Shown: piece after piece, positions 1 through 64,000 of the stretch
How the letters are laid out: each line of letters starts with the position of its first letter
Position numbering within the stretch: position 1 is the first letter of the stretch
Origin: a virus
Direction: 5' to 3' (one strand)
IMG/VR virus record: IMGVR_UViG_3300042473_001540
Location: 1-64,000 of that record
Length of the DNA stretch: 64,000 bases
The notes under the pieces: generated by a model
Database searches by the model: none
What the model was told of the DNA's origin: nothing
Seen by the model: the letters and a program-made list of their open reading frames with translations, nothing else
Position numbers and translations under genes: made by a program

Positions 1-49
1 TTTTGAAATATTTTTCCAACAAAGCCATTACTTCTTTTTTGTCTACCAT
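1..49 (-). CDS. LRR-like array protein, N-terminal fragment at window edge
   Basis: Only the first 16 codons are in the window; the gene runs off the left end. It begins MVDKKEVMALLEKYF, the same start as other members of the LRR-like family at 32.3-38.2 kb. Its ATG overlaps the stop of the upstream gene in the string ATGGTAG, the junction used throughout the large array. This shows that a second array of the family continues to the left. Its function is unknown. Confidence 0.7.
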   Translation of the reverse strand, partial: MVDKKEVMALLEKYFK

Positions 50-687
50 CTGGCATTTCCTTCAAAGCCTGCATCTTCCAAGTCTTTTTGGCAGTCAAAC
101 ATTGCTCGTTTGCCTTGCCCTGCGTATTTGTTCAAAATATCATGGCATTGAATTACTTTGTCCCAACTTACCTTGGCTTGGCCTGGTGTGAAATCAACAT
201 GAAGTGCTACTAATGTTCGTAGCAGAGGCAAGTCTGGTTCGTAATCCAAACTCATGGTACCAGCAATGTGGTCAGGACAGCCTTCAAGGCTAGTGAGGGG
301 ATTTTTGAACACCATAAATGCACCGCCAACTTTTTTTGGCGCACCAATGAGATTGGTCAGCTTACAACTATAGGCAGTGTAGTCTTCTCCCACCTCAATT
401 GGTCCTCCCTTGAGACTTTCAAGGTTACTGTTGCGTGCCACAGAAAACACCCCAGTAACGCTTGTGGGCGCCCCTTCAAGACTTTTCAATCCCATACTGC
501 TGACATTGAACATGCCTTTGACCTCGCCAAACCTTACATTGAATCCTGATGATCCCATAAGGAATTGTATATCTCCAGTGAGATTCAGCTTGTTTTCATC
601 GTCAAAGCGTATTTGCCTAATACGCGAGGAATCATAATAGAGTTTGAATGTGTTCCAAATCTCTTTTTGTTCAGTGGTTAAGGCCAT
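43..687 (-). CDS. LRR-like repeat protein with conserved C-terminal tail
   Basis: 214 residues. The middle has degenerate leucine-rich-like units (LxSLEGAP..V.G.F.V..N), about 20-24 residues each. The protein ends in the family tail KYAGQGKRAMFDCQKDLED followed by AGFEGNARW. It is the first gene of a minus-strand unit that reads leftward; the next member overlaps its stop by 7 bases. A palindromic late-promoter-like element lies just upstream (709-725) and is shared with the divergent lysis genes. No signal peptide or membrane segment is visible, so it is probably cytoplasmic. Its role is unknown: LRR-like units suggest binding, and the tail may be an oligomerisation or docking element (inference). 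Confidence 0.8.
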   Translation of the reverse strand: MALTTEQKEIWNTFKLYYDSSRIRQIRFDDENKLNLTGDIQFLMGSSGFNVRFGEVKGMFNVSSMGLKSLEGAPTSVTGVFSVARNSNLESLKGGPIEVGEDYTAYSCKLTNLIGAPKKVGGAFMVFKNPLTSLEGCPDHIAGTMSLDYEPDLPLLRTLVALHVDFTPGQAKVSWDKVIQCHDILNKYAGQGKRAMFDCQKDLEDAGFEGNARW

Positions 688-708
688 AATGTTCTCAATC
701 TCTAAAAA

Positions 709-725
709 CCTAAATAATATTTAGG
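709..725. promoter_or_regulatory. Palindromic bidirectional late-promoter-like element
   Basis: CCTAAATAATATTTAGG is a perfect palindrome around a central A, so the TAAATA core is present on both strands. It lies between the leftward LRR-like gene and the rightward spanin gene. T4-type late promoters have the core TATAAATA, and related octamers precede many late genes here. Divergent late transcription from one site is inferred. Confidence 0.5.
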
Positions 726-734
726 AGAAATCAC

Positions 735-1136
735 ATGTTCGGATTTTTGTCAAATAAGTTGCTGCTGGTTGGAGTAGGTGCCTTTGTGCTGTTGTCTGGC
801 ACTTTTTACATTTATTTCAAACACACACAAACACAACTGCAAATCATGGCTGCTAATGTGGCCAAAGCTGAGATAGCTATTGACTTACAGAAACAAGCTA
901 TCACTCAACTAGAGAACTTTGCACAAGATCAAAAGATCTCCATGGAGATGATGCAAGGACGAATGAGCAAAGCTGAAGCTGATAGAGCCAAACTAGCTAA
1001 AGCTATCAAAGACTTGAATATTGTAGGCAATGCCCAGGTTGATAGGAAACAACTTCAAATCAACTTGAACAATCAATTGAATGAGTTGTTCAACTCAGCT
1101 GTTGAAGGGACAAAAAATGCGCCAACTACCCCTTAA
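735..1136 (+). CDS. Inner-membrane spanin-like protein (Rz-like)
   Basis: 133 residues with one N-terminal membrane segment (about residues 8-27, LLLVGVGAFVLLSGTFYIYF), then a long charged helix predicted to be coiled coil. This is the architecture of an inner spanin, which spans the periplasm with the outer spanin to fuse inner and outer membranes in lysis. The next gene starts inside its 3' end and encodes a lipoprotein, and a holin follows, giving a compact lysis cassette. The family match is by architecture and context, because spanins diverge strongly in sequence. It implies a Gram-negative host. Confidence 0.7.
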   Translation: MFGFLSNKLLLVGVGAFVLLSGTFYIYFKHTQTQLQIMAANVAKAEIAIDLQKQAITQLENFAQDQKISMEMMQGRMSKAEADRAKLAKAIKDLNIVGNAQVDRKQLQINLNNQLNELFNSAVEGTKNAPTTP

Positions 1137-1503
1137 ATTTATTACTGCTAGCTTACTTTGTTTGTCTCTAGTGTCTTGTGGACCAAATGTAAAAGAACTG
1201 GAGATCAAAACCAGCAACACAAAAATAACAGTGAGTGAACCTCCATCACCGCGAGAGTTGGTTATCAGCAACTTAAATGTGAATGTAGTTACAGCAGAAA
1301 ATTTCAAAGAACTTGAGGCTCAGTTAAAAGCAGATCCCAAGAGTGTGTTCTTGGTAATGACCCCATCTGATTATGAAAACCTAGCATCAAATATTGCAGA
1401 GATGCGTCGTTATATGCTGCAACAGGGCGCCATTGTGCAATACTATCGCGATATGGTAAAAACCATTACACAAGACACACCCACTCCAGAAAAGACAAAA
1501 TGA
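1117..1503 (+). CDS. Outer-membrane lipoprotein spanin-like protein (Rz1-like)
   Basis: 128 residues starting at the ATG within the inner-spanin gene (20-base overlap). The N terminus is a lipoprotein signal, a hydrophobic stretch ending in the lipobox LVSC (Cys about residue 19). The rest is hydrophilic. Overlap with an Rz-like gene and the lipobox support an outer-membrane spanin subunit. It is longer than lambda Rz1, and two-component spanins vary widely in length. Its stop overlaps the next ATG (ATGA), indicating translational coupling with the holin. Confidence 0.65.
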   Translation: MRQLPLKFITASLLCLSLVSCGPNVKELEIKTSNTKITVSEPPSPRELVISNLNVNVVTAENFKELEAQLKADPKSVFLVMTPSDYENLASNIAEMRRYMLQQGAIVQYYRDMVKTITQDTPTPEKTK

Positions 1504-1868
1504 GTAATACGCAAGAAAAGTGGTTTGTGAAGTATTGGCGCCCTGCTGCTGCATGGATTTATTTGGCCATATGTGTATTTGATTTTGTAATCATGCCTGT
1601 ATATGTTGCTAAAACTAATTTGAAATTGGAAGACGTAGTCAAAGTTTCCTCAACATTTGAAGGCAGTGAAAAACTGGGCGCACTAACACTCTTAATGAAA
1701 AAGAACACTTGGGAACCCTTGACTGTTATGGAATCCGGAATGTTCCACCTGAGTTTCGGCGCAATACTTGGAGTAGCTGCCTATACTAGGGGCAGAGTAC
1801 AAGAGGCTCAAGTAAATCAACAAAGCACACGCCAGAGCGTTGACAATCCCAATTACTCTCCATCATAA
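1500..1868 (+). CDS. Holin-like membrane protein (3TM holin family)
   Basis: 122 residues. The segment KYWRPAAAWIYLAICVFDF near residue 10 and a second hydrophobic stretch near 75-95 match the pattern of the three-TM holin family (GTA-type holins). A holin forms inner-membrane holes that trigger lysis. The start overlaps the outer-spanin stop by four bases. No endolysin lies next to it; candidate muralytic enzymes are at 31.7 and 41.5 kb. Confidence 0.65.
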   Translation: MSNTQEKWFVKYWRPAAAWIYLAICVFDFVIMPVYVAKTNLKLEDVVKVSSTFEGSEKLGALTLLMKKNTWEPLTVMESGMFHLSFGAILGVAAYTRGRVQEAQVNQQSTRQSVDNPNYSPS

Positions 1869-2262
1869 TCACTCAACATAGTGGCAACAAATGATGGTGT
1901 TGTGTCCATCCGCAAACGCTCACCGCGAAGGGTGGGAACCTGCGTATCAAGGTCTCTAGTTCAAAAAGCCTTGGCCACAAAATTGAACAAAAAGGATGAA
2001 AAACCTTGAGTTTTTCACCAACTTCTGCCATCAGTTCTGGTGGAGGTTGGGCTTGTTGGATAGGTATATCCAACATAACCGGGCAAAGGCATGATGTGCC
2101 TTGAGTGGTAGATCCTGCGCTGGAAATAGGTGCCCCGCCAGTGCTAGAGGGTCTGAACTGAGACTGTGAAACCGGAATGAGGTTTTTTCCAACCATTCTC
2201 CCCGCAAGGGGAGAAATATGACCGATCCTCCAGAATGAGATGCGTCTTCCTGTAAATACTGA
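1869..2262. other. 394-base gap without a convincing gene
   Basis: No plus-strand frame with a ribosome-binding site is seen. A perfect 9-bp hairpin with a GCAA tetraloop (ATTCTCCCC-GCAA-GGGGAGAAT, near 2195-2216) is present. A minus-strand frame runs from about 2197 to 1873 (proline/serine-rich, 100-odd codons) with GGGGAG just before its ATG, but it has no recognisable features. The element tgtaaatac near 2244 may be a late promoter for the next gene. Confidence 0.4.
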
Positions 2263-3390
2263 ATGATGCAAACTAATGAAGCCCAAGATTGGGAACAGAT
2301 AAAAGATCCAGCAAAAAGATGGCTTGGAAGATTCACATATATGAATCAAGGAAAGAATCCCGAAAAGCACGTATTAGATACTCTCATCAAGAAATATCCC
2401 AACAAAGCTGGAGTCATATATCGAGGAATGAATTTCACTCGGGAAGAATCCTATACAGAGTTCATGGAACTGTTCAACAAGTCAAATGGCAAGTTAACGT
2501 TCAATGTGGTCACAAGCTGGAGTGGTGATCCCAGCACTGCTAACCAATTTGCATTGACTCAACCCACTTATCAATTGAATCCTGCTGTGTTAGCCGCTCA
2601 TGACCAACAAATGAAACGTCGAGAAAGGCTTAGTGGTTACAGAGGAGTAATTTTGAAAACCACTGTCTCTGCTGGAGTGGGCATTGATGTTGACGCCACT
2701 GGGGTTGGACATGAGAGTGAAATTGTGTTACCTCCTGGCACTTATCAAACAGAGATTTACCAAGAAGTAAAACAATACAAACACAGTCTTGAGGATGGCG
2801 ACACCTCAGTTGATGATGTGATTTTGAAAACAACAGCAGAGAGCTTACGCAGCCGATCTACAGAGCACAGCTTCTTTGACTATGTGATACATCATCATGG
2901 CCAGGAATTGAGTCCAAAAGCACAGCAGCATTTGTTGAAATTGTTTGGTCCTCAAACTGGTATACCTTTGTTCAAGAGTTCTGTTGATCAGCATACAAAT
3001 TACTTTACCAAAAAACCTGAGGTGACGTTTGACTATCACATACCAAACATACGGCTGTTTGAGTTGGCAGAAAAAGGAATTTTCACTCCTGAAGTAACAA
3101 ATAAGATCAGATTGTTGGGTAAAAAAATCATTAGTCAAGCACTGCCTGTAATAGAGAGTGTTATAGTTGATGCCACTTATTTCAACCCAGCACAGTTGGG
3201 TCTGGTGAGTAGGATTAGTCAGGACAACCGAGTGATTGATGCTATAAGAAAAGCCATTAAGCCAGCAGTAGCCCAATTGAATCAAAAAGTTCAGGACATC
3301 AACAAAATACAAGATCCAAAAGAGAAAAGGCAGGCCATTGAGCATTACAAGGATGAGATGGTGCGCCTGTTAAGCAGATTGGGCATATAG
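2263..3390 (+). CDS. ADP-ribosyltransferase-like protein (Arg-specific R-S-E type)
   Basis: 375 residues. The N-terminal half has the order expected of ARTC-type toxins and T4 Alt/ModA/ModB: GVIYRGM (Arg, about residue 50), TSWSGDPSTANQFA (Ser-Thr/Ser motif, about 84) and GHESEIVLPPGTYQ (ExE motif, about 156). These enzymes transfer ADP-ribose from NAD+ to host proteins; T4 enzymes modify RNA polymerase and ribosomal proteins. The C-terminal 200 residues are helical and unrecognised. It sits directly upstream of the NAD-salvage genes. The fold call is good; target and activity are unknown. Confidence 0.65.
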   Translation: MMQTNEAQDWEQIKDPAKRWLGRFTYMNQGKNPEKHVLDTLIKKYPNKAGVIYRGMNFTREESYTEFMELFNKSNGKLTFNVVTSWSGDPSTANQFALTQPTYQLNPAVLAAHDQQMKRRERLSGYRGVILKTTVSAGVGIDVDATGVGHESEIVLPPGTYQTEIYQEVKQYKHSLEDGDTSVDDVILKTTAESLRSRSTEHSFFDYVIHHHGQELSPKAQQHLLKLFGPQTGIPLFKSSVDQHTNYFTKKPEVTFDYHIPNIRLFELAEKGIFTPEVTNKIRLLGKKIISQALPVIESVIVDATYFNPAQLGLVSRISQDNRVIDAIRKAIKPAVAQLNQKVQDINKIQDPKEKRQAIEHYKDEMVRLLSRLGI

Positions 3391-3419
3391 TAAATACGTC
3401 TATATAACGAAGATCAAGC

Positions 3420-3572
3420 ATGATTACAGGCACACGCAAACTCATCAGCAAGGAAATCCAACAGGATGCTGATGTTTATGTTGGATCCACTGGGGAAGTT
3501 TGGTTCCAAGAAGGCACCCAAACATTACGCTTTGGTGACGATGAAACCCCTGGTGGCATACCACATCACAAC
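3420..3572 (+). pseudogene. Truncated virion-protein N-terminal module
   Basis: 51 codons from ATG to TGA. The product contains EIQQDADVYVGSTGEVWF and LRFGDDETPGG, resembling the short module in tail proteins of T4-like cyanophages (..YVG..G..W......LR..DG.TPGG). It ends exactly where homology to a fatty-acid desaturase begins in another frame, so this is probably a recombination scar rather than a working gene. Confidence 0.5.
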
Positions 3573-3729
3573 TGACAACAGCACCAACAACTGGATTTTT
3601 GCTGTGGTCTACTGGGGAGAAGGGTGGCACAACAATCATCATGCCAATCCTAAAAAATGGAATTTTGGTGAACGCTGGTGGGAAATTGATGTGTCGGGGT
3701 GTATTATACGCCTTGTACAAAAAAGTTGA
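3568..3729 (+). pseudogene. C-terminal remnant of a delta-9-type fatty-acid desaturase
   Basis: This frame encodes TTDNSTNNWIFAVVYW, then GEGWHNNHHANP (third histidine box HNNHH) and GERWWEID..IIRL. This is the typical end of an acyl-CoA/lipid delta-9 desaturase, an integral membrane di-iron enzyme. The other two histidine boxes and the membrane helices are missing. Upstream the frame is joined to unrelated structural-protein DNA. It is a remnant of a once-complete metabolic gene or a fragment captured by recombination. Confidence 0.65.
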
Positions 3730-3754
3730 CATAATCCCCATGTCTTGCTATATA
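3726..3754 (+). promoter_or_regulatory. Sigma70-type promoter of nadM
   Basis: TTGACA, 17 bases, TATATA. The transcript leader contains AAAAGGATAGACCTT at 3766-3780, which recurs after the nampt promoter at 7061-7075. Confidence 0.7.
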
Positions 3755-3808
3755 AGAGAATAGCCAAAAGGATAGACCTTGCGGCAGATTGAGCAAAGGA
3801 TTTTTGCG

Positions 3809-4879
3809 ATGAACAAAGCTGACCTAGGAATCTTTATCGGAAGGTTTTCTCCTTACCATTCAGGTCACCACCATGTGGTAACTGAAGCACTCAAGCACGC
3901 AGACAATTTGGTGATTTTGGTGGGCAGTGCCCGCAGTCCGCGCAGTTATCGTGTGCCGTTTACCTTTCAAGAACGGCGGGACATGATTGAAGGCAGCCTG
4001 CCTGCCGAGCTGAAAAACAGAGTGCGAGTTCTGCCTCTAGAGGACGCCACCTACAACGACAGCAAGTGGATCCACAATGTGCAGACGCTGGCTGCCCAAG
4101 GGGCGACGCTTTTTGGGCTTGACCCAGCCAAAGCCAAGATCACACTAGTGGGCCACAGCCGAGACAACACCAGCTATTACCTGAAACTGTTTCCTCAATG
4201 GAGCAATGTGGAGGTCAGCAGCTTCCGCGACATCAGCGGTACCAACATTCGCAACAGCTACTTCAGCAACATGGGCCACATGTGGGTGAGAGATGCAGAT
4301 GGCCACCAAGCAGGTGACCTGCCTCAGGATGCAGTGGTGACACCCTATGTGCAGAAGTTTCTCAGCAGTTTCCTTGATACTCCCAACCACAAGCTGATCC
4401 GTGACGAGTATGAGTTTGTGCTGAAGTACAAAAGCAGTTGGGCGGCTGCGCCTTACCCTGTGAATCTAGTGTGCGTAGACGCTGTGGTGATCAAAAGCGG
4501 ACATGTGCTAATGGTGGAACGTGGAGCAATGCCAGGGAAAGGCCAGCTTGCACTTCCTGGTGGATACCTAGATGTAACTGAGCGAGTAGTTGACGGGATG
4601 ATCCGTGAGCTGCGTGAGGAAACTCGGTTGAAAGTCCCAGCTCCGGTGCTTAAAGGCAGCATTGTCAAGAAGGAAGTTTTTGACGATCCTAATCGCAGCA
4701 GCCGAGGTCGAGTGCTCACAGTAGCTTATCTCATTGATCTTGGCACAGGTCCACTTGACACAGTCAAGGGCGGAGATGATGCGGCCTCAGCCAAATGGGT
4801 AGCCCTTAAAGATCTTCGGCCAGAAATCTGTTTTGAGGACCACTATCATTTAATCTCTGTACTAGTCGGGGCAATTTAG
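3809..4879 (+). CDS. nadM: Bifunctional NMN adenylyltransferase / Nudix hydrolase
   Basis: About 356 residues from the ATG preceded by AAAGGA. The N-terminal nucleotidyltransferase domain shows GRFSPYHSGHHHVV (HxGH-type ATP motif) and SGTNIR (SxTxxR-type motif near residue 150). It joins NMN and ATP to form NAD+. The C-terminal Nudix domain has GGYLDVTERVV..REL.EET (about residues 255-278), which in this family acts as an ADP-ribose pyrophosphatase. The same fusion occurs in cyanobacteria and some phages. With the phosphoribosyltransferase at 7.1 kb it completes a two-step route from nicotinamide to NAD+. It lies first in an operon that runs to pyrE. Confidence 0.92.
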   Translation: MNKADLGIFIGRFSPYHSGHHHVVTEALKHADNLVILVGSARSPRSYRVPFTFQERRDMIEGSLPAELKNRVRVLPLEDATYNDSKWIHNVQTLAAQGATLFGLDPAKAKITLVGHSRDNTSYYLKLFPQWSNVEVSSFRDISGTNIRNSYFSNMGHMWVRDADGHQAGDLPQDAVVTPYVQKFLSSFLDTPNHKLIRDEYEFVLKYKSSWAAAPYPVNLVCVDAVVIKSGHVLMVERGAMPGKGQLALPGGYLDVTERVVDGMIRELREETRLKVPAPVLKGSIVKKEVFDDPNRSSRGRVLTVAYLIDLGTGPLDTVKGGDDAASAKWVALKDLRPEICFEDHYHLISVLVGAI

Positions 4880-4889
4880 GAAAAAGGTA

Positions 4890-5087
4890 ATGATGACGCG
4901 CATCAAGATTGAAACTTGCACCACCATCAGTAATGTGGACCCCAGCAGTCTCGAGCAGTTGAAACAAACTCTCCGTATCTCACAGAAGCAGGGGTTGATT
5001 AGGCCCACAGGTGATCCCAGTATTGATGCGCCCATCACGGAACAAGAAAATGACAAAGAAAACAAAAAAGAAGATCCCAACAATTGA
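4890..5087 (+). CDS. Small hypothetical protein
   Basis: 65 residues, hydrophilic, with a highly charged C terminus rich in Glu, Asn and Lys. A purine-rich site (AGGAAAAAGG) precedes the ATG. It lies ten bases after nadM and overlaps the next small gene, so it belongs to the nadM-pyrE operon. I do not recognise it. Confidence 0.55.
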   Translation: MMTRIKIETCTTISNVDPSSLEQLKQTLRISQKQGLIRPTGDPSIDAPITEQENDKENKKEDPNN

Positions 5088-5199
5088 AGCCGCTCTAGCG
5101 GAATGTTTGGTGCAACAGGCTGGCGAGCTGTGGCAACCTGCTGAGCCAAGCCTGTTGGAACAACTGCTCCGTTACCGCGAAAGGACAGACAGTGAGTGA
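5050..5199 (+). CDS. Small hypothetical protein
   Basis: 49 residues starting MTKKTKKKIPTIEAAL, preceded by GGAACAAGA. It has a basic N terminus followed by an amphipathic helix. It overlaps its neighbours on both sides, as usual for packed phage operons. The function is not recognisable. Confidence 0.45.
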   Translation: MTKKTKKKIPTIEAALAECLVQQAGELWQPAEPSLLEQLLRYRERTDSE

Positions 5200-5512
5200 C
5201 ACTCCCCAGTTCACAGAAGTTGATCTCAGCAAAACCACACGGCATGGCAGTGATGAGCTAACAGTGGGACCAACCTATATCTGCTTGATTCACGGCAGCT
5301 ATTTCATAGGCACATTCGGCAAGGTATGGTTTGGCTTGAACTTCAATGGTTGGCATGGCTGCGGCTTGCAATACGATCCACCGGGCACTAACTCTAGCCG
5401 TTGGCAGCGGGTGTGGCGGTTTGACAATGCAGAACTCATCAAACAAACTGAATCAGTTGTTGATGCATTGTTGAAAGGCACACCTAATGGGACACTACGA
5501 CGAACAACGTGA
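5192..5512 (+). CDS. Hypothetical protein, GTG start
   Basis: 106 residues beginning with GTG inside the previous gene's end. It is Trp- and Gly-rich in the middle (YFIGTFGKVWFGLNFNGWHG). It is not recognised and lies in the NAD/pyrimidine operon. Both ends overlap neighbouring frames, suggesting coupled translation. Confidence 0.55.
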   Translation: MSDTPQFTEVDLSKTTRHGSDELTVGPTYICLIHGSYFIGTFGKVWFGLNFNGWHGCGLQYDPPGTNSSRWQRVWRFDNAELIKQTESVVDALLKGTPNGTLRRTT

Positions 5513-5714
5513 TTTTGACGACTATCAGCAAAGTCTACGGCGAGATAAACAGTTGATTGAAGATGTGAAAAGTGGCAAATTTGGGGTGCTCTTGCATGCT
5601 GCTGACATTGCCAACAGCAATACAGTGATGGTGAACTGTGGCACATTTGCACGCATGATCAGCATCATCTCACGACTTGACCCGAAAACCTACACATACC
5701 CCTGGGAACGATAA
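5487..5714 (+). CDS. Small hypothetical protein
   Basis: 75 residues, acidic N terminus (MGHYDEQRDFDDYQQSLRR). It lies directly before pyrE with an 11-base gap. No motif is recognised. Confidence 0.5.
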   Translation: MGHYDEQRDFDDYQQSLRRDKQLIEDVKSGKFGVLLHAADIANSNTVMVNCGTFARMISIISRLDPKTYTYPWER

Positions 5715-5724
5715 GGAAATTTCA

Positions 5725-6282
5725 ATGGTTATGACTGCACGAGCCTACCGGCATTTACGCGATCTCATCTCGGAAAAAAGTTTGATTCAAGATCAAAACT
5801 TCACTCTCAGCAGTGGAGCAGCCAGCAACTACTTCTTCAACATGAAGATCTCCATGTTGGATCCCATGGGCAGCAATCTCATTGCTGATGCTATGCTGGA
5901 TATTCTCGATACATTGGATTTTGACAGCGTAGGAGGGATGGCTGTGGGCAGCGTTCCGTTGGTTACCAGCATTGCCACCAAAAGCTACCTACGCAGTCGC
6001 CATTATCCAGCTTTCTTTGTGCGAAAAGAAGTGAAAGATCACGGCGTGCAAACAAAGATTGATGGCCACTGCACTCCGGGTAGCCGAGTGGTGCTGGTGG
6101 AAGATGTGACTACTACTGGAGGCAGCATCATGCGGGCTGTTGAGGCTGTGCGGGAGATTGGTTGCCAAGTGGACACAGTGCTCACAGTCGTTGACCGACT
6201 GGAAGGTGCGCGAGAGAATCTATCAGCAGAAAAGATTCGCTTGATCCCCCTCTACACACGAGTTGATTTTGAGGATTCATAA
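5725..6282 (+). CDS. pyrE: Orotate phosphoribosyltransferase
   Basis: 185 residues from the ATG after TAAGGAAATTTC. It has the PRPP-binding loop RVVLVEDVTTTGGS (about residues 117-130) and the substrate segment SLIQDQNFTLSSGAASNYFF. It converts orotate and PRPP to OMP in pyrimidine synthesis. Length and motifs fit the family. It sits in the same plus-strand block as the two NAD-salvage genes; both this enzyme and Nampt use PRPP. Confidence 0.88.
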   Translation: MVMTARAYRHLRDLISEKSLIQDQNFTLSSGAASNYFFNMKISMLDPMGSNLIADAMLDILDTLDFDSVGGMAVGSVPLVTSIATKSYLRSRHYPAFFVRKEVKDHGVQTKIDGHCTPGSRVVLVEDVTTTGGSIMRAVEAVREIGCQVDTVLTVVDRLEGARENLSAEKIRLIPLYTRVDFEDS

Positions 6283-6285
6283 ATT

Positions 6286-7017
6286 ATGATTATAATTCCT
6301 GACTCTCCCATTGCAGTTACACATCTAAAAAGGCCTATTATTCTCCCAGGAACTCCTTTACCAGATTATGTGGTGGAGAAAATACTCGCAAGTGAACAAG
6401 TTATTGACGATGATGACTCCTCCTTTGAAACAATGTTTTCTGGGGCAAAACCAATTGATTCGTCCGGCTTTACTGGGGCAGTGACTCAGTGGGTTGAAGG
6501 AGAACTTGGAAGTTTAGGGTATCCTATAAATCACAGCAGAGGGATTGACGTACCGCCCTACAGTATCGAGATCAGAACTCGCAGAAAACACGCTACAGCT
6601 CCACAAACTTTTGGGTCTCTCAAACTATCAGATATAATTCAAAACTCATGGCTTACATCTGATATCAAAACAAAGTGTCAACTCCACTATCAAGTGATGT
6701 GGGATGCGCAACACATGGTTGTTTGTGACGATCAAATCGTGGATTTCCGACATCCTTGGAGACAAGAGGCGTTACAAAAAGCTTTTGATAATGCTAGGGA
6801 TGAGCTGATTGCATACTATTCTAGGCCCAATATTACAGTGCCTTTGAAATTCACTTCGACTGCTGGCGGAATTTATCTTGAAAGAACTTCAAGGAAGAAC
6901 AGCAAAAAAAGCTGGTTCTCAGCATTTTACCAGTTTCGAGTACGAAACAATTTGATGGAAAAATGGCATATAGCGGGCAGGAAAAACTCATACGATGAGC
7001 TGTTTTCAAAAATTTAA
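6286..7017 (+). CDS. Hypothetical protein, possible PD-(D/E)XK nuclease
   Basis: 243 residues, three bases after pyrE. The segment GIDVPPYSIEIRTRRK near residue 88 has a D...ExR pattern that could be a PD-(D/E)XK core, but this is weak. The rest is not recognised. Base composition is more AT-rich than pyrE and nampt on either side, so it may be a later arrival. A nuclease role is only a guess. Confidence 0.45.
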   Translation: MIIIPDSPIAVTHLKRPIILPGTPLPDYVVEKILASEQVIDDDDSSFETMFSGAKPIDSSGFTGAVTQWVEGELGSLGYPINHSRGIDVPPYSIEIRTRRKHATAPQTFGSLKLSDIIQNSWLTSDIKTKCQLHYQVMWDAQHMVVCDDQIVDFRHPWRQEALQKAFDNARDELIAYYSRPNITVPLKFTSTAGGIYLERTSRKNSKKSWFSAFYQFRVRNNLMEKWHIAGRKNSYDELFSKI

Positions 7018-7020
7018 AAG

Positions 7021-7049
7021 TTGACGTAATTGGGCATCTAGCCTATAAA
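7021..7049 (+). promoter_or_regulatory. Sigma70-type promoter of nampt
   Basis: TTGACG, 17 bases, TATAAA. The leader carries AAAAGGATAGACCTT (7061-7075), identical to the nadM leader, suggesting co-regulation of the two steps. Confidence 0.65.
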
Positions 7050-7107
7050 TATGACACAGGAAAAGGATAGACCTTTTCCTTCACATACTGAACAAGGGAG
7101 ACTTGTT

Positions 7108-8517
7108 ATGTTCAATTACGATAGCGTCATTCTTGACGTCGACAGCTACAAATTCAGCCATCCGTGGCAACTTCCCCCAAACACCACACACATTCACAGC
7201 TACGTAGAAAGTCGCGGCGGACGCTTCCCTCGCACACTGTTTTACGGGCTCCAAATGTGGCTCAAGCGTCGGCTGGTGACTCCAGTGACCATGAGCGACG
7301 TGGACGAGGCTGCTGGATTGGCAGCCGCACACATGGTGCCTTTCCATCGGGAAGGCTGGGAATACATTGTGCGTGAGCACCAGGGCCGGTTGCCAGTAGA
7401 GATTCGAGCAGTGCCCGAAGGCATGGTGATCCCCACTCACAACGTGCTAGCCACTGTGGTGAACACCGATCCCAATGTGCCCTGGCTCACTAGCTTCCTA
7501 GAGACAGCTCTACTCCGTGCTGTTTGGTACCCCACCACAGTGGCCACACTCAGCTGGCATGCCAAGCAGACCATTCGAGCTGCACTGGGGAAGAGCAGCG
7601 ACAACCCCGAAGGCGAGCTTCTGTTTCGACTGCACGACTTTGGCGCTCGTGGCGTCAGCAGCGATGAAAGCGCTCAGCTGGGTGGCAGTGCTCACCTAGT
7701 GAACTTCCGAGGCACCGACACTGTTGCAGCCCTCCTTGCAGCCCGACGCTACTACACCGAGGCCATGGCAGGGTTTAGCATTCCGGCAGCAGAGCACAGC
7801 ACCATCACCAGTTGGGGTCGCGATGGCGAAGCTGAGGCCTATGGCAACATGCTCAAGCAGTTTGCCCGGCCAGGCAGCATCCTTGCAGTGGTGAGCGACA
7901 GCTACGACATCATGAACGCGGTCAACCACATCTGGGGCGAAACACTGCGAGACCGTGTGCTAGACAGTGGGGCCACCCTTGTGATTCGTCCCGACAGCGG
8001 TGATCCAGTTGTGGTGCCAGTTGATGTGGTTGAGGCACTTGGTGAGCGGTTTGGCTACACCGTCAACAGCAAGGGCTACAAGGTGCTGAACAAGAGTGTG
8101 CGTGTGATCCAGGGCGATGGCATGAACATTGACAGCATCAAAACCCTGTATGACAACCTCACAGCACGCGGCTGGAGTGCAGAAAACGTGGCTGTGGGCA
8201 TGGGCGGCCAACTCTTGCAAGGTATTACTCGCGACACCAATCGATTTGCGATGAAAGCTTCAGCTGCCTGTATTGATGGGGAATGGCGCGAGGTATATAA
8301 GGATCCTATTACAGACAAAGGAAAAACATCCAAGAAAGGTAAAGTTACCCTTTGGCAGTCAGGTAACCAATTTCAAACAAGCGTTAACACTCCTCTACGC
8401 GGTCTTGAGAATGGTGTGGTGTGGACCGACGTTCTGCAGACAGTCTACCGGAATGGACGCCTTCTCATTGATCAATCATTCCAGGACATTAGAGATCGAT
8501 CTGAGAAAGTCTTTTAA
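7108..8517 (+). CDS. nadV: Nicotinamide phosphoribosyltransferase, chimeric 3' end
   Basis: About 470 residues from the ATG after GGGAGACTTGTT. It has the family start NYDSVILDVDSYKFSH..Q and the active-site region LVIRPDSGDP, then MGGQLLQGITRDTNRFAMKA. The enzyme makes NMN from nicotinamide and PRPP. Up to about base 8242 the gene is GC-rich. From the codons for RFAMKAS onward it becomes AT-rich, and a second GC-rich copy of this 3' end lies at 9624-9884 beyond a homing-endonuclease gene. The present C terminus therefore came with the endonuclease element and keeps the frame open. The last 42 bases overlap the convergent endonuclease gene. Confidence 0.92.
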   Translation: MFNYDSVILDVDSYKFSHPWQLPPNTTHIHSYVESRGGRFPRTLFYGLQMWLKRRLVTPVTMSDVDEAAGLAAAHMVPFHREGWEYIVREHQGRLPVEIRAVPEGMVIPTHNVLATVVNTDPNVPWLTSFLETALLRAVWYPTTVATLSWHAKQTIRAALGKSSDNPEGELLFRLHDFGARGVSSDESAQLGGSAHLVNFRGTDTVAALLAARRYYTEAMAGFSIPAAEHSTITSWGRDGEAEAYGNMLKQFARPGSILAVVSDSYDIMNAVNHIWGETLRDRVLDSGATLVIRPDSGDPVVVPVDVVEALGERFGYTVNSKGYKVLNKSVRVIQGDGMNIDSIKTLYDNLTARGWSAENVAVGMGGQLLQGITRDTNRFAMKASAACIDGEWREVYKDPITDKGKTSKKGKVTLWQSGNQFQTSVNTPLRGLENGVVWTDVLQTVYRNGRLLIDQSFQDIRDRSEKVF

Positions 8518-9510
8518 TAAGACTGTCTCGTCATCGATAACAAGATACACGTCGTAGCCAGCTCTTTGCGCAGCAAAGAGCTTGGCTATATTTTGTTCTA
8601 AGAATGAATTTTTGGGACCAAACAATGTGTATTTTGACTTGACCTCAAAGATTTTGTGTTCAATCCGGAAATCTGCAAAAAAGGTTTTTTCCTTACCGTG
8701 AAACGTGTATTTGATCATTGGTCCTCTTGTGACATTCTCTATGATTCCTACAGCTTTTGCCCGTTCCAAAAAACGCCGTTCATTTGAGTATTGCCAAAAT
8801 ATGCCTTCTATGAAGCCTGAATTTTTAGAGTTGGATTTCCAGTGTGCTCGCTCAAACCCATTTAAGCCAAGTTCATCAATGTTCTGGGATTTGGTTTCTA
8901 CCATAATACTGGCACGTCGCATAGCCTCTGTTTCACCGGTGGCTGGATTAATTACAGTATTCATAGATTTCTGATTTTTTTCGCTTATCTTTGTGATCCA
9001 TTTTTGTCCTTCTTCTGATTTAAGCCATTGTTGGTATTTTTTAGCTGTTAGCTTATGGACATTTAATCCAGTATCGTTGTCAATTTTATTTCTTTTGATG
9101 TTGGCTACTTTTTCAGCATTTCTTTGGTGAGCGTTATTGCCATAGACATCAATATCAGATGCTTTTGTTTTGGCTGCTTTCTGTGATGCAAGAGTCCCCA
9201 AAGTAACTCCTGGAGCTACCTCAATAAATTTTGACTTTCTGATTTTCTGTCCGGCTTGTATCCTTATATGTTCACAATTGGCACTGTTGCGATTACAACA
9301 ATATTTGCTGTTACGGAATTTCCATTTGGCTGTTTTGTTGCACCCGTAATCACATAAATGATCACCATCATACTCAATGGGTTGAATTTTCTTTTTTTGA
9401 GGCTTTCCTTTTGTAGAACAAGCGGGACATTTTGCTGGATTTTGATGACATAGGTGTTTGCCATCCTTAGTTGTATATGTAGCAGGCCCCCCGCATCGGT
9501 GGCAATTCAT
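8476..9510 (-). CDS. Free-standing homing endonuclease, zinc-finger plus PD-(D/E)XK type
   Basis: 344 residues. N-terminal CxxC/CxxH-type clusters (CHRCGG.., CPAC, CDYGC..) suggest zinc fingers. A helix-rich Lys/Asn linker follows. The C-terminal nuclease core reads YSNERRFLERA, then FFADFRIEHKIFEVKSKY with D..ExK residues as in Vsr-like/EDxHD homing enzymes. Such enzymes cut a cognate allele and spread by repair. It is AT-rich and convergent with nampt, overlapping its new 3' end by 42 bases. A TATAAATA octamer at 9531-9538 on the minus strand can drive it. Confidence 0.75.
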   Translation of the reverse strand: MNCHRCGGPATYTTKDGKHLCHQNPAKCPACSTKGKPQKKKIQPIEYDGDHLCDYGCNKTAKWKFRNSKYCCNRNSANCEHIRIQAGQKIRKSKFIEVAPGVTLGTLASQKAAKTKASDIDVYGNNAHQRNAEKVANIKRNKIDNDTGLNVHKLTAKKYQQWLKSEEGQKWITKISEKNQKSMNTVINPATGETEAMRRASIMVETKSQNIDELGLNGFERAHWKSNSKNSGFIEGIFWQYSNERRFLERAKAVGIIENVTRGPMIKYTFHGKEKTFFADFRIEHKIFEVKSKYTLFGPKNSFLEQNIAKLFAAQRAGYDVYLVIDDETVLLKDFLRSISNVLE

Positions 9511-9530
9511 ATTTTATTCTCCTTTTGGTT

Positions 9531-9538
9531 TATTTATA
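9531..9538 (-). promoter_or_regulatory. T4-late-type promoter octamer
   Basis: On the minus strand it reads TATAAATA, the exact T4 late core, 21 bases upstream of the endonuclease ATG. Confidence 0.5.
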
Positions 9539-9623
9539 CACTTGAAGGGCTTCACCTATTCTTACTGCTATATAAGTGTCCGTCTTTTCTGCATGACCTA
9601 CCATCAGTATAGACACACAGAAG

Positions 9624-9884
9624 TTTGCAATGAAAGCCTCTGCTGCCAAGATCAATGGTGAGTGGCAGGATGTCTACAAAGACCCTGTGACCGACAAGGG
9701 CAAGACCAGCAAGCGTGGCCGACTGATCCTCACTCGGGAACGTGGCAAGTGGGAAACACTGCCTGTCAACAGTGGATTTGATTGGGCCAACATGCTCCTG
9801 CCAGTCTATCGAAATGGAGAGCTGCTGCGGGACTGGACCTTCCAGGAGGTTCGAGCCAACAGTGACAAGGCTGCACTAGATTAA
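9624..9884 (+). pseudogene. Displaced original 3' end of nampt
   Basis: This frame encodes FAMKASAAKINGEWQDVYKD, VTDKGKTSKRGRL and ends NSDKAALD. It aligns along its length with the C terminus of the intact gene (KASAACIDGEWREVYKD..). It keeps the GC-rich codon use of the nampt body. It has no start or promoter of its own and was cut off by the inserted element. A strong terminator follows, presumably the original one. Confidence 0.85.
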
Positions 9885-9902
9885 GCCGAACGATTGGGAC
9901 AA

Positions 9903-9927
9903 AGAGGGGCATTTTTGCCCCTCTTTT
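9903..9927 (+). terminator. Rho-independent terminator after nampt remnant
   Basis: Stem AGAGGGGCA/TGCCCCTCT with a TTTT loop, followed by TTTT. Confidence 0.85.
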
Positions 9928-9974
9928 CTGTTCTGCTTAACACCAAAAGATTTGTCAAAAAAGTGCAAACTATG

Positions 9975-10003
9975 TTGAAACCCACATAAACTACAACTAT
10001 ATA
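9975..10003 (+). promoter_or_regulatory. Sigma70-type promoter of heme oxygenase
   Basis: TTGAAA, 17 bases, TATATA. Only five bases separate the -10 box from the ATG, so the mRNA is predicted to be leaderless. Confidence 0.6.
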
Positions 10004-10008
10004 GTTAT

Positions 10009-10536
10009 ATGAGCGATTTAAAAACACTTACTTGGGCAAATCACAAGCTTGCCGAAAGTACTCCTTTGATGGCTGCTATGCTTTCTGGAGATATAACACC
10101 TGAATGCTACTCTGATCTAGTGTACAGCAAACACTTGTTGTATTCTGTTATTGAAAGCAGACTTGCTTTTGAGTGTGCTGACTTGCCTCGAGCAGGCTGT
10201 GCGTTCCAGGACTGGAAAGAGATGGGGTCCCACAGTCCCACTTTACCTGCCAGTTTTTTTGAATTTCACGAGAGACTGGAAACTGTGTCTGAAAGCCAAT
10301 TGTGGGCGCATGTGTATGTGCACTACCTTGCCCCGCTCTATGGTGGTCAAATCTTGAAGAAGATTTTGAGCCCTCGTTTTCCGGTAAACATGCTGAGTTT
10401 TGAAACACCCAAAGCAGCTATTGCTGAGATTCGCTACAAAACACATGCTGGTTTGGCTGAAGAGGCCAATCTCAGCTTTGAGATGACAACAAGGTACTAT
10501 GACGAACTTCATCAATCTCATCAACCAAACGGCTGA
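10009..10536 (+). CDS. ho1: Heme oxygenase
   Basis: 175 residues. It starts with the family block LTWANHKLAESTPLMAAMLS (the H is the likely proximal heme ligand) and carries HYLAPLYGGQILKKI, equivalent to the distal-helix GDLSGGQ segment with a changed GD. It opens heme to biliverdin IX-alpha, releasing iron and CO, using ferredoxin. It is somewhat shorter than bacterial enzymes (about 200-240). The bilin reductase overlaps its end, as in phage ho1-pebS or ho-pcyX cassettes. Confidence 0.85.
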   Translation: MSDLKTLTWANHKLAESTPLMAAMLSGDITPECYSDLVYSKHLLYSVIESRLAFECADLPRAGCAFQDWKEMGSHSPTLPASFFEFHERLETVSESQLWAHVYVHYLAPLYGGQILKKILSPRFPVNMLSFETPKAAIAEIRYKTHAGLAEEANLSFEMTTRYYDELHQSHQPNG

Positions 10537-11125
10537 TAAATTTGAGCAGCTGATCCAAAACAACACCACTCTCTTGACGGAGATACCAACAGAGGATTTT
10601 GGTTGGACCAATAACCGATGGTATAGCCAACAGTTTCGGCTTGCTCATGTGGAAAGATTTCAGCAACCAAAATTCAGTGTGTTGCACACTGTGATCTTTC
10701 CTCACCTGACTGATCCCAGCCCTATTTTTGGGTTTGATATCATTGCCAGTGACACCAAGGCCACAGGTTTGTTTTTTGATTTCAGTCCCACTGTTGAAAG
10801 TTATGGAATCATATCTAGTCATCTATGGAGTGAGCCACGTGAAAGACCTGAATGGGGAACAATTTTCAGCGAGCATTGGATCGCTTGCAGACCCACATAT
10901 ACGGAAGCTGAAACCATCAGCACATTGGCATGCACACTGTTGGAACAATATCTATCTCAGTTGGGAACAAAAACCACAACAGATGTACCTATGGTCATAA
11001 AGAAGCAAAATCAATACAGTTTGAACCAAAGACAAAACACTCATACTACTAGAGTTCTCATGAAGATACTGGGAGAAGAGCGTGGCCAGTATTTTGTGGA
11101 AAATATTTTATTCCCAACCATATGA
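10499..11125 (+). CDS. Ferredoxin-dependent bilin reductase (PcyA/PebS/PcyX family)
   Basis: 208 residues overlapping heme oxygenase by 38 bases in another frame. The core VLHTVIFPHLTDPSPIFGFD followed by DTKATGLFFDFSP matches the FDBR pattern, and a C-terminal R.LM..LGEE....F....LFP fits as well. FDBRs reduce biliverdin to phycobilins. At 208 residues it is near the short viral forms; which product it makes (phycocyanobilin, phycoerythrobilin) cannot be told without alignment of the active-site Asp/His residues. Together the pair forms a heme-to-bilin pathway. Confidence 0.82.
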   Translation: MTNFINLINQTADKFEQLIQNNTTLLTEIPTEDFGWTNNRWYSQQFRLAHVERFQQPKFSVLHTVIFPHLTDPSPIFGFDIIASDTKATGLFFDFSPTVESYGIISSHLWSEPRERPEWGTIFSEHWIACRPTYTEAETISTLACTLLEQYLSQLGTKTTTDVPMVIKKQNQYSLNQRQNTHTTRVLMKILGEERGQYFVENILFPTI

Positions 11126-11129
11126 AGAA

Positions 11130-11157
11130 TTGACACACCCTATACTTGTAGTATCTT
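11130..11157 (+). promoter_or_regulatory. Sigma70-type promoter of the sigma-factor gene
   Basis: TTGACA, 16 bases, TATCTT, 25 bases before the ATG; GGAG lies in the leader. Confidence 0.5.
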
Positions 11158-11181
11158 TCAGACTGAAGCATGGAGTAGAGT

Positions 11182-12591
11182 ATGACACCCGCTACAACGA
11201 CAGCCAAAACTATTGAAAAATCCAGTGATATGGATGCAACCAAACTGTATCTCAAGCAGGTTGCCAAAAACAAGTTGCTTACACATCAGCAGGAAATTCA
11301 ATTTAGTCAACAAATTGAAAACAGCAAGAAAAACCTGCTCTTGAATCTGTTCTCTATTCCTATGGCAGTATGGCAGTTTGATACCAAGATTCAAGGTGTA
11401 GTAAAAGGGGAAATTGACAGCCACAGCATTTTTGACATTGAAGAAACAGAACTAGCCCCTCTGCTCACAAATCTAGCAAACATTCAACAGGATATTATGC
11501 TGTTAAGCACCAGCCCCAATAGTGAACTCTGTCAACGAGTGGCTGAAACCTGTTCTTCGCTGAGTTTCAAACTCAGCTTTTACGACAGCATGGTTCAGCC
11601 CTTCAACGACATGGTGAAAGACATTATTAGCGCACAAGGAGCTTACCTGCGCTTTGCACAAAGCAAAGGAGTCTCTCGTGAGTTGTTCCTAGCCGCATAC
11701 CAAAGCATGTCACAAGACAAAAATTGGCTGCGGTTCAAAACAGTTCACCAAGCCGAAGTGGAAAAGCATGAGTCGCAACTAGCAAGTTTTGTTGCCAACA
11801 CGGGTATGCCACTTGACACACTCCTTGAAAAATGCCGCCAGATTCGGCAAGAGCAAAAAAACAAGGACGAGGCAGTGGAGATTATGCTCAAGAGCAATCT
11901 TCGACTCGTGGTGAGTGTGGCAAAGAAATACACCAACATCAGTCAAACTCCCATTCTTGATCTCATTCAAGAAGGCAACATTGGTCTCTTGAAAGCTATT
12001 GAGAAGTTTGATTGGAAGATGGGATTTCGTTTCAGCACCTACGCCACTTGGTGGATCAAGCAGTGTGTGCTGAAAGCCTTGAATGAGCATCATCGTATCA
12101 TTCGTATCCCAGCTCACATGAGCGACCTTGCCAAGAAGGTAACGCGAGCACGAGCTGAGTTTGTAAATCACAATGGTTTTGAGCCCAGTGTGCAAGAAAT
12201 TGCAGAGATGCTGGAAATTGATGTGGAAAACGTAGACAAAGTCTACAGTGTTGCGCAGGGCACAATCTCTCTGGAAACGCCAATTGGCGGTGAAGAAGAT
12301 CAAACCATTGCACATCTTATTGAAGACACTGAAGGGGTGAATGCGTTTAACCTCTTGGCTGAGGCTGACAGCGCATATGCAGTGTCAGAGGTCTTGAAAC
12401 ATCTCAGTCCCAAGGAAGAGCGTGTGATCAGGATGCGCTTTGGTATTGGTGTAAACGAACAAAGCACACTGGAAGACATTGGCAACAAATTTGGTGTCAC
12501 TCGTGAGCGTGTGCGCCAGATTGAAAGCAAAGCACTGGAAAAGCTCAAGAGTACGGAACTAGCTCAGAAGCTGCAAGAAGCTTTTACCTAA
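11182..12591 (+). CDS. RpoD-like sigma-70 family RNA polymerase sigma factor
   Basis: 469 residues, unusually complete for a phage. A region 1.2-like start (DATKLYLKQVAKNKLLTHQQ), region 2 (NLRLVVSVAKKYTN.., GNIGLLKAIEKFDWKMGFRF, STYATWWIKQ, about residues 233-292), region 3 (RIPAHMSDLAKKVTRA) and region 4 (STLEDIGNKFGVTRERVRQI, about 430-450) are all present. It should direct RNA polymerase to TTGACA/TATAAT-type promoters, many of which are seen in this window. T4-like phages normally use the small gp55 for late genes, so this is an added primary-type factor. It may keep metabolic and tRNA genes expressed (inference). Confidence 0.93.
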   Translation: MTPATTTAKTIEKSSDMDATKLYLKQVAKNKLLTHQQEIQFSQQIENSKKNLLLNLFSIPMAVWQFDTKIQGVVKGEIDSHSIFDIEETELAPLLTNLANIQQDIMLLSTSPNSELCQRVAETCSSLSFKLSFYDSMVQPFNDMVKDIISAQGAYLRFAQSKGVSRELFLAAYQSMSQDKNWLRFKTVHQAEVEKHESQLASFVANTGMPLDTLLEKCRQIRQEQKNKDEAVEIMLKSNLRLVVSVAKKYTNISQTPILDLIQEGNIGLLKAIEKFDWKMGFRFSTYATWWIKQCVLKALNEHHRIIRIPAHMSDLAKKVTRARAEFVNHNGFEPSVQEIAEMLEIDVENVDKVYSVAQGTISLETPIGGEEDQTIAHLIEDTEGVNAFNLLAEADSAYAVSEVLKHLSPKEERVIRMRFGIGVNEQSTLEDIGNKFGVTRERVRQIESKALEKLKSTELAQKLQEAFT

Positions 12592-12609
12592 TCCACTATA
12601 AATAATCTT

Positions 12610-12756
12610 ATGAACAAAACAGCACTGAAACCCAAAACCAAGACAAAGCTGTCAGCTTGCAGGCTCAGTAGAGTCTTGGTTTTGGGTCCGGTGTTTTTCG
12701 CACTCGTGGGATCCCCCACCTTTGGTATTGGTCCACTGCTTCTTGCAGAAAGCTGA
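12610..12756 (+). CDS. Possible small membrane peptide over a long RNA hairpin
   Basis: 48 codons; the C-terminal half (VLVLGPVFFALVGSPTFGIG) is hydrophobic enough for one membrane helix. TATAAA lies at 12597-12602, seven bases before the ATG, so a leaderless message is possible. The reading frame runs through a 15-bp inverted repeat (12630-12644 / 12673-12687). Either the RNA structure or the peptide could be the functional unit. No family is recognised. Confidence 0.3.
   Translation: MNKTALKPKTKTKLSACRLSRVLVLGPVFFALVGSPTFGIGPLLLAES
12630..12687 (+). other. 15-bp stem hairpin, 28-base loop
   Basis: ACCCAAAACCAAGAC pairs perfectly with GTCTTGGTTTTGGGT. It lies between the sigma-factor stop and the release-factor gene. 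A T-run follows only after five bases (CCGGTGTTTTT), so it may be an imperfect terminator. Confidence 0.55.
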
Positions 12757-12826
12757 CGATATTTCCTTCAAAATATAGAGTTGTTAAGCTTACGCCTGTT
12801 GCATACAGGCGCTATAATTTTTAGGA

Positions 12827-13513
12827 ATGGGAAATCAAATGATTCAATACATTGAAATACGCCAAGCTGAGGGCGGAGAAGACAGTCAACTGTTTGTTGA
12901 TGATTTGGCACGTGCCTATATTCGCATGGCCAGCAAGCTGGGTTGACTCACTACTGTAGTTAAAACGGTCCCAGGCTTCTGTGTTATCAAACTAGAGGGA
13001 CAAGATCTTTCACAGTGGGCACAAGAAGCAGGTGGGCATAGGATACAGAGGGTTCCACCAACTGAAAGACGTGGAAGAGTCCATACCAGTACAGTCACAG
13101 TAGCAGTGCTAGAGTATCCTTCAGAACAAGCCATTGAAATACTTGACAAAGATCTAGTAATAGAGTGGTTTTCTGGCACTGGTCCCGGTGGTCAAAATCG
13201 AAATAAGGTAATGGCCAGTTGTAGATTGCGACACACACCAACTGGGGTAGTCGTTACCGCCCAAACAAGAAGCAGAACCACTAGCTTTGCACAAGCTAGG
13301 CAGGAATTGGAGACACGACTTCAAAACAGGTTCAAGAGCCAAGCAGCCTCTCAAACCAGCCAAGAAAGAAAACATCAGGTTGGTAGCGGCCAGCGCGGAG
13401 ATAAAATACGCACTATCCAAATTCAACATGACTCAGCTGTGGACCATCGCACAGGCAAACGTTGCACTGCGGAAAGTTATCTCAAAGGCGAAATTTACAA
13501 GCTTTGGTTGTGA
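12827..13513 (+). CDS. RF1-like peptide release factor lacking domain 1, with in-frame UGA
   Basis: The frame is open from 12827/12839 to 13513 except for one TGA at 12944-12946. The product aligns with RF1/RF2 from domain 2: YIEIRQAEGGEDSQLF, GGHRIQRVPPTERRGRVHTS (PxT at the codon-recognition tripeptide, RF1-type for UAA/UAG) and the catalytic GTGPGGQNRNK. About 225 codons; domain 1 is absent. The UGA lies at the position of Trp in E. coli RF1 (RRW-RVEI) or Phe in RF2, followed by C (UGAC, a leaky context), and no frameshift is needed. This suggests programmed readthrough or, less likely, a recent nonsense mutation. A TATAAT with a CGCCTG/CAGGCG inverted repeat precedes the start. Confidence 0.8.
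12944..12946 (+). promoter_or_regulatory. In-frame UGA in release-factor gene (candidate recoding site)
   Basis: Codon 36 counted from 12839, in context GGT-TGA-CTC. The frame continues unchanged on both sides with clear release-factor sequence. Many neighbouring genes stop at TGA, so UGA is not generally reassigned. Confidence 0.65.
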
Positions 13514-13575
13514 GTTGCATTGTAAATCTAAGTGTGCAATAATACAACTGCACACCAAGATTTTTGTACAGGATC

Positions 13576-13800
13576 ATGACAAAAGAAAAAAAGCTTAAGC
13601 CAAAAAACAAAACGTATGTGGTATGTACTGATACAAATCAACGAGTCAAGGGCCTAATTGTTCAAAAAGATGAACAACAATTGGTCCTTGACTTGCCCAG
13701 TGGGTATCAGATGCACATGGTTCGAAAGCCAAAAAGAAAATTATATATCCATCATGTTGGTATGCTGGAGTTTACTAGCGATGGCTGGGAAGTCAGCTAG
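13576..13800 (+). CDS. Small basic hypothetical protein
   Basis: 74 residues from the ATG after ACAGGATC. Lys-rich N terminus (MTKEKKLKPKNK), then a predicted all-beta core (TYVVCTDTNQRVKGLIVQ). The lengths and strands could form an SH3- or KOW-like barrel, but this is a guess. It ends where the convergent tail genes begin. Confidence 0.5.
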   Translation: MTKEKKLKPKNKTYVVCTDTNQRVKGLIVQKDEQQLVLDLPSGYQMHMVRKPKRKLYIHHVGMLEFTSDGWEVS

Positions 13801-14141
13801 ACTTCGTAAAATTTATTGCCTGTGACATTGATGCTGACAAATCCAAGTTGACTACTGCCAATAATTTGATCCTGTGGGCCCAACCCCACATTTGGCAATA
13901 TAAAGAATTGGTTAGGCAGCAGTTCAGTGTCATAAGCGACCCAATGTTCATCACCCAGCGTACGGCCTGCAGGCAAAACTGCTACTCTAGCAAAATCAAT
14001 AGTTGTACTCGTTACATTTGTAACAATTACATTTACATAATATCCATATTCAGGCCTAGCAACTACAATGACTAGATTTTGTCCTGGAAGTGGTTGACCA
14101 CCTCCCAACAATGCTGGATCGTAAACGGTTTCACTGCACAT
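13797..14141 (-). CDS. Probable virion/tail-fibre-associated protein
   Basis: 114 residues, beta-rich, with many Val/Ile/Thr and no signal. It is the last gene of a three-gene minus block headed by the 1360-residue collagen-like fibre; its ATG overlaps the end of the preceding gene by 11 bases. A structural or fibre-accessory role is inferred from position only. Confidence 0.5.
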   Translation of the reverse strand: MCSETVYDPALLGGGQPLPGQNLVIVVARPEYGYYVNVIVTNVTSTTIDFARVAVLPAGRTLGDEHWVAYDTELLPNQFFILPNVGLGPQDQIIGSSQLGFVSINVTGNKFYEV

Positions 14142-14457
14142 TTGATGTAACGGGGAAAGTTACCATATAGGTGTCTTGTTGTATTTTGGCCAAAAGTCGT
14201 GATTGCATAGATGCGTTAAGTAATTCAACGTCCAAATTGGCTTCCAGCCAACCAATCAATACGCTTTCTGTTATTTCATCAAAAGGTATGTAGTTGAGAG
14301 GATCAGGTAAAGGTAAAATGCACCGTCCTGTTTCTGACACAGTGTAACCAGCATCTGAACAACTGTATCCCCATAACACTGCCACAATCACATTGTGTAG
14401 GCTACTGTCCTGTCGTTTCACTTGTAAATTTAAAGACGTCCAATTGTATGTTACCAT
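14131..14457 (-). CDS. Hypothetical fibre-associated protein
   Basis: 108 residues (MVTYNWTSLNLQVKRQDSSL start). It contains the acidic segment PFDEITESVLIGWLEANLD. Small proteins of this kind, with W.V..LD motifs, commonly follow tail-fibre genes in T4-like cyanophages (general knowledge, no search). It overlaps its downstream partner and starts 15 bases after the fibre gene. Confidence 0.5.
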   Translation of the reverse strand: MVTYNWTSLNLQVKRQDSSLHNVIVAVLWGYSCSDAGYTVSETGRCILPLPDPLNYIPFDEITESVLIGWLEANLDVELLNASMQSRLLAKIQQDTYMVTFPVTSNVQ

Positions 14458-14472
14458 TTATATTTCCAATCA

Positions 14473-18564
<4,092 letters not shown>

Positions 18565-18582
18565 TTATAACCAACGTTTTGG

Positions 18583-18614
18583 ATATTTATGCAAGCTACG
18601 ACTATTGTTAAATA
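18583..18614. promoter_or_regulatory. Divergent late-promoter-like octamers
   Basis: Minus strand ATAAATAT (18583-18590) faces the giant fibre gene; plus strand GTTAAATA (18607-18614) faces the gene at 18624. Confidence 0.45.
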
Positions 18615-18623
18615 GGATTTATA

Positions 18624-19034
18624 ATGTTTGACAAAAGAAGACAACTCACACTATCTCCAACAGACTACTATGAAATTGAAGCCAGCGAAACACTTTGGCA
18701 TCCATTTCAAATCAGCCCCAAAGGCTTTGTGACGTTCACATCTGCTCACACAAAATTTTACAATAACCAAAATTGGACTATTAGATTGTGGGCAAGTGAA
18801 AAGCCATCTGGTATCAGTCTCACAGGAAGCCCGCTGTCAACTCAAAGATTTGTCAGTCCGTTGAAACTGCCCCAAAAATTTGGATTTTATGATGTAACCA
18901 ACGGAATTTTCAAAGACAACACCCTGTTGTTTGCCTATGGATTAGCACCTGATACCACCTATTACATCAACATTGACAACGTTGAAAACAGGAAAAACGG
19001 CTTTTATCTCAAGATAGACTTTGGCGAATTTTAA
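18624..19034 (+). CDS. Probable virion structural protein
   Basis: 136 residues, all-beta in appearance (FVTFTSAHTKFYNNQNWTIR), no membrane segment. It lies opposite the giant fibre and behind a late-type octamer. A structural role (fibre or baseplate decoration) is inferred from context. Confidence 0.5.
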   Translation: MFDKRRQLTLSPTDYYEIEASETLWHPFQISPKGFVTFTSAHTKFYNNQNWTIRLWASEKPSGISLTGSPLSTQRFVSPLKLPQKFGFYDVTNGIFKDNTLLFAYGLAPDTTYYINIDNVENRKNGFYLKIDFGEF

Positions 19035-19048
19035 AGTTACAGTTGCGC

Positions 19049-19861
19049 ATGAGCAATTTGAAGACAAGATTCCTAGAGCAAGCCCTTGTTCTTGACACCG
19101 AGACAACAGGACTTGATCCCACGACAGCAGAAATTATTGAATTTGCCACTGCCTTATACCAAGACAGTCAGTGGAAGATCTCAACAAAATTGTTCAATAC
19201 ACCCAATGGCATTCCTCCTGAAAGCAGCGCCAAAAATCAAATCAGCAATAGGATGGTGCAAGGGTCTCCCTATTTTGACCAAAGTGTCTTGTTTGATGTT
19301 TTAGACATGCTGGGTGCACCAAAATATTTTGTAGCTCATTATGCAGAATATGATAGATCAGTTTTGGTCAGCAGTTTTGAAAGAATGAACCAAGGTGATG
19401 TGGCAGCCATGTTTGCCAATCAGGATTTGTGGATCTGCACCTGGCGTGTGGCTAGGCACATTTATTCCCCCACCTTTCAAGACAAAAGTTATGCTCAAAA
19501 CTATCTCAGATATCGCTTGGATCTACCAGTGCCTGATACCATTGGTGTGCACCGAGCTGGCGCTGATGTAGAAGTGTGTGGGGCTTTGATTGAGCGATTG
19601 ATTGAAGATGGAATCAAGCAAGGAGTGTTGGATCCCAATAGAGAAATTGGACCTCAACTTGTGGAGTTGACACAAAAAGCTGTTCCAGTGAAAACCTGGC
19701 CTACAGGCAAGCACAAAGGCCAAGTTCTTGAGAGTATTCCAACAGAATATTATCTATGGAGCATGGAAAACCAGGGTATTCTGCGCGAGAATGACCCTGG
19801 TTATGACTTTGATTTGGCAGAAAGTGTAAGAAAGATTTTGGAGGTTAGGCTCTCTTCTTGA
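19049..19861 (+). CDS. DEDD-type 3'-5' exonuclease (ExoX-like) with DUF3820-like tail
   Basis: About 270 residues. Exo I motif ALVLDTETTGLDP (D, E), Exo II FVAHYAEYDRSVL (D) and Exo III IGVHRAGADVEVCGAL (H..D) give a DEDDh exonuclease. The C-terminal segment TWPTGKHKGQVLESIPTEYYLW is the small domain often fused to or found near ExoX-type nucleases (DUF3820). The enzyme degrades single-stranded DNA or RNA 3' ends; T4 DexA is an analogue. ATG at 19049 is chosen over an upstream TTG. The end overlaps the convergent gene by 17 bases. Confidence 0.82.
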   Translation: MSNLKTRFLEQALVLDTETTGLDPTTAEIIEFATALYQDSQWKISTKLFNTPNGIPPESSAKNQISNRMVQGSPYFDQSVLFDVLDMLGAPKYFVAHYAEYDRSVLVSSFERMNQGDVAAMFANQDLWICTWRVARHIYSPTFQDKSYAQNYLRYRLDLPVPDTIGVHRAGADVEVCGALIERLIEDGIKQGVLDPNREIGPQLVELTQKAVPVKTWPTGKHKGQVLESIPTEYYLWSMENQGILRENDPGYDFDLAESVRKILEVRLSS

Positions 19862-20390
19862 GCTTGCGACCTTCTTTCAAATGGCGTTGGTTGGGCTCAA
19901 ATCCTTGAGCTATCATCTTCTCAGCCATATCACGGGCTTGCCTGCCAGTTACCCCTGCTTTTGATAATGCCGTTAGCCAACGGGTCATAAGTTCCTTATG
20001 CTCAGCTGCATGTTCTTCAGGACTGCCACGCCAAAATTCCTTAGCGCCTTTTTTCAAACCCTGTAATACATCGCCTATTCCCTCGTTAGTAGCATTGCTC
20101 TCAGCAAGTGTTTGGCTGACCATCTCATACTCGATGTAGTTTTTCACAGCCTCAAGATTTTCAGCAGCAATTGTAATCTTAGCTTGCACCCATCCTTCAA
20201 GTTCGCTAACAAACTTCAACATCTTGTGCAGTTCGATGCTGTTCTTAGCTGCGCGGTAGAGCTGAGATTGGCTCATACGCACTTCATCATCCACATGCTC
20301 TGGTTCTGGCATAGAGGAAGTTGGGGAAGACATGGAGCCCATATCTGGCATGTGCATAGCTGGGGTTGGTGTAGCGAACTCGTCGTTCAT
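19845..20390 (-). CDS. Hypothetical acidic/helical protein
   Basis: About 181 residues from the ATG after GGAGACACCA. Met/Pro/Ser-rich N terminus (MNDEFATPTPAMHMPDMGSM), then long helices (SQSQLYRAAKNSIELHKML). The centre, with KNYIEYEM and 'GDVLQGLKKGAKEFWRG', looks like T4-like cyanophage small structural or scaffolding proteins, but I cannot assign it. TATAAATA on the minus strand at 20423-20430 is a late-type promoter. Confidence 0.6.
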   Translation of the reverse strand: MNDEFATPTPAMHMPDMGSMSSPTSSMPEPEHVDDEVRMSQSQLYRAAKNSIELHKMLKFVSELEGWVQAKITIAAENLEAVKNYIEYEMVSQTLAESNATNEGIGDVLQGLKKGAKEFWRGSPEEHAAEHKELMTRWLTALSKAGVTGRQARDMAEKMIAQGFEPNQRHLKEGRKLKKRA

Positions 20391-20479
20391 TGGTGTCTCC
20401 AAAAGGGGTGCAAATTGTGCATTATTTATATATCTGGGCAATGATGCTATAATGTTTTGTTGAACAAGGAAAAATCTCC

Positions 20480-21208
20480 ATGCCCACACTAGGCATCACA
20501 TGTGTTGACACTAAATTTTATTCAAAAACAAAGGTTGCACTAGAGCGAACCTTGGAAACCTTAAATCATCTTGATATCAAAAAAATCTATTGGTTCAGTG
20601 ATCAGCCATTGCAGATAGACACTAGTGTAACAATACAACATATACAAATTCCTCAGATTGATAACACTCTTGAAGAGGTTTGTTTTCAGAAAGTCTACTC
20701 TGAAGTAATGTTGCGCCAGTGTCCAAAACTGGTGGAAGAAGATTTCAACCTCATAATTCACGCTGATGGCTATGCGGTGAACAAAGATGCCTGGACAGAT
20801 GAGTTCTGGAACTATGATTACACTGGCGCGGTTTGGAAAAAATGGACCTGGTGGTGTGAAAATTTAGTAGGCAATGGCGGTTTTTGCCTTCGCAGTAAAA
20901 AATTGTTATCCGCTCTAGACGCTTTGAATTTACCTACAGATGTTGATGATTATCCTGGCACAGTATTGGAAAAAGACTGGCTGGCCTCACAAGGCTATGC
21001 CAAACAACTTCGTTATATTCCAGAAGACAACATCATCTGTAGATGGTATCGACAAAAATTGGAAAAAGAGTTTGGTATAAAATTTGCACCCCTTGCGCTG
21101 GCTGATCAATTCAGTATCGAAAGAAACTTTGAAAGCCCTTGGCTGGGCAAAAGCTTGGGGTTTCATGGCAAACATGGGGTACATGAATTTTATGGGGTTG
21201 AAATCTAA
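20480..21208 (+). CDS. Glycosyltransferase-like protein (DUF5672 type)
   Basis: 242 residues. Features: N-terminal beta strand, LIIHADGYAVNKDAWTDEFW (DxD-like region replaced by HADGY), DYTGAVWKKWTWW..LVGNGGFCLRSKKLL, and a downstream acidic PGTVLEKDWLASQ. The NGGFxLRSKK block is typical of DUF5672 sugar transferases. It could decorate host surface polymers, phage DNA or virion proteins. A TATAAT lies about 30 bases upstream. Confidence 0.7.
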   Translation: MPTLGITCVDTKFYSKTKVALERTLETLNHLDIKKIYWFSDQPLQIDTSVTIQHIQIPQIDNTLEEVCFQKVYSEVMLRQCPKLVEEDFNLIIHADGYAVNKDAWTDEFWNYDYTGAVWKKWTWWCENLVGNGGFCLRSKKLLSALDALNLPTDVDDYPGTVLEKDWLASQGYAKQLRYIPEDNIICRWYRQKLEKEFGIKFAPLALADQFSIERNFESPWLGKSLGFHGKHGVHEFYGVEI

Positions 21209-21313
21209 AAATAATTTTTTTCCGTTGACATTTTTTGAACCTTCTCCTATAAATAACTTAAGGTAGCAAACAACAGTATGTTGCCCAAACACAAAAGGAC
21301 TGGAACTATAAAA

Positions 21314-21430
21314 ATGTTTTCAAAACTGATGCATAATATTTGGGAAAGGGATTGCTCATTTAGCAATGAGTATCAGCCCGCCGGTATTGTGCGCAAGCCA
21401 GTCCCAGCACCTGGAGGTGAAAAGATCTAG
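21314..21430 (+). CDS. 38-residue peptide before a terminator
   Basis: ATG to TAG frame MFSKLMHNIWERDCSFSN.. rich in Pro at the end. It has GGACTGG nearby as a weak ribosome site and is followed by a strong terminator, so a short message is made here. No family is recognised. Confidence 0.4.
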   Translation: MFSKLMHNIWERDCSFSNEYQPAGIVRKPVPAPGGEKI

Positions 21431-21457
21431 ATCAACTTTGATATAGACTTTTCAGGA

Positions 21458-21491
21458 CCCTCCAGAGATCACAAGTCTCGGAGGGTTTTTT
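21458..21491 (+). terminator. Rho-independent terminator
   Basis: Stem CCCTCC(A)GAGA / TCTCGGAGGG followed by TTTTTT. Confidence 0.85.
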
Positions 21492-21555
21492 GTTGGTTGG
21501 ACATTTATGCAAGGAGAGAGGAAAACGAGAAACAAATATGAAAGCACAAACAGAT

Positions 21556-21675
21556 AATCGTAGATGAAACAATTGAGCTAAACGCTCCCAAAGGTCAACT
21601 GGGTGAAAGTCCCCGGTCTAGAGCTGATAATGGTAGACAAATCCATGCAGCCAGTAATATTATTCATCTACGATT
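21556..21675 (+). ncRNA. Structured RNA closed by a 13-bp helix
   Basis: AATCGTAGATGAA pairs perfectly with TTCATCTACGATT, enclosing three hairpins: GAGC(TAAAC)GCTC, ACTGGG(TGAAAGTC)CCCGGT and ATGG(TAGACAAAT)CCAT. The whole is about 120 nt and cloverleaf-like but is not a tRNA. It sits just before tRNA-Cys. T4 encodes two stable RNAs of unknown role (RNA C and D) in its tRNA cluster, which is the closest known precedent. Confidence 0.55.
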
Positions 21676-21700
21676 GTTTTAAGACAAAAGGATAGAATTT

Positions 21701-21775
21701 GGTCAGTTGGCAGAGCGATTATGCAACGGACTGCAAATCCGTTACACGGGGGTTTAAATCCCTCACTGACCTCCA
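21701..21775 (+). tRNA. tRNA-Cys (GCA)
   Basis: Acceptor GGTCAGT/ACTGACC, anticodon stem ACGGA with loop CTGCAAA, CCA encoded. First of three closely spaced tRNAs. Confidence 0.88.
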
Positions 21776-21784
21776 AATATTTGT

Positions 21785-21857
21785 GGCGCCATAGTTTAGT
21801 GGTCGAGAACACTCCGTTTTCACCGGAGAGACGGGATTTCAATTATCCCTGGCGCTA
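21785..21857 (+). tRNA. tRNA-Glu (TTC)
   Basis: Acceptor GGCGCCA/TGGCGCT, anticodon loop TTTTCAC between CTCCG/CGGAG, T-loop TTCAATT. CCA is not encoded. Confidence 0.85.
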
Positions 21858-21904
21858 TTCACCTATATTGACACCAAGATACATATCCTGTAGATACAAC
21901 TGAT

Positions 21905-21994
21905 GGAGCTGTGGCCGAGAGGCTTAAGGCGACGGTTTGCTAAACCGTTGTACATTGTAAAGGTGTACCGAGGGTTCGAATCCCTCCGGCTCCG
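21905..21994 (+). tRNA. tRNA-Ser (GCT)
   Basis: Acceptor GGAGCTG/CGGCTCC, anticodon GCT between ACGGT/ACCGT, long variable arm (GTACATTG..), T-loop TTCGAAT. 90 nt, type II. Confidence 0.88.
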
Positions 21995-22012
21995 GAAATT
22001 TTTGAGAATCAA

Positions 22013-22822
22013 ATGAACAAAGTATATGATTGTTTCAGTTTCAACGGAGAATGGGATTTACTGGAGTTAAGGCTCAATACTCTTGATCCTGTGGTTGATT
22101 ATTTCGTAATTGCTGAAAGCAATCACACACATATGGGCATACCCAAAAAATTACAGTTCAATATTCGTGACAGCAGATTAAGTAAATTCACACGCAAGAT
22201 ACGTTATATCCTGGTTTCAGATATGCCCAATCAAGATGCGTGGGGCAATGATAGATTTCAGCGGAATGCCGCTATGAGAGGCTTGTGGGACGCACAGCCA
22301 CAAGATTTGGTCATTATAAGCGACTGTGACGAACTACCAAGGCGAGAGGCAGTAGGGGTTGCTAGAGATCACAGCTATAACTTGTTTGGTTTTGAACTAG
22401 CTTGGTATTACTGTTACATTAACAATGTGAATGTTCACGGGCATCCTCCAGAAATAGCATCGGTTGGGGTTCGTTTCCAAGAACTCAAAAACCATACGCC
22501 AGATGATTACCGATGGGGTATCCGCGGAGCCAAGTATCAGGGCATTTGGATTTTCACCAACAGTGGTTGGCATTTCAGTTATCTTATGGACAAAGAAAAA
22601 ATAATTGAGAAAGTGCAGAATTTTACTCATCAAGAGTTCAACAACCCAAAAGTTTTGAGCACAATTGATCCAGTTGAAGCTGCATTGGCAGGACGCGACC
22701 TTTTGGGCAGAGACTGGATGAGTTGGAAATTGATGGAAAAAAATCAATTGGACCTACCAGCATATATTTGGAAAAATTGGACCAAATTTGAAAAACACTT
22801 TTTGTCACCAGGATTAGAATGA
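22013..22822 (+). CDS. Glycosyltransferase family 17-like protein, copy 1
   Basis: 269 residues with the GT17 pattern: VYDCFSFNGEWDLLELRLNT, VVDYFVIAESNHTHMG, a ..DLVIISDCDELPR acidic motif and GWHFSYL near residue 185. GT17 enzymes include N-acetylglucosaminyltransferases; bacterial and phage members probably build surface glycans. The next gene overlaps by four bases and is a clear paralogue, so the two were made by tandem duplication. Confidence 0.8.
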   Translation: MNKVYDCFSFNGEWDLLELRLNTLDPVVDYFVIAESNHTHMGIPKKLQFNIRDSRLSKFTRKIRYILVSDMPNQDAWGNDRFQRNAAMRGLWDAQPQDLVIISDCDELPRREAVGVARDHSYNLFGFELAWYYCYINNVNVHGHPPEIASVGVRFQELKNHTPDDYRWGIRGAKYQGIWIFTNSGWHFSYLMDKEKIIEKVQNFTHQEFNNPKVLSTIDPVEAALAGRDLLGRDWMSWKLMEKNQLDLPAYIWKNWTKFEKHFLSPGLE

Positions 22823-23625
22823 AAAAGAAAGTTTATGACTGTTTTTGTTTCAATGGTGAATGGAGCATACTCGAGCTACGTTTGAACACACACACCCCTG
22901 TTGTGGACTATTTTGTGATTGTTGAAAGCATTTTCACACATGTGGGTCGCCCCAAGGAATTGAAATTTGATATCTCTGACCCAAGAGTTGCAGATTTTGC
23001 CCACAAAATACGATATATTTTAGTAACGGATTTTCCCAATGAAAGCGTTTGGGGTAACGAAGTCTTTCAAAGAGATGCCATTACCCGAGGATTGTGGGAT
23101 GCAGAGCCCAACAGCTTGATCTTGATATCAGATTGTGATGAAATCATTAGACCTGACTGTATACAAGCCTGTCTTGAAAACCAAGAATACAAGCTTTTTG
23201 GATTTCAACAGTTGAGTTATTTCACGTTTTTAAATAACAAAAATGAAGCAGGCAGTGGTCCTCAAGTTTGGAGTGTGGGGGTATATTTTGAAGAACTCAA
23301 AAATGCCACTCCTACAGAATATCGAATGGGCATTAGAGATGGACATTTCTCTCACATGTGGTGGTGGCACGATGCTGGATGGCATCTCAGCTATATGATG
23401 ACAAAGGAACAAATAATTGAAAAAGTCCAGAACTTTGCTCATCAAGAGTTCAACACTCCTGGCGTTTTGAGCAAGATTGATCCCATCAAACGAGCTAGGG
23501 CTGGGGAAGATATTTTGGGTAGAGAACATTGTCGATGGCAGCTTTTGCCTTTTGACTCTGTGGATTTACCCGCTTACGTGAGGCAAAATCCAGATAAGTA
23601 TCAAAAATACTTTTTAGAGCCTTAA
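22819..23625 (+). CDS. Glycosyltransferase family 17-like protein, copy 2
   Basis: 268 residues, about half identical by eye to the preceding gene: VYDCFCFNGEWSILELRLNT, VVDYFVIVESIFTHVG, LILISDCDEIIR, GWHLSYMM, and the same C-terminal FAHQEFN..DP pattern. It starts in the ATGA of copy 1. The conserved acidic DCDE is likely the sugar-nucleotide/metal site. Substrate unknown. Confidence 0.8.
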   Translation: MKKKVYDCFCFNGEWSILELRLNTHTPVVDYFVIVESIFTHVGRPKELKFDISDPRVADFAHKIRYILVTDFPNESVWGNEVFQRDAITRGLWDAEPNSLILISDCDEIIRPDCIQACLENQEYKLFGFQQLSYFTFLNNKNEAGSGPQVWSVGVYFEELKNATPTEYRMGIRDGHFSHMWWWHDAGWHLSYMMTKEQIIEKVQNFAHQEFNTPGVLSKIDPIKRARAGEDILGREHCRWQLLPFDSVDLPAYVRQNPDKYQKYFLEP

Positions 23626-23636
23626 CACTACACTAT

Positions 23637-23712
23637 GGGCCTATAGCTCATTTGGGAGAGCGCTTGATTTGCATTCAAGAGGCGCCTGGTTCGAACCCAG
23701 GTAGGTCCACCA
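23637..23712 (+). tRNA. tRNA-Ala (TGC), copy 1
   Basis: Acceptor GGGCCTA/TAGGTCC, anticodon TGC between CTTGA/TCAAG, T-loop TTCGAAC, CCA encoded. A second, divergent Ala(TGC) lies at 24851. Confidence 0.9.
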
Positions 23713-23726
23713 ATTTAAATAAATGT

Positions 23727-23802
23727 GCCAGCATAGCACAGCGGTAGTTGCATCTGCTTTACACGCAGGATGTCGGGAGTTCAAATCTCTCTGCTGGTAC
23801 CA
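23727..23802 (+). tRNA. tRNA-Val (TAC)
   Basis: Acceptor GCCAGCA/TGCTGGT, anticodon loop TTTACAC, T-loop TTCAAAT, CCA encoded. Confidence 0.88.
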
Positions 23803-23806
23803 TTAT

Positions 23807-23882
23807 GCCAACCTAGTGATCGTGGTCGACACAAACCGCTGAAGACGGTAAGAGCCTGGTTCAATCCCAGGGGTTGGCACCA
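23807..23882 (+). tRNA. tRNA-Phe (GAA)
   Basis: Acceptor GCCAACC/GGTTGGC, loop CTGAAGA in stem ACCG/CGGT, T-loop TTCAATC, A73 and CCA encoded. Starts five bases after tRNA-Val. Confidence 0.83.
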
Positions 23883-24044
23883 TTTCAAAGATATACCATG
23901 CCTAAAACCCTAATTTCATCATATGCTTAGTCGTAGGGACATGTTGGCAACACAATTGCATCTCGCCACGCAACGTGTTGGGGTAAATCCTCCTCCCCCA
24001 ACCATGGGAATAAATAAGTCAAAAGTCTAATACAGAGGACTAGA

Positions 24045-24506
24045 ATGAGCTCATCTGAATTTTTGAGAAAGCTTTCTCTTTTGATAGAGAACAGTGGGTA
24101 TGATACTAGACTGTTGACTCTTCGAGAAAAGGTTGAGAGAGTCATGAAGCAACCTGACTTAGATTCGTGGAAAGAGTTAACAGAATTTGTGCTGCACTTA
24201 AACACTGACGGCTTGGATGAGCTTGAAAAAATCACTGTTGACAAAATCAAAAATGTGTGTGCCAAAGTTGAAGCCAAACCTCAATTGGCACAAAACATGA
24301 GACTGGTTTTAGATACTCATTATGGGCATTTGGCTTTTTTCACAGGCGGTAAGAAAAGTAACTTCAAGGAAAATGCGCCAACTATTGTGAGTGCTACCAC
24401 CAAAAGTGGAGAAATAGATCGTGCTGTGGCGGACCGGATTGAAGACCCTGAAGGTTATTTCAAAAAGGCGAGCAGTTACTATAGCAAAAAGCGGAAACGG
24501 AAATAA
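24045..24506 (+). CDS. Hypothetical helical protein
   Basis: 153 residues, mostly helix, with a very basic C terminus (YYSKKRKRK) that may bind nucleic acid. CAGAGGACTAGA precedes the ATG. It lies between two tRNA clusters; not recognised. Confidence 0.55.
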   Translation: MSSSEFLRKLSLLIENSGYDTRLLTLREKVERVMKQPDLDSWKELTEFVLHLNTDGLDELEKITVDKIKNVCAKVEAKPQLAQNMRLVLDTHYGHLAFFTGGKKSNFKENAPTIVSATTKSGEIDRAVADRIEDPEGYFKKASSYYSKKRKRK

Positions 24507-24518
24507 CGCTTTTTGGAG

Positions 24519-24546
24519 TTGACAGTGTAAGTTTGCACTGTAAATT
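24519..24546 (+). promoter_or_regulatory. Sigma70-type promoter of second tRNA cluster
   Basis: TTGACA, 16 bases, TAAATT. The transcript would start with a 10-bp hairpin (GTTGAGGACC/GGTCCTCAAC, 24553-24582) before the first tRNA. Confidence 0.65.
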
Positions 24547-24591
24547 TACGATGTTGAGGACCGGTAGTAATTGGTCCTCAACAAAAACTAT

Positions 24592-24670
24592 GGATCACAT
24601 GTACTCACTGGTGTGTACAACGGTCTTTTAAACCGTCCTCTGCGGGGTTCGATTCCCCGGTGATCCTCCA
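24592..24670 (+). tRNA. tRNA-Lys (TTT)
   Basis: Acceptor GGATCAC/GTGATCC, loop CTTTTAA in ACGGT/ACCGT, T-loop TTCGATT, CCA encoded; the D-loop is ten bases. Confidence 0.87.
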
Positions 24671-24678
24671 ATACTTTT

Positions 24679-24754
24679 GGACCGTTAACTCAGTGGTAAG
24701 AGTGCCATCCTCTTAAGTTGGAAGTCCTGGGTTCAAATCCCAGACGGTCCTCCA
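24679..24754 (+). tRNA. tRNA-Lys (CTT), one stem mismatch
   Basis: Acceptor GGACCGT/ACGGTCC, loop CTCTTAA, T-loop TTCAAAT, CCA encoded. The anticodon stem CCATC/GTTGG has a T-T mismatch, so the anticodon call is less sure than the tRNA call. Confidence 0.72.
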
Positions 24755-24760
24755 AATTTT

Positions 24761-24835
24761 GCGCATCTGGCTGAGAAGGGAAGCACACCCTTGATAAGGG
24801 TGGAGAGGCAGGGGCAGTACCTGCGGTGCGCACCA
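24761..24835 (+). tRNA. tRNA-Ile (GAT), non-canonical T-loop
   Basis: Acceptor GCGCATC/GGTGCGC, anticodon GAT in ACCCT/AGGGT, CCA encoded. The T-loop is GGCAGTA instead of TTCRANN. Confidence 0.82.
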
Positions 24836-24850
24836 AGTTAAGAATATAAT

Positions 24851-24925
24851 GGGGCATGGGCAAGGTACCCGGAGGATCTTTGCAAGATCCTAGCCTGATC
24901 GGCGCGATACCGATATGCTCCACCA
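24851..24925 (+). tRNA. tRNA-Ala (TGC), copy 2, non-canonical T-loop
   Basis: Acceptor GGGGCAT/ATGCTCC, anticodon stem GGATC/GATCC with loop TTTGCAA, CCA encoded. T-loop CGCGATA; short D-arm. Confidence 0.75.
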
Positions 24926-24930
24926 ATTGT

Positions 24931-25004
24931 AGGTCGCTGGTGAATTAGTATCACGTTGAGCTCCAACCTCAAAGTGCCGGGGGCGGTACCTGGGTGGCCT
25001 GCCA
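24931..25004 (+). tRNA. tRNA-Trp (CCA), non-canonical T-loop
   Basis: Acceptor AGGTCGC/GTGGCCT, anticodon loop CTCCAAC in TTGAG/CTCAA, G73, CCA encoded. T-loop GGCGGTA; D-loop ATTAGTA has no GG pair. It could supply Trp for the UGA site in the release-factor gene (inference). Confidence 0.78.
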
Positions 25005-25022
25005 ACTATTCTCTCAACCAAC

Positions 25023-25135
25023 AATTGCCATCGAGGTTGGAACAGCCTCCCAACACACCATGAGAATGGTAACTAGCCGGCAGCAATCACCTAGCTGGTG
25101 AAGAAATCCGGAAGTGGCATCCGGCGATGGCGATT
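25023..25135 (+). ncRNA. Structured RNA closed by an 11-bp helix
   Basis: AATTGCCATCG pairs with CGATGGCGATT (one G-T). Inside are GTTGG/CCAAC, ACCAT(GAGA)ATGGT with a tetraloop and TCACC(TAGCT)GGTGA. About 113 nt, between tRNAs, without a reading frame. Same style as the RNA at 21556. Confidence 0.5.
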
Positions 25136-25152
25136 TAACGTCAAGACAATAA

Positions 25153-25228
25153 GGGCCTGTAGCTCAACTGAATAGAGCGTGAGACTTTGGATCTCAAGGT
25201 TGAGATGGTTTACTCCTGTCATACCTGG
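25153..25228 (+). pseudogene. tRNA-Gln(TTG)-like remnant without a 3' acceptor strand
   Basis: GGGCCTG, a canonical D-arm (TAGCTCAACTGAATAGAGC) and stem TGAGA/TCTCA with loop CTTTGGA are intact. Downstream no strand complementary to GGGCCTG is found; instead a segment with a CCTGTCAT/ATGTCAGG pairing follows to about 25271. It is a decayed or interrupted tRNA. Confidence 0.45.
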
Positions 25229-25328
25229 GGAAATTGTACGCAGATCCTACGGATCAATGTCAGGTTGACTCCACACCCTCTTAAAGCCATGTAAATAAAT
25301 GCAGACAATAAGACAGGAGCAGGGTTAT

Positions 25329-25697
25329 ATGGGAACGCATGACCTTAGAAAATACATCAATATCTTGCAAGAAAATAGCCAAAAGCCTAACGCTCTGTTA
25401 GAATTTGAAGATGACAGAGATGATGGCGACGGAGATGGCGAAGAAGAATATATGGAAGCTAAATTTCGTTTTGTCCTCCGAGGCGTAAAATATGCAGGTA
25501 TAGTACGTGTGTTTCCAGGAGGCAACGAAACAACTGTAGAGTATGATCTTAACGGTAGAAGATATACTAAGACTATGGACTCTAGTTCAGTAGATGACTA
25601 TGATGAATTTATAAGGAATGCCAAAGGATTCATCCAAGAAATCAACATGTTGAAAGGCGATGGCCACCATTCAGTGGAAGATATTCCAACTACCTAA
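25329..25697 (+). CDS. Hypothetical acidic protein
   Basis: 122 residues from ATG after GGAGCAGGG. Helical start (MGTHDLRKYINILQENSQK), then an Asp/Glu run (DDRDDGDGDGEEE) and a beta-rich end. Not recognised. Confidence 0.55.
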   Translation: MGTHDLRKYINILQENSQKPNALLEFEDDRDDGDGDGEEEYMEAKFRFVLRGVKYAGIVRVFPGGNETTVEYDLNGRRYTKTMDSSSVDDYDEFIRNAKGFIQEINMLKGDGHHSVEDIPTT

Positions 25698-25782
25698 TAT
25701 AAATCATTTTGGGTAAATCGTATAGCAGCTTTTCAACTGTCTTGGCAAGACAAGTAACGCCTGCGACGTGTACCAAGTTTAT

Positions 25783-25855
25783 GGTGTCTAGAGTCAGCAA
25801 GTGTGGACGCGGGTCTGTGGAACCCGCCAGTCGGGGGCAGTACCCGATAGACACC
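25783..25855 (+). tRNA. tRNA-His (GTG), non-canonical T-loop
   Basis: Acceptor GTGTCTA/TAGACAC with extra G(-1) opposite C73, as in bacterial tRNA-His. Anticodon loop CTGTGGA in GCGGGT/ACCCGC; T-loop GGCAGTA. CCA not fully encoded. Confidence 0.78.
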
Positions 25856-25869
25856 CATTAAATATTACT

Positions 25870-26355
25870 ATGAAAATAAGTGAAATCACCTTACCAAAAA
25901 CGCGATGGGATGCACATGGTATTCTTGTAAAAGCTGGATATAAGAGATTGGGCAGCGGAGCATTTGCTTCTGTTTATGAAAAACCTGGCCGCCCATATGT
26001 TATAAAGTTGTTCGGTAGTGAAGACAGTGCATATCGTGCATTTATTGATCTAGCAAGAAAACATCCAAACAAACATTTTCCAAAGTTTTTTGGTAAATTG
26101 ATTCGCTTTCCTGATTTTTATGGTATAAGAATGGAAAAACTCTCACCATATAAAGGAAACTCCAGGTATATCCGAGATTACATCTTGTTTGGAGAAGACG
26201 AGACAGAAGAAATCATGCATCGGCCAGAATTAGCAGAAGCATGCGATTTGATCACGACTTTGCTGGGAAAATACAATCTCGATATCAAGAATGATAATAT
26301 TATGCAGAGAGGAAATACCCTTGTGTTTATTGACCCAGTTTGGGGCAAAGAATAA
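25870..26355 (+). CDS. Protein-kinase-fold protein, copy 1
   Basis: 161 residues. Compact kinase-like order: glycine loop LGSGAFASVYEK, VIKLF lysine, hinge-like RMEKLS, catalytic-loop-like LDIKNDNIM and FIDP in place of DFG. About half normal kinase size. A paralogue (46067-46645, minus) has the same elements. Phage kinases often modify host proteins; catalysis is plausible because K, D, N and D are all present. It lies right after tRNA-His. Confidence 0.6.
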   Translation: MKISEITLPKTRWDAHGILVKAGYKRLGSGAFASVYEKPGRPYVIKLFGSEDSAYRAFIDLARKHPNKHFPKFFGKLIRFPDFYGIRMEKLSPYKGNSRYIRDYILFGEDETEEIMHRPELAEACDLITTLLGKYNLDIKNDNIMQRGNTLVFIDPVWGKE

Positions 26356-26378
26356 AAAGCAGACGCCAAGAGATAATA

Positions 26379-26450
26379 TCCCAGGTTGAACCAGCGTTCC
26401 ACCGGCCTTCATACGGCTGAGTGAAAAGGTGCAACTCCTTTGCCTGGGAC
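26379..26450 (+). tRNA. Irregular tRNA, anticodon CAT (Met or Ile2)
   Basis: Acceptor TCCCAGG/CCTGGGA, anticodon stem CGGCC/GGCTG with loop TTCATAC, T-arm AAAGG(TGCAACT)CCTTT. The D-loop is only four bases and one base separates T-arm and acceptor, so it may be degenerate. Confidence 0.45.
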
Positions 26451-26462
26451 TAAAAATATAAG

Positions 26463-26490
26463 TTGACTGACCCCTCAACGCACTTATAAT
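26463..26490 (+). promoter_or_regulatory. Sigma70-type promoter of Asn tRNA and tandem RNAs
   Basis: TTGACT, 16 bases, perfect TATAAT. Confidence 0.72.
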
Positions 26491-26537
26491 CTGTGTATTG
26501 ATAGAGAGCGGTGAGGTAGAGACAAAAATAGAGATTA

Positions 26538-26614
26538 TCCCGGACGGGCGCAAGGTGTGCCAGCAGATTGTTAATCTGTTCATCAGGAAAGTTCGATTCT
26601 TTCTCCGGGAGCCA
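26538..26614 (+). tRNA. tRNA-Asn (GTT)
   Basis: Acceptor TCCCGGA/TCCGGGA, anticodon GTT in CAGAT/ATCTG, T-loop TTCGATT, G73, CCA encoded. Confidence 0.88.
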
Positions 26615-26622
26615 AAAACAAG

Positions 26623-26892
26623 ATAGGACTGACGATGGTCCTCCCTCAAGGGTTCGAGTACATGGTTGGGTTAGCGTCCAACTTGCAGCAATGTGCGAAA
26701 TCACAGCGTCCTCTGGAGCTGGGTGTAATGCCCAGATAGGCAGCCGGTTAAGCCGAACAAGCCGGTATATCATACGCAGACACGGCGCTGCATGGTTGCT
26801 ACAAGGAACATTTTGAGAGAATGGTGTGTAGGGATAGACAAGCGCGACGCCCAGGGTTGGCCAACTTATGAGACGTGAACCGTTTCCGCACC
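26623..26892 (+). ncRNA. Tandem structured RNA, copy A
   Basis: Conserved core 26623-26770. Hairpins GGAC..GTCC, GTTGG(GTTAGCGT)CCAAC (26665-26682) and CTGGG(TGTAATG)CCCAG (26719-26735) are followed by CAGCCGGTTAAG..CGAA. Every stem has a counterpart with changed but still paired bases in copy B. No open frame explains it. The last hairpin has T-arm geometry (5-bp stem, 7-base loop), so a tRNA-derived origin is possible. Confidence 0.6.
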
Positions 26893-26897
26893 AGCAA

Positions 26898-27112
26898 ATA
26901 GGACTGCCCATGGTCCTCCTGAAAAGGTTTGAGAACATGCCTGGAGTTTATCGCCTAGGTAGTAACAATGTTTGAAATTTACAGAGGTCTCTGGTGCTAC
27001 GTGTAACTCGTAGATAGTCAGCCGGTTAAGACGAAAAGCCGGAGTATTTGTTGTTACCTACTCTTTACTGGGGTGTCATTCAAGTCTAGAGACGTGTGCA
27101 GCCAGCGTCAAA
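26898..27112 (+). ncRNA. Tandem structured RNA, copy B
   Basis: Starts ATAGGACTG as copy A. Hairpins GGAC..GTCC, CCTGG/CTAGG (26940-26959) and CTACG(TGTAACT)CGTAG (26997-27013) occupy the same positions. The pairs CTGGG/CCCAG versus CTACG/CGTAG are compensatory changes. The core ends near 27048; GAGACGTG occurs in both tails. Confidence 0.6.
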
Positions 27113-27126
27113 CTATAAATATCCTT

Positions 27127-27489
27127 ATGTTGATATTTGAAGTTTTGGCGCCAGCGAACACAAGACTGGAATTGGGAAAACAACTACAAAGTATTTTAGA
27201 TGCTGTGCGTGGTCCAGAAAACAGCCGGGTCAAGTTAACCAAACATCTTCTAGATAAAATGTTACAATACAATATTCGTGCCAGTAATGTTGCAGCTATG
27301 GTAAAAAAAGCTTTTCGATTCCACAATCGCCCGTTGGCTGAACTGGGAACAAACAACAGAATCATATTGCGGAAAACAGATAAAACTGGCTTGGTGGTAG
27401 TCAAAAACACACACGGTGATTATGTGCTGGCTACTATTGACCCCAATTTGTATAACGTTAAAAATCCCAGTCCAGAACTGCGTGTGTAG
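27127..27489 (+). CDS. Hypothetical protein
   Basis: 120 residues from ATG at 27127 (MLIFEVLAPANTRLELGKQL). An N-terminal helix is followed by a KLTKHLLDKMLQYNI segment and a beta-rich end (LRKTDKTGLVVVKNTHGDYV). This resembles small 'DUF4258-like' toxin folds only loosely. TATAAATATCC just before the start could be a late-type promoter. Confidence 0.55.
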   Translation: MLIFEVLAPANTRLELGKQLQSILDAVRGPENSRVKLTKHLLDKMLQYNIRASNVAAMVKKAFRFHNRPLAELGTNNRIILRKTDKTGLVVVKNTHGDYVLATIDPNLYNVKNPSPELRV

Positions 27490-27517
27490 TTGACAGTTTC
27501 CTTCTCTCATATATAAT
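27490..27517 (+). promoter_or_regulatory. Sigma70-type promoter of lipoprotein gene
   Basis: TTGACA, 16 bases, TATAAT; predicted leader of about 165 nt with strong structure. Confidence 0.7.
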
Positions 27518-27577
27518 TGAAAATAGATAGATATTTGGCCTGCTTTATATGCAGTCCTACAGCAGGTATTGAGTGCT

Positions 27578-27658
27578 CTGCCCAAAAGCGTTGCACCGTA
27601 CACAAATTCAAATGAATTTGTGGGTTTTGGGCAGGAAGGGGAGTGTGCAACCTCCCTG
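27578..27658 (+). promoter_or_regulatory. Structured leader with predicted pseudoknot
   Basis: CTGCCCAAAA pairs with TTTTGGGCAG, enclosing a 9-bp hairpin CACAAATTC/GAATTTGTG. A second hairpin AGGGGAG/CTCCCT follows. Its loop TGTGCAAC is complementary to GTTGCAC in the internal loop of the first, allowing a kissing interaction. Located between promoter and lipoprotein start. Confidence 0.5.
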
Positions 27659-27690
27659 AGAGATTTTTGTTTGAGTGGAAGGAACTCAAA

Positions 27691-27885
27691 ATGACACGAC
27701 TGTTACCAATTGTTGCTTTGTTGGGCCTATTGATTGGCTGTGCACCCGCACCCTACTATTCCGATCACCGATCTGGCTACAGCACATACCCGCGACACTA
27801 TGGTCCTCCAACACCAGTGTGTCATTACACTAGCTATTATGACAGATATCAGCGTCGCCACGTCACTGTCCGACGCTGTCACTAG
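27691..27885 (+). CDS. Small lipoprotein, Tyr/His-rich
   Basis: 64 residues from ATG after AAGGAACTCAAA. Signal MTRLLPIVALLGLLIGCAPA with lipobox LIGC. The mature part is rich in Tyr, His, Arg and Pro (YYDRYQRRHVTVRRCH). It is probably exported to the outer membrane; possible superinfection exclusion or envelope role (inference). Its long structured leader suggests regulated expression. Confidence 0.6.
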   Translation: MTRLLPIVALLGLLIGCAPAPYYSDHRSGYSTYPRHYGPPTPVCHYTSYYDRYQRRHVTVRRCH

Positions 27886-27890
27886 ATTTA

Positions 27891-27966
27891 GGGCCATGTT
27901 GGACACCCCACTGGAAAACCCACAGTGGACGATGACGGGGTCTGGGATCATCTCCCAGGTGGTCCA
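27891..27966 (+). other. tRNA-like 76-base element
   Basis: GGGCCAT can pair with GTGGTCC, a 5-bp/7-base T-arm-like hairpin CTGGG(ATCATCT)CCCAG follows, and CCACTG/CAGTGG forms a central arm, but the D-arm is missing and the central loop is too large for an anticodon. Either a decayed tRNA or a tRNA-like RNA. Confidence 0.3.
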
Positions 27967-27988
27967 CTAAGTTTTCATTTACGAGTTA

Positions 27989-28063
27989 CTGGGTGTAGCT
28001 CAGAAGCAGAGCGCTGGTTTTGGGAACCAGAGGCCAGGATTGCGAAATTCCTCACCCGGACCA
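27989..28063 (+). tRNA. tRNA-Pro (TGG)
   Basis: Acceptor CTGGGTG/CACCCGG, anticodon loop TTTGGGA in CTGGT/ACCAG, CCA encoded. T-loop TGCGAAA departs from TTCRANN. Confidence 0.8.
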
Positions 28064-28075
28064 CTTTTTACCTAT

Positions 28076-28164
28076 GAGCAGCTTCCCCCACACCGGTCTG
28101 TAAAACCGACGCCTTTCAAAACAGTGGGGAATTGAGGCGAGGGGAGAGTTACCCTGGTTGCTCA
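28076..28164 (+). tRNA. tRNA-Tyr (GTA), enlarged variable arm
   Basis: Acceptor GAGCAGC/GTTGCTC, loop CTGTAAA in CGGT/ACCG. The variable region is about 30 bases (CGCCT..AGGCG stem), longer than usual. The T-loop is non-canonical (AGAGTTA). Confidence 0.7.
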
Positions 28165-28180
28165 AAACTCTAAATAGCCT

Positions 28181-28305
28181 TGTAGATAAGGTATCTACAA
28201 ACATTTGAAAAATCAAAGGAAACCTAAAATGCCAAGTGGCAGTATACAGCCGTCAATTTAGGGTTCTCAAGTCTCCTAAGTTGACGGCAATAGTAGGAGA
28301 CAGCT
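28181..28305 (+). promoter_or_regulatory. Leader with anti-Shine-Dalgarno switch before iron-permease-like gene
   Basis: After a TTGTAGAT/ATCTACAA hairpin comes a leader frame (28229-28261). GCCGTCAA (28249-28256) pairs with TTGACGGC (28281-28288), holding GTCTCCTA (28271-28278) in the loop. GTCTCCTA is perfectly complementary to TAGGAGAC (28294-28301), the ribosome site of the gene at 28306. The leader frame stops just after the first arm, so its translation can disrupt the outer stem. This is a typical layout for translational control. Confidence 0.6.
28229..28261 (+). CDS. 10-residue leader peptide MPSGSIQPSI
   Basis: ATG preceded by AAAGGAAACCT at ideal distance; stop TAG lies just after the 5' arm of the regulatory stem. 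Translation of it would overlap the switch described for this leader. A cis-acting leader peptide is inferred. Confidence 0.45.
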   Translation: MPSGSIQPSI

Positions 28306-28623
28306 ATGCGTAAATTTATCAAGAATAGGTTTGAGATTTTGGCTGAGTGGATCAGCGCCAATTTGGGTCACCCATATGCGTTTTTGAGCGCAGCAGGTTC
28401 AGTTGTATTATGGGCCTTGCTGGGGCCAGTGTTTGGATTCAGTGACACATGGCAGCTGGTAATCAATACCAGCACAACCATTGTTACGTTTTTGATGGTG
28501 TTCCTATTGCAGAACACTGGCAATAGAGGCATCAAAGAAATGGACGAGCGTATCAAAAGTCTGGAGCGGCAAAACAATCAATTGCTGACGGAGATACGTG
28601 CAATGGTTCACACCAAAGTTTAA
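28306..28623 (+). CDS. Low-affinity iron permease family-like membrane protein
   Basis: 105 residues. The block GHPYAFLSAAGSVVLWALLG followed by GFSDTWQLVINTSTTIVTF and MVFLLQNTGNRG is characteristic of the bacterial family named after yeast low-affinity iron permease (two membrane helices, then a cytoplasmic helix KEMDERIKSLERQ). True transport function in bacteria is uncertain. It is an auxiliary gene of host origin, with a switch-like leader. Ser tRNA starts directly after its stop. Confidence 0.82.
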   Translation: MRKFIKNRFEILAEWISANLGHPYAFLSAAGSVVLWALLGPVFGFSDTWQLVINTSTTIVTFLMVFLLQNTGNRGIKEMDERIKSLERQNNQLLTEIRAMVHTKV

Positions 28624-28713
28624 GGAAGTGTGGCAGAGCGGCTCTAATGCACTGGTCTTGAAAACCAGCGAAGGCAGGAATGTCTTCCGTGGGTTCGAAT
28701 CCCACCACTTCCG
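28624..28713 (+). tRNA. tRNA-Ser (TGA)
   Basis: Acceptor GGAAGTG/CACTTCC, anticodon TGA in CTGGT/ACCAG, long variable arm, T-loop TTCGAAT, G73. Reads UCA codons. Confidence 0.9.
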
Positions 28714-28717
28714 TTCG

Positions 28718-28747
28718 TTGACACAGCCTAGTGGACGCCCATATAAT
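28718..28747 (+). promoter_or_regulatory. Sigma70-type promoter, leaderless arrangement
   Basis: TTGACA, 18 bases, TATAAT; the ATG at 28753 lies five bases beyond the -10 box. Confidence 0.65.
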
Positions 28748-28752
28748 TGAGA

Positions 28753-29007
28753 ATGAATATCACTTCTACTAGAGTGGCTCCCACAAGTGAGGAAATCACT
28801 GCTGCAAGAAAATGGGTTCGAAAACAGTTTCCCTATGCACTTGCGCCATCGTATAGTCCAGGACAAGGCCATTTGATGTTCAGGTTCATGGAAGAAACTT
28901 TTGGTCCTTGTGACGTCTGCTGGACCTATCTTGAGCCAGAAGTGTTGTTTAAAACAGAAGAAGATCGAGCAGCATTTTTACTCAGCTGGGGAAAATGGGA
29001 CGAATAG
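28753..29007 (+). CDS. Small FxLxW-family protein
   Basis: 84 residues. C terminus ..FKTEEDRAAFLLSWGKWDE matches the closing pattern (acidic/polar, then F-x-L-x-W) of the small proteins at 47.9-50.0 kb. The N terminus resembles none. No domain known to me; the shared end could be a helix packing on a beta-strand. Message probably leaderless. Confidence 0.55.
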   Translation: MNITSTRVAPTSEEITAARKWVRKQFPYALAPSYSPGQGHLMFRFMEETFGPCDVCWTYLEPEVLFKTEEDRAAFLLSWGKWDE

Positions 29008-29059
29008 CCTGCATGGATCATTTGCAGCTAGCAAGATGCTGCTATATACTATGTACTGT

Positions 29060-29222
29060 GCCGGATTAGCTCATTTGGTAGAGCAATTGATTTTTCCGTG
29101 GCGGGATAATGCCACCAACTGGTGAATAAATTTACCAGTTGTTTGTGGGCAACACTGGCCTAAAGCCAGTACGCCAAATGGTAATCAATAGGTGGTCAGT
29201 TCGAAACTGACATCCGGCACCA
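29060..29222 (+). tRNA. tRNA-Lys (TTT) with 87-base insertion in the anticodon loop
   Basis: Acceptor GCCGGAT/ATCCGGC, D-arm GCTCATTTGGTAGAGC, anticodon stem ATTGA/TCAAT, T-loop TTCGAAA, A73 and CCA are canonical. The loop reads TTTTT, then 87 bases (29096-29182), then AA; removing the insert gives a 76-nt tRNA with loop TTTTTAA. The insert folds into three perfect hairpins: GTGGC/GCCAC, AACTGGT/ACCAGTT and ACTGGC/GCCAGT. It is far shorter than a group I intron. Whether it is removed is unknown. Confidence 0.75.
29096..29182 (+). other. Three-hairpin insertion in tRNA-Lys anticodon loop
   Basis: Hairpins at 29098-29115, 29117-29140 and 29154-29170. No frame and no group I or II core seen. 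Junction ambiguity of one T at either end. Confidence 0.65.
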
Positions 29223-29241
29223 TAATTGAAAGGCAGCAACA

Positions 29242-29823
29242 ATGCAACAGCTTCAAACCTACAGCAATCTCATTTGGAGTTTTGATGGGGCTATGAGCGA
29301 CAGTCTTTGCAGTCTGTTACAGGACCACATGAGCCTTTTAAAATTCAGTAATCAACCCAGTATTGATGGTCGCATGCCTTGGGAAGACCAAGACGACTTG
29401 CCTTATAACCAAATACAAGACATCACAGTCAAACGTGCTATAGAGGCGTATCGCTTCACCTGTAGTCAGTTGGTATATCAAGTCACAAGGCAATTTGCCT
29501 ACCCCAACTACACTGACTTAGTGCTGTGGCGGCCTGGACGACAAATGCATGAACACAAAGACAATGGTTACACTGACGACAGCAATCTCCGTCCTCGAGT
29601 TTGGTCATCTGTTACCTATCTCAACGACGACTATCAAGGCGGAGTGACGTTTATAAAAAATGAACGTGGTGAATACTATAGCTCAGCACCTCGTAAGGGG
29701 CGGATAGTGATTTTTGCCAGTGATGACCGTTGCACGCATGGTGTCACACCTGTTGAGGGTGGGAACAGATTTACGTTAAGTATTTGGTTCGCAACTGATC
29801 CCTACGCTCTTGAGCGCACTTGA
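29242..29823 (+). CDS. 2-oxoglutarate/Fe(II)-dependent oxygenase
   Basis: 193 residues. Double-stranded beta-helix signature: HEHKDNG (HxD, about residue 110), a WSSVTYLNDDYQGGVTFI strand block, and CTHGVTPVEGGNRFTLSIWF with the distal His and the Arg that binds 2-oxoglutarate. This is the prolyl-4-hydroxylase-like type common in T4-like cyanophages. Substrate could be a protein residue or nucleobase. It follows a tRNA and precedes smr. Confidence 0.82.
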   Translation: MQQLQTYSNLIWSFDGAMSDSLCSLLQDHMSLLKFSNQPSIDGRMPWEDQDDLPYNQIQDITVKRAIEAYRFTCSQLVYQVTRQFAYPNYTDLVLWRPGRQMHEHKDNGYTDDSNLRPRVWSSVTYLNDDYQGGVTFIKNERGEYYSSAPRKGRIVIFASDDRCTHGVTPVEGGNRFTLSIWFATDPYALERT

Positions 29824-29832
29824 CTTCAACTC

Positions 29833-30183
29833 ATGCCACTACGAGACGAGGACAAGAAGCTGTGGCAACAGGTGATGCAAGGGGTTAAGCCATTAACCAC
29901 TGCAACTCAAGTCCCCTTGCCTCAGTCTCTCCCAAAAACAAGTTCGTCATACCATAATCCCCTTCACACTTGGGATTTACATGGCATGACCTTGAGCGAA
30001 GCCTATCAAAGAACTATTGAACAAGTGTCAAACAAACATTTTCCCAGTCTAACCTTCATCACTGGCAAAAGTGGATTGATGCAACAGGAATTTTCACATT
30101 GGTTGGAGAAGAATCCAGCTGTGCAGCGTGTGGAAAGTTTGCCAGGTGGTGGGGCCTTCCGGGTGTATCTCAAGAAAAAATAA
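29833..30183 (+). CDS. smr: Smr-domain protein (MutS2 C-terminal-like nuclease)
   Basis: 116 residues. HTWDLHGMTLSEAYQRT (LDLHGxT), FITGKSGLMQQEFSHWL (TGxG-like) and GGGAFRVYLKKK are the Smr motifs in order. Smr domains nick DNA or cut RNA, in bacteria often on stalled ribosomes (SmrB). Given the many translation genes here an RNA role is possible. The stop is directly followed by the Gly tRNA. Confidence 0.83.
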   Translation: MPLRDEDKKLWQQVMQGVKPLTTATQVPLPQSLPKTSSSYHNPLHTWDLHGMTLSEAYQRTIEQVSNKHFPSLTFITGKSGLMQQEFSHWLEKNPAVQRVESLPGGGAFRVYLKKK

Positions 30184-30257
30184 GCAGGTATGGTGTAATA
30201 GGAACTCAGTGCGTTGCCAACGCACAGTCGCCGGAGCGTTACCGGCTACCTGCTCCA
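30184..30257 (+). tRNA. tRNA-Gly (GCC), non-canonical T-loop
   Basis: Acceptor GCAGGTA/TACCTGC, anticodon GCC in GCGTT/AACGC, CCA encoded. T-arm GCCGG(AGCGTTA)CCGGC lacks TTC. Begins with the base after the smr stop codon. Confidence 0.75.
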
Positions 30258-30305
30258 AACTTCCTTCTGTAAATATCCCAAACTGTTTACAGAAAGGACA
30301 AAAAA

Positions 30306-30698
30306 ATGGAAATAGTTGTAACGCGTCAACCCTCAGCCAATGGCTGCACAATTGGCACCATGAACATTGACGGAGCATTTGAATGCTACACTCTAGAGGA
30401 TGTGGTTCGTCCCAACGGAGAAAAAGTCTATGGCCAAACTGCTATCCCTGAGGGTCGCTATCAAATCAAGCTGACCATGAGCAACAGATTCAAGATTGTG
30501 TTGCCACTGTTGGAAAACGTACCAAACTTTGAGGGTGTGAGAATACATCCAGGCAACACAGCAGCTGACACTGATGGATGCATATTGGTGGGTCAAACCA
30601 AAACTAGCAACAGCATTGGATCAAGCCGAGTGGCTTTTGACAAGTTGTTTTCACGATTGCAGGCCCACAAGGGAGAAATTTGGCTCACTGTAAAATAA
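30306..30698 (+). CDS. DUF5675 family protein
   Basis: 130 residues. The order YTLEDVVRPNGEKVYGQTAI, PEGRYQIKLTMSNRFKIVLP, LENVPNFEGVRIHPGN and DTDGCILVGQT is the DUF5675 signature, a beta-fold found in phages and often near lysis genes. His and Cys in RIHPGN..DTDGC resemble the L,D-transpeptidase/catalytic layout, but activity is unproven. RBS AGAAAGGAC. Confidence 0.8.
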   Translation: MEIVVTRQPSANGCTIGTMNIDGAFECYTLEDVVRPNGEKVYGQTAIPEGRYQIKLTMSNRFKIVLPLLENVPNFEGVRIHPGNTAADTDGCILVGQTKTSNSIGSSRVAFDKLFSRLQAHKGEIWLTVK

Positions 30699-30711
30699 GT
30701 TGGTTGCACGA

Positions 30712-30756
30712 CTCCTTTTGTTTGTTTAGACTTCAACTCTGAACTTACAAAAGGAG
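30712..30756 (+). promoter_or_regulatory. Ribosome-site-sequestering hairpin before transporter gene
   Basis: CTCCTTTTGT pairs perfectly with ACAAAAGGAG, whose AAGGAG is the ribosome site of the TTG start at 30764. The 25-base loop could hold a pseudoknot or ligand pocket. I could not match it to known preQ1 riboswitches. Confidence 0.5.
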
Positions 30757-30763
30757 AAGTTTT

Positions 30764-31390
30764 TTGTTCAATTTACAAGCTATTGATCGAAGTTTGTTGT
30801 GGAAGCTGGTGTGTTTCCACACATTTGTAATTGCTCTCAGCAATTATCTAGTGACAATCAAATTTTCAATGTTTGGATTGCCGCTAACCTGGGCTGCATT
30901 TACTTTCCCACTTATTGTGGTGGCAACTGACTTAACTGTGCGGTTGGTTAACAAAGAAAATGCACGAGCTATTGTTAGTGCAGCTTTTGTGCCAGCAATT
31001 ATTGCCAGCATTGCTGTTGTGTATCTCAGCGGTGCTCCCTCAAGTGTGGCTTGGCGTATTGGCCTTGCATCTGGTGTTGCTTACCTCTTCAGTAACCTTA
31101 TGGACGTGTTTGTGTTTCAAAAGGTGAGAGAGCGACTTCAAATGTGGTTTTGGGCACCTGCCATCTCAGCTGTGTTTGCCAACATTGTAGACACCTTTGT
31201 GTTCTTTGCTGTAGCCTTTTACAACAGTGCTAACGCCTATATGGCAGCCAACTGGCACATTCTTGCATTGAATCAAACTGGAGCCAAGGTGCTGGTATCA
31301 GCAGCAGTGATTCTGCCCATTTATGGTGTGCTGTTGGCTTGGTTGCAAACCCGAGTTGAACGAGACATTATGGGGCCAACAGGCTCATAA
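30764..31390 (+). CDS. yhhQ: Queuosine precursor transporter (YhhQ/VUT family)
   Basis: 208 residues, about six membrane helices. Family pattern: ALSNYLVTIKFSMFGLPLTW, FTFPLIVVATDLTVRLVNKE, RIGLASGVAYLFSNLMDVF and a C-terminal ILPIYGVLLAWLQ. YhhQ imports the queuosine precursor preQ0/preQ1. Phages use such transporters for 7-deazaguanine DNA or tRNA modification. TTG start chosen because AAGGAG is well placed. No other queuosine gene is in this window. Confidence 0.85.
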   Translation: MFNLQAIDRSLLWKLVCFHTFVIALSNYLVTIKFSMFGLPLTWAAFTFPLIVVATDLTVRLVNKENARAIVSAAFVPAIIASIAVVYLSGAPSSVAWRIGLASGVAYLFSNLMDVFVFQKVRERLQMWFWAPAISAVFANIVDTFVFFAVAFYNSANAYMAANWHILALNQTGAKVLVSAAVILPIYGVLLAWLQTRVERDIMGPTGS

Positions 31391-31398
31391 AAGGTTTT

Positions 31399-31472
31399 CG
31401 TCCTGTAGCTCAACTGAATAGAGCATTTGAATCCTAGTCAAAAGGTTGCGAGTTTGAATCTCGCCAGGACGT
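31399..31472 (+). tRNA. tRNA-Arg (CCT)
   Basis: Acceptor CGTCCTG/CAGGACG, anticodon loop ATCCTAG in TTTGA/TCAAA, T-loop TTTGAAT. Its last base overlaps the -35 box of the next promoter. Confidence 0.8.
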
Positions 31473-31500
31473 TGACACAAACGGAAACTGTGTAATAATA
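31472..31500 (+). promoter_or_regulatory. Sigma70-type promoter of the cell wall hydrolase
   Basis: TTGACA, 17 bases, TAATAG. The leader to 31752 (about 250 bases) holds no gene; it contains CAGACGC/GCGTTTG, GGGCAAGCT/AGCTTGTCC, TTGACA/TGTCAA and GAAAG/CTTTC hairpins. Confidence 0.5.
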
Positions 31501-31752
31501 GTATAGATATCCATTGCAGGAAGGAATTTAAATACCTTTGATGCACAGACGCCAGTAACCTGCGTTTGTGAGGGCAAGCTGGGATTTTGAGCTTGTCCTG
31601 TGAGAGTGATCAAATTGTTCTCTCTCCAAAATCAAAATCGAGATTGACAAAAATGTCAACTTCGTATTTTGGCGTGAAAGTCTTGTGCTTTCATGCAAAA
31701 GTTGTCTCTGTCATTTTGACTGCGGCAATCCAAGAAAAGAAGGAGCATTGCT

Positions 31753-32301
31753 TTGAAAACTATCTTATGGCTAGCCTTTGCAGGGCTGCTGTTGATCATC
31801 AAGCCAGTAACCGCACAAACATACGGTTTCAACAGTTATACAGCACAACTTACAAGTGTTCAGCCTTTGACAGCTGATCCCAATAGTGTCAAGGAAATCA
31901 TTTGCATGAGCCTCAACATTTACCATGAGGCCCGGGGCACAAGCCTTGCCAATCAAATTGGCGTTGCACATGTAACCAGAAACCGGCACAAACAAAAGAA
32001 AATGAGCATTTGTGACGTAGTGTTTGAAAGAAAAGGGGCGTCAGCTCAATTTTCCTGGAGCAACAAACCAGGTGCCAAACAAAAGCGTCTTGAGATTGAA
32101 AGTTGGGACCGGGCACAAGAAATTGCCTACAGCGTTCTCTACACCAAAACTCACGACATCACAAAAGGTGCAACGTATTTTCACGAAAAAACCATACGTC
32201 CTGTTTGGGCTTCACGAGCTCGGGAAAAAACAGCCATTGGTGCACATGTTTTTATTCGACTGGAAGAAGTTGCTGAGGCTCGGCCAGTAACGTTGCCGTA
32301 A
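31753..32301 (+). CDS. Secreted cell wall hydrolase, SleB family
   Basis: 182 residues with TTG start after AGAAGGAGC. N-terminal signal (ILWLAFAGLLLIIKPVTAQ). Hydrolase_2 motifs: MSLNIYHEARGTSLANQIGV, AHVTRNR, CDVVFERKGASAQFSW, KGATYFHEKTIRPVWA and IGAHVFIR. The Glu in YHEARG is the presumed catalytic residue of this lytic transglycosylase-like fold. With its export signal it may serve as a signal-arrest or exported endolysin. A long structured leader suggests delayed expression. Confidence 0.85.
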   Translation: MKTILWLAFAGLLLIIKPVTAQTYGFNSYTAQLTSVQPLTADPNSVKEIICMSLNIYHEARGTSLANQIGVAHVTRNRHKQKKMSICDVVFERKGASAQFSWSNKPGAKQKRLEIESWDRAQEIAYSVLYTKTHDITKGATYFHEKTIRPVWASRAREKTAIGAHVFIRLEEVAEARPVTLP

Positions 32302-32316
32302 GCAACGCTACTGGTC

Positions 32317-32922
32317 TTACCATCTTGCATTATCCTCAAATCCAGCATCTTCTAGTTCTTTTTGACAATCAAACATGGCACGTTTGCCTTGTCCTGCGTA
32401 TTTGTTCAAGATTGTTTCAACAGTCGTGTGATTCATTGCTGACCGCAACGAGATACTTTTGGCTGCCAAACAACGGAGCAGTGGAAGAGTAGGCGTGTAA
32501 GGTATAGCCAAGTAATTGAGCTCTGAAGGCATACCTTGGAGTGAGGTTAATGGGTTGAGGTGACAACTAAAAAGATCACCAACACTGCTGGGAGCACCTT
32601 CCAGTGAAGTCAGTTGGTTGTTGAAGCATACGAAACTTCCAACCACATTCTTGGGTGCAGCTTTAAGTGAAATAAGTTGGTTACTTGAGCCTAAGAAACT
32701 TCCACCAACACTCTCTGGCGCCCCGTCCAGTGTGGTTAGTTGGTTGTAATCGCACTGGAAGTGTCCAAGAACACTCTTGAAACGCACAGGGAACTGGGGT
32801 AATTGTCTTTTAAGTATAACATTACCCTGGCAAGTGATCAACCCCTCAGGATCTATTGTGACTTGGCCTGTTGTTTTGAAATTAGCTTTCAACAAAGCCA
32901 TTACTTCTTTTTTGTCTACCAT
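32317..32922 (-). CDS. LRR-like array protein 1 (last in operon)
   Basis: 201 residues. N-terminal MVDKKEVMALLKANF, then units LTTLDGAPESVGGSFLGSSN, LISLKAAPKNVVGSFVCFNN, LTSLEGAPSSVGDLFSC, and tail KYAGQGKRAMFDCQKELED + AGFEDNARW. Start codon overlaps the previous stop in ATGGTAG. It is the promoter-distal member of a ten-gene minus operon and is convergent with the SleB gene. Confidence 0.85.
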   Translation of the reverse strand: MVDKKEVMALLKANFKTTGQVTIDPEGLITCQGNVILKRQLPQFPVRFKSVLGHFQCDYNQLTTLDGAPESVGGSFLGSSNQLISLKAAPKNVVGSFVCFNNQLTSLEGAPSSVGDLFSCHLNPLTSLQGMPSELNYLAIPYTPTLPLLRCLAAKSISLRSAMNHTTVETILNKYAGQGKRAMFDCQKELEDAGFEDNARW

Positions 32923-33668
32923 CTTGCATTCCCTTCAAATCCAGCATCTTCCAGTTCTTTTTGGCAGTCAAACATGGCACGTTTGCCTTGACCCATATAC
33001 TTTTGCAGAATAGCCCGCACCTCGTGTGGCCATCCCATACCCGACCACAGTTTTTTAGCATTTAAACAACGCAAGAGCGGCAGAGTGGGGCTGTAGTCAA
33101 TCCATAAAACCCTTACTTCAGTAGGCATTCCTTCAAGTGACTCTAGCTGATTACCCCATGCTCTCAACTCGCCAGTGATGGTTTTTGGTGCACCGTGTAG
33201 TGAGACTAGTTTGTTTTCCATGCAAAACAAATCATGCACTTTCTCAGGAACATGTTCCAGTGATGAGAGTTGATTTGTCATACAAGAGAAATTGGCACCA
33301 ACTGATTTGGGACAGTGTTCAAGGCTTTCTATGTTGTTATTATCGCATTTGAAATCTCCGCCCACATGTTGAGGCGAACCCAACAAACTGGTGAGTTGGT
33401 TGTGGCCACACTTGAAATCTCTACCTACCCAAGAGGGTGCGCCTTCTAGACTCACCAGATCGGTATGCTGTACAGCAAAATCGTAGCGTATTTTTCCAAA
33501 CCTTACCCGCAAGGTTTTTATACCTGGCTTACCATCAAGGTAAGATTTCTCCTTGCTCTTGACACTGCCTGTGCAGGATATCAATCCTGTGTTGGGATCA
33601 ACAGAGAGTTTACCTGTGTGAGAGTAATATTTGTCAAAAGTTTTTTTGATCCCGGCTAGATCTACCAT
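32916..33668 (-). CDS. LRR-like array protein 2
   Basis: 250 residues, with about seven LRR-like units (LTSLLGSPQHVGGDFKCDNN, LSSLEHVPEKVHDLFCMENK). The region before the tail (LPLLRCLNAKKL) is conserved through the family. Tail KYMGQGKRAMFDCQKELED. Overlaps both neighbours by 7 bases. Confidence 0.85.
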   Translation of the reverse strand: MVDLAGIKKTFDKYYSHTGKLSVDPNTGLISCTGSVKSKEKSYLDGKPGIKTLRVRFGKIRYDFAVQHTDLVSLEGAPSWVGRDFKCGHNQLTSLLGSPQHVGGDFKCDNNNIESLEHCPKSVGANFSCMTNQLSSLEHVPEKVHDLFCMENKLVSLHGAPKTITGELRAWGNQLESLEGMPTEVRVLWIDYSPTLPLLRCLNAKKLWSGMGWPHEVRAILQKYMGQGKRAMFDCQKELEDAGFEGNARW

Positions 33669-34279
33669 CGTGCATTTCCTTCAAATCCAGAGTCTTCCAA
33701 ATCTTTTTGGCAGTCAAACATGGCAGCTTTGCCTTGACCTGCATATTTGTTCATGATTTCTTGAACCTTCTGGGGTGGCTCCGATTCATCAACCCTATGC
33801 ATGAATACAATTTTTTTGGCAACCAATGCACGTAGCAAAGGCAAAGTGGGCGAATATTGTAACACTAGTCGCCCTAAACCTTCTTGCGGTATGCCTTCAA
33901 GACTTTCAAGTGGATTGCCCACACAACTCAAAGATCCAAGAACTTTTTTGGGTGCACCTTGCAAGCTCTTGAGCTGGTTGAACCCACATAAGTAGTGTTC
34001 GCCAACAGCATCAGGACCGCCTTCAAGAGTTTGTAAATTGTTCTCAGTACAACGAAATTCATTGTAGACATATTTGGGAGATCCTTGAAGGCTTGTGAGC
34101 CCCATGCCCCCCACATCAAATCCTTCCACTTCATAAAAGCCAACTGGCAACTTCTTAACATGCAACATAAGCGTTACGTAACCTTTTGTGCTTATTGTTC
34201 CATCAGAATTGATTACAATGCTTTCATTACATTGAAAATAATCATCAAAAGTTTTTTTGATGTTATCAACGTCTACCAT
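33662..34279 (-). CDS. LRR-like array protein 3
   Basis: 205 residues. Units LTSLQGSPKYVYNEFRCTEN and LKSLQGAPKKVLGSLSCVGN; SPTLPLLRALVAKKI; tail KYAGQGKAAMFDCQKDLED with one K-to-A change (GKAAMF) and GFEGNARW. Same 7-base couplings. Confidence 0.85.
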   Translation of the reverse strand: MVDVDNIKKTFDDYFQCNESIVINSDGTISTKGYVTLMLHVKKLPVGFYEVEGFDVGGMGLTSLQGSPKYVYNEFRCTENNLQTLEGGPDAVGEHYLCGFNQLKSLQGAPKKVLGSLSCVGNPLESLEGIPQEGLGRLVLQYSPTLPLLRALVAKKIVFMHRVDESEPPQKVQEIMNKYAGQGKAAMFDCQKDLEDSGFEGNARW

Positions 34280-34911
34280 TTTGCATGATCCTCAAATCCA
34301 GCGTCTTCCAAATCTTTTTGGCAATCAAACATGGCACGTTTGCCTTGGCCAGCATATTTGTTCAAAATTGTCTGCACTTTTCCCTTCTCCACAGTGTGAG
34401 TGTCGTCAGCAGGCTCTAAAAATATATGCCTTGCTGCCAAGGTACGTAAGAGAGGCAAATGTGGTAGATACGGTAACCAAGCTGCATTTTCCACTTTCAA
34501 CGGAAATCCATCCAAGCTTTTCAACGGATTACCAATGCAATTGAAATTATTGGGTATCTGGACAGGTGCCCCCTTCAAATCAACAAGTTGATTATGGTCA
34601 CAGTAGTAGTTCCAACCTACAATTTCTGGCCCCCCACTAAGGCTTTTGAGCATGTTACGTGAACAGTCAAAACTCACGCCCACTTCAGGGGGACAGCCTT
34701 CCAAGGTTACTAGTGCGTTCTCATCTAACGATAGATTTTCAGTTACAGCTTTGAAGGCAACTGGCAGTTTTTCAAAACGTGTATAGTGGAGATTCAACAA
34801 TTGAATATCGCCATTTACTGTTACCAGTCCATCTGATGAAACTTTTGCACTGTTGTAGTCAAAGCTGAAATGGTCTTTCAATAACTGCAAGATTTCTCGT
34901 TTGTTTACCAT
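34273..34911 (-). CDS. LRR-like array protein 4
   Basis: 212 residues. Starts MVNKREILQLLKDHF. Units LVTLEGCPPEVGVSFDCSRN, LVDLKGAPVQIPNNFNCIGN; LPLLRTLAARHI; tail KYAGQGKRAMFDCQKDLED + AGFEDHAKW, ending K-W instead of R-W. Confidence 0.85.
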   Translation of the reverse strand: MVNKREILQLLKDHFSFDYNSAKVSSDGLVTVNGDIQLLNLHYTRFEKLPVAFKAVTENLSLDENALVTLEGCPPEVGVSFDCSRNMLKSLSGGPEIVGWNYYCDHNQLVDLKGAPVQIPNNFNCIGNPLKSLDGFPLKVENAAWLPYLPHLPLLRTLAARHIFLEPADDTHTVEKGKVQTILNKYAGQGKRAMFDCQKDLEDAGFEDHAKW

Positions 34912-35564
34912 CTGGCGTTGTCCTCAAATCCGGCATCTTCCAATTCTTTTTGACAATCAAACATAACACGTTTTCCTTGCCCCAAATATTTTTCCAAAAT
35001 GTATAACACCTTCCAGGCATCGCTGCCCTCGCTTTGATACGGCCAAAAAATAATCTCTGGTGCCACCAATGTGCGCAACAAAGGCAGCTGAGTATCATAA
35101 GTGATATACAAACTATCTCCAATTTTTTGAGGAAAGCCCTGCAAGCTCTCTAGAGGATTGGCTGAACAATTGAACACACTGGGGATTTCTCTAGGTGCCC
35201 CTTCCAAATCCTTCAATTGATTTTTACTGCAATTATAACTGCCGCCAAATGTGGGTGTTTGTGTCGTGCCTATTGTTTTGGGTCCAAACTTCAAACTTTT
35301 GAGTTCATTATTGTCACACTCAAAATTCTTACCAACAGTTTCTGGACAACCCTCTAGTGTCTTGAGTTGGTTGATGCTGAGCATCATACTGCCTTCAATG
35401 TGAGAAAATTTCACCGGTAGTTCTTGAAAAGAACTGTGAAATTTGTTGTATAACACAACGTCTCCCATGACACTGACTTTGCCAGCTGGATCAACAATGG
35501 GGTCCCCATCTACCATGAAATGTTGAGTTAGCGTGTTCAACACATGCTGTTTGACGTCTACCAT
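34905..35564 (-). CDS. LRR-like array protein 5
   Basis: 219 residues. Units LKTLEGCPETVGKNFECDNN and LKDLEGAPREIPSVFNCSAN; LPLLRTLVAPEI; tail KYLGQGKRVMFDCQKELED + AGFEDNARW. Confidence 0.85.
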   Translation of the reverse strand: MVDVKQHVLNTLTQHFMVDGDPIVDPAGKVSVMGDVVLYNKFHSSFQELPVKFSHIEGSMMLSINQLKTLEGCPETVGKNFECDNNELKSLKFGPKTIGTTQTPTFGGSYNCSKNQLKDLEGAPREIPSVFNCSANPLESLQGFPQKIGDSLYITYDTQLPLLRTLVAPEIIFWPYQSEGSDAWKVLYILEKYLGQGKRVMFDCQKELEDAGFEDNARW

Positions 35565-36163
35565 CTTGCATTTCCTTCAAAGCCCGCATCTTCCAGTTCT
35601 TTTTGGCAATCAAACAGGGCACGTTTGCCTTGTCCTGCGTATTTGTAAAATATTCCTTCAATTGTTAGAAGTTTGCTTTGCATAACATTGTGGGCATACA
35701 GCATTAGGCCCTGTTGGCAGTTCAAAGCTCGAAGCAAGGGCAATTTATTGTGATAATTTATGCTCAAGTGTTGGCCTACTCGTTGGGGAAACCCAGCAAG
35801 ACTCAACACTGGAACCTCTTGTCTAAATCCCACACGACCTGAAACCTCAAGGGGCCCACCTGTCATGTCTTTCAAAGGATTTTTGTTGGCAGTGAATCTG
35901 CCTCCCACAATCTGCGGACAACCTTCAAGACTGGAGAGTCCACATCTGTCTAAAATCAAACTGGCATGGCAAACGCCAAATTTTACAGGCAGTTTTCCAT
36001 TGGGAAACGGTCCTTGTATGGCCAAGAGCACACCATATCCTGGTGTGATCTCCTGCACATTTACTATACCACTATCTTCAATTTGAAAGCGCACCCGGTT
36101 GTCTGCCTCACCATTACGAAAATAAGTGTTCAACATGTGCTGAACTTCTTGTTTGTCTACCAT
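35558..36163 (-). CDS. LRR-like array protein 6
   Basis: 201 residues. A different N-terminal half (VRFQIEDSGIVNVQEITPGY) shared with protein 7. Fewer clear LRR units (LSSLEGCPQIVGGRFTANKN). LPLLRALNCQQG; tail KYAGQGKRALFDCQKELED. Confidence 0.85.
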   Translation of the reverse strand: MVDKQEVQHMLNTYFRNGEADNRVRFQIEDSGIVNVQEITPGYGVLLAIQGPFPNGKLPVKFGVCHASLILDRCGLSSLEGCPQIVGGRFTANKNPLKDMTGGPLEVSGRVGFRQEVPVLSLAGFPQRVGQHLSINYHNKLPLLRALNCQQGLMLYAHNVMQSKLLTIEGIFYKYAGQGKRALFDCQKELEDAGFEGNARW

Positions 36164-36756
36164 CTTGCATTTCCTTCAAATCCAGCATCCTCTAGATCTT
36201 TTTGACATTCAAACAGGGCACGCTTGCCCTGTCCTTTGTATTTTTCAATTATTTCTTCAATGGGATTAGTGTTAAAGGATGATGAGCTCAATATTACACC
36301 ATCTTGGCAAGCTAACGTGCGCAGCAGCGGCAACTTGTCATGGTAAGGCAGTTTAGCATAGTCACCCACCCTATCAGGAAAACCATCCAAACTCTCTAAT
36401 AGGTTTTTCTGCATCCCAAGCCAAAACCTACCTGTGACTTCTTTGGGCCCACCCTTGAAATTTTTCAATTGATTGCCAAGTGCAACAAAATTGCCTTGGA
36501 TTACAGGGGGACAACCAACCAAGTCCACGATTTGATTCCGGTCCAATTTTAAGCTGGCTTTGAACAAGCCAAATCTCACAGGCAACTGACCTCCAGGGAA
36601 GGGTTTGTCCTTAATAGTGCGGAGATGGCCGCGACCAGGAGTCAGCTCAAGCACATTAACCAAGCCCTCAGGACCTATGTCAAATTTCACAGCGTCATTT
36701 GGCTCAAAGAAAAAATACTCTGCCAACAGTTCCAAAATTTCCCTTTTGTCTACCAT
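36157..36756 (-). CDS. LRR-like array protein 7
   Basis: 199 residues. Subfamily of protein 6 (FDIGPEGLVNVLELTPGRGH, LVGCPPVIQGNFVALGNQL). LPLLRTLACQDG; tail KYKGQGKRALFECQKDLED + AGFEGNARW. Confidence 0.85.
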   Translation of the reverse strand: MVDKREILELLAEYFFFEPNDAVKFDIGPEGLVNVLELTPGRGHLRTIKDKPFPGGQLPVRFGLFKASLKLDRNQIVDLVGCPPVIQGNFVALGNQLKNFKGGPKEVTGRFWLGMQKNLLESLDGFPDRVGDYAKLPYHDKLPLLRTLACQDGVILSSSSFNTNPIEEIIEKYKGQGKRALFECQKDLEDAGFEGNARW

Positions 36757-37571
36757 TTGGCGTTCCTTTCAAATCCTGCGTCTTCCAATTCTTTTTGACA
36801 GTCAAACAGGGCTCGTTTGCCCTGGCCTGCGTATTTTTTCAAGATGGTTTCCACTTGAATATACTTGCCCCACAGCACAGGCCAAAAATTGACCTTCTGG
36901 GCTACCAAAAGCCGTAACAAGGGCAAATCGGATTTGTAACTGACTTCAATCAAATCAGGAGTTTGGGAGCCTAACCCCTCAAGATTTTCCAAGGGATTGT
37001 GATCAAAAATAAACTGCTTGGAAATATTCAAAGAGGCACCTTTGAGTGTTGTGAGCTTGTTGTTGGTTGCCCAAAAATATTCCACGGTCTGTGGTGCGTC
37101 TTGAAGATCAGTCAAGAGATTTTTACTGACATCAAACATACCACCTATTTGCAGGGGAGCACCTCGCAAACTCACTAAATTGTTGTTGTATGCAATGTAT
37201 TCTTGTGTAAAGTCTCGTGGACTTCCCAACAAATCTGAGAGTTTATTATTCTGGCAAGAATATTGTCCTTTTACTGTTTTTGGGCCACCAACCAAGCTGA
37301 TCAACTGGTTTTCACTGCAATCAAATGTGTCCAAGACAGTGTGAGGACAGCCTTCAAGTGTTTCCAACTTGTTCCTGTGACAGAGAAAATTGCCTTCCAC
37401 CACTCCAAATCTCACAGGCAATCGAGAGGTCTCTTTGCTCAACAAAATTGATCCATGAGCATCTACAACACCTGTATCATGTATAGTGAAAAGGGTACTT
37501 TCCCAACCAAAGTATTCATTCAGTAACTGACGAACAGTTGTTTTGTCTTGTGGGAATTCCTGGTTTACCAT
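36750..37571 (-). CDS. LRR-like array protein 8 (longest)
   Basis: 273 residues with about eight units (LETLEGCPHTVLDTFDCSEN, LISLVGGPKTVKGQYSCQNN, LVSLRGAPLQIGGMFDVSKN). LPLLRLLVAQKV; tail KYAGQGKRALFDCQKELED + AGFERNAKW. The extra units imply expansion and contraction by recombination between repeats. Confidence 0.85.
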   Translation of the reverse strand: MVNQEFPQDKTTVRQLLNEYFGWESTLFTIHDTGVVDAHGSILLSKETSRLPVRFGVVEGNFLCHRNKLETLEGCPHTVLDTFDCSENQLISLVGGPKTVKGQYSCQNNKLSDLLGSPRDFTQEYIAYNNNLVSLRGAPLQIGGMFDVSKNLLTDLQDAPQTVEYFWATNNKLTTLKGASLNISKQFIFDHNPLENLEGLGSQTPDLIEVSYKSDLPLLRLLVAQKVNFWPVLWGKYIQVETILKKYAGQGKRALFDCQKELEDAGFERNAKW

Positions 37572-38221
37572 CGTGCATTTTCCTCAAAACCCGCATCTTC
37601 CAATTCTTTTTGGCAGTCAAACAAAGCACGTTTGCCTTTGCCTGCATAACTGTTCAAAATTTTATGTAACTGCTGGAATTTTCCTTCGTTTCCTCGCTTA
37701 TATTGCATAGGCACAATAAGGTCCACATGCAAGGCTCCTAATGTTCTCAACAGTGGTATTGTGGGACTATACGTCAATGTTACCCAAGCAATGCTCTTGG
37801 GCAAGTGGTCAAGTGACTCCAGTGGGTTGTCTTGAATCTCCAGATTGTCAGATACTGTGTCCGGCAAACCTTGTAGAGAAGTCAACTTGTTGCTATTGAG
37901 AAGGATACTGCCACTGACCCAATGCGGAAAACTGGTTAACTTTGATAGCAAGTTGAAGCTGGCGTCGAAATCTCCTTCAATCTCAAATGGGCATCCTTCC
38001 AAGGTTCTTAGATTCTTGTTGTTGCAGGTGAAGGTACCATGCACCTTACTGAAACGCAAAGGTAACTGAGATTGAGGCCGCGTTAGGTGTAAGTCACCAG
38101 CCACAACAATCTTACCATCTTGATCAAACATCCAACCAGCTGGATATAAGGCATTGCTCTCTATCTTGAAGTTCTGGCTCAAGATGGTTTTGGTTTGTTC
38201 ATATTCCACATCACTTACCAT
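37565..38221 (-). CDS. LRR-like array protein 9
   Basis: 218 residues. Units LRTLEGCPFEIEGDFDASFN and LTSLQGLPDTVSDNLEIQDN; IPLLRTLGALHV; tail SYAGKGKRALFDCQKELED + AGFEENARW. First full-length member of the operon; its ATG overlaps the stop of the tail-only gene. Confidence 0.85.
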   Translation of the reverse strand: MVSDVEYEQTKTILSQNFKIESNALYPAGWMFDQDGKIVVAGDLHLTRPQSQLPLRFSKVHGTFTCNNKNLRTLEGCPFEIEGDFDASFNLLSKLTSFPHWVSGSILLNSNKLTSLQGLPDTVSDNLEIQDNPLESLDHLPKSIAWVTLTYSPTIPLLRTLGALHVDLIVPMQYKRGNEGKFQQLHKILNSYAGKGKRALFDCQKELEDAGFEENARW

Positions 38222-38358
38222 CTTGCATGCAGTCCTACGCCAGAGTCTTCCAACTCTTTTTGGCAGGCAAACAAAGCACGTTTGCCACTCTCTGAATCAA
38301 CATTGTAGGTGCCAAAAACATTGAACCAGCTCTCAAAATCTTCAATGGGCTGAGGCAT
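38215..38358 (-). CDS. Tail-only member of the LRR-like family (47 residues)
   Basis: MPQPIEDFESWFNVFGTYNV then SESGKRALFACQKELED and SGVGLHARW. It contains only the conserved C-terminal module, with no LRR units. The ATG overlaps the upstream stop (TAATG) and its stop overlaps the next start (ATGGTAA). Its existence as a stand-alone gene suggests that the tail is an independent functional module. Confidence 0.72.
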   Translation of the reverse strand: MPQPIEDFESWFNVFGTYNVDSESGKRALFACQKELEDSGVGLHARW

Positions 38359-38678
38359 TATTTGCCCAACTCATTCAAGGTGTCCACATCCACAAAAGTT
38401 TTGTCTGTGCCTGAGGTCATTATACAAGTGAGGCTCTCACTTTGTCCAGGCACGCTGAGAGTATTTGTTACTAAGATTTCTTTTTGAGGGTTGATCCATA
38501 CTGACACCATCTGGGTTTGAAACTGACTTACAATAACAGGCTGGTAATTTTCCTTCTTAAACATAGCAAAAGCTTGGCTTGTGGTTGTGCAAAGTTTTTT
38601 GCTGTCAACAGGGGTCCAAGCTTGGGCACATGATATGGTTAGCAGAGAAAAAGCTAGAGACAAAATGGGGAGACGCAT
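38358..38678 (-). CDS. Secreted protein heading the LRR-like operon
   Basis: About 106 residues from ATG after AAGGACTTTCTG. Signal peptide MRLPILSLAFSLLTISCAQA (either lipobox-like ISC or cleavage after AQA). The mature part is beta-rich with two Cys. Unknown family. It is the first gene after the late-type octamer at 38702-38709, in one transcript with the ten family genes. Confidence 0.6.
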   Translation of the reverse strand: MRLPILSLAFSLLTISCAQAWTPVDSKKLCTTTSQAFAMFKKENYQPVIVSQFQTQMVSVWINPQKEILVTNTLSVPGQSESLTCIMTSGTDKTFVDVDTLNELGK

Positions 38679-38701
38679 CAGAAAGTCCTTGAGGTTTTTC
38701 C

Positions 38702-38709
38702 TATTTATC
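38702..38709 (-). promoter_or_regulatory. Late-promoter-like octamer of the LRR-like operon
   Basis: Minus strand GATAAATA, 24 bases before the secreted-protein ATG. Confidence 0.5.
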
Positions 38710-38714
38710 AAAGG

Positions 38715-38743
38715 TTGACGGTGGCGAAAAAACCGCGTATAAC
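38715..38743 (+). promoter_or_regulatory. Sigma70-type promoter of Leu-Gln-Leu tRNAs
   Basis: TTGACG, 17 bases, TATAAC, divergent from the LRR-like operon. Confidence 0.6.
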
Positions 38744-38805
38744 AATGATGTTGAAGCGCACTACACGGTGTGTGGCAAACAAAAGGAGACTATATACTAC
38801 TGGAT

Positions 38806-38891
38806 GCCCTGGTGGCGGAACGGTCTACGCGGATGACTCAAAATCATCTCCTCTTACGAGGTTGGGAGTTCGAATCTCCCCTAGGGCACCA
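38806..38891 (+). tRNA. tRNA-Leu (CAA)
   Basis: Acceptor GCCCTGG/CTAGGGC, loop CTCAAAA in GATGA/TCATC, long variable arm, T-loop TTCGAAT, CCA encoded. Confidence 0.9.
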
Positions 38892-38912
38892 AAATTTTGG
38901 AAGTGACTTTGA

Positions 38913-38988
38913 TGGGGAGTAGCTCAATTGGTGGAGCATCCGACTTTGAATCGGAAGGCCGTGGGATCGTACCCCACCTCCCCTACCA
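38913..38988 (+). tRNA. tRNA-Gln (TTG)
   Basis: Acceptor GGGGAG/CTCCCC with a T-T first pair, loop CTTTGAA in TCCGA/TCGGA, CCA encoded. T-loop ATCGTAC. Confidence 0.83.
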
Positions 38989-39010
38989 ACTTTTAAGACT
39001 TGTACCATGT

Positions 39011-39084
39011 GGCCCTGTATCCCAATTGGCAGAGGAGACAGACTTAAAATCTGTTAGTTGAGGGTTCGAATCCCTCTGGGGCCA
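39011..39084 (+). tRNA. tRNA-Leu (TAA) with short variable loop
   Basis: Acceptor GGCCCTG/TGGGGCC, loop CTTAAAA in ACAGA/TCTGT, T-loop TTCGAAT. The variable region is only about five bases, whereas bacterial Leu tRNAs have a long arm, so identity may differ from the anticodon. Confidence 0.72.
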
Positions 39085-39147
39085 TATTCCCTTATAGGAT
39101 AGGTTCTCCGGTTCGGAGATTATATTTTTCAATTATTTTCCCTGTTA

Positions 39148-39177
39148 TTGTGTATGTCTTGGAACACCAGCTATAAT
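39148..39177 (+). promoter_or_regulatory. Promoter with leaderless arrangement
   Basis: TTGTGT, 18 bases, TATAAT, six bases before ATG 39184. Confidence 0.45.
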
Positions 39178-39183
39178 TCCTAT

Positions 39184-39873
39184 ATGACATACCTAGATAT
39201 ACAACAACATCACAAGCCAAATCATAAACATCCTTTCAAGAATCTGCTGTTCACCTGGTTCAATGAAGTCTACTCCCGGGAGCTCACAGCTAAGGAATAT
39301 TATCTCCAAATCCCAGGCATGAGTGGAAAAAAGTATCGCTATCTCATGAACAAAATTTCCAGCAGCTTGGAGGAAGCTCGCTACTTGGAAATAGGCAGTT
39401 GGAAAGGCAGCACACTTTGCAGCGTGTTGAGCAACAATAGGGTGCAAGCCACAGCCATTGACAATTGGAGTCAGTTTGATGGCCCCAGGGATGAATTTTT
39501 TGCCAATGTAGACAAGACAATCCAGCTGGGAACCCAACTCACAGTGTTGGAAAAGGATTTTCGTTCAATTGACTATAGCACTCTAGGCAAGTTCAACATG
39601 TATTTGTTTGATGGTCCACACACTGCACAAGATCAATATGATGGCTTGATGATGGCCCAACCCGCTCTAGATCCTGATTATCTTCTTGTGGTAGATGATT
39701 GGAACTGGCCGCCTGCTAGAGAAGGAACACATCGAGCCTTGAGAGAATTGGGGGCTGAGGTCAGCTATATCACAATTATGACCACACCAGATGGCAGTCA
39801 TCCCAACAATCATAGTGAAAACAGTGATTGGCACAATGGGTATTTTCTTGCTGCGGTTTCCAAGAAAGCTTGA
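39184..39873 (+). CDS. Class I SAM-dependent methyltransferase (Methyltransf_24-like)
   Basis: 229 residues. ARYLEIGSWKGSTLCSVL is motif I, then AIDNWSQF (motif II acid), KFNMYLFDGPHTAQDQYDGL and DYLLVVDDWNWPPAREGTH. This is the Methyltransf_24 pattern, whose members are often found with glycan or secondary-metabolite genes. The ATG at 39184 is chosen because it sits at the expected transcription start. Substrate unknown. Confidence 0.78.
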   Translation: MTYLDIQQHHKPNHKHPFKNLLFTWFNEVYSRELTAKEYYLQIPGMSGKKYRYLMNKISSSLEEARYLEIGSWKGSTLCSVLSNNRVQATAIDNWSQFDGPRDEFFANVDKTIQLGTQLTVLEKDFRSIDYSTLGKFNMYLFDGPHTAQDQYDGLMMAQPALDPDYLLVVDDWNWPPAREGTHRALRELGAEVSYITIMTTPDGSHPNNHSENSDWHNGYFLAAVSKKA

Positions 39874-39898
39874 CAGTGTTGATATGATAGTGTAATAT
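39870..39898 (+). promoter_or_regulatory. Sigma70-type promoter of tRNA-Gly
   Basis: TTGACA, 17 bases, TAATAT; overlaps the methyltransferase stop. Confidence 0.65.
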
Positions 39899-39908
39899 AG
39901 ATGTGTAA

Positions 39909-39994
39909 GCGGCGTTAGCTCAGGGGTTAGAGCACAAGTCTTCCAAACTTGAGGCGAATAGGTTCCATCGGTTCGAATCCGATACGCCGCTCCA
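39909..39994 (+). tRNA. tRNA-Gly (TCC) with extended variable region
   Basis: Acceptor GCGGCGT/ACGCCGC, loop CTTCCAA in CAAGT/ACTTG, T-loop TTCGAAT, CCA encoded. The variable region is about 15 bases, unusual for Gly. Confidence 0.8.
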
Positions 39995-40081
39995 TTTAAA
40001 CTTACTAACAGTTTTTGAGACGCATACTATCGTGTTTGTTTTTGATTGTGTTAAACTTAAAATTACTACAAACATTCGTAG

Positions 40082-40109
40082 TTGACGTTGCAGAAAAGAT
40101 CAATATAGT
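40082..40109 (+). promoter_or_regulatory. Sigma70-type promoter of tRNA-Arg
   Basis: TTGACG, 16 bases, TATAGT. Confidence 0.6.
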
Positions 40110-40124
40110 AAAACTACAAGTTAA

Positions 40125-40248
40125 GGATCCGTGGTCTAATTGGATAAGGCAAGAGCCTTCCGGTCCCGCAGGTAGCATTCAAGGTTCGAATCCTTGGGGA
40201 CCGCTCCTAAGCTCTTCGATGGGGGTTCGAATCCCTCCGGGTCCGCCA
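40125..40248 (+). tRNA. tRNA-Arg (TCT) with 47-base insertion in the anticodon loop
   Basis: Acceptor GGATCCG/CGGGTCC, D-arm GTCTAATTGGATAAGGC, anticodon stem AGAGC/GCTCT, T-loop TTCGAAT, G73 and CCA. The loop is CTTC + 47 bases (40161-40207) + TAA; without the insert it reads CTTCTAA (anticodon TCT). The insert itself has an acceptor-like stem CGGTCCC/GGGACCG and a complete T-arm CAAGG(TTCGAAT)CCTTG, i.e. a tRNA minihelix. Confidence 0.72.
40161..40207 (+). other. tRNA-minihelix insertion in tRNA-Arg
   Basis: Acceptor-stem plus T-arm of another tRNA, lacking D- and anticodon arms, ending CTCC. Could be a recombination product of two tRNA genes or a mobile tRNA-like piece. Confidence 0.6.
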
Positions 40249-40280
40249 CTTACTACACTCTTATAAAAGAACCCAACCTA

Positions 40281-41072
40281 ATGCAACCACTCACCCCCGA
40301 TCAAACCCAACGCATAAAAGAATTATGGCATCAAGCCGAAGGAATTGTGATCTTGGCTGGTGCCGGCATGAGTGTAGACAGTGGCTTGCCAGATTTTCGA
40401 GGCGCCACAGGCTTGTGGACCGAGGCCAAAGAAAACTTTCTCAAGAAAGCTACAGCCAAAAGTTTTGACACCAATCCCCTTGAGGCTTGGAACTTTTACG
40501 TTGGCCGCATGATTAAATATCAAGACACTGTCCCACATGAGGGTTACAAGATCCTCCTGGATCTCCTACAATCACACAACAAAAAAAGTTTTGTAGTAAC
40601 CAGTAATGTTGATGGCCATTTTTTGAAAGCTGGTTATGACCCACAATATCTCTATGAGATACATGGCAATCTGCGAAAAATTCAGTGCACTCAACCCTGT
40701 TGCCGAAACTTACCCTCTATGCCAAAATTTTCTTCCCTGCTCACCTCAGAACAGGAAATCCCCAAATGCCCCTACTGCAACAAGAATGCTCGACCAAATG
40801 TGCTGATGTTCAACGACCCAGGGATTGTTTGGACACAAATTGATCAAGGTCAAGAAAATTTTCGGAATTGGGCAGCATCAAAGATGGAGGTTTTGGGTAT
40901 TGAAATTGGTGCAGGAACTGGAATCCCCAGCATTAGGATCTTTGGTCAAGAACGCACCACTAACTTGATTCGCATCAATCCACATGAGTTTGAAACTTCA
41001 CGTACAAGTGATTTAGGAATCTCTGCCGGTGGGTTAGAAGGGATACGGGCCCTAGAGAGGGCTGTGGGCTAG
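40281..41072 (+). CDS. Sir2-family NAD-dependent protein deacylase
   Basis: 263 residues from ATG at 40281. Sirtuin motifs: ILAGAGMSVDSGLPDFRG (NAD site), SFVVTSNVDGHFLKAG (TQNIDGLH equivalent), YEIHGNL (catalytic His), a zinc site (CTQPCC..CPYC) and PNVLMFND, GTGIPS. It removes acyl groups from lysines using NAD+ and releases nicotinamide, which the phage Nampt could recycle. Some Sir2-domain proteins are NAD-depleting defence effectors, but this one has a full deacylase layout. Confidence 0.88.
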   Translation: MQPLTPDQTQRIKELWHQAEGIVILAGAGMSVDSGLPDFRGATGLWTEAKENFLKKATAKSFDTNPLEAWNFYVGRMIKYQDTVPHEGYKILLDLLQSHNKKSFVVTSNVDGHFLKAGYDPQYLYEIHGNLRKIQCTQPCCRNLPSMPKFSSLLTSEQEIPKCPYCNKNARPNVLMFNDPGIVWTQIDQGQENFRNWAASKMEVLGIEIGAGTGIPSIRIFGQERTTNLIRINPHEFETSRTSDLGISAGGLEGIRALERAVG

Positions 41073-41166
41073 CCTTACGCCCTCGCTATCTCTTGCTGAT
41101 GTTGCATATGGTTATTTAAAGAATCTCCTAGAGATATAAATAATTTAAAATCTTAAGGAATACTCT

Positions 41167-41412
41167 ATGAGCGACGACATCAAAAAATACAGAGCCATTG
41201 TGGAACAATCACACGCTAATGTATCAGGCAAAAAGAGGTTGACAGAAAATACCCAATCAACAGCACAAATGATTCTAGAGAGCCTACAAGGACAAAAGGT
41301 CAGCAAGGACCAATTGTTTGGCGCGCTAATCAACAATCCTCGCATTCGCTCTAGTTCTGCTGCTGTGCGTGTGTTGCAGGAAATGAAGGCTGGTCTCAAA
41401 AAGTCTGTGTGA
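41167..41412 (+). CDS. Small hypothetical helical protein
   Basis: 81 residues (MSDDIKKYRAIVEQSHANVS). All-helical; the middle (LESLQGQKVSKDQLFGALIN) resembles small T4-like cyanophage proteins of unknown role. GATATAAATAATTTAAAA upstream is late-promoter-like. A terminator follows. Confidence 0.55.
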   Translation: MSDDIKKYRAIVEQSHANVSGKKRLTENTQSTAQMILESLQGQKVSKDQLFGALINNPRIRSSSAAVRVLQEMKAGLKKSV

Positions 41413-41439
41413 AACACAACTGATTATAGTCAATAATTT

Positions 41440-41477
41440 AGTCCTGACCTGGAAACTCTGGGTCAGGACTTTCTTTG
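41440..41477 (+). terminator. Rho-independent terminator
   Basis: AGTCCTGACC/GGTCAGGACT 10-bp stem, then TTCTTT. Confidence 0.8.
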
Positions 41478-41485
41478 GTTAAATA
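41478..41485 (+). promoter_or_regulatory. Late-promoter-like octamer
   Basis: GTTAAATA, 22 bases before the glucosaminidase ATG; similar octamers are at 48432, 54323 and 60370. Confidence 0.45.
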
Positions 41486-41507
41486 CTCGACCTAGGAGAC
41501 GTAGAGA

Positions 41508-42464
41508 ATGCAACTGGATCAAGTATTAGCACAAGAAAATCAAAACCTTACAGAGGCATTGGGCAAGTGGGGCACGCTGGGGGCACTGGGCTTGAGTGCA
41601 GCTTTGGGTGCCTATGGTGGCTCTGCTCAAGGAAGTGCATTAGCCAAAAGCCTTTTGGGCAAAAGTGCACCTGGCCAAGAGCGAGTGGTTTCTCCATCAA
41701 TTCCTCCACTGGCTGTGCCACCAACAGCATCCACACCACAAACCGTTGCGCCCAAGCCCGCAACCGACCTTCCCCTGCCCCCAATTCCGCCAAAAGCTGT
41801 GCCAACAGTGAAACCCAGTGGCAAAGATGTGCATCCCAATTTTCCGCCAGCCCTACAATCTCAGCCTACAGCAGCTCCTGGCGACAAAATCAACAGCTTT
41901 GTACAAAACTTGTTGCCTAGTATTCGTGAGATAAATCAAGAAATATTACGTGACAGGACGACGTTGAAATCTATTATGCAGAGGCAAAGTCTCACACCAG
42001 CACAACAAACATGGCTGGAAGACAAGATGACCCGTTACAGAGCTAGTAATGTTCGTGAGCTGTTGCAAAAGATGGATGTGATTCCTCCCAGCTTGGTATT
42101 GAGCCAAGCAGGCTTGGAAAGCGGCTGGGGAACATCAGACATTGCCCGCCAATTCAATGCCTTTTTTGGTCAAAAAACTTGGGGAGACAAAAATGCTGTT
42201 ATTGCACCTGGTGGTGAACGCTATCAAACCTTTGACAATCCCGCCCAAAGCATACGAAGTTACATTCAAAATTTGAACAGTCATCCTGCTTATCAAAGTT
42301 TGCGACAAACTCGAGCACAGCTTAGGAAAGCCAACAAGCCCTTGACAGGCGATGTATTGGCTACTGGGTTGGAAAAATACAGCACCAAGGGCAAGGATTA
42401 TGTACGCCAAGTTCAAGGCATGATCCGGGGCAGACAGTGGACAGATTTGGATAAAAATCACTAG
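41508..42464 (+). CDS. Glucosaminidase-domain muralytic protein (FlgJ/Bax-like)
   Basis: 318 residues. N-terminal hydrophobic segment (LGALGLSAALGAYGGSAQG), Pro-rich linker (about 60-120), then the glucosaminidase core: PPSLVLSQAGLESGWGTSDI (catalytic Glu in LESGWG), FNAFFGQKTW, YQTFDNPAQSIRSYIQNLN and a closing Y...Y...V. It cleaves N-acetylglucosaminyl bonds in peptidoglycan. Either the endolysin or a virion-associated lysin; the late-type promoter fits both. Confidence 0.8.
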   Translation: MQLDQVLAQENQNLTEALGKWGTLGALGLSAALGAYGGSAQGSALAKSLLGKSAPGQERVVSPSIPPLAVPPTASTPQTVAPKPATDLPLPPIPPKAVPTVKPSGKDVHPNFPPALQSQPTAAPGDKINSFVQNLLPSIREINQEILRDRTTLKSIMQRQSLTPAQQTWLEDKMTRYRASNVRELLQKMDVIPPSLVLSQAGLESGWGTSDIARQFNAFFGQKTWGDKNAVIAPGGERYQTFDNPAQSIRSYIQNLNSHPAYQSLRQTRAQLRKANKPLTGDVLATGLEKYSTKGKDYVRQVQGMIRGRQWTDLDKNH

Positions 42465-42501
42465 TATTGTATACTCCAACTAAAAATTTGGAGAACTAGA
42501 G

Positions 42502-43881
42502 TTGAGTTACAAAGGTAAAATTGTTATTTTGGGATTTGGCAGCATTGGCAGTGGACTTTTACCATTGTTGCTCAAACATTTTCAGCCGGAAAAGATTTTA
42601 GTTATTGGTGCTGATGACCGAAACATCAACATCTCCGCCAAATACAGTGTGGCTCACATTATTGAGCCAGTGCTTCCTGGTAATTATCAAAGTGTGCTGG
42701 CTCGCTATACTCAACCGGGTGATTTTTTGGTCAATCTCAGTGTAAATGTGAGTAGCAAGGCCCTAGTTGAGTGGTGCCAACTGAACCAAGTTCTCTACCA
42801 AGACACTTGTATTGAGCCCTGGGAAGGTTTTTATACTGACACAAGCCTTCCAGTAGAGCGTAGGAGCAATTATGCACTACGCCAAGAGATGTTGGACTAC
42901 AGAGCCAACCTGCCCAACGGAAACAAAGGCCCTACAGCCATTATGGCACACGGTGCCAATCCAGGCCTAGTGAATCATTTTGTGAAGCGTGCGCTTTTGA
43001 ACATTGCATACAAACTGGGAAGCAACCTAAACCCAAAAACACGAGCTGATTGGACCACTCTCTCCCAAACACTGGGCTTGAAAGTGATCCACATTGCTGA
43101 ACGCGATACTCAAACTCCCAAGAGTCCAAAAGCTCGCGGCGAGTTTGTGAACACCTGGAGTGTGGATGGCTTTGTGAGTGAGGGCTTGCAACCCAGTGAG
43201 TTGGGCTGGGGAACTCATGAGAAAAGTTTACCCCAGGATGCCCAACGTTTCAGCTTTGGTTGTCAGTCTGCGATCTACTTGAACCGACCAGGTTGTGTTA
43301 CCAAGGTACGGAGTTGGACACCTGGCGAAGGGGCGTATCAAGGTTGGTTGGTAACACACAATGAAAGCATCAGCATCTCTGACTACTTCAGCAACAGTGA
43401 GTATCGTCCCACAGTGCATTACGCATATCATCCCTGTGACTCAGCAGTAATGAGCATGCACGAGCTGGCTGGCAAAAACTACACTCAACAAACCTCTCAA
43501 AGACTCATTGTGGATGAAGTAGAAAGTGGGGTAGATGAGCTGGGGGTGTTGCTCATGGGAACATTTGGGGCCTATTGGTATGGCAGCCATCTCAGCATTC
43601 AAGAGGCAAGGAAACTGGCTCCCCACAACAATGCCACAAGCTTGCAAGTGGTGGCACCAGTGCTGGCAGGAATTTTGTGGGCCATTGAGCATCCCAATGA
43701 GGGCATCCTGGAAGCTGATGAGCTGCCTTTCCAAGAGATTACCAAGGTCACTGATCCCTATATGGGAAATTTGGTTGGCGCCTACACAAACTGGACTCCA
43801 CTGGAGGATCGCGGACTTTTGTTTCCGGAAGAGGTTGACTCAAGTGATCCTTGGCAGTTCCTAAACTTTAGAGTCAGTTGA
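42502..43881 (+). CDS. hss: Homospermidine synthase
   Basis: 459 residues, TTG start after GGAGAACTAGAG. NAD-binding start KIVILGFGSIGSGLLPLLL, then NLSVNVSSKALVEWCQ, CIEPWEGFYTD, AHGANPGLVNHFVKRAL, HIAERDTQ and YHPCDSA. This is the bacterial homospermidine synthase/saccharopine-reductase-like layout and length (about 475). It makes homospermidine from putrescine (with or without spermidine) using NAD+. With AdoMet decarboxylase at 54.9 kb it shows polyamine remodelling; polyamines neutralise packaged DNA. Confidence 0.88.
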   Translation: MSYKGKIVILGFGSIGSGLLPLLLKHFQPEKILVIGADDRNINISAKYSVAHIIEPVLPGNYQSVLARYTQPGDFLVNLSVNVSSKALVEWCQLNQVLYQDTCIEPWEGFYTDTSLPVERRSNYALRQEMLDYRANLPNGNKGPTAIMAHGANPGLVNHFVKRALLNIAYKLGSNLNPKTRADWTTLSQTLGLKVIHIAERDTQTPKSPKARGEFVNTWSVDGFVSEGLQPSELGWGTHEKSLPQDAQRFSFGCQSAIYLNRPGCVTKVRSWTPGEGAYQGWLVTHNESISISDYFSNSEYRPTVHYAYHPCDSAVMSMHELAGKNYTQQTSQRLIVDEVESGVDELGVLLMGTFGAYWYGSHLSIQEARKLAPHNNATSLQVVAPVLAGILWAIEHPNEGILEADELPFQEITKVTDPYMGNLVGAYTNWTPLEDRGLLFPEEVDSSDPWQFLNFRVS

Positions 43882-43905
43882 CAGACAGCCAATGCATGTT
43901 ATGCT
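43878..43905 (+). promoter_or_regulatory. Sigma70-type promoter of ATP-grasp gene
   Basis: TTGACA (overlapping the hss stop TGA), 16 bases, TATGCT; GAGGAG ribosome site follows. Confidence 0.65.
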
Positions 43906-43926
43906 CTATTATTAGAGGAGTAGCAG

Positions 43927-44727
43927 ATGCATTGGATTATTCAGGACAACCTGCTCAATGAGCGCAACTATAGCAGCCTTCTGGAAGCTCTAGTTCGTCT
44001 TCAAATCCCTCATGACATTGTCAAGGTGATTCCGTTCACAAGTGGGTTGCCATGGGAAGAGCGAATTACTCCCCTGGTAGACCCTCAAGGACACGTGATG
44101 GTGAGTGGGAGCATCAGCCTGGCTACACTGGCTACTGATCGTGGTTGGACCCCAGGCAGCTTTCACAATGAGAACCATGACTTTCAAGTGTGGCGTGAAC
44201 ACATGAAAGGTCATCTCCTCAATGAGGAGGCAGTGGTGTGCAAGTTTGGTGATGTGCCCCATTTGTGGGATCGCTTTTTTATCCGACCCACAGAAGACAC
44301 CAAGAGCTTCAACGGGCAGATAATAGACTGGCAGGCGTTCCTATCTTGGCAACGTAAGGTGATTGGATTGCGTGAGACCTATACTACTCTTGATGAGAAC
44401 ACTCCAGTTGTGGTGAGTGAACTCAAACAGATATATCGGGAGGCCCGATTTTTTGTAGTAGATGGAGAAGTCATCACAGGCAGCACCTACAAGATTGGAA
44501 GCCGCGTTTGTCCAACAGCAGAAGTGCCACCCACAATGTGGGAATATGCTCAACGCATGGCTGGAAAGTGGGGACCAGCTCGAGCCTATGTGATTGACCT
44601 GGCTCTTACTGACGATGCTGATGATGGATACAACAAGATTATTGAATACAACTGCTGCAATTGTGCAGGGTTTTATGAGATTGATGTGCAGAAATGGATT
44701 ATGGCCATTGAAAACATGGAGTTTTAG
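43927..44727 (+). CDS. R2K-type ATP-grasp ligase-like protein
   Basis: 266 residues. The second half has KQIYREARFFVVDGEVITGS, RVCPTAEVPP, ARAYVIDLAL and KIIEYNCCNCAGFYEIDVQK, the phage/bacterial R2K ATP-grasp pattern (related to DUF4343). ATP-grasp enzymes form carboxylate-amine bonds, perhaps peptide tagging. It ends in TAG and the TilS frame continues in the same phase directly after it. Confidence 0.78.
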   Translation: MHWIIQDNLLNERNYSSLLEALVRLQIPHDIVKVIPFTSGLPWEERITPLVDPQGHVMVSGSISLATLATDRGWTPGSFHNENHDFQVWREHMKGHLLNEEAVVCKFGDVPHLWDRFFIRPTEDTKSFNGQIIDWQAFLSWQRKVIGLRETYTTLDENTPVVVSELKQIYREARFFVVDGEVITGSTYKIGSRVCPTAEVPPTMWEYAQRMAGKWGPARAYVIDLALTDDADDGYNKIIEYNCCNCAGFYEIDVQKWIMAIENMEF

Positions 44728-45336
44728 GTGTTCAAGTTGCTGGCCAAGTTGCCTCGAGAACTGGGGGTAGCGTGTAGCGGTGGTGTAGACAGCATGGCGG
44801 TGCTGGATTTTTTGCGCCTCCGGCACAACGTCACTGTGTGTTTTTTTCATCATGACACCGAAACAAGTTCAAAAGCGTTGAGCTTTCTCAGCACATACTG
44901 TTATGAGAACTCCATTCCCATGCGAGTGGATTTTTTGGTTGATGCGTGCCCCAAAGGGGTTTCAATGGAAGAACATTGGCGCAACAGTCGATATGAGTTT
45001 TTGCACAGCATCGAAGGAGTTGTGGTAACAGGGCATCATCTAGATGATTGTGTGGAGACCTATCTCTTCAACTGTTTGCATGGGAAAACACACACCATTC
45101 CCATGTGGCGGAACAATGTGGTGCGACCCTTTCTCACCACACCCAAGAGTGTGTTTGAAAGTTGGTGTGTGAGACATGAGGTGCCTTGGGTTGAGGATGA
45201 GAGCAATAAAGATTTGAAGTATATGCGGAATCACATTCGTCATAAGATTGTACCGGAGGCACTCAAGGTCAATCCAGGCTTGAGGAAGGTGGTCAAGCGG
45301 CTGGTTCTTCAAAGCATGCAAACAGAAAATAGTTGA
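44728..45336 (+). CDS. tilS: tRNA(Ile)-lysidine synthase-like PP-loop ATPase
   Basis: 202 residues, GTG start. PP-loop ACSGGVDSMAVLDFL, TGHHLDDCVETYLF and YMRNHIRHKIVPEAL match TilS, which puts lysidine on C34 of tRNA-Ile(CAU) so that it reads AUA. Shorter than cellular TilS because the C-terminal substrate domain is absent. A CAU tRNA of Ile2 type begins 41 bases downstream. The frame is in phase with the upstream ATP-grasp gene across a single TAG; GGAG lies seven bases before GTG, so independent initiation is also possible. Confidence 0.85.
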   Translation: MFKLLAKLPRELGVACSGGVDSMAVLDFLRLRHNVTVCFFHHDTETSSKALSFLSTYCYENSIPMRVDFLVDACPKGVSMEEHWRNSRYEFLHSIEGVVVTGHHLDDCVETYLFNCLHGKTHTIPMWRNNVVRPFLTTPKSVFESWCVRHEVPWVEDESNKDLKYMRNHIRHKIVPEALKVNPGLRKVVKRLVLQSMQTENS

Positions 45337-45361
45337 CAGACTGCGATTTAGCGCATATTAT
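45333..45361 (+). promoter_or_regulatory. Sigma70-type promoter of CAU tRNA
   Basis: TTGACA (overlapping the tilS stop), 17 bases, TATTAT. Confidence 0.65.
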
Positions 45362-45376
45362 ATGAGCAGTTGATAA

Positions 45377-45450
45377 GGACGCATAGCTCAATTGGTTAGA
45401 GTCGGCCGCTCATAACGGTCTTGTTCCAGGTTCGAGCCCTGGTGTGTCCA
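45377..45450 (+). tRNA. tRNA (CAT), probably Ile2
   Basis: Acceptor GGACGCA/TGTGTCC, anticodon arm GCCG-CTCATAA-CGGT, T-loop TTCGAGC. The body resembles bacterial tRNA-Ile2 (GGACCCATAGCTCAG.. and GGCTCATAACC). Adjacency to TilS supports Ile2 over Met. Confidence 0.82.
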
Positions 45451-45466
45451 GTAACCCCCTAACATT

Positions 45467-45495
45467 TTGACCTCCGTCTCCTGCACCATTATAAT
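45467..45495 (+). promoter_or_regulatory. Sigma70-type promoter, leaderless arrangement
   Basis: TTGACC, 17 bases, TATAAT; the phosphatase ATG is six bases downstream of the -10 box. Confidence 0.65.
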
Positions 45496-45501
45496 CAGCC
45501 T

Positions 45502-46089
45502 ATGCAGCCTCCATTTGAATTCAAGGTGACTGATGTAGTCACCGCACAAACACTTATTAAAAACCAATGGCCAACAAAAATCATCACTCTCTTGGGGCAA
45601 GAATATCCCAATGGTGTGCCCAGCGAGGGAAGTCATCATCTCACTGTCTCTGTTGATGACATCACCTATCCTGCTCCTGGCTGGAACACACCTTCAACAT
45701 TCCATGTTGATACTATTTTGAAATTCTCAAAAGGTTTTGAGCCAACTGATCGAGTGTTGTTTCATTGTTTCGCCGGAATAAGCAGAAGCACTGCAACAGC
45801 AATTGGGGTATTATGCCAACATCAAATCTCTCCAACTGATGCAGTTGTGTTGGTTGAACAAGCTACCGCAGGGTTAGATCCAAATGAACTGATTCTATTT
45901 CACTTTGACAGCCTGTTGGGATTGAAGTTGGGTTTGATGGACAGTTATCGGAGCTGGAGTGTGACTCAAAACGGAAGGCTGGTGAATCGCATGCCACGAA
46001 ACTTCTCAGCTGAGCTTGAGCGCAATGCTCGAGAGTATTACTCTCAAATGAGTCAGCGCAAGAGCATCAAAAATATGGATCTGTTATAA
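45502..46089 (+). CDS. Cysteine-based protein phosphatase (dual-specificity-like)
   Basis: 195 residues. Signature loop FHCFAGISRSTATAIG (HCx5RS) with a preceding general-acid candidate in VSVDDITYPAPG. Removes phosphate from Tyr/Ser/Thr residues or nucleotides. The 3' end overlaps a convergent kinase-like gene by 23 bases, an appealing kinase/phosphatase pairing. Predicted leaderless message. Confidence 0.78.
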   Translation: MQPPFEFKVTDVVTAQTLIKNQWPTKIITLLGQEYPNGVPSEGSHHLTVSVDDITYPAPGWNTPSTFHVDTILKFSKGFEPTDRVLFHCFAGISRSTATAIGVLCQHQISPTDAVVLVEQATAGLDPNELILFHFDSLLGLKLGLMDSYRSWSVTQNGRLVNRMPRNFSAELERNAREYYSQMSQRKSIKNMDLL

Positions 46090-46645
46090 CCCAAACCGTT
46101 CCGCGTCGCATGATGTTGAGGGGATGCAGGTCCAGTCTAGGACCAATCTTTTTCAATTGGCGTGTCATCAGCTGAACCACTTCCTCTGCATCTCTGCTGA
46201 GAGATGAACACTCAATAACGTCTTTGTCTATGTTTGTCCAATATAATGTTTGGCCAAGATTAGCATACAGTTGTTTGGCCACACAAAATGCCTCAGGCAT
46301 TTCAATTTTTATATCAAATTCAGTCACTCGGGCTAGTTTTTCCATTCTCACATAACTGAAAAGCGTGCCAGGAATCTTTCTCTGCTCTCTACTGAATTTG
46401 GGAAAATGTGGGTTTTGAGGCACTCTTTGCGCCAAATCCACAAACTTGGTGTAGAGGCTCCCTGTGGGGTAGATTTTCAGCACATAAAGCTTGCTGGGAT
46501 GCTCGGCCACAGCCGCCTCACTTCCTCTACCCAACACAGTCCAGCCACGCTCTCGCAACAGGTTTGACAGTTCTGTTCCAAACCCATAATTCAATTTGCC
46601 AATGGCTTTGAGCTCACGCTTCAGTTGTAGTTCAGCTAATTGCAT
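46067..46645 (-). CDS. Protein-kinase-fold protein, copy 2
   Basis: 192 residues. LGRGSEAAVAEH (glycine loop), LYVLKIY (Lys), YVRMEKLARV (hinge), RLDLHPLNIMRRG (catalytic loop D..N) and VITDPYF (metal Asp). Same order and spacing style as the gene at 25870. The extra middle helices (TLYWTNIDKDVIECSSL) differ. Targets unknown. Confidence 0.58.
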   Translation of the reverse strand: MQLAELQLKRELKAIGKLNYGFGTELSNLLRERGWTVLGRGSEAAVAEHPSKLYVLKIYPTGSLYTKFVDLAQRVPQNPHFPKFSREQRKIPGTLFSYVRMEKLARVTEFDIKIEMPEAFCVAKQLYANLGQTLYWTNIDKDVIECSSLSRDAEEVVQLMTRQLKKIGPRLDLHPLNIMRRGTVWVITDPYF

Positions 46646-46715
46646 ATGATATTTACTGATTTGTGATGAAAATTCTGTTTAAATAAACTAGCTGCTTTAT
46701 TTTGGGAGACAGAGT

Positions 46716-47156
46716 TTGATCGTTGTGCTCAACACGCCACACAGTCCATTAGCCGAGCTCATCCTGGGAGATCCTGTTCGACCTCATATTCCAATTGAAA
46801 CTCGATTCACCAATGGCGAAGTTTGGATGCTGTGCAATGAGCAAGATGATGTTGCGGCTGTGTTGTGTGTAAGTTGGCAGGATTTTGTGCCCGAGAGTGA
46901 AAGTGAGTTGTTCCAATGCAGTGGAGTGAGCCCAAGTGTGGCTGTGTTTTACACGGTGTGGAGTCTCTCACCAGGCGCCGGGCAAAAGATGATCCAGGAA
47001 GCGCAAAAACGTTTGAAACACGCTTATCCACATATTCAGCGTGCAGTAACACTCAGTCCGCCCACAGCTATGGCACGCAAGTTTCATCTCCGGAATGGGG
47101 CATTTGAATTGCAAGTAAATTCCACAACTGTGAATTTTGAATACGCCCTCTCTTGA
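46716..47156 (+). CDS. GNAT-like acetyltransferase
   Basis: 146 residues with TTG start after TTGGGAGACAGAG. VFYTVWSLSPGAGQKMIQEA resembles the GNAT acetyl-CoA loop region, followed by YPHIQRAVTLSPPTAMARKF and HLRNGAFEL. Weak but ordered match. Possibly modifies proteins or metabolites. Its stop is overlapped by the promoter of the suppressor tRNA. Confidence 0.5.
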   Translation: MIVVLNTPHSPLAELILGDPVRPHIPIETRFTNGEVWMLCNEQDDVAAVLCVSWQDFVPESESELFQCSGVSPSVAVFYTVWSLSPGAGQKMIQEAQKRLKHAYPHIQRAVTLSPPTAMARKFHLRNGAFELQVNSTTVNFEYALS

Positions 47157-47181
47157 CGTTGTGTTTCGAGTCTGCTATACA
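47153..47181 (+). promoter_or_regulatory. Sigma70-type promoter of suppressor-type tRNA
   Basis: TTGACG, 17 bases, TATACA, 12 bases before the tRNA. Confidence 0.6.
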
Positions 47182-47192
47182 ATGTCTAGTAC

Positions 47193-47266
47193 GGCCCCAT
47201 AAGACAAAGGTAGTCAGCTGGACTCTAAATCCAGTGGTGTGAGTTCAAATCTCACTGGTGCCACCA
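47193..47266 (+). tRNA. Amber-suppressor-type tRNA (anticodon CTA)
   Basis: Acceptor GGCCCCA/TGGTGCC (one mismatch), anticodon stem CTGGA/TCCAG with loop CTCTAAA, so the anticodon is CTA and reads UAG. T-arm GTGAG(TTCAAAT)CTCAC, A73, CCA encoded. Own promoter and terminator, so it is a dedicated unit. CTA suppressor tRNAs are known in stop-codon-recoding phages; here TAG is still a frequent gene end. Confidence 0.8.
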
Positions 47267-47335
47267 AAAGTTTACAAAAAGGTTTTCAAACAAAATAATG
47301 ACCTAGGTTTCACACAAGTTTGAACTTTTCTTTGA

Positions 47336-47370
47336 CCCGCAAGCGGCCTCTGTGCCCTTGCGGGTTTCTT
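47336..47370 (+). terminator. Rho-independent terminator of suppressor-type tRNA
   Basis: CCCGCAAG/CTTGCGGG stem followed by TTTCTT. Confidence 0.75.
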
Positions 47371-47400
47371 CATATCAACTCAACAAGAAGGAACAAAAAC

Positions 47401-47949
47401 ATGACTGAGATTTTCTGCGAAGAAATTGTCTTCCATTTTAACAAAAAGAACTTGGAAGATCCCGCTGTACCAATGTGGACCTTGAAAACCAAGGGCCAGT
47501 CACTATATGTGAGCCACGTTAGTTGCGAGTGTCCTTGGACCACCAAGGAAACACCTGATAACCAATCTACTAAAGGATCAATAAAAGTTAAGAACGCACT
47601 ACTAATCATCAATGATTTCAATGAGGCAACCTTGCGACCAGCGACCTCAGCGGACAAGGCACGTTTGAAAGGAGAATGCCTGGTTAGAGTGGGCTGGTTG
47701 GGATTGGACCACAATGTGATGAAGGAGTTTTTGCAGAAGAATGAAATTGCTACCACCGAATGGAAAAATCTCCTTGGAGGATGTGGCAGCAGCTATTGGA
47801 TAACTGATGTGTTGAGCAATAGTGATGTAGTGCAGATGGAATTGGCACTTTGGGGAAAATTCAGAAGGCTACAGCCCAACGAGCCATTGTATAGAGGTTA
47901 TGATAGCGCAGGGAATGAATGGATTGACGATGATGACGAGGGCGGTTAA
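47401..47949 (+). CDS. Hypothetical protein
   Basis: 182 residues from ATG after AGAAGGAACAAAA. Mixed alpha/beta with an acidic end (EWIDDDDEGG) and Cys residues (SCECPW, GGCGSSYW). Not recognised. Convergent with the small gene behind it (4-base overlap). Confidence 0.55.
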   Translation: MTEIFCEEIVFHFNKKNLEDPAVPMWTLKTKGQSLYVSHVSCECPWTTKETPDNQSTKGSIKVKNALLIINDFNEATLRPATSADKARLKGECLVRVGWLGLDHNVMKEFLQKNEIATTEWKNLLGGCGSSYWITDVLSNSDVVQMELALWGKFRRLQPNEPLYRGYDSAGNEWIDDDDEGG

Positions 47950-48152
47950 CTCATCCAAGCCAGCATGAACGCTGTTTTCAACTCATTGTTAGGAAAGTAT
48001 ATCAAAAAGTTGCCAGTGGGGGTTTTGATAGCCTTAGCCTCATAGAGGTCAAACAACCAATCGTGTGCGTCGTTCCAACTGACAAATCCCTGCGAGCGCC
48101 AGAGAAGGGGCCACCAAAGGCTGTTGCGAGTCACTAATACTGAGTCTGTCAT
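47946..48152 (-). CDS. Small FxLxW-family protein
   Basis: 68 residues. Aromatic N-terminal part (NSLWWPLLWRSQGF) and closing FPNNELKTAFMLAWMS. Overlaps its upstream partner by four bases. Family shared with 28753, 48149, 49414, 49602 and 49759. Function unknown. Confidence 0.55.
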   Translation of the reverse strand: MTDSVLVTRNSLWWPLLWRSQGFVSWNDAHDWLFDLYEAKAIKTPTGNFLIYFPNNELKTAFMLAWMS

Positions 48153-48379
48153 TCACTTGCCCACGAGAGTTGAAATTGAACTTTGGTATCAGCATCAGGA
48201 AAACACAAGATCAACACATCCGAATGCTCTACCATAGCCACACCGTATTTTTCCTGCAGAAAATTTCTCAAGCCTTCATACGTGCTGGCGTCAACAGTGG
48301 CAATAAAGTCTCGCCACCAATTGCTGCGCGGCACAACAAAAAGACAACACGCATGAGTCATAGGTAGGCTAGCACTCAT
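48149..48379 (-). CDS. Small FxLxW-family protein
   Basis: 76 residues; core WWRDFIATVDASTYEGLRNF, then LILCFPDADTKVQFQLSWAS. Compare 47946 and 49759: W..., beta strand ending in F, 4-6 polar residues, FxLxW. Operon head of the pair. Confidence 0.55.
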   Translation of the reverse strand: MSASLPMTHACCLFVVPRSNWWRDFIATVDASTYEGLRNFLQEKYGVAMVEHSDVLILCFPDADTKVQFQLSWASE

Positions 48380-48443
48380 AGAGTGTGCGATTCTTGGAGA
48401 GTGATGGGTTCAAAAGATTCACATTCTGTTGCTTAAATAGAGT

Positions 48444-49409
48444 ATGCTAATACGTGAACTTTTGAGTGAAGTCAAGCGGCCTCTAACCGTAGTTGACCTT
48501 CGATATGAAGAACCCGCTGACCCCAAGAAAGTGCTAAAGCACTGGGGGAGTGAGCCCAAAGAGTATATTCATCCTCAAGATGGATATTTTTGGCACTGGA
48601 GTGAAGGCAAACTTTTGCTACACAGTGAGAGAAATGAGCACTACAGTTGGAAAATGACCCAATTGTTGGGCTTGCGCGACTCAACGGAAACAAAGCAGCC
48701 TTTGGGAGAACTTTGGAACACCTTAAATGGCAAGGTGGATTTCAATAATCGTACAGTTACCATACTCAAGGAATATACAAATAACACGTCACGCCAAAGA
48801 GCCATCAGCAATCTTAAAGAATTACAAGATGCATTCATAGTTTTGATGCGTTATGGTTTAGGTGAAGATTTCAAGGTAGCTGGAGTTCCATCACATGTTG
48901 CTAAAACTGTAGGCAAAGTATTGGCCCAAACAGATCCCACTAGTATTGTGCTCAGAGGAGACTCTCCTGTCATGTATCACGGCACAAGTAGTGACAGGTG
49001 GGAACAAATACAACAAAAGGGGTTGCAGCCAGGACACACTGGAGAAGCTTATGCGGATCTGCGTCCTGGATATAGTGAACACAATGTTTATTTGGCAACT
49101 AATCCCAAAGTAGCAGAGTTTTATGCCAAAAGACAGGCCAAGAAAGATGGCAGTTCGTCAGGTGTAATACTTAAAGTAACAGTGCCTGATCCTGCTAGGT
49201 TACTGAGCGATGATGAGTGGATCCCTTCTGGCCAATGGAGCGAGAAAGAACAAAGAGTGATACCGCCTAGCCCCAGTGCTCAATTGCGGCGAGGAGGCAG
49301 TCAACAAGCCTTACGCAGCAGTGGGAGGCAGTTGGGCAGTTTTGCATACCGCGGGCGTATTCCCAGTTCAAGAATTGAACTTGTGCGGAATGTGGCTGTG
49401 AAAAGTTAG
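48444..49409 (+). CDS. ADP-ribosyltransferase-fold protein (KptA/PARP-like H motif)
   Basis: 321 residues. The C-terminal half contains VMYHGTSSDRWEQIQQKGLQ (H of the H-Y-E type ART fold), NVYLATNPKVAEFYAKRQAK (the Y/T-A-F strand and helix) and SGVILKVTVPDPARLLSDDE. This fits KptA, DarT or small PARP-like enzymes, all NAD users. The N-terminal 150 residues are unrecognised. CTTAAATA late-type octamer at 48432-48439. Confidence 0.65.
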   Translation: MLIRELLSEVKRPLTVVDLRYEEPADPKKVLKHWGSEPKEYIHPQDGYFWHWSEGKLLLHSERNEHYSWKMTQLLGLRDSTETKQPLGELWNTLNGKVDFNNRTVTILKEYTNNTSRQRAISNLKELQDAFIVLMRYGLGEDFKVAGVPSHVAKTVGKVLAQTDPTSIVLRGDSPVMYHGTSSDRWEQIQQKGLQPGHTGEAYADLRPGYSEHNVYLATNPKVAEFYAKRQAKKDGSSSGVILKVTVPDPARLLSDDEWIPSGQWSEKEQRVIPPSPSAQLRRGGSQQALRSSGRQLGSFAYRGRIPSSRIELVRNVAVKS

Positions 49410-49413
49410 CTGG

Positions 49414-49605
49414 TTATAGATAAGTCAAAACAAACTGGGTTTTTTCTTCCAAAGAAGGGAATGAGATGGTGATAGACCCGTTCCCAAAATACACTCCTGC
49501 TGCATGATCATTCTCCAATTTCAAAAGCAGCATTGATGGCACAATTTTAGCATCACGTGACATTTCATACCATTTGCTCCATGGAATGGAAATAGAGCAG
49601 TTCAT
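49414..49605 (-). CDS. Small FxLxW-family protein
   Basis: 63 residues from the ATG in the ATGA overlap with the upstream gene. Ends TISFPSLEEKTQFVLTYL (W replaced by Y). Part of a three-gene minus unit. Confidence 0.5.
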   Translation of the reverse strand: MNCSISIPWSKWYEMSRDAKIVPSMLLLKLENDHAAGVYFGNGSITISFPSLEEKTQFVLTYL

Positions 49606-49775
49606 AGCCAAGTCAGTACAAATTCTGAGTAGTGTTCACTATTCTCAAACTCAATCAAAAATGTGCGCTCGTTAGTGTACTCGAACCTATTAAGTGGTAT
49701 GCTCATCAACCAGGTATAGACCTTCCCTGAGATCTGCAACCAACGCTGTTCGCTCATCTCAATAGTGTTGCTCAT
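49602..49775 (-). CDS. Small FxLxW-family protein
   Basis: 57 residues: MSNTIEMSEQRWLQISGKVY .. TFLIEFENSEHYSEFVLTWL. Overlaps neighbours on both sides (17 bases upstream, ATGA downstream). Same closing pattern as the other members. Confidence 0.5.
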   Translation of the reverse strand: MSNTIEMSEQRWLQISGKVYTWLMSIPLNRFEYTNERTFLIEFENSEHYSEFVLTWL

Positions 49776-49974
49776 TGTCAACCCAAACTAGGCGAAAGGC
49801 TATAGCATCTGATTGATGTTTGAAATAGAAGTTGGCACCAGCACTTCTCCATAGATGCCTAGTGGGGCCAGGATCGCCCAGCGTGCGTAGGCACCACCAA
49901 TAGGCTCCGTAGACGTCTCTAGTGACTCTTACTAAATGAGGCCTGTGAGGATCAGCTGCTGGCGTGCTCATCAC
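49759..49974 (-). CDS. Small FxLxW-family protein
   Basis: 71 residues; AYWWCLRTLGDPGPTRHLWR, then FYFKHQSDAIAFRLVWVDN. First gene of the three-gene unit. Confidence 0.5.
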   Translation of the reverse strand: MMSTPAADPHRPHLVRVTRDVYGAYWWCLRTLGDPGPTRHLWRSAGANFYFKHQSDAIAFRLVWVDNEQHY

Positions 49975-50145
49975 TTTTGTTCCAACACATGTTGCTCATC
50001 AAGGCAAGTCTCCCAGAATTGGAGACAGCAAACGTTTCACATCAGCACGTAGGAGTAGCCTTCATCGTTTTTCATACTTCACATATAGCATGCCTTCCGA
50101 ATTGACGCAAGGTAAATTACCCAGTTGCAGCCCTAGAAAAAATTG

Positions 50146-50173
50146 TTGACACCAATTTTTTTGGTGCTATATT
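50146..50173 (+). promoter_or_regulatory. Sigma70-type promoter with palindromic spacer
   Basis: TTGACA, 16 bases, TATATT. The spacer and -35 end contain CACCAATTTTTTTGGTG, an inverted repeat that could be an operator. Confidence 0.6.
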
Positions 50174-50213
50174 GCACACATAGCTGAAACAGAAAACGGG
50201 AGTTTATTCTCAA

Positions 50214-50477
50214 ATGACTGAAAAGACTTTCACCTATGTGGGCATTGCCACAATGAAAAATCGCACCAAGTTCAAATATGCCAACGGCAGCATTGATGCG
50301 CGGGTCAAGAGCATGCAGCGGCTGGGTTTCACAAACATTGAGTTTGTGGGGCTTCCAGGTCCCATGACCAAAGCTGATGCCAAGAATTCAATTGCGGCAC
50401 AGGAAATGGCTCAACGCCATAACTTTTCCTTGCCCAAGGCACCTGTGAGTCAAGAGGCTGAGGAAACTGAGGCTTAA
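50214..50477 (+). CDS. Small hypothetical protein
   Basis: 87 residues (MTEKTFTYVGIATMKNRTKF). Beta-rich start, helix with LPGPMTKADAKNSIAAQEMA, acidic end. Not recognised; its own promoter with possible operator suggests regulation. Confidence 0.6.
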   Translation: MTEKTFTYVGIATMKNRTKFKYANGSIDARVKSMQRLGFTNIEFVGLPGPMTKADAKNSIAAQEMAQRHNFSLPKAPVSQEAEETEA

Positions 50478-50483
50478 AAGCCT

Positions 50484-50511
50484 TTGACATACGTCTCCCT
50501 GTGTATAGACT
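50484..50511 (+). promoter_or_regulatory. Promoter of HTH gene
   Basis: TTGACA, 16 bases, TAGACT, overlapping the left arm of the 15-bp inverted repeat at 50493-50537. Confidence 0.45.
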
Positions 50512-50537
50512 TTGAACTAGCATATACACAGGGAGAC
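50493..50537. promoter_or_regulatory. 15-bp inverted repeat before HTH gene (operator or RNA hairpin)
   Basis: GTCTCCCTGTGTATA and TATACACAGGGAGAC are perfect inverses with a 15-base gap. The right arm contains the GGGAGA ribosome site of the next gene. It may be an operator for the HTH product or a hairpin that hides the ribosome site. Confidence 0.6.
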
Positions 50538-50541
50538 ACTT

Positions 50542-50769
50542 ATGCTGACGCAAACTGAAAAGGTTTTTAACTATCTTGAGGCTGGTCGCACGCTAACTGC
50601 TCCAGAAGCTCGAGCTCGCTTTGGTATTCAAAATCTTCGTGCTCGAGTACATGAGCTGCGTGAAGATGGGGCTAATATTACCACTGTTCCTTATATTCGA
50701 AAGAATGGTCAGCGAGCAGTAAAATATCAACTCATTACCCGCGCCACAAAGCGTGTTTCTCGAGCTTGA
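50542..50769 (+). CDS. Helix-turn-helix DNA-binding protein
   Basis: 75 residues. EKVFNYLEAGRTLTAPEARA and FGIQNLRARVHELREDGANI form a winged-helix/HTH pattern typical of small phage 'helix-turn-helix domain' proteins. Basic C terminus. The inverted repeat in front suggests autoregulation. Confidence 0.7.
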   Translation: MLTQTEKVFNYLEAGRTLTAPEARARFGIQNLRARVHELREDGANITTVPYIRKNGQRAVKYQLITRATKRVSRA

Positions 50770-50860
50770 TAGCTAAATAGGCAGTTGCACAAATAGACTG
50801 TCTAATTAAATTACAGCTGGTGTCACTTACACTGAACACTGGTTTTTTAAAAATAACTGG

Positions 50861-50893
50861 GTGGGTTGAGAGTTTTTCTCAACCCACTTTTTT
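50861..50893 (+). terminator. Rho-independent terminator
   Basis: GTGGGTTGAGA/TCTCAACCCAC stem, then TTTTTT. Confidence 0.88.
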
Positions 50894-50895
50894 GT

Positions 50896-50923
50896 TTGAC
50901 GGGTGGGAAGGATAGTGTATAGT
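50896..50923 (+). promoter_or_regulatory. Sigma70-type promoter, leaderless arrangement
   Basis: TTGACG, 16 bases, TATAGT; ATG six bases further. Confidence 0.6.
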
Positions 50924-50929
50924 TGATTT

Positions 50930-51352
50930 ATGACAATGCATCTTCTCCCTGCCTTCATCAACACAAATGGCAACACCAAGCGGAAGAAAACACCGCAGCA
51001 GGTGAAAGCTCAACAGGAACATGAAAAGTGGCTGAAAAAGAATGGCGTTCACCCTGAACAATTGGCCAGCAAGACTCAAACTAAAAGCCGCAAGCTGAAG
51101 CTAGATCTTGTCAAGGACAAGAGCAGTGCTAAATGCAGCAATGGTTTTGCCCCAGGTGGCGCCAAGCGGTCAGTGTTTGATAACGAATGGCAAAATCGTT
51201 ATGATAATGATCCTGCTATGGCTGAACGCGAGAAGGCGGCACTTCGTGCTGCTCAAGAAAAGAAGAATCGTGTGATGCCCCTTTTCAACAAAGGCGGTCT
51301 TCAATATTCAGGCAATCTCAAGATGACAGAGCTGGGTAAGCGTCGTCCATGA
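50930..51352 (+). CDS. Basic hypothetical protein
   Basis: 140 residues, Lys/Gln/Ala-rich and mostly disordered (NGNTKRKKTPQQVKAQQEHE). Nucleic-acid binding is possible from the charge. Convergent with the collagen-like gene (five-base gap). Leaderless message predicted. Confidence 0.55.
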   Translation: MTMHLLPAFINTNGNTKRKKTPQQVKAQQEHEKWLKKNGVHPEQLASKTQTKSRKLKLDLVKDKSSAKCSNGFAPGGAKRSVFDNEWQNRYDNDPAMAEREKAALRAAQEKKNRVMPLFNKGGLQYSGNLKMTELGKRRP

Positions 51353-51356
51353 CGCT

Positions 51357-53024
<1,668 letters not shown>

Positions 53025-53045
53025 CTACAACCACTTGGGCCCACA

Positions 53046-53249
53046 ATGCATTTACTACACGAACTCAAAGAGACTTTCTCTCAACAAAATTGGATCAAAA
53101 AGGTCTATGATTGTTGGCTTGTTGTTTGTTTTGTTTTGGCAATTCTTGCATTGTTTGGAGAAATCTCTCTACAAGCAATGAGTGTCTTGATGTTGCCTAT
53201 GGTTGTAGTAGGCTACTTTGTAAGGCTAGTAGTTTATTTGAAGGGTTAA
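53046..53249 (+). CDS. Small membrane protein
   Basis: 67 residues with two hydrophobic stretches (VYDCWLVVCFVLAILALF and MSVLMLPMVVVGYFVRLVVY). Could be a holin-like or envelope peptide. Divergent from the collagen-like gene. Confidence 0.5.
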   Translation: MHLLHELKETFSQQNWIKKVYDCWLVVCFVLAILALFGEISLQAMSVLMLPMVVVGYFVRLVVYLKG

Positions 53250-53301
53250 CTATCCAAAAGGCAAGGATAGTGAACTGGTAGTGTAGGAATAGTCAAAAAA
53301 A

Positions 53302-53332
53302 GTTGGCTTGGAATCTAGTTCTCCAAGCCAAC
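53302..53332 (-). terminator. Terminator of Dps operon
   Basis: GTTGGCTTGG/CCAAGCCAAC stem; on the minus strand it is followed by TTTTTTT. Confidence 0.8.
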
Positions 53333-53359
53333 ATATCCTGGTCTTGAGTCCTAGCTGGG

Positions 53360-53824
53360 TTATTCTCTGTTTTGTTTTGTTGTCGCACGTAACATCCAAC
53401 CGTGCTTGGCATGCCTCTCTAGACGTCCTCCTAGGAAGTTGATAAGACCTTCATCATTGGAGATTTTGGCTTGCTCAACAGCTTTTTTCAGGCTGTCAAT
53501 TACACGATCGTTGGTTTCCAGCAACTTGCTGACCATAGCACTGCTGGTGGGAATCTTGCTGTCATCTTCAACTGTAGCCAATTCTCCCAAACGACCAAAA
53601 TTGAATGGCACATATTCATCTAGTGCACGGATCTTTTCAGCAATATCATCCACTGATGCCCAAAGCTCTTCGTAGATTTTTTGAAACAACTTGTGGTATT
53701 CATAAAAATCTCTGCCTTCCACATTGAAATGATACTTGTGTGCTATCATATACATGGTGAAAGTGTCGGCCAATACAACTTTCATTGCGTTGCCTAAATC
53801 GCTCATTTGGTTTTCCTCAGTCAT
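53360..53824 (-). CDS. dps: Dps-like ferritin-family protein
   Basis: 154 residues. ADTFTMYMIAHKYHFNVEGR and FYEYHKLFQKIYEELWASVD, DDIAEKIRALDEYVPFNFG match Dps; H and D/E residues for the intersubunit iron site are in HKYHFNV..D.AE. Dps oxidises and stores iron and shields DNA. It overlaps the upstream dCMP deaminase by eight bases. Confidence 0.85.
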   Translation of the reverse strand: MTEENQMSDLGNAMKVVLADTFTMYMIAHKYHFNVEGRDFYEYHKLFQKIYEELWASVDDIAEKIRALDEYVPFNFGRLGELATVEDDSKIPTSSAMVSKLLETNDRVIDSLKKAVEQAKISNDEGLINFLGGRLERHAKHGWMLRATTKQNRE

Positions 53825-54290
53825 CGTTTTCCCTATTTATAAGGGTTGTTTCATAGTTCACACCCGCAGCCTTGAGCATGCTTTGACTGACTTGAATTTG
53901 TTCACTCCATTTGGTAAAGAATATTCCTGTGGAGTCTAAACAAGCTTGGTCCACAATCAAGTGTGTTATGCCGCTTTGGATGATTGCTCGAGTGCAATCA
54001 CAACAGGGCCAGTGTGTTACAACCAATGTACAATCGTCACAACTGATGCCGTTGCGTGCACACGCATAAACTACATTCCTCTCCGCATGCTCAAACAGCC
54101 AGTTCTTTTGAGGTTTTTGCCACACATGGGGGTCACTGTCATCAATGTTGCGTGGTGGGCCATTGTAACCAAAGCCACGAGGATTGCGATTCTTGTCAAA
54201 AATTACAGCGCCAACTTTGATCTCATCTTTGCTCCAGCTGGCTACCTCATGTGCCAACCTTAACCATCTTTGATTCCATTTATGTGACAT
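53817..54290 (-). CDS. dCMP deaminase
   Basis: 157 residues. FEHAERNVVYACARNG (HAE zinc site) and THWPCCDCTRAIIQSG (PCxxC). Converts dCMP to dUMP for dTMP synthesis, as T4 cd. Length and motifs fit. Confidence 0.88.
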   Translation of the reverse strand: MSHKWNQRWLRLAHEVASWSKDEIKVGAVIFDKNRNPRGFGYNGPPRNIDDSDPHVWQKPQKNWLFEHAERNVVYACARNGISCDDCTLVVTHWPCCDCTRAIIQSGITHLIVDQACLDSTGIFFTKWSEQIQVSQSMLKAAGVNYETTLINRENDD

Positions 54291-54355
54291 AACGCAAATA
54301 TCCCTATATCATATGAGCTTAACTTAAATACGTCCCTAGTGCAAGGCCCTTTGAG

Positions 54356-54847
54356 ATGACCAAGATAGTGTTTTTAGACTTTGACGGCGTGTTATTACCT
54401 GATCCTGATGCTAGAGAGCAAGCAGAGCAGGGACTGACTACCAATAACTATCTCTCTAAAGTTGTATTCAATCCCAGTTGTGTGAAAAATTTGAATGCCT
54501 TGCTCAAGGCAACTCATGCTGAAATAGTTCTCAGCACAAGTTGGGCTGAGGGACACAGTGTTAGTGAAGTCAGCAATTGTCTCATGCGCAATGGTATTGA
54601 TCCTTCCTGTATATTTGAATACGATGATCCCAGTGAAGGCAATTACATGACTCCTAGACAGCAAGGGTCAAATCGGGGTCAAGAAGTTTTGAACTGGATT
54701 GCTGATCATCCTGAGATTGACACTTGGGTAGCAATAGATGACAACCCAGCCATCTTGTATTTGAAAACCAATTATGTGAGAACACATCCTGATCATGGTT
54801 TTGACAAAGCCAGCTTAGCAAAAGCCTTGAGCATTTTGAACAAATAA
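54356..54847 (+). CDS. HAD-superfamily hydrolase (Swiss-army-knife RNA-repair type)
   Basis: 163 residues. IVFLDFDGVLLPD (DxD), AEIVLSTSW (motif II Ser/Thr) and DTWVAIDDNPA (DD motif). The TSW form is typical of the HAD domain of 'Swiss army knife' RNA-repair proteins and related phage proteins. It could remove phosphate from RNA ends or nucleotides. CTTAAATA octamer upstream (54323-54330). Confidence 0.75.
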   Translation: MTKIVFLDFDGVLLPDPDAREQAEQGLTTNNYLSKVVFNPSCVKNLNALLKATHAEIVLSTSWAEGHSVSEVSNCLMRNGIDPSCIFEYDDPSEGNYMTPRQQGSNRGQEVLNWIADHPEIDTWVAIDDNPAILYLKTNYVRTHPDHGFDKASLAKALSILNK

Positions 54848-54893
54848 TCTACTTAAATAATAACTGTAAATTATCCTAGGGAAAGCAGGCATT

Positions 54894-55307
54894 ATGGTAG
54901 GGTTTGTAACAAACAATGGTATTTCATATGCAGGACAGCATCTTTTGATTGACTTGTATGACTGTCAACAGCATGGTACCCTTAACGAAATTCAAGAAGT
55001 TATGGAAGACAGTTGTAAGGCTACAGGCGCAACTGTGCTGTTTTCATATCTGCACCCCTTTGATGGAGGAGGGGTAAGTGGTGCTGTGATATTAGCTGAA
55101 TCCCATGAATCCATCCATACCTGGCCTGAATCAAAATTCGTTAGCTTGGATATTTTTGTGTGCGGCAATTGTGATCCGCATCAGGCAGTACCTATACTAC
55201 AGAAATGGTTCAAGCCAGCATATTCTTCAATCAAGATGGAATTGCGGGGCATTGTGAAGCCAAATAAACTGCCTGTTGACATAAAGCAGTTTTGTCCTCA
55301 TACATAA
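54894..55307 (+). CDS. speD: S-adenosylmethionine decarboxylase proenzyme
   Basis: 137 residues. SGAVILAESHESIHTWPESK with the ESH self-cleavage serine, plus ATVLFSYLHPF and FVSLDIFVCG. Yields decarboxylated AdoMet, the aminopropyl donor for spermidine. T4-like cyanophages often carry this gene. Combined with homospermidine synthase it covers two polyamine branches. CTTAAATAA lies upstream. Confidence 0.92.
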   Translation: MVGFVTNNGISYAGQHLLIDLYDCQQHGTLNEIQEVMEDSCKATGATVLFSYLHPFDGGGVSGAVILAESHESIHTWPESKFVSLDIFVCGNCDPHQAVPILQKWFKPAYSSIKMELRGIVKPNKLPVDIKQFCPHT

Positions 55308-55309
55308 TT

Positions 55310-55621
55310 ATGTTTGAATCAATAACGTTTTTGGAAGTATTGCAGTTCAGAGAGGAACGAAGTGACAAACTGTGGGGTCGTTTTCAACTTGACGATGATA
55401 CTTGGCATGTATTCTGGTGTGCCTGGAAAGGCAGCAGCAGTTTCAAAACACATGGTGTTGGCTGGGAAGGTATGATTGGCTCACAGCGATCCAAAAACAC
55501 TAAGTTGAAAAAAGGTTACAAAACAATTGACTACCAGGAAGTTGTCAAAGACTGGCCTGAATTTCCCACTATGATGTTGGAAAGATTCACTTGGCACAAA
55601 TTGCTGAGCTCTGCAATTTAA
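55310..55621 (+). CDS. Hypothetical WGR-like protein
   Basis: 103 residues from ATG two bases after speD. KLWGRFQLDDDTWHVFWCAW and a later K-rich strand (KNTKLKKGYKTID) recall the WGR domain that binds nucleic acids in poly(ADP-ribose) polymerases, but the match is loose. Confidence 0.5.
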   Translation: MFESITFLEVLQFREERSDKLWGRFQLDDDTWHVFWCAWKGSSSFKTHGVGWEGMIGSQRSKNTKLKKGYKTIDYQEVVKDWPEFPTMMLERFTWHKLLSSAI

Positions 55622-55641
55622 ATACAAGAAAAGGATACCCC

Positions 55642-56187
55642 ATGAGCTTACGAAATCATATTTGTTTAGTAGAGGCTGCATCTCTCATAGAGCCTATCAA
55701 GATCACTAAGCTGCCTTATGGATTGAAAGATCTTGAACCAGCAATGAGTGAGCACAGCGTAGATGTGCATTACAATATTTTAACAAAAAACTACTTCAAG
55801 AAGTACAAAGCCACTGGTGACTTGTTTCAAAAAGCAGGTGCCCTATTACACAATGACTTCTTTTGGCCACTAATGCAACCTTATTCAAAAAACAACCAAC
55901 CCGGTAATGCATTGGAAAAAAAGATCTCATCAACGCACGGAACCTTAGATGCGTTCAAGAAAGCTGTGGTAGATGCAGCGTTGACTATCCAAGGCAATGG
56001 TTGGGTATTGATAATGGAAGATTTACAAATACAAACCATCCAGAACCATGTTTTGAAACCTGGAATTGCCATGGCAATAGACCTTTGGGAACACACTACA
56101 GTTGATTACGATTTCAATCGGGAAAAGTTTTTCACGGAGTTTTGGAATGTAGTGAACTGGGATCACTTGGAACTCAAAATCAAATGA
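55642..56187 (+). CDS. sodB: Fe/Mn superoxide dismutase
   Basis: 181 residues from ATG after AAAAGGATACCCC. ITKLPYGLKDLEPAMSEHSV (first His), GALLHNDFFWPLMQP, TIQGNGWVLIM, AIDLWEHTTVDYDFNREKFF and FWNVVNW. All four metal ligands (H, H, D, H) are at expected places. It converts superoxide to peroxide and oxygen. An unusual phage gene, next to an Fe-S protein. Confidence 0.9.
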   Translation: MSLRNHICLVEAASLIEPIKITKLPYGLKDLEPAMSEHSVDVHYNILTKNYFKKYKATGDLFQKAGALLHNDFFWPLMQPYSKNNQPGNALEKKISSTHGTLDAFKKAVVDAALTIQGNGWVLIMEDLQIQTIQNHVLKPGIAMAIDLWEHTTVDYDFNREKFFTEFWNVVNWDHLELKIK

Positions 56188-56516
56188 AATCTGTAATAAA
56201 CTTAACACCATCAGCTGAGCAGCACATAGATCTCATATTGTCTGAGGCAGTCCAAACAGTGTTCGTAATAGGCCTTGACAACAAAGGCTGTTCCGGACAT
56301 AGTTACGTTTATGAACTGTGTAATAATGATCAACTATCTAAATTTGATGAAACTATTGAAATTACAAATGGCACTATTGCCATCAAAGCTGATAGTGTAA
56401 TGAAATTATTGGGCAGCACATTGGGCTTGGAAAGCGATTTATTTGGCAAAAAGTTTGTTTGGACCAATCCTCATGTATCTAACACCTGTGGCTGTGGCAA
56501 AAGTGTGAGTTTTTAA
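56184..56516 (+). CDS. A-type Fe-S cluster carrier (IscA/HesB-like)
   Basis: 110 residues; start in the ATGA of sod. NLTPSAEQHIDLIL, GLDNKGCSGHSYVYEL (first Cys) and the end NTCGCGKSVSF (CxCG-type) fit A-type carriers. T4-like cyanophages commonly encode hesB/IscA-like proteins. Delivers Fe-S clusters; here it may repair Fe-S enzymes under oxidative stress. Confidence 0.88.
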   Translation: MKSVINLTPSAEQHIDLILSEAVQTVFVIGLDNKGCSGHSYVYELCNNDQLSKFDETIEITNGTIAIKADSVMKLLGSTLGLESDLFGKKFVWTNPHVSNTCGCGKSVSF

Positions 56517-56521
56517 CTTAG

Positions 56522-57127
56522 ATGATCAAAACAAACTATTCCAGTAAACTGTTTTTTGGAAAGTATAGCACCAAAATTACGGTGTCAACTGTTGTACCCA
56601 GCAAAAAAAGATATAATTATGGATATCCAAAACCACCTGAGGTTTTTGTTATACACGACTGGTGCAAAGATAACTTTGAAGAAAGCTATCTAATAAAAGA
56701 TCATTTCATCAAGACCACCAATGATCTTCAATATCATCAAATGGTTTATACGTCTAGCCTTGTGGACAAAAACAAATTAATTTTGGAATTTGGAACCAGG
56801 ATACTTGAAATAACACAACCGTTGAACTTGGATCACGAAAAATCTCTCGATGTAAGAAATCTTGTGGTAGTCAGAAAAAATCTCCTGTTCAACAAATACA
56901 AATATAGTGTCTACTTCAAATATGACCCAACTCATGAAACTTGGGACTGGCTCAAAAACTTTTTCCAAGATGAAACTGATTACAAGCTTGTGCCTAGCTC
57001 TAATGATATAACCTCATACCCAGTTTGGCCCCGAATTTATTTGACTGATGACACTCACCTCATGAGTTTGAAACTCATGTGGCAGGAACGCATTGATTAC
57101 ATCAAATCTGTAGAGTTACTGCCCTAA
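56522..57127 (+). CDS. Hypothetical protein
   Basis: 201 residues (MIKTNYSSKLFFGKYSTKIT). C-terminal YLTDDTHLMSLKLMWQERID ends in a LxLxW motif like the small FxLxW proteins, suggesting that they derive from this type of domain. Conserved in T4-like phages by impression only. Confidence 0.55.
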   Translation: MIKTNYSSKLFFGKYSTKITVSTVVPSKKRYNYGYPKPPEVFVIHDWCKDNFEESYLIKDHFIKTTNDLQYHQMVYTSSLVDKNKLILEFGTRILEITQPLNLDHEKSLDVRNLVVVRKNLLFNKYKYSVYFKYDPTHETWDWLKNFFQDETDYKLVPSSNDITSYPVWPRIYLTDDTHLMSLKLMWQERIDYIKSVELLP

Positions 57128-57180
57128 ACCTGTTTTCACAATAGCCTTAAATATTGGTAATCAAAAATAATGGATTACCA

Positions 57181-60100
57181 ATGACGTCTTATCCTTTTTG
57201 GGTTACAGAAGGTCTGCTACCAAGCAGAAGTGAGGGCTATAGCTACAGCAGTAACCCAGAAATACTGTCTTATGGAGAAACTCTAGATCTTCCCTGCAAT
57301 GTAAGCATTCCTCCAATAAATGGAAGTTTGCCTCCTGGCACACGTTTGGAATTTATCAACAGTCAAATTGAGATTTTAGGACAGATTTCAGGAGTTGTGG
57401 GCACACAAACTTTTAGTTTTACACTCCGACTAAACAACGGCACATTTTCAACTGATCGCACATTTTACATAACTGCTACAAATAGTGTTGACATTCTGGA
57501 ATGGCAGACCACCAATACAAGTGTTTTGGGCTACTATTATCAATCTGAACCACAAGAATTCGTAGTGGCTGCCCAAAATACACCTTTGAAATCCATTACC
57601 TACAGCTTTCCTCCTGTTATTACCTGGAGCCAAGGAGTTTCTATTGAAGCGCAAACAGGCTTGGTCACTGTTGACCTGTCTTGGAAACCCACTTCGTTGT
57701 ATTCAATAATTGATTATGTTTTTAACAATGGCTATTTGTATAAGTGTACAGTGCCTGGAAAGAGCGGGATAGCCAATGGTCCTTATGTTTCTGGACTGAA
57801 TATAGTAGACAGCATTGACCCGCCTTGGCAGCCCAATACTTATTATGTAATAAACCAAATTGTGTCAAATGACACTGGAAAACTCTACGTGTGTTTGGCA
57901 AGTGGGTTCAGTGCACCTGCTGGTGGTCCCACAGGCACAGGAGGATATATTCCTGACGGATACCCTACTGCCTGGCAATACATTGCCCAAGCTGCTGTGT
58001 GGGACCAAGTAACACCTGGCACAATTGACTCGCTTGATTTCACAATTATTGCATCAACCAACACTAAAACCATTTCTCAGGTGTTTTCAGTAGGGTTGAT
58101 AAGTCCCCCACATGCGCCTATTTGGATTACTCCCTCAGGAAGCTTAGGCACTATTGCGCCTGGCACTAATTTTAATTTTCCTTTGATAGTATTTGAACCA
58201 GACTTGCAGAGCGTAGCTTTCTCTAGCGTAAACCTGCCTCCTTGGTTAAATCTCAGCATTCTTGGAGAGCTCTGGGGGCAGGCGCCTAATGTCTCTATTA
58301 CCACTGTGTATTCGTTTACAGTGATTGCAAGTGATGGTACAAATGCAATACCGCAAAACTTTTTTGTTACAGTGGCACAAGATGCCAAACAAATCACTTG
58401 GATAACACCAAATGATTTGGGCTCCGTAAATGACGGTGAATTCAGTAGCATACAATTTCAAGCCATTACAACTAGGCCTGGAGCTAGCATACAATACGGT
58501 CTCAGGGGTGGCAATATACCTCCCTACACTATAGTAGTGAGTGAAACCGGCATGCTAAGTGGTTTTGTGGAGTATCATGCTGTTTCCAAAACATATTATT
58601 TTGAAGTAAGTGCTGGAGACGGTGTAGATGTAGCTATTCAATGGTTCCGTCTAACAGTCCAAAGTCAGAATCTTGAACATTATATGAGCATACAGATTCC
58701 CATAACAGGCACAAACAAACTGGACTTTATTATCAATAACAGCACCAGCCTAATGCCACCTGAATATCTGTTTAGAGAGGCTGATAAAAATTGGAGTCGA
58801 AATGACAGTCCAGCAGTCTCTATTATAAATGGTTTAAATTATCAAAATGTTTCAACTGTTAGAGATGCTATTAGCAATTATTTGACAGAGTTTAAGCTGG
58901 GTTATGGCAACGTTTATGTAAGTGAAGGCAATCAACTGCCGTATCAAACATTATTTGTTGCTGTAAAAGATGCGAACAGTAATAGGACTTGGACTCCCTT
59001 TTCATTTTATCATAGTAATGAAAGAGTAAGCACTAGCACCGGACTGCAACTTGTAGCTAGTGTTAGTGGAAAGAGTGGAGATTTTCCTGAACCCACCACA
59101 CCTGGTGCTGATGGATCAGTAGTTTGGCAGCTGGTTGCCTTCCCTAACATCGCTACTAGCCGTTTGTTACCATTGCCTTGGTATCCCCAGCACAGATATC
59201 AAACACAACAAACAATTGTAAATCAAGACCTACTTTTGACTGCACAAACCACTGGTTGGTCAGCAGGTGGGCTAGGACCTTCAGGAACAGCCATTCCCAT
59301 AATAGATAATCAAGTTGTTTGGCTCAAACAAAACAAACAAGGTCCTAATCAAGCTTTTCCAGCCAGTGTCTATAATATCCGGCAAACAACAGAAAGATTG
59401 TTTGGGTTTTCCAACGCCAAAGGCTCTGGGGCACAAGCAACTGCATCAGTGAACTTGAGCAGTGGTGCATTGACAAACATAGCAGTAAATTCCTCTGGAA
59501 CAGGATATTATAGTCAACCCAAAATCTCTGTTATTGGACAAGGCTCGGGCGCACAAGTAGTGGGATATCTAGGTTTGCAGAGCGGTACTATTGAAAGCTC
59601 AACACCTGGATTCTTAGCTGACCAAGAGTTTGAAGTGAAAGTCGGCTCAGCAGTAAATCAACAATTTGGCAAAATAAAAATAGTCAGCGTAAACAACATA
59701 GGTGTAGTAACCAGTATTCAAGTAACAGTTCCTGGACTTTTTTCGCATTTTCCCAAAGGGAACATTACATTTTTCAATGGTACAAAAAACTTTGCAGTAT
59801 TATTTGATTTAGGGGTATCAACAGTCTCTATATTGAGCCCTGGGCAAGGATATCAGTCAGGAGCATTTATTGATTTTTCAGGAACAGAATTACTGCCTTC
59901 TTGGCAAGAAGTTTGGGCAGACAATTTTGTATTATCAGTTCCGTTGGCGGAAGTCTCAGATTCTGGAGCAGAGTGGTTTAAAAACAATCCTTTTCCTGTA
60001 AATCCTTACGATGGTAACTTGATTGAAGTCAAACAAGTGGAGTTGACTGTTCAAGGCATTGTTTGGACTGGATCTACAACTTTTGATGAGGATACTATGA

Positions 60101-60363
60101 CTTGGGATGTTGGCCAAACAGCCTTGGTAGAGTATGAACCCGCTAGCGAGACAGTGTTTGATAACAATACAACTTATTTTGACGAGTTTACAACTGAGTT
60201 TGACTTTGTGAACAACACTAATATTCCCTTTAGCCAGGTAATATTTGATGAAAACAAGACTATTTTTGATTATTATAGCACTGTGTTCAATCAAAGGGCC
60301 TCAGTGACAGCAAGCAGGTTCTCTAGGACATGGGTTTTGAATTTTGGGAAACCTTGGCAATAA
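57181..60363 (+). CDS. Large virion protein with Ig-like repeats
   Basis: About 1060 residues from ATG at 57181. Start MTSYPFWVTEGLLPSRSEGY as in baseplate/tail proteins of T4-like cyanophages. Repeated He-PIG/cadherin-like units (GTQTFSFTLRLNNGTFSTDR, VYSFTVIASDGTNAIPQNFF, YYFEVSAGDGVDVAIQWFRL). Near the end a Tyr/Phe/Asp repeat (FDENKTIFDYYSTVFN). Probably a baseplate or tail-tube-end component that binds glycans. Confidence 0.75.
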   Translation: MTSYPFWVTEGLLPSRSEGYSYSSNPEILSYGETLDLPCNVSIPPINGSLPPGTRLEFINSQIEILGQISGVVGTQTFSFTLRLNNGTFSTDRTFYITATNSVDILEWQTTNTSVLGYYYQSEPQEFVVAAQNTPLKSITYSFPPVITWSQGVSIEAQTGLVTVDLSWKPTSLYSIIDYVFNNGYLYKCTVPGKSGIANGPYVSGLNIVDSIDPPWQPNTYYVINQIVSNDTGKLYVCLASGFSAPAGGPTGTGGYIPDGYPTAWQYIAQAAVWDQVTPGTIDSLDFTIIASTNTKTISQVFSVGLISPPHAPIWITPSGSLGTIAPGTNFNFPLIVFEPDLQSVAFSSVNLPPWLNLSILGELWGQAPNVSITTVYSFTVIASDGTNAIPQNFFVTVAQDAKQITWITPNDLGSVNDGEFSSIQFQAITTRPGASIQYGLRGGNIPPYTIVVSETGMLSGFVEYHAVSKTYYFEVSAGDGVDVAIQWFRLTVQSQNLEHYMSIQIPITGTNKLDFIINNSTSLMPPEYLFREADKNWSRNDSPAVSIINGLNYQNVSTVRDAISNYLTEFKLGYGNVYVSEGNQLPYQTLFVAVKDANSNRTWTPFSFYHSNERVSTSTGLQLVASVSGKSGDFPEPTTPGADGSVVWQLVAFPNIATSRLLPLPWYPQHRYQTQQTIVNQDLLLTAQTTGWSAGGLGPSGTAIPIIDNQVVWLKQNKQGPNQAFPASVYNIRQTTERLFGFSNAKGSGAQATASVNLSSGALTNIAVNSSGTGYYSQPKISVIGQGSGAQVVGYLGLQSGTIESSTPGFLADQEFEVKVGSAVNQQFGKIKIVSVNNIGVVTSIQVTVPGLFSHFPKGNITFFNGTKNFAVLFDLGVSTVSILSPGQGYQSGAFIDFSGTELLPSWQEVWADNFVLSVPLAEVSDSGAEWFKNNPFPVNPYDGNLIEVKQVELTVQGIVWTGSTTFDEDTMTWDVGQTALVEYEPASETVFDNNTTYFDEFTTEFDFVNNTNIPFSQVIFDENKTIFDYYSTVFNQRASVTASRFSRTWVLNFGKPWQ

Positions 60364-60369
60364 TGATCC

Positions 60370-60377
60370 GTTAAATA
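60370..60377 (+). promoter_or_regulatory. Late-promoter-like octamer
   Basis: GTTAAATA, 25 bases before the collagen-like gene 3. Confidence 0.4.
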
Positions 60378-60395
60378 GCGCAGATATTTTTGTGA

Positions 60396-62638
<2,243 letters not shown>

Positions 62639-62639
<1 letters not shown>

Positions 62640-63064
62640 TGGCAGTAATCAGCAGAGTAAATCCCAATTTTCCAGTTCCTGGTATTGATCAAAGCTCAAA
62701 AGGCTTTCGAGACAATTTCTCCACTATCAAAACAGAGATTGAAAATCTTCAAGGCAAAACAATCTTGATTACTGGCGATGTAGTATCTGGACCAGTGCTT
62801 ATTGATTCAGGCACAAGTCCAGTAATTATCTCCACAGTGGGTTTGGTGTTTCGTCAAAGTTTTGTAGCTGCGGACTTAGTGGGAGGTGTGCTCCCAGTAG
62901 CTCATAACCTGGGACAGAAAATAGTTTTGGTGCAGGTAAGCAACAATTTGAGCCAAGTAATAACACCTGATAGCATTACGCTCACAAGTACCAGCGCATG
63001 TTCAATTGATTTAACAAGTTTTCTGCCACTTGTGGGTAATTGGAACTTGATAGTGAGGGCTTAG
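62639..63064 (+). CDS. Virion protein with NFPV-GFRDNF anchor
   Basis: 141 residues; ATG overlaps the preceding stop by one base. Starts VNPNFPVPGIDQSSKGFRDN + FSTIKTEIENLQ, the same anchor as the preceding protein, but with a short beta domain instead of collagen repeats. Probably an alternative occupant or cap of the same attachment site. Confidence 0.72.
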
Positions 63065-64000
63065 CCCTCATTTGCCACACTGCTGAGTTCAATCAAACAT
63101 GCTGAAAAATTGATCTCAGGATCAGCACACATGGCATGGTCTCTCAGCCGGTTAGCAATGATAACAATCGCTGCATTCTGTTGTTTATCACTTGGACCCC
63201 ACCAGTTGAGATTTTGATACAAAAGTCGATAAGCTTCTTCAAATTCAGCACCTTGCAGCTTGGGTGCCAACAGCTTTCTGGCTTCTTGAATCTTGCCTTC
63301 GCGGAACAGTCCAACAGCTTGCACGATGTAGTCGCTTGTGGCGCTAGCAGTGCCTTCACCTGGTCGTTGTAGTGTTTTGTTGATGCAGTTTTGTTGCAGC
63401 ATGTTGATACACTTGCGTAGATCAGGATAGCATGCTGATACGTAATCATCCAGAATCTCAAAATTATGTTCAGTGAGATCAATGCCTTCGCTCATAAGAA
63501 CTGTAGCAATGCGCTCTACAAACTGATCGCGTTCAAGGCTTTGGATTTCAAATGTTTGGCACCTGCTCTTGAGTGCTGGAATGATTTTGTGACCATAATT
63601 AGCAGTGAGAATGAAACGTGCCCCATCACTGTAGGTCTCAACCATGTTGCGCAATCCTGATTGCGCTGCGACAGTTAGACCGTCAGCTTCGTCGATAATC
63701 ACATAACGAAACTCGCCCATGGGCATAGTAGACACAAAGTTTTCAAGATCACGTACAAAGTCGATACCATTTGTTGTAGATCCATTTACAAACTTGATAT
63801 CTGAATTATCTACATCCAGCTCTCTCATCAGCATCATAGCTAGTGCAGTCTTACCAATTCCTGGATGCCCAATTAGCAATAGATTAGGCAGATGGCGCTC
63901 AGCTACCCAAGTTTCCACTTGGGCTTTCTGAGCACTGTTACTCCAAACATACTCACTAAGTTGGCTTGGTCGATATTGTTGTACCCAAAGCTTTTTGCTC
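63061..64000 (-). CDS. 44: Clamp-loader large subunit, T4 gp44-like (start outside window)
   Basis: More than 310 codons; the frame continues past the right edge. LWVQQYRPSQLSEYVW near the start, Walker A LIGHPGIGKTALAM, Walker B YVIIDEADGL, sensor I ILTANYGHKI, and the SRC motif LKSRCQTFEI. It loads the sliding clamp for phage DNA replication. A GTG at 63918 is internal to the homology, so the true start is upstream. Convergent with the virion gene (4-base overlap). Confidence 0.92.
   Translation of the reverse strand, partial: SKKLWVQQYRPSQLSEYVWSNSAQKAQVETWVAERHLPNLLLIGHPGIGKTALAMMLMRELDVDNSDIKFVNGSTTNGIDFVRDLENFVSTMPMGEFRYVIIDEADGLTVAAQSGLRNMVETYSDGARFILTANYGHKIIPALKSRCQTFEIQSLERDQFVERIATVLMSEGIDLTEHNFEILDDYVSACYPDLRKCINMLQQNCINKTLQRPGEGTASATSDYIVQAVGLFREGKIQEARKLLAPKLQGAEFEEAYRLLYQNLNWWGPSDKQQNAAIVIIANRLRDHAMCADPEINFSACLIELSSVANEG

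Follow-up and report, generated by a model that had tools for sequence, protein, structure and literature searches.

How might a phage use a tRNA gene whose anticodon loop is split by a long insert? The question is raised by positions 29060-29222 of the stretch analyzed here (the window), which covers bases 1-64,000 of a virus record 309,756 bases long (IMGVR_UViG_3300042473_001540). The first-pass annotation had described a 76-nt tRNA, CCA included, split by an 87-base insert, and ARAGORN with introns allowed agrees, calling an 87-nt anticodon-loop intron at this position. Plain ARAGORN makes no call for the split gene (a standard tRNA finder can thus overlook phage tRNA genes), and the Rfam tRNA model gives it 13.7 bits, below the gathering threshold of 29. 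ARAGORN finds 18 tRNAs in the window when run plainly and 20 with introns allowed, the two extra calls both being split genes: this one and another, with a 47-nt insert, at 40125-40248. The remainder of the record, searched in 13 stretches, yielded no further tRNA. Three other IMG/VR contigs (L006-L008) are identical to the window, with zero mismatches, over 19,820 bases around the split gene; they are the same phage rather than independent relatives, and the split gene is therefore not a one-off assembly error.

The features assigned to the split gene are the following.

29060-29093, + strand: predicted 5' exon of tRNA-Thr(UGU), positions 1-34, ending at wobble U34 (ARAGORN with introns, nearest-tRNA test, empty-site arm in L200)
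29094-29180, + strand: 87-nt structured insert, putatively an intron (fold z -4.55; the relatives L216, identical to L246, L170, and L243 have theirs at the same U34/G35 site)
29098-29115, + strand: hairpin P1, loop with the shared motif GGATAAT(G) (fold; pair comparison)
29116-29141, + strand: hairpin P2, 11 bp, free to vary in sequence (pair comparison with L216)
29148-29175, + strand: hairpin P3, 3 + 6 bp with an internal loop, apical loop CUAAA (fold; pair comparison with L216)
29174-29180, + strand: 3' end of the putative intron, CCAAAUG (CCAAANS in all four distinct members)
29181-29222, + strand: predicted 3' exon of tRNA-Thr(UGU), positions 35-76, CCA encoded

Just downstream lie an ORF for an Smr-domain protein (29833-30183) and a Vut_1 transporter (30764-31390), the latter perhaps for a queuosine precursor. 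The Smr-domain ORF, 0.6 kb away, was considered as a shared nuclease neighbor and rejected, since none of the ORFs scanned in L216 (seven) and L170 (three) matched Smr. Upstream, an Rfam skipping-rope RNA (25026-25132, 44.5 bits) directly follows a pair of tRNA-Lys genes.

Identity of the tRNA and site of the insert

The gene had been annotated as tRNA-Lys, with the insert placed between the anticodon and position 37; neither assignment holds. With the loop masked, the 15 nearest tRNAs in a library of 1,784 distinct phage tRNAs, which is Thr-rich (173 of 1,784) through the way its loci were found, are all Thr (13 tgt, 2 agt). None is Lys, and that identity was rejected on this count. The split tRNA also has G1-C72, C2-G71, and A73, which are Thr-like by identity rules. 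The loop halves (5' half UUUUUCC..., 3' half ...AAAUGGUAA) are by themselves compatible with GGU, UGU, or UUU, so that it is the tRNA body that decides for Thr.

The body alone would also allow a Thr(GGU) product, from a cut at 33/34; the choice of UGU rests on empty-site arms. The window's joined anticodon arm, GAGCAATTGATTTGTAATCAATAGGT, is present uninterrupted in another phage tRNA (L200). Deleting 29094-29180 recreates the L200 arm exactly, and a shifted cut gives a different anticodon. The relatives introduced below have their own uninterrupted counterparts: the arm of L195 matches L216, and that of Synechococcus phage S-H25 matches both L170 and L243. If the product equals these arms, the site is between U34 and G35, because only that cut recreates them. 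Spliced in silico, the gene gives a perfect tRNA-Thr (ARAGORN score 117.8). As read from body and arms, the split gene is a tRNA-Thr(UGU) with its insert inside the anticodon.

The 309,756-base record yielded no second Thr tRNA. The codon ACA is the phage's commonest for Thr: long ORFs (at least about 180 aa; not all are genes) contain 5,243 Thr codons, of which 1,982 are ACA. The window also holds a tRNA with a CUA anticodon (47193-47266, called Pyl); TAG ends 38 of the phage's 175 long ORFs (not all genes), so there is no sign of wholesale TAG recoding despite this tRNA.

Structure and relatives of the insert

The first-pass annotation had also proposed three perfect hairpins. There are three, and P1 (5-6 bp) and P2 (11 bp, one G-U) are uninterrupted, but P3 has an internal loop between helices of 3 and 6 bp. 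The predicted fold is more stable than those of shuffled sequences, with z = -4.55 and 0 of 200 shuffles as good (computed on 29093-29179, one base early).

Relatives were found by searching IMG/VR with interrupted-tRNA patterns, followed by ARAGORN with introns allowed and then by tighter patterns. There are at least four distinct members: the window (87 nt), L216 (87 nt), L170 (78 nt), and L243 (73 nt), all with the insert at U34/G35 of a tRNA-Thr(UGU). Their fold z-scores are -4.55, -4.88, -5.36, and -5.18 (0 of 200 shuffles as good in each case; the window and L216 stretches were taken one base early). Common to all four are a P1 loop region of GGATAAT or GGGTAAC, a second hairpin whose sequence varies freely, a short A-rich third loop, and a CCAAANS end; the L170 and L243 inserts have three hairpins with the motif GGATAATG and end in CCAAAAG. 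The L243 record also has an intronless tRNA-Thr(UGU) adjoining the split one.

The phages themselves are well diverged. The sigma factors of the window and L216 phages are 40.5% identical over 484 residues, and their other shared proteins 29-44%; their flanks around the split gene match at chance level (117/225 and 116/229, or 0.52 and 0.51, against 0.50 +/- 0.02 for random 200-mers). Their inserts are identical in 69 of 95 aligned columns (0.73; 200 random 87-mers gave a mean of 0.49 and a maximum of 0.57), and their exons at 29/34 and 33/42 positions. For L170 and L243 the corresponding figures are 60/79 for the insert and 33/33 and 41/42 for the exons, with flanks (123/232 and 87/162) inside the range of random pairs.

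These changes preserve the helices. In pairwise counts on helices named by hand, the 40 insert pairs compared include 8 compensatory and 3 one-side changes, with none broken: 5 compensatory and 2 one-side between the window and L216 (n = 21), and 3 and 1 between L170 and L243 (n = 19). By hairpin, the window and L216 differ by a single one-side change among 5 pairs in P1; by 3 compensatory and 1 one-side change, with none broken, among 10 in P2; and by 2 compensatory changes among 6 in P3. P1 of L170 and L243 has 2 compensatory changes in 6 pairs. The exon stems likewise have no broken pairs across the four sequences, and several pairs changed on both sides.

An insertion by chance into a gene now decaying would account for a broken anticodon, but we consider this highly improbable. 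Four sequences from diverged phages share the site, the end motif, and the three hairpins, with no broken pairs in the helices compared pairwise, and three further contigs are identical to the window. The first-pass annotation had named simple disruption, with relatives lacking any intact version, as what would speak against its proposal; L216, L170, and L243 all keep the insert.

The two sub-families, window/L216 and L170/L243, are less firmly connected with each other. An automatic four-sequence alignment leaves most insert pairs broken in one or more sequences, because the hairpins of the two sub-families are not lined up. A covariance model of L170 and L243 gave 11.4 bits (E 0.35) for L216 and 7.5 bits (E 2.9) for the window in 25 kb with filters off; with default filters, neither was matched in 469 kb. 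This link between the sub-families is weak, so that the case for a shared ancestry of the four members is built on their site, layout, and motifs.

Further searches were unproductive. The window tRNA had no match in a phage collection. With L170, L216, L243, L211 (see below), and the Arg-type split tRNA as queries, the matches listed (for one query, the best 20 of 115) included only tRNA halves or intronless tRNAs. In a genome contig collection the intron pattern went unmatched, and a looser one gave two chance matches. Several candidates were discarded: a half-tRNA match in Rhodobacter phage RcXuper, where no tRNA could be closed; L260-L268 from the tighter viral patterns, a single repeated stretch without a tRNA; and L153, L254, and L272-L274 from the same patterns, which are not tRNAs.

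Candidate routes of removal

The reading we favor, with somewhat better than even confidence, is that the insert is an intron cut from pre-tRNA-Thr, with the exons sealed by RNA-repair enzymes of the phage. The split gene, the phage's only Thr tRNA gene found, would be transcribed whole. In the precursor the acceptor, D, T, and anticodon stems would pair, with the three-hairpin insert hanging from the split anticodon loop (U32 U33 U34 ^ intron ^ G35 U36 A37 A38). Cuts after U34 and before G35 might be made by a phage or host endoribonuclease recognizing the P1 loop and the CCAAANS end; the cloverleaf would hold the halves together, and healing and sealing would then yield a tRNA-Thr(UGU) able to read ACA. 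In T4, anticodon-loop nicks in tRNA-Lys are repaired (PrrC, Pnkp, Rnl1), and the likeliest sealing route here would use the phage's own Pnkp-like kinase-phosphatase and T4 Rnl1-type ligase.

Candidates for these enzymes are present. The window phage encodes an Rnl1 with a T4_Rnl1_C domain, presumably the tRNA-specific part, as well as an Rnl2-like ligase, and an AAA_33 kinase and a metallophosphatase in a Pnkp layout; it has no match to RtcB or to EndA. EndA-type splicing was rejected, with no match to the endonuclease (PF01974) at E values up to 1 in any of 22 phage records, including G000, several of them fragments; as a control, the same model matched in 5 of 14 control genomes, 4 of these archaea.

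Rnl1 or Rnl2 matches were found in 5 of 6 chosen records with anticodon-loop inserts (the window, L078, L097, L211, and L112, but not L243) and in 9 of 31 other tRNA-rich records (at least 70 kb; size was not matched, and some of the 31 have weaker interrupted-tRNA calls). The association is suggestive only. The L243 record, an 82-kb fragment, has no Rnl1, Rnl2-type, or RtcB match, and the L216 and L170 contigs (16 and 33 kb) are too short to judge ligase content. Sinorhizobium phage Phosso has homologues of the ligase and the kinase-phosphatase about 9 kb apart, with no interrupted tRNA in 468.5 of its 469.5 kb (inserts of 8-160 nt).

As a second possibility, which we regard as unlikely but worth stating, the insert may itself act as a ribozyme, self-splicing or doubly self-cleaving and only 73-87 nt in size, perhaps with closure by the ligases. 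The conserved loop and end motifs, the fixed site, and helices paired across diverged phages are all consistent with this, and in all four members the exon UUU or CUU can pair, by eye, with the AAA at the intron 3' end, a pairing that would place the splice sites side by side. However, Rfam intron and ribozyme families gave no match up to E 10 on 501 bases (28900-29400), conserved unpaired bases are few, and we know of no splicing RNA so small.

Bacterial tRNA introns are known as group I, which have an invariant final G and a 5' exon ending in U. A shrunken group I intron would explain the position after a U, which is U34 in all four members and typical of group I tRNA introns; 34/35 is also the site of the cyanobacterial tRNA-Leu introns. 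The first-pass annotation had judged the insert too short for group I, and rightly so. It has 87 nt against about 200 or more for group I, and it lacks an RF00028 match, at gathering in the window as well as on 28900-29400 at E values up to 10; in L078, by contrast, that model detects a group I intron. With no RF00028 core, and with a final C rather than G in the L216 insert, the idea was rejected and is the least credible of those considered. The L078 match (1871-2055, 58.3 bits) lies among tRNA genes, possibly itself within a tRNA.

It is also conceivable, if rather doubtful and a little more so than catalysis by the insert, that the insert is never removed, the split tRNA serving instead as a decoy, a regulator, or a non-coding RNA with structure of its own (bait for anticodon nucleases would be one example). 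Splicing of the insert is a prediction, and L243 has a second, intact tRNA-Thr(UGU). The canonical tRNA body, unbroken stems, and intact loop halves of all four sequences argue against a retained insert, which would leave the window phage without any Thr tRNA found. Removal followed by enzymatic sealing remains the preferred reading.

Other split tRNAs and known systems

The second split gene of the window has a different kind of insert.

40125-40160, + strand: 5' exon of the second split tRNA, probably tRNA-Arg(UCU) (ARAGORN with introns; junction ambiguous by one base)
40161-40207, + strand: 47-nt insert, an acceptor stem and T arm (mini-tRNA) with a 4-nt 3' tail (fold)
40208-40248, + strand: 3' exon of the second split tRNA, CCA encoded (ARAGORN with introns)

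The insert consists of CGGUCCC...GGGACCG enclosing the T arm. The joined product is called tRNA-Arg(tct), with a score of 124.4; its body neighbors are mixed (5 of 15 are Arg-tct, and the best single match is His), and an Arg(UCU) identity is probable. The predicted fold of the Thr insert has no such tRNA-like acceptor and T arm.

Longer tRNA-like units, with UCCA directly before G35, split tRNA-Thr(UGU) at U34/G35 in L078 (9989-10179) and L211 (8889-9050; identical to L225). The L211 unit folds as a cloverleaf and the L078 unit does not (minimum-energy fold); ARAGORN scores neither alone as a tRNA. Three anticodon loops in L097 (2224-2380, 3871-4023, and 5005-5159) are split by a small 5' hairpin and a mini-tRNA, the design seen in the Lak-A1 phage discussed below. 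Such tRNA-like units could be released by the ordinary processing enzymes RNase P and RNase Z, with 3'-OH and 5'-phosphate ends as the result; this route leaves the three-hairpin insert unexplained.

Other inserts were seen in passing. In L112 (c6675-6792), tRNA-Thr(UGU) is split at 34/35 by a single long 42-nt hairpin whose loop has CGATAACG. At about 28/29, on the 5' side of the anticodon stem, inserts of 40-55 nt with a hairpin followed by AC(A/T)GCA occur in L037, L054 (two), L058 (two), L069, L102, L104, L111, L113, and L123. Another family at about the same position (51-64 nt) ends near GTTACT(T), some members having TTTTCCC...GTGGCG; it occurs in L032, L043, L074, L089, and L106 (two), and possibly L064 and L098. 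Together with L091, the two 28/29 families cover 18 tRNAs in 15 loci, picked by score. RtcB matches are present in the L037, L102, and L064 records; Rfam at gathering gives only tRNA for L064, L074, L089, and L106.

It seems possible, and we put it forward tentatively, that large phages carry several unrelated families of mini-introns at fixed tRNA sites: U34/G35 of tRNA-Thr(UGU), for three-hairpin RNAs or nested tRNA-like units, and about 28/29 in the anticodon stem of other tRNAs, for the two further motif families. RNA catalysis or tRNA-processing nucleases would excise them, and ligases of the phage would close the gap, with neither EndA nor group I catalysis taking part; all this would amount to undescribed tRNA-splicing biology.

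The first-pass annotation knew of no bacterial tRNA intron of this type. This picture was incomplete: tRNA introns of jumbo phages are on record, and the window phage itself has a second split tRNA. Lak megaphages have conserved introns in the anticodon loop, one of them in tRNA-Thr(TGT) (Devoto et al., 2019, PMC6784885); the abstract terms them enigmatic, and only some have a tRNA-like part (PMC6784885). As in the window, a jumbo-phage tRNA that is intact in other respects holds an insert within its anticodon loop. In Lak-A1 (MK250018) we found one clear interrupted tRNA (L310, c12483-12647), one probable (c4831-5017), and weaker calls; both of these inserts have a 5' hairpin and a tRNA-like acceptor/T-arm unit, whereas the window Thr insert has no tRNA-like part. 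The window Arg insert is nearer the Lak kind, but without its 5' hairpin.

A 2026 survey of jumbo phages with alternative codes recognized intronic sequences in tRNAs (n = 262, 77.06%), which could encode another tRNA; as far as the portions consulted go, it gives no three-hairpin family, site, or mechanism (PMC13037316). The window phage differs from those surveyed in still using TAG as a stop. A three-hairpin family is likewise not described in what we saw of the literature on phage tRNA introns (two Lak papers and PMC13037316). The insert is thus a new structural family of a known kind, and both the kind and the ligase idea are already on record; new, as far as the literature consulted shows, are the structural family, the exact site with its empty-site proof, and the pairing evidence. 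The three-hairpin intron offers a small splicing substrate for the reported phage tRNA introns.

Group I introns likewise interrupt otherwise intact bacterial tRNA genes (reviewed in Hausner et al., 2014, PMC3984707), and the phage introns known by 2014 were, in the sections consulted, all in protein genes (PMC3984707); the window insert differs from group I introns in size, in having no Rfam match, and in lacking an invariant final G. The bulge-helix-bulge introns of archaea and eukaryotes are similarly short, lie in the anticodon region, and are removed by cutting and ligation, but they usually sit one base downstream of the anticodon (PMC4090602, consulted in part); the window insert is at 34/35, with no EndA match in 22 phage records.

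RNA repair in jumbo phages has been treated before (PMC7824862), and Rnl2 ligases have been linked to possible tRNA-intron removal in an archaeal virus (PMC8651126; both consulted in part). In the T4 tRNA-Lys system, the nick made by PrrC is closed by Pnkp and Rnl1, enzymes of the same types as the window phage has for closing a cut anticodon loop; the T4 system repairs damage, whereas the window phage would be excising a genetic insert. A conserved intron of 73-87 nt within a phage anticodon, together with tRNA-repair ligases, would, if true, give those ligases a constructive role.
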